Assembly: GCA_903904545.1 (NCBI GenBank)
Contig: CAIVDB010000042.1
Coordinates: 1 to 9,828 of the forward strand
Length of the DNA stretch: 9,828 nucleotides
Direction: 5' to 3'
Origin: an uncultured bacterium
Lineage (GTDB): Bacteria > Patescibacteria > JAEDAM01 > Absconditabacterales > Absconditicoccaceae
Shown: piece by piece, positions 1 to 9,828 of the stretch
How positions within the stretch are numbered: position 1 is the stretch's first letter
Layout of the letters: the number at the start of each line of letters is the position of its first letter
The notes under the pieces: model-generated
What the model saw: the letters and a program-made list of their open reading frames with translations, nothing else
Databases searched by the model: none
Told to the model about the DNA's origin: nothing
Position numbers and translations under genes: made by a program

Positions 1-2
1 CA

Positions 3-623
3 ATGAAGTATACGGGGCCTAAATTCAAACTATGCAGAAGAGAACAGACAGATTTGTTTGGTGCAAAAAAGTATAGTGTAAAGAAAAATAGAACTTTGCC
101 TGGACAACACGGAGCCAATATGCAAAGATCTTCTGAATATGGAAAACTTTTGAGAAACAAACAAACGCTCAAGAGACTCTATCTTTTGTCAGAAAAACAG
201 TTTGGAAAGATTGTTAAAGAAACTGCTGCACAATATGCAAAGAACAATGGGGTGACTCATGATACTGCCCTCTTTCAATTTTTGGAGAGAAGAATGGATT
301 CTATCGTCTTTAGAGCTGGATTTGCAAAGACAATTATCCAAGCAAGACAGATAGTAAATCATGCTCATTTCCTACTCAATGGAGTAAAGCACAATATCCC
401 TTCTACATTTGTAAAAGTAGGAGACAAGATAACACTTAAACTAAAACTTCAAGGTTCTGTCCTTTATTCACAAAACCTTTCTGAAAACAAAAACAAACTT
501 CCTTCTTGGATAAAAGTTGATAAAAGTACGTATACGATAGAAGTTTTGTGATTGCCAAAGGTGGGTGAAATCGGCATTCCTGCAGATGTATTGAAAGTTA
601 TTGAATTCTACGCTAGAGCATAG
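3..623 (+). CDS. rpsD: 30S ribosomal protein S4
   Basis: S4 is a primary 16S rRNA-binding protein that nucleates 30S assembly. The 206-residue product matches the usual length (about 200-208). It opens MKYTGPKFKLCRRE, as S4 proteins do, and has the S4 RNA-binding domain at about residues 98-160 (LERRMDSIVFRAGFAKT, then QARQIVNHAHFLLNG). A TGA at 549-551 falls within the conserved C-terminal tail. Reading it as glycine extends the protein through LPKVGEIGIPADVLKVIEFY to a TAG, the normal S4 ending; stopping at TGA would cut off the last 24 residues. There is only one cysteine near the N terminus, so no zinc knuckle. The ATG lies two bases from the window edge, so upstream signals are not visible. 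First gene seen of the S4-RpoA-L17-L13-S9 operon; S13 and S11 would be expected just upstream. Confidence 0.97.
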
Positions 624-680
624 TGGTAGAAGTCATAATAGTATTATTCGTATTCAACTTTTTATTTTTTACTCCCATGC

Positions 681-1676
681 ATGTTAGATATACAAAAACT
701 AATCTGATCACCTAAAATTATTGTATCTACTATCGATGAGAGCACAACAAAATTTGAAGTAAAGTATCTCCCTAGAGGATTTGGACACACACTATGAAAC
801 GCTTTGAGAAGAATTGTTTTGTGATATAGTGTAGGTGGTGCAATTACTGGACTCAAAATCAAAGGTGTTCCTCATGAGTATTATGTTATTGATGGAGTGA
901 AGGAGAATGTCATCGACATCATGTTAAATTTTAAGACACTTCGCTTTGATGTAGATGAAAGATCTGAAAATATTCAACGAGTTTCTCAGAGATTTAAAGG
1001 AGTATGAACATATACATCAAGTAATATAAAATTGCCTGGTGGTATAGAACTTTTGAATGAGGATGTTTATCTCTTTGAGATCACCGATCCTTCTGTAGAA
1101 CTCAATATCGATATTAGAATAGAAAAGGGATATGGGTATTATAGTATAGATTATCTAAGAAATCGTGATAGAAAAGATGAAGATAATGAGGTAAATATGT
1201 TACTTATGGATAATGAGTTTAAATTGGTTGAATATATCAAGTACGATGTGGAAGAAGTAATTGAGGATTTCACAGGTGCTACCAAAGATCATCTTATCTT
1301 AGAAATCAAATCAGGATTTAATAAAGTATCTCCAAAAGAGATTGTTATGTTTGCTGGCGAAGTGCTTGCTTCTTATGCAAAATTATTCATTTTTGATGAT
1401 GTCTATATAGATAAATCATTCTTGGTTGATATGGAAGAACTAGAAAAAGTTCAAGAAAAATTCCATGAAGAATCTAATGTCAAAACTATGCCTATTGATG
1501 CACTTCCTTTGAGTGAAAGAACGAGAAATGCATTGATCAAAAATAACATCTTGTATGTAGAAGACCTTGAAAAGAAAAAGAAAGGTGAACTCCTCTTGAT
1601 GAAGGGTGTAGGAAGGAAAGCTATTGATGAAATCAACAGTGCATTGGCAAATATTGATAAGGCATTGATAGGATAA
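681..1676 (+). CDS. rpoA: DNA-directed RNA polymerase subunit alpha
   Basis: Alpha dimerises to start RNA polymerase assembly; its C-terminal domain contacts UP elements and activators. With TGA read as Gly the product is 331 residues, the usual size (E. coli 329). The N-terminal domain has the hallmark [20 protein letters not shown] at about residues 31-50, in which two glycines are TGA, and then [16 protein letters not shown]. Four TGA codons occur in all, the last in GVGTYT. The C-terminal domain starts near residue 260 with [16 protein letters not shown] and contains the helix-hairpin-helix [12 protein letters not shown]. The ATG at 681 is chosen because the frame is continuous from there and the conserved domain begins soon after. 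No Shine-Dalgarno is visible. One CGA at about residue 98 may be Trp rather than Arg. The standard code would give only a C-terminal fragment from about 1032. Confidence 0.97.
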
Positions 1677-1701
1677 TTTTAATTTTATAATCTTTGGTAG
1701 A

Positions 1702-2088
1702 ATGAGACATAAGAAAAATAAGTTGTTGGAATTGGATACTTGAGACAAAAAATATAGTGTCTTCGTGAGACAACTTTTGACTAACCTTGTGAGAACTGGT
1801 AAAATCACAACTACAGGAAAGAGAGCTAAGATTTTAAAGTCTGAAGCTAATTCTTTCTTCTCTAGACTTGTTCGTTTGTACAAAACCCTTGAAGAAAAGG
1901 ATGCAAGAAGAGAAGCTGTGAGATACGTCCAATCAGTCATCTACGGAGAAGCTGAAGGGAAAAGAGTTCTCGAAACTATCTTGCCTAAGTATTTGGAAGC
2001 TGGAGCAAAACAAAGTTTTGTGGTCAACTACAAGCTTGGATATAGAGCAGGAGATGCTGCAGAAAAAATCTTACTTAAACTCGTATAA
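1702..2088 (+). CDS. rplQ: 50S ribosomal protein L17
   Basis: L17 is a 50S protein near the polypeptide exit tunnel. The 128-residue product matches the family length (E. coli 127) and starts MRHKKNKLLELDTG, the expected MRH start. The conserved core RQLLTNLVRTGKITTTGKRA corresponds to the family pattern of a helix followed by I-x-T-T-x-x-x-A-K. A single TGA (1741-1743) encodes the Gly in LDTGDKKYS; the standard code would force a false start at GTG 1765 and lose the conserved N terminus. The gene lies 25 bp after rpoA, as in most bacteria. TATAAT at 1686-1691 sits 11 bp before the ATG and could act as a -10 for a near-leaderless internal transcript, but no good -35 accompanies it and chance is likely in such AT-rich DNA. 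Confidence 0.96.
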
Positions 2089-2127
2089 CATTTATGTACA
2101 CTTTATTTCACCTCACTTATTATTACG

Positions 2128-2604
2128 ATGGAATTTACTAAAACCGACCTTAACAAAACTCTCCGAGTGAAACCAACCGAGATGGACAAGCAAAGAAAAC
2201 GATATAAAGTTGATGCAACAGGAATGACACTTGGAAGACTCTGTTCAGATATTGCTAAGAAACTTCTTGGTAAGGACAAAGCTTACTACTGTGATTTCCG
2301 AGATTGTGGGGATTTTGTAGTTGTAGAACATGCTGAAAAAATCAAGGTAACAGGTAAAAAACTTGATGAAAAGATCTATTATTCTTATAGTGGATGGAAG
2401 GGAAATTTGAAGCAGATTACTTTGAGAGAACTTCTCAAGAAAAATCCTTCAAGAGCTATCTTCTTCGCTGTCAGAGGAATGCTTACTAAGAACAAATTGA
2501 GAGACAGAAGAATGAAGAGATTGAAAATCGTTGCAGGACCATCTGTTGCTTATGATCATTTCAAGACGGTAAACCTTACTACTCCAGCAGCAAAGACTAA
2601 ATAA
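2128..2604 (+). CDS. rplM: 50S ribosomal protein L13
   Basis: L13 is an early-assembling 50S protein. The product is 158 residues, slightly longer than typical (about 142-150), with extensions at both ends. The core is clear: YKVDATGMTLGRLCSDIAKK at about 26-45, then DCGDFVVVEHAEKIKVTGKK, and FAVRGMLTKNKLRDRRMKRL toward the C terminus. It contains no in-frame TGA. It has three CGA codons, at residues 13, 25 and 58. The one at residue 25 lies in the motif that is R-x-W-Y-x-V-D-A in most L13 proteins (E. coli RDWYVVDA), exactly on the tryptophan, so CGA probably means Trp here. The rplM-rpsI pair is a conserved unit; here it follows rplQ by 39 bp. No Shine-Dalgarno precedes the ATG. The tail after AGPSVAYDH is not conserved. 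Confidence 0.96.
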   Translation: MEFTKTDLNKTLRVKPTEMDKQRKRYKVDATGMTLGRLCSDIAKKLLGKDKAYYCDFRDCGDFVVVEHAEKIKVTGKKLDEKIYYSYSGWKGNLKQITLRELLKKNPSRAIFFAVRGMLTKNKLRDRRMKRLKIVAGPSVAYDHFKTVNLTTPAAKTK

Positions 2605-2658
2605 TACCTACTACCTCTATTACTATCAATATTTTTATTGTGTTTAGGTCTATAAATA

Positions 2659-3081
2659 ATGGCAAACAAAGAATACTACTATGCGATAGGAAGAAGAAAA
2701 GAAACTACTGCTATCGTAAAACTCTTCTCTAAGGGAGCAGGAAACTTTTCCGTAAAATCCCCTAATGGACAGACCAGAACTCTCAAGGAGTATTTTGGAG
2801 GAAATCTTTATCTTTTTGATAATGCATTAGCTCCTTTATCTCTTCTTGGTATGGAAAACATTAGTCGTTTCGATGCTGAGATTACCATCAGTGGTGGAGG
2901 AATTGCTGGACAATCTGATGCAATCAGACTTGGATTTGCGAGAGCACTTACCTTGCATGATGCAGACTTTAGACTTACCTTGAAGCCTTATGGATTACTC
3001 AAAAGAGATCCTAGAGTGAAGGAAAGAAAGAAGCCAGGTTTGAAGAAAGCGAGAAAGGCTCCTACATGGTCAAAGAGATAA
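2659..3081 (+). CDS. rpsI: 30S ribosomal protein S9
   Basis: S9 sits in the head of the 30S subunit, and its C-terminal tail reaches the P-site tRNA. The 140-residue product has the family start YYYAIGRRKETTAIVKL, the central SGGGIAGQSDAIRLGFARAL, and the basic tail that begins RDPRVKERKKPG and ends KKARKAPTWSKR. The final Ser-Lys-Arg is the conserved tRNA-contacting end. No in-frame TGA occurs despite about 17 glycines, in contrast to rlmD and murB downstream. It is the last gene of the ribosomal operon: the stop is followed after about 50 bp by an intrinsic terminator. The ATG follows a TATAAATA stretch with no Shine-Dalgarno. Confidence 0.97.
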   Translation: MANKEYYYAIGRRKETTAIVKLFSKGAGNFSVKSPNGQTRTLKEYFGGNLYLFDNALAPLSLLGMENISRFDAEITISGGGIAGQSDAIRLGFARALTLHDADFRLTLKPYGLLKRDPRVKERKKPGLKKARKAPTWSKR

Positions 3082-3132
3082 TCGTGGGGTTTGCCTACTT
3101 ACAGAGAACTTATTCATCTTATTATACAAAGG

Positions 3133-3155
3133 GCCCTTATGAGAAGGGCTTTTTT
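3133..3155 (+). terminator. Intrinsic terminator of the rpsD-rpsI operon
   Basis: GCCCTT (3133-3138) pairs with AAGGGC (3144-3149) across the loop ATGAG. Six T residues follow at once. It is a textbook rho-independent terminator 51 bp after the rpsI stop. Confidence 0.9.
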
Positions 3156-3195
3156 GATTGGTGGAAAGCGTATGTATGATCTGTAACAGAAACCG

Positions 3196-3226
3196 TTGAA
3201 AACAAAGAGAACTTTGTTAGTATTTA
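3196..3226 (+). promoter_or_regulatory. Possible adk promoter with internal hairpin
   Basis: Between the operon terminator and adk there is a TTGAAA (3196-3201) and a TATTTA (3221-3226) separated by 19 bp, a loose sigma-70-like pair. The spacer contains a perfect 7-bp inverted repeat, AACAAAG (3201-3207) and CTTTGTT (3212-3218), with a 4-base loop. A new promoter is expected here because transcription from upstream should end at 3155. The exact elements are uncertain. Confidence 0.25.
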
Positions 3227-3273
3227 TACCATGAAGAAATTCGGTTTTTATTTTATTGTTCTCTACGGAAAAG

Positions 3274-3846
3274 ATGATGAAAGATTTGGTGTTTCTTGGT
3301 ATCCAATGATGTGGAAAATGAACTCAAGCAAAACTATTCTTGGAAAAACTCCCTGAGTACTGGTACTTCGAGATGGGACAAACACTTAGATCGTTGATGT
3401 CCAACGACAATCTCATTGGAAAATATATCAAAGATGTTGTAAACCATGGGAGAATGATTGATAATTTCATCACCCATGATTTGATCGATACGAGCTTACA
3501 AATAGCACAAAATAATAATAAATATATTATTATCGATGGATTCCCTAGAGTTCAGGAACAGGCAGAATTTTTTAGCCAGAAGATGCAACAAATGGGGAGG
3601 GATTTTATGGTGATCCATCTAGAACTTCCCAAAGAGATAGCACTCGAAAGGATGATGAAAAGAGCTACATTAGAATGACGTGGAGACGATACTCCAGAGG
3701 TTATGCAACAAAGAATAGCTATCTTTACTCACGAAACGCTAAATGTTATCAAGCATTTTGAAGAGTTAGGCAAGGTAATTACCATCAATGCAAATGATTC
3801 TATCGAACATATTCAAGCAGCATTACATAGTAAATTAGGACTTTAG
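3274..3846 (+). CDS. adk: Adenylate kinase, short-lid form
   Basis: Adenylate kinase interconverts ATP + AMP and 2 ADP in the cytoplasm. The 190-residue frame has the P-loop GIQGCGKGTQ at residues 9-18; the Gly codons at residues 12 and 16 are TGA, so standard-code reading destroys the nucleotide site. The AMP-binding segment FEMGQTLRSL and the IDGFPR motif (Asp88) follow. Near residue 125 come RMMKRATLE, a TGA-encoded Gly at 135, then RGDDTPEVMQQRI, the usual LID exit (R-x-DD). There is no room for the 27-residue zinc-type lid, so this is the short form. The start is ATG 3274; the next codon is also ATG, so 3277 is equally possible. A standard-code caller would wrongly begin at about 3340. 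It ends in TAG 15 bp before the methyltransferase gene and is probably cotranscribed with it. Confidence 0.95.
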
Positions 3847-3861
3847 TTTTTGTTCCACTCC

Positions 3862-5499
3862 ATGAAACTCCTCAAGGGAATTAAGATAGAAAAAATATGA
3901 TATGGTTGAATAGGACTCGCAAGGATGTCTGATGGGAAAAGGATATTGATCAAATGAGGTGCTTTGCCTGGGAGTGTAGTCGATCTTAGAATCGTAAAAC
4001 AGAAAAAAGATTTCATAGAAGCACATATTTTTCATATTCATAAACATGATCCCAAATTGGTGGATGGAAAAGTTTTTTGTCCGCATTTTTTCCGAATGGA
4101 AGAAGAGGAAGAGTCAAAAATTGTACAAGATGGGACAAAATCGAACAAAGTTGAGGAAAATGAAGGAAGAAGTGAGGAATGAAATGATAATTCTAAATTT
4201 TGAATTCTGAATTCTAAATCCCCACGAAAAGTGGGCTGTGGGGGATGTAAATGGCAAATGTTGAGTTATCCTACTCAGCTCAAACTCAAACAAGACATTG
4301 TATTGGATTCATTCAAAAAATTATCAGCATATCCTATAGAAATACGTTCTATCATCGGTTCTCCTCTGGAGAAATGATATAGGAATAAAATCGAATTTAG
4401 TTTTGGAAAATATATCACCAACAGTAGCGAATGATGAGTGACAAGTGAAGGGAAGAAAAATATAGATATATTGTCGGATCGAAGTATTGGATTTCATAGG
4501 CAATGAGAGTTTAGTAAAATCGTAGATATTGATAGCTGTGGATTGATCTCAGACAAGGCAAATGAAATTTTCGCGTATATCAAATGACTGTGTTTCGCTT
4601 CAGGATTACCGGTGTATGACCAGAAGACCCATCAAGGATTCTTTAGACATTTGGTCATCAGACAAGGATTTCATACCAATCAATTTCTGGTAAATCTTTC
4701 GGTGTCAGGAGACAATCTCCAGGACTCCACTACCCAACTCCGAGAAAAACTCCTCACCCAACTCAAATCAGACTCCTTTCTTCAGGAGCAGATTACCACT
4801 TTTGTCATCACACACAATGATGGACTCGCAGATATCATCAAATCCCCACTCTCAGAAACTAAAATTTTACGATGAGAGGGCTATATGTATGAACAACTTC
4901 TTTTCGATACCAAAGAAGGAAAAGATGAAAAGGCTGCAGTTTCCTTCAGGATATCTCCCTTCTCGTTTTTCCAAACGAATACTGTCGGAGCACAACAACT
5001 CTTTGCTTTGGCAATGCAGATGGCAGGAAAGGTAGAAGGAACCATCTTAGATCTGTATTGTGGTACTTGAAGTATCGGACTGAGCTTTCTCAAGGCAGGA
5101 ATGGGCGATTTCGTCATAGGGATAGAGATCGTAGAAGAAGCAATTACTGATGCTCGACATAATGCAAAAATCAATGGACTAGAAAACCAGGTTCTCTTCA
5201 TAGCAAATCCTGCAGAGAAAGAACTTACCACCCATGATGTACTCAAGGACAAGATAGAAACTCTTTGACTTGTGATTGTCGATCCGCCTAGAGATGGACT
5301 TCATAAAAATGTCATTTCTTTCCTTGGTAAAATAAAAAAAGAAAGAGACTTTAAACTTGTCTATATTTCTTGTAATCCTGTCACCATGGTGAGAGATCTT
5401 GAACTGTTTCATCAAGAAGGTTTTACGACCAAAACGATCCAGCCTGTAGATATGTTCCCTCAGACGCATCATATCGAGGTCATTGGGATCTTGGAATAG
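3862..5499 (+). CDS. rlmD: TRAM-domain 4Fe-4S 23S rRNA (uracil-5-)-methyltransferase
   Basis: This enzyme family (RumA/RlmD/RlmCD/TrmA) adds a SAM-derived methyl group to C5 of a uridine. The 545-residue product begins with a TRAM RNA-binding domain (IGYGGIGLAR near 12-21, GALPG at 33-37). Iron-sulfur cysteines are C73, C126, C129 (CGGC) and probably C226. The catalytic half has ISPFSFFQTN, SAM motif I LDLYCGTGSIGL (396-407, Gly403 is TGA), DPPRDG from Asp474, nucleophile Cys504 in ISCNP, and a general-base Glu539 in HHIEVIGIL. Thirteen TGA codons encode Gly. The first two cluster cysteines are normally about five residues apart; here 52 residues intervene, an acidic low-complexity insert that includes a 21-bp DNA repeat. 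Six CGA codons occur; the one at residue 337 precedes GEGY, where relatives have an aromatic residue. The family is certain; the target uridine is not, so the symbol is provisional. Confidence 0.92.
4189..4235 (+). repeat. 21-bp direct repeat and hairpin inside rlmD
   Basis: The 10-mer AATTCTAAAT occurs at 4189-4198 and again at 4210-4219, 21 bp apart, with a further AATTCTG between (4203-4209). It translates in frame as NSKFGIL followed by NSKS. Immediately downstream CCCAC (4221-4225) pairs with GTGGG (4231-4235) around GAAAA. The block lies in the extra loop between Fe-S cysteines C73 and C126. Confidence 0.75.
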
Positions 5500-5523
5500 T
5501 GTTTATTTCTTTTGTTTGTGCAG

Positions 5524-6126
5524 ATGCGTAGCCGTAAAATTCATGAAGTAACATCTCCATCCACAGAAAGCGAAGACGGTATCAAATGGAAACAGCAAGC
5601 AAAAACCATTATTTTCGATTTAAAAAAAGAATTATCTCATCCTTCTCAACGCACACTAGACGATGTAGATGCGATGTGGAGATATCAAGCACTTCTAGAA
5701 GATATGCTTATCCATGCTGTATATATTACCAATCAAAAATATGCCTACTTTGAACAAAAAAAATATGATATGAGGAATGTCGAATTGGAGTACCAGAACG
5801 TTTCACTAAAAAATAAAGATGATGATTCTCTCAAAACATTTAGAAGAGAGATCTCTTCTACCATCAGGAAATATACGTGATATATTGCTGAAATAGATAT
5901 TTTCTCCAAAGAGTTTATCCAATCACTCTCCCAACTCTGTGAGAAATGATCTCAACTCTCCTATATAGATATCCCAAAAGCTAAGATTACAAAAGGAAAG
6001 GATTCCTTCGGAAATATCAAAAGACAAATGGGATATATTATAGAAGATACCCTTCTCCCTCTTCATAAAGAGGCTTTCAAACTATTAAAGTCGCACAGTA
6101 CTGCATCAAAAAGTATTTGAAAATAA
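5524..6126 (+). CDS. Hypothetical helical protein between rlmD and murB
   Basis: I do not recognise this 200-residue protein. It is rich in charged residues (Lys, Glu, Asp, Gln) and looks almost wholly alpha-helical, with no membrane segment or signal peptide. The N-terminal 20 residues and the last 15 look disordered (SPSTESEDG; KSHSTASKSIGK). The middle has aromatic-rich helices (WRYQALLEDMLIHAVYI, then YAYFEQKKYDMRNVELEY) that could pack as a helical bundle or coiled coil. Three TGA codons encode Gly, so reading with the standard code stops at 5880. Start ATG 5524 lies 24 bp after the rlmD TAG. There is no Shine-Dalgarno and no visible promoter between them, so it is probably cotranscribed with rlmD. 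The absence of conserved catalytic motifs suggests a structural or binding role, but that is a guess. Confidence 0.8.
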
Positions 6127-6128
6127 TA

Positions 6129-6134
6129 TATAAT
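6129..6134 (+). promoter_or_regulatory. Possible -10 element of a murB promoter
   Basis: A perfect TATAAT lies just after the stop of the hypothetical gene and 39 bp before the murB ATG, which would give a leader of about 30 nt. No good -35 is present at normal spacing. The region is very AT-rich, so chance is possible. Confidence 0.3.
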
Positions 6135-6173
6135 ATGATACTTTGTTTGTATTCTTACTTCTTAATTATTTGT

Positions 6174-7238
6174 ATGGATATCCAATCAAACATTTCTCTC
6201 AAACCCTATACTACCTTCCAAGTGGATGCGAAGGCAAAATTTTTCTGTGAAGTGAAAAACGAAGAAGAAATACAAAGTCTGATTACCAACGAGATATGGA
6301 CTCAGTATCCTCATCTGATCTTAGGTGGCGGTGCGAATATCCTCTTCACGAAAGATTATGAGGGGCTTGTTGTAAAGACTTCTCTCTTGGGCAAAGAAAT
6401 ACTCGAAGAAAAAGATGGCTTCGTATATATCAAAGTATGATCAGGCGAAGACTGGCACGAAACGATGATGCAAATGCTCGAGCAGGGATTTGTTGGCTGA
6501 GAAAATTTGGTGTATATCCCTGGACAAGTAGGATCTGCTCCTGTAGGAAATATTTGAGCCTATGGCAAAGAGGCGAAAGATATTATTTTTGCAGTGGAAT
6601 GAATCGACCTTATTACTTGAGAAAAAACAATTCTATCAAATACGGACTGTCATTTTGCTTATCGTGACAGTATCTTTAAGCGCGAACTCAAAGACAGATT
6701 TTTGATTACGTCAGTAATTTTTCAGCTCCAAAGAAACTCAGAAACGTATATTCCCGATACCCAATACAAAGATATCCAGCAAGCAATAGCAAGTAAATGA
6801 TTGGAGCACATCTCCGGTCTGGAATTAGCTCATATAATCATTGAGATTAGAAAAAACAAATTACCAGACCGGCATCTCGTCTGAACGGCATGAAGTTTTT
6901 TCAAAAATCCTGTCATCGATAAAGCACAGTATGATACATTACTCCAAAAATATCCCAATCTCATCTGACGAGAAGTTCAAGACCAAAAACTCCTTCACTC
7001 AACATTAAACATTACGCATTCAACATTAATCAAGTTATCTGCCTGACAATTGATCGAATTGGCCTGATTGAAATGATATAGAGCATGAGATGCAGGCGTT
7101 TCTCCTCAGCACGCTCTCGTCCTGCTCAACTATGGCAATGCCTCTGGAGAAGATATTGTCCATCTCGCTGAGTATATCCAAAAAAAAGTGGAGGAGCTTT
7201 TCGCTCTCCACCTTGAACCTGAAGTAATCTATGTGTAA
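6174..7238 (+). CDS. murB: UDP-N-acetylenolpyruvoylglucosamine reductase, type I
   Basis: MurB is the FAD enzyme that reduces UDP-GlcNAc-enolpyruvate with NADPH to UDP-MurNAc, the second committed step of peptidoglycan synthesis. The 354-residue product (E. coli 342) has the FAD-binding LGGGANILF near 49-57 and PGQVGSAPVGNIGAYG in the middle. AYRDSIFK contains the type I active-site Tyr (163). GSFFKNP contains the proton-donor Ser241, and Glu350 is in the C-terminal LEPEVIYV. Thirteen of 30 glycines are TGA, including Gly240 in the catalytic motif; under the standard code the gene falls apart after 6440. A 7-residue repeat (HSTLNIT-HSTLI) sits in a loop before IKLSAGQLIELAG that is shorter in relatives. 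CGG at residue 233 follows KLPD and may be Trp. ATG 6174 is chosen because the conserved domain starts at once (SLKPYTTFQV). The gene ends 3 bp from the convergent pilin gene. Confidence 0.95.
6999..7029 (+). repeat. 21-bp direct repeat inside murB
   Basis: TCAACATTAA occurs at 6999-7008 and at 7020-7029, exactly 21 bp apart. This gives two in-frame copies of a 7-residue block beginning HSTL. It lies between the conserved GSFFKNP and LSAGQLIE segments, where E. coli MurB is roughly a dozen residues shorter. Confidence 0.7.
7180..7211 (-). terminator. Intrinsic terminator for the first pilin gene, embedded in murB
   Basis: Read on the - strand, GTGGAGAGC (7211-7203) pairs with GCTCCTCCAC (7197-7188) around a 5-base loop: nine pairs with one bulged base. 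Eight T residues (7187-7180) follow directly. The hairpin begins 30 nt after the pilin stop, a typical terminator position. The whole structure lies within murB codons for KKVEELFALH. On the + strand no T-run follows the hairpin, so it should end only - strand transcripts. Confidence 0.75.
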
Positions 7239-7241
7239 GAA

Positions 7242-7880
7242 TTAGGGAGAAATGAGTACATATTGAAGTTCTTCTGGCAAGACATAGGTACAATATCCTG
7301 TTCATCCATTATATCTCTGAGTGGATTTCACCATCTTTGTACATAAACGAGGAGAGAGTAACTCTACAGAATTATATGTTGAGGGATCTTCCATATCATA
7401 ATTATATAATCATACCCCGTTTGGATCCGCTCCACCATCTTCTAAATTAATGACTCGATTTGCCAGTGCCTCTGTCTCTGCATTTGCAATCAAGGCATAT
7501 CATTTGTAATTTATTCCTCACTTAAAAAGATGAACATATCCGTATCCTCCTGGAGTTGTTGGTCATCCATATGTTGTAACACTACTATTTTTCGGATCTC
7601 TTGGCATTGTTGGAATATATTTTTGCAGTAAAGTTTTATTTGCAGTGGAATTAGTGTCCCAAGCAATAGCATTCCCATCTGGATAATTACCTTTATCCAT
7701 CTGATACATGGTCAATGCTGTTGCAATCTGTCTGAGGTCAGCTTTTCTTGCAGTATCATTTGCTCTCGCTCTTGCACTGGTCAATCTTGGAATAAGTGCT
7801 CTCGACAAGAGGCCTATGATGACGATTACGATAAGCATCTCTACTAAAGTAAAGGCCTTGAACATCTTTTTTGTATTCAT
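7242..7880 (-). CDS. Type IV pilin / PulG-like pseudopilin 1
   Basis: Pilin subunits insert by an N-terminal helix, are cleaved by a prepilin peptidase and polymerise into a surface fibre. The 212-residue product has a short positive leader (MNTKKMFKA) and then FTLVEMLIVIVIIG: class III signal, mature Phe1, Glu5, hydrophobic helix. The -1 residue is Ala, not the usual Gly. A helix with ARKADLRQIATALTMYQMDK and then GNYPD follows, a GspG/PulG-type pattern, with a MPRDPKN loop later. Five TGA codons (first at 7563-7565) encode Gly; reading them gives a C-terminal half with YALIANAETEALAN and two cysteines 16 residues apart near the end (LC...YC). It is the most divergent of three copies; its helix has LLSRALIPRL rather than ILAAALIPRL. 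It is convergent with murB. The machinery (PilB, PilC, PilD) is not in the window. Confidence 0.9.
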
Positions 7881-7945
7881 ATCTTTTTGTATGAATTAAA
7901 TTTATATCTTTATAGATAATCTATCGATAATTTCCAGTGTATTTA

Positions 7946-7973
7946 CAAAAAGATTTGCCACGATGGCAAATCT
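7946..7973 (-). terminator. Intrinsic terminator after pilin 2
   Basis: AGATTTGCCA (7951-7960) and TGGCAAATCT (7964-7973) form a perfect 10-bp stem with a 3-base loop, 25 nt beyond the pilin 2 stop. On the - strand a T-rich tract (TTTTTG) follows. It separates pilin 2 from pilin 1, so pilin 1 probably has its own promoter in the 7881-7945 stretch, where I see only an ATAGAT-A-ATCTAT inverted repeat (7912-7924). Confidence 0.8.
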
Positions 7974-7997
7974 TTCTCTTTGAAAGTTATATTTCTC

Positions 7998-8573
7998 TTA
8001 GTAAACGACGATATATCTCAATTGCGCCACATTGTTGTACTGACATGTTCCATTGTTATTGATTACTGGAGCTCCATTAGAAAACGACGAGCAAGGAACG
8101 ATAGATTCTACTGTTGTTCCTCATGTTATATTCCCTACTGTTGTACCGGATACTACTCGGTTTGATCCTCCTTCTGTTTCTGCTCTTGCCATCAAAGCAT
8201 ACCCTCCACTTGTTATCCCTCATTTGGTTATAGGCGTATAAGAATACTGTCCTGTTACTGCACCAGCAATTCCATTGTTTGCAATACTCGTGACGGGATC
8301 CTTTGGTACTGCATTGATTCCGGCTCCTGTCAATGCTGCAGACATTCCTGTCAACGCTCCAACGTTTGTAGGATAATACCCTTTGTCTATCTGATATGCA
8401 TTGATTACTGTAGATACCTGTCTCAAGTCAGCTTTTCTTGCTGTGTCATTTGCTCTACCTCTCGCATTAGAAAGTCTTGGAATAAGTGCTGCGGCCAAGA
8501 TACCGATGATAACAATCACAATAAGCATTTCTATAAGTGTGAATGCTCTTTTTTTTTGTTTCATACTTTTCAT
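7998..8573 (-). CDS. Type IV pilin / PulG-like pseudopilin 2
   Basis: This 191-residue prepilin has leader MKSMKQKKRA and mature start FTLIEMLIVIVIIGILAAAL, with Glu5 and Ala at -1. The signature RANDTARKADLRQVSTVINA follows, then YQIDKGYYP and VPKDPVT as in GspG-type pseudopilins. TGA at 8220-8222 and 8121-8123 encode Gly. Beyond them the protein has GGYALMARAETEGGSN, a T/G-rich beta region, and a C-terminal loop bounded by two cysteines with 15 residues between (PC...TC), then QYNNVAQLRYIVVY. This resembles the disulfide-closed D-region of type IV pilins. Its 5' 120 bp are almost identical to pilin 3. ATG 8573 is used; ATG 8564 is an equally plausible start. CGA at 8157-8159 (after SN) is shared by all three pilins and may be Trp. 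It has its own terminator downstream. Confidence 0.9.
8430..8550 (-). repeat. Near-identical repeat shared by pilin 2 and pilin 3 (copy 1)
   Basis: This 121-bp segment matches 9151-9271 with about three mismatches. It encodes the signal sequence, the N-terminal helix and the ARKADL segment. Divergence rises sharply after it. Confidence 0.9.
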
Positions 8574-8653
8574 AGGGATATAAGTAGAAAATAAATTATT
8601 CTCAGTTTATTCTTTTTATACTTCAATACAAGTATTTTTTTTAATTTTCCGTT

Positions 8654-8690
8654 TAAAAAAGAAGTGCTACTTACAATAGCACCCCTTCTC
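8654..8690 (-). terminator. Bidirectional-type intrinsic terminator after pilin 3
   Basis: GTGCTA (8664-8669) pairs with TAGCAC (8677-8682) around a 7-base loop. The A-rich left flank and T-rich right flank (AAAAAAGAA and TTCTCTTTTTT) give a T-run on either strand. It lies 36 nt beyond the pilin 3 stop and separates pilin 3 from pilin 2. Confidence 0.8.
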
Positions 8691-8718
8691 TTTTTTAAAA
8701 TTAGTATATATTTAAGGA

Positions 8719-9288
8719 TTAGTATACAATAATATATCTTAGTTGATTAATATTAGAGTATGTACATACTCCATTACTATTAGCTGGTACCGCCCCTGCA
8801 GTAAATGAAATACATGGAGTAATAGCTTCTATTGTTGTTCCTCATGTTATATTTCCTAATAGTGTACCTGATACTATTCGGTTTGCTCCTCATTCGGTCT
8901 CTGATCTTGCCATCAAAGCAAAACCACCACTTGTTACACCTCCCTTAGTTATAGGCGTATAAGAATACTGTCCAGGTACTGATCATGGGATTCCATCATT
9001 TACGATAGAAGTAACAGGGTCTTTTGGTACTGAATTCATCCCTGCTCCTGTCAACTCTCCTGCAAGTCCTGTTAATGTACCTTGTTTGCTTGGCACAGAT
9101 CCCTTATCAATAACATAAGCGCTAATAACGGTTGCTAATTGTTGAAGATCAGCTTTTCTTGCTGTGTCATTTGCTCTACCTCTTGCATTAGAAAGTCTTG
9201 GAATAAGTGCTGCGGCCAAGATACCGATGATAACGATCACAATAAGCATTTCTATAAGTGTAAATGCTCTTTTTTTGTTTGTAAACAT
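8719..9288 (-). CDS. Type IV pilin / PulG-like pseudopilin 3
   Basis: The 189-residue prepilin starts MFTNKKRA and then mature FTLIEMLIVIVIIGILAAAL, again with Glu5 and Ala at -1. I chose ATG 9288 over the upstream TTG at 9300 because it gives a leader of normal length. RANDTARKADLQQLATVISA, then YVIDKGSVP and VPKDPVT follow the GspG pattern. TGA at 8983, 8890 and 8842 encode Gly; beyond them come GGFALMARSETEGGAN, a Thr/Gly-rich stretch, two cysteines with 15 residues between (PC...VC), and TYSNINQLRYIIVY. The C-terminal 70 residues are similar to pilin 2 but clearly diverged, and the region after the helix differs most. It is the first pilin gene in the direction of transcription and ends in its own terminator. 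Whether it is a major or minor pilin cannot be told. Confidence 0.9.
9151..9271 (-). repeat. Near-identical repeat shared by pilin 2 and pilin 3 (copy 2)
   Basis: Partner of 8430-8550, with an offset of 721 bp and the same orientation. It covers the 5' coding part of pilin 3. Confidence 0.9.
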
Positions 9289-9324
9289 ACGTGTATACAA
9301 TAAAAGATAAAAAGAATTAGCGTA

Positions 9325-9352
9325 AAGATACTATTCTTTTTACACTTTGCAA
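9325..9352 (-). promoter_or_regulatory. Possible promoter of pilin 3
   Basis: On the - strand TTGCAA (9352-9347) and TATCTT (9330-9325) are 16 bp apart, each 4 of 6 to consensus, about 37 bp upstream of the pilin 3 ATG. A second pair, TTGATG (9562-9557) and TAAAAT (9540-9535) with 16 bp spacing, is closer to consensus but would leave a leader of about 240 nt. Confidence 0.3.
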
Positions 9353-9395
9353 GAGATTTTTATCATTTTCTATTCTTTTGTTTTAGTAGTTCTTA

Positions 9396-9404
9396 TGCTA
9401 AAAT
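9396..9404 (+). promoter_or_regulatory. Extended -10 promoter element, + strand
   Basis: TGCTAAAAT matches the extended -10 pattern TGnTATAAT with one mismatch. The -35 region is poor, as is usual with extended -10 sites. It would start a transcript near 9411 that ends at the terminator at 9637. Confidence 0.4.
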
Positions 9405-9606
9405 ACTTATTTTCGAAAAAATATTTTTTTCTTTTTTGTTTTTTTGCCACATTTTTTTAGTATGTTTTTTATCTTATAAAGACTTGATTTCAGTACTATT
9501 TTTTTTATAGTGGATGCGTTATTTCGATGGCGTGATTTTATACAGTTTATTGATACCATCAATTCTTACCTAGCCGAATTGTCTACAAACATACACGGAA
9601 AAAACT

Positions 9607-9637
9607 CCTGTCCTCACCCAATGGATAGGTTTTTTTT
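9607..9637 (+). terminator. Intrinsic terminator, + strand
   Basis: CCTGTCC (9607-9613) pairs with GGATAGG (9623-9629), seven pairs including one G-T, around a 9-base loop. Eight T residues follow at once. A six-A run just upstream gives a weaker mirror terminator on the - strand. No protein gene ends before it on the + strand, which implies an unannotated transcript. Confidence 0.85.
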
Positions 9638-9705
9638 ATTAACGAAGAACTAAAAACTAACAGTGAAAAATGCAGAAATTTTATTTTAAAAAAAATCCTA
9701 CGTTG

Positions 9706-9828
9706 TTAGTTATTCACTTTTAGTTATTCACTTTTAGTTATTCACTTTTAGTTATTCACTTTTAGTTATTCACTTTTAGTTATTCACTTTTAGTTATTCA
9801 CTTTTAGTTATTCACTTTTAGTTATTCA
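9706..9828. repeat. 14-bp perfect tandem repeat array, cut by the window edge
   Basis: The unit TTAGTTATTCACTT is repeated eight full times plus 11 bases with no mismatch and continues past the window end. Each unit holds TTATTCACT, first at 9710-9718 and then every 14 bp. The perfect identity suggests recent expansion or active maintenance. There are no spacers, so it is not a CRISPR array. Confidence 0.97.

Follow-up and report, generated by a model that had tools for sequence, protein, structure and literature searches.

Tryptophan as the very probable meaning of CGA and CGG in a contig of Absconditabacteria (SR1)

Sense-codon reassignments are rare in bacteria. CGA and CGG stand for arginine in most organisms; in Absconditabacteria, they were reported to be reassigned to tryptophan (Shulgina and Eddy 2021, eLife 10:e71402; PMC8629427). 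In the same paper, CGG was assigned to Trp in Anaerococcus and the uncultured RFN20 Bacilli, and to Gln in Peptacetobacter. The GC content of the reassigned clades was 0.26-0.38, and CGA stayed below 37 per 10,000 codons in Pfam domains in all species (PMC8629427). Besides PMC8629427 and PMC13092985, no further report of CGA/CGG as Trp was found among the matches listed, which were mostly titles and beginnings of abstracts, with subscription papers and preprints largely outside. In the available parts of PMC10746230 and PMC13059738, the reassignment is not mentioned, and neither CGA nor tryptophan was found in the available text of the latter.

We analyzed a stretch of 9,828 nucleotides from an uncultured bacterium (the window), for which an initial annotation had proposed that CGA and CGG are read as Trp, as in Absconditabacterales. 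Among 32 RpoA loci, the nearest to that of the window (L031, 89%) is from candidate division SR1, which places the window in Absconditabacteria; the next is L001 (86%), and the titles of the other loci include SR1, Absconditabacteria, Gracilibacteria and Peribacteria. The GC content of the window is 0.327-0.370 per 1000-base step, within the low range of the reassigned clades. The full-length open genes require TGA to be a sense codon (13 TGA in rlmD and 13 in murB, for example), as expected for UGA = Gly, and a tRNA(UCA) with Gly-type ends was found in the nearest relative, G001.

The codons were counted over 12 frames of the window, translated with UGA = Gly. Fifteen CGA/CGG codons (14 CGA and one CGG) were found: three CGA in rplM, six CGA in rlmD, one CGA and one CGG in murB, one CGA in rpoA, and one CGA in each of three pilin-like genes. 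This recount agrees exactly with the initial annotation. The span given there (2164-8880) holds 14 of the sites, whereas the rpoA site at 978 falls outside it, and its residue numbers fit when codon 5 of the rlmD frame and codon 20 of the murB frame used here are taken as the starts. AGA accounts for 96 of the 119 AGA/AGG/CGT/CGC codons. The conserved arginines said to use AGA or CGT do so: DPPR, MVRD, IRKN and DGFPR have AGA, and YRDS has CGT. The 15 sites and the codons or residues found there in relatives are listed in Table 1; the three pilin sites were all compared with one and the same gene per relative (six relatives).

Table 1. CGA and CGG codons of the window and the aligned positions in relatives
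Gene	Codon number	Codon	Position	Strand	Context	Relatives
rpoA	100	CGA	978..980	+		TGG 26/32, CGA/CGG 6, Arg 0
rplM	13	CGA	2164..2166	+		TGG 15/28, CGA/CGG 10, F/Y/G 1 each
rplM	25	CGA	2200..2202	+	within K-R-K-x-Y-K-V-D-A	TGG 17/27, CGA/CGG 10
rplM	58	CGA	2299..2301	+		TGG 26/28, CGA/CGG 2
rlmD	82	CGA	4093..4095	+	gap-adjoining variable column	S5 K1 F1 (n=7)
rlmD	126	CGA	4225..4227	+		TGG 2/7, CGA/CGG 2, Y/H/T 1 each
rlmD	211	CGA	4480..4482	+	before SIGFH	TGG 3/7, CGA/CGG 4; PDB relative 5xj1 = Phe
rlmD	298	CGA	4741..4743	+		TGG 4/7, CGA/CGG 3
rlmD	341	CGA	4870..4872	+	before GEGY	TGG 3/7, CGA/CGG 4; PDB relative 5xj1 = Tyr
rlmD	436	CGA	5155..5157	+	DA-CGA-HNA	TGG 1/8 (L007), CGA/CGG 6, CGT 1 (L015)
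murB	252	CGG	6870..6872	+	after KLPD	TGG 2/6, CGA/CGG 3, Pro 1
murB	285	CGA	6969..6971	+		TGG 1/6 (nearest, L031), Asn 5; Tyr in 4/4 PDB alignments shown
pilin-like gene 1	142	CGA	7455..7457	-		TGG 2/6, CGA 3, Tyr 1
pilin-like gene 2	139	CGA	8157..8159	-		TGG 2/6, CGA 3, Tyr 1
pilin-like gene 3	141	CGA	8878..8880	-		TGG 2/6, CGA 3, Tyr 1

Several of these sites had been singled out as fitting Trp better than Arg. At residue 25 of L13, Trp is present in five of five PDB L13 alignments shown (RDWYVVDA, for example), in line with the TGG codons of the relatives. The rlmD sites before GEGY and SIGFH, numbered 337 and 207 in the initial annotation, were expected to hold an aromatic and a hydrophobic residue, respectively, and 5xj1 bears Tyr and Phe there. 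The column of murB codon 252 is occupied by Pro in four of four PDB alignments shown. The DA-CGA-HNA site had been regarded as Arg-like. Of the relatives, six have CGA at this site, L007 has TGG and L015 has CGT; 5xj1 has a non-aromatic residue in this column. On these alignments, the site appears weaker for Trp, yet not contrary to it. The sole site of the window without Trp support is rlmD codon 82 (4093).

When the sites were pooled, 14 of the 15 (13 of the 14 for CGA alone) had TGG in at least one aligned relative, and an Arg codon occurred in any relative at only one. The 188 codons of the relatives at these sites were TGG (106), CGA/CGG (59), an Arg codon (1) and others (22). As a control, the 67 other Arg-codon sites of the window in the same seven genes were analyzed; the relatives had Arg in 676 of 933 cases, and neither TGG nor CGA/CGG was detected. 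Since the relatives share common descent and a single pilin gene serves three sites, the cells of this comparison are not independent. With the pilin gene counted once, the numbers were TGG 102, CGA/CGG 53 and Arg 1 (n=176). The Trp pattern at the window sites is more than chance.

The meaning of the two codons was also analyzed in alignment columns of relatives. From 78 orthologue groups of 33 sources, 27 were kept, and 51 were dropped for overlap with better ones. In the kept groups, 100 of 124 CGA/CGG codons (90 of 106 CGA and 10 of 18 CGG) were in Trp-consensus columns, and none was in an Arg-consensus column; 14 of the remaining 24 were in Leu columns. The controls behaved as Arg and Trp codons, respectively: the four other Arg codons were in Arg columns in 2712 of 2979 cases and never in Trp columns, and TGG was in Trp columns in 275 of 298 cases and never in Arg columns. 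In all 78 groups without filtering, CGA/CGG appeared 11 times in Arg columns, and many were in Gln, Leu and Gly columns. All 11 Arg-column cases came from dropped groups, in frames overlapping a kept gene (six on the opposite strand and five in another frame).

In samples of 292-533 kb from five genomes, CGA and TGG interchange. At 416 sites with TGG in a reference, G001 had CGA in 129, CGG in 12, TGG in 118 and Arg codons in four. Where a reference had an Arg codon, the counts in G001 were 1055 Arg codons against CGA 8, CGG 0 and TGG 4.

The tRNAs of relatives were then compared. All 28 tRNAs with the anticodon UCG that were read, and all 26 with CCG, have G73 and no A20, and are tRNA-Trp-like. 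In contrast, tRNA-Arg with GCG, UCU and CCU of G001 and the second-nearest relative, G002, have A73 and A20 in six of six cases. In these two surveyed genomes, a separate tRNA-Arg(GCG) is present for CGU/CGC, and tRNA-Arg(UCU) and (CCU) for AGA/AGG; an ACG tRNA was not detected in either survey. In G007, neither a UCG nor a CCG tRNA matched the strict pattern, though both codons occupy Trp columns there. All 14 genomes searched had a tryptophanyl-tRNA synthetase scoring over the family cut-off, and 13 of them had a single copy. Thus, the UCG and CCG tRNAs of relatives bear Trp-type, not Arg-type, identity elements. The initial annotation had named two tests that might refute its reading, the alignment columns and the tRNAs; both were run on relatives, neither speaks against it, and the reading is upheld.

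The origin of the UCG and CCG tRNAs was also considered. In a tRNA tree (73 columns), 55 of 119 inner branches are open, and neither this tree nor a nearest-body comparison pointed to an origin. For phage-borne copies, a pattern scan of viral contigs gave 12 contigs, and ARAGORN read a UCG tRNA in eight of them. By eye, an A follows G18G19 in eight of eight and A73 is present in seven of eight (L316 has G73), so that they look like ordinary tRNA-Arg. No link between these eight tRNAs and the Absconditabacteria clade was found.

If decoding were ambiguous, the codons would be read mostly as Trp and partly as Arg; wobble by tRNA-Arg(GCG) or some remaining charging by ArgRS could bring this about. 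CGA does face reference Arg codons at a few unique sites (8 in G001, 5 in G002, 0 in G008, 4 in G014 and 5 in G013), CGG faces one in G008, and L015 has the CGT mentioned above. However, TGG faces Arg codons about as often (4, 5, 1, 3 and 7 in the same order), which points to a background of substitution or alignment, and the tRNA identity is clean. We therefore regard mixed decoding as very improbable. Similarly, CGA alone might mean Trp and the lone CGG of the window something else. The single CGG and the lack of a CCG tRNA in the survey of G002 would agree with this, although the G002 assembly also lacks expected tRNAs such as Gly(UCC). In six relatives, however, the murB CGG site is CGG, CGA, TGG, TGG, CGA and CCA, and the CGG codons of G002 face TGG at 34 unique sites and an Arg codon at none. 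Furthermore, tRNA(UCG) is able to read CGG by wobble. A restriction to CGA is likewise hardly to be expected.

Family profiles were used to score three window proteins (L13, RlmD and MurB), each with Trp or Arg at the few CGA/CGG sites. With Trp, the score of L13 was higher (145.3 vs 138.1 bits in NCBIfam; 129.8 vs 126.1 in Pfam), as was that of one murB model (360.0 vs 357.2). It was lower in RlmD/RlmC models (228.0 vs 228.7; 145.1 vs 150.7), a methyltransferase domain (32.6 vs 37.0) and MurB_C (92.3 vs 93.3). The evidence had been called mixed from the beginning, and the profiles on the window alone are mixed too; they are a caution against over-reading the window by itself. These lower scores and the CGT of L015 would suit rare, ordinary Arg codons with coincidental Trp-like sites. 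In the relatives, however, the column test already contradicts this standard meaning (none of the 124 CGA/CGG codons of the kept groups lies in an Arg-consensus column). It also conflicts with the 106 TGG and the single Arg codon that relatives have at the window sites, and with 54 of 54 UCG/CCG tRNAs read without Arg identity bases, and is exceedingly improbable.

Based on these comparisons, CGA and CGG in the window are almost certainly read as tryptophan, and we are highly confident that the window belongs to an Absconditabacteria (SR1) genome in which UGA is Gly and both CGA and CGG are Trp. The UCG and CCG tRNAs with Trp-type identity bases exist in relatives and are presumed in the cell of the window, where one tryptophanyl-tRNA synthetase would charge them together with tRNA-Trp(CCA). 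CGA/CGG would thus supply Trp alongside UGG, and CGA and TGG would drift into one another as synonyms, which would give the interchange seen in the alignments. The support given here for the reassignment comes from a method other than that of the original screen and extends to additional genomes.

In the lineage of the window, CGA and TGG seem to be used for Trp about equally often. Per 10,000 orthologue-aligned codons, CGA and TGG are 59 and 51 in G001, and CGA is 50, above TGG, in G014. A cross-over may have been passed, with CGA replacing UGG as the commonest Trp codon, driven by UGA = Gly: U34 of tRNA-Gly(UCA) could misread UGG, and Trp would move to a conflict-free box. We consider this combined proposal unlikely. 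Data for the cross-over come from the nearest relative and G014; the driver part is so far without support. Under a UGA-driven shift, more CGA is expected at conserved Trp sites, but the CGA/CGG share of Trp codons in G001 was about equal at reference-conserved Trp sites (258/460) and elsewhere (102/183). The lineage is well suited to studies of how a main codon arises from a reassigned one.

NCBI table 25 (SR1 and Gracilibacteria) shares UGA = Gly with the window but leaves CGA/CGG as Arg. Thus, it very probably mistranslates the 15 codons of the window. At roughly half a percent of codons, translation with table 25, as in the available text of PMC13059738, gives Arg in place of the Trp that the cell very probably inserts. 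As in Anaerococcus, RFN20 and Peptacetobacter, an Arg codon of the CGN box is reassigned in low-GC bacteria, to Trp in two of those three. There, only CGG is reassigned and CGA presumably stays with tRNA-Arg(ICG), whereas both codons are reassigned in Absconditabacteria, and the surveys of G001 and G002 detected no ACG tRNA. The published Absconditabacteria code, which we take to be NCBI table 37, agrees with the window in taxon, UGA = Gly, CGA and CGG = Trp, Arg mostly on AGA and low GC, as well as in tRNA(UCG) and tRNA(CCG) with Trp-like identity, here read in relatives. Usage seems further along, with CGA at 59 (G001) and 50 (G014) against less than 37 per 10,000, although the measures differ (orthologue-aligned codons here, Pfam domains there). 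The reading of CGA/CGG as Trp described here is already known: it is the reassignment that Shulgina and Eddy reported in 2021 (PMC8629427).

Under UGA = Gly, the window holds 12 frames: rpsD, rpoA, rplQ, rplM, rpsI, an adk-like gene, rlmD, an unknown frame, murB and three pilin-like genes. A family-library check covered L13, RlmD, MurB and the N-terminal motif of the pilins; the names rpsD, rpoA, rplQ, rpsI and adk are presumptive. The frames contain 14 CGA, 1 CGG, 10 TGG, 13 CGT/CGC and 106 AGA/AGG codons. Thus, the count of fifteen CGA/CGG codons in the initial annotation was exact, and the ratio of CGA/CGG to TGG is 15 to 10. The code in which CGA/CGG specify Trp is, we assume, NCBI table 37.

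A search of genome contigs with RpoA gave 32 loci. The closest were in JAPLUV01 (titled candidate division SR1; 89%; genome G001, locus L031) and CAIXFE01 (a MAG; 86%; genome G002, locus L001), and the titles of the remaining loci include SR1, Absconditabacteria, Gracilibacteria and Peribacteria. The window is assigned, by sequence identity, to Absconditabacteria.

The sites were compared in protein alignments in which every CGA/CGG had been replaced by X. At the 15 sites, 188 codons of the relatives were 106 TGG, 59 CGA/CGG, one Arg codon and 22 others (Tyr 5, Ser 5, Asn 5, Phe 2 and five singletons). As a control, the window's 67 AGA/AGG/CGT/CGC sites in the same seven genes were analyzed; among 933 relative codons, 676 were Arg and 123 Lys, and neither TGG nor CGA/CGG was detected. 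Opposite the window's 5 TGG sites in these genes, TGG 10, CGA/CGG 5, Tyr 27, Phe 5 and Gly 5 were found. The three pilins were each matched to one same gene per relative in six relatives; when this gene was counted once, 102 TGG, 53 CGA/CGG and one Arg remained out of 176. TGG was present in at least one relative at 14 of the 15 sites, the sole exception being rlmD codon 82, in a variable, gappy stretch. The rlmD DA-CGA-HNA site had been considered more Arg-like. Six relatives have CGA there, one (L007) has TGG and one (L015) has CGT, which leaves the site weaker but not contrary to the Trp reading.

Positions of features in the window and in relatives' genomes
Feature	Location	Strand	Observation
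rlmD codon 82	4093		
rlmD codon 436 (DA-CGA-HNA)	5155		
204-residue frame	5512-6126		no match in Pfam search; one weak relative (31%, L031)
Three tandem pilin-like genes	7242-9300	minus	each with N-terminal methylation motif; shared N-x-V/I motif (x = CGA in window, CGA/TGG/Tyr in relatives)
Pilin-like CGA/CGG sites	7455, 8157, 8878		
Second CCA-anticodon tRNA (L255)	G016, C55:79461		body closest to some clade CCG/UCG tRNAs, not tRNA-Trp(CCA)
tRNA(UCG) anticodon + T-arm pattern, twice (L177, L200)	G002, C8		288 bases apart

L13 codon 25, proposed to fit Trp, is opposite Trp in all five PDB alignments shown. For rlmD, the single RlmD-like PDB entry shown, 5xj1 with its variants, has Tyr opposite codon 341 and Phe opposite codon 211. 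The MurB chains shown have Pro opposite codon 252 and Tyr opposite codon 285. Profile scores of the Trp versus Arg translations were compared for these three window proteins: L13, 145.3 versus 138.1 (Pfam L13, 129.8 versus 126.1); RlmD, 228.0 versus 228.7 (RlmC model, 145.1 versus 150.7; Pfam methyltransferase domain, 32.6 versus 37.0); and MurB, 360.0 versus 357.2 in one model and 226.5 versus 226.6 in another (Pfam MurB_C, 92.3 versus 93.3). Taken by themselves, these outside comparisons are mixed and do not settle the choice between Trp and Arg.

For the clade-wide analysis, 27 of 78 reciprocal-best groups were retained, 51 overlapping ones being discarded as probable wrong frames; column consensus was 70% of the other genomes, with CGA/CGG excluded. 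CGA (n = 106) fell in Trp columns 90 times, in Leu columns 12 times and in Ala, Gly, Ser and Asn columns once each. CGG (n = 18) fell in Trp 10, Thr 3, Gly 2, Leu 2 and Gln 1. Alignment mainly to Arg columns, named beforehand as evidence against the Trp reading, was not seen in the retained groups of the relatives (0/124). The Leu cases come mainly from two columns in which the codon is common to several genomes (rplM group, five CGA and one CGG; adk group, four CGA), and six CGG misses lie in a single short, doubtful group (group 31). Control Arg codons were in Arg columns in 2712 of 2979 cases and never in Trp columns; TGG was in Trp columns in 275 of 298 and never in Arg columns. In the discarded groups, 11 CGA/CGG (including one from the window) fell in Arg columns, and every one of these lies in a frame overlapping a retained gene that is read either from the other strand or in a different frame.

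Samples of five genomes, including RAAC1_SR1_1 (G008), were translated in code 25, with simple longest frames as genes, and compared via reciprocal best hits. Focal codons were counted at unique sites where at least one reference has TGG. The CGA/CGG and TGG at Arg-reference sites are background. The same pattern was observed in G013, the most distant sample (RpoA 60%).

Codons of five sampled genomes at reference sites, and frequencies per 10,000 orthologue-aligned codons
Genome	Sample (kb)	TGG-reference sites, CGA/CGG/TGG (of)	Arg-codon-reference sites, CGA/CGG/TGG/Arg codons	CGA vs TGG per 10,000
G001	420	129/12/118 (416)	8/0/4/1055	59 vs 51
G002	387	85/34/123 (378)	5/0/5/1054	44 vs 46
G008	400	46/4/128 (299)	0/1/1/720	38 vs 68
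G014	533	114/7/114 (412)	4/0/3/1051	50 vs 45
G013	292	36/5/77 (227)	5/0/7/561	55 vs 76

The tRNA survey gave 41 Rfam matches and 43 distinct ARAGORN calls (including some duplicates) in G001, and 39 and 38 in G002. Both genomes possess tRNA-Arg (GCG, UCU and CCU), tRNA-Trp (CCA) and a UCG tRNA. A CCG tRNA and a UCA tRNA with G1:C72, C2:G71, G3:C70 and U73 were detected in G001 and not in the survey of G002, which looks incomplete because Gly(UCC) is missing too. Among 32 genomes, a pattern search matched UCG in 29, CCG in 26 and CCA in 28; ARAGORN read 28 UCG, 26 CCG and 27 usual CCA tRNAs from the fetched loci, the odd CCA tRNA (L255) being excluded. Its label "Arg" for the UCG and CCG tRNAs derives solely from the anticodon. 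The identity rules applied were those of the 2021 paper (PMC8629427). In all 28 UCG and all 26 CCG tRNAs of the relatives, position 73 is G and G18G19 is followed by T or C rather than A20, as in tRNA-Trp; by contrast, A73 and A20 occur in six of six tRNA-Arg with the remaining anticodons (G001 and G002). Pair 1:72 is A:U in 26/26 CCG tRNAs, as in tRNA-Trp, and G:U (19), G:C (6) or A:U (3) in UCG tRNAs. In genome G007 the strict pattern matched neither a UCG nor a CCG tRNA, yet CGA and CGG are used at Trp columns; assembly gaps or a divergent tRNA could account for this. TrpRS above the family cut-off was present as one copy in 13 and two copies in one of 14 genomes. The two genes (L120 and L130, genome G010) are mutually 53% identical, and one of the copies may be dedicated to a tRNA that reads CGA/CGG.

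In Shulgina and Eddy (PMC8629427), CGA and CGG were predicted to be Trp in Absconditabacteria, together with UGA = Gly, with supporting tRNAs, and PMC13092985 restates CGA/CGG = Trp for Absconditabacterales. Therefore, this reassignment is already known, and the contribution here is quantitative. PMC8629427 also describes the frequency of the reassigned codons as not yet rebounded, one Absconditabacteria assembly being further along, and gives CGA as under 37 per 10,000 in Pfam domains. CGA is 38-59 per 10,000 orthologue-aligned codons in our samples; because the measures differ, usage above the earlier level in the sampled relatives is suggestive only.
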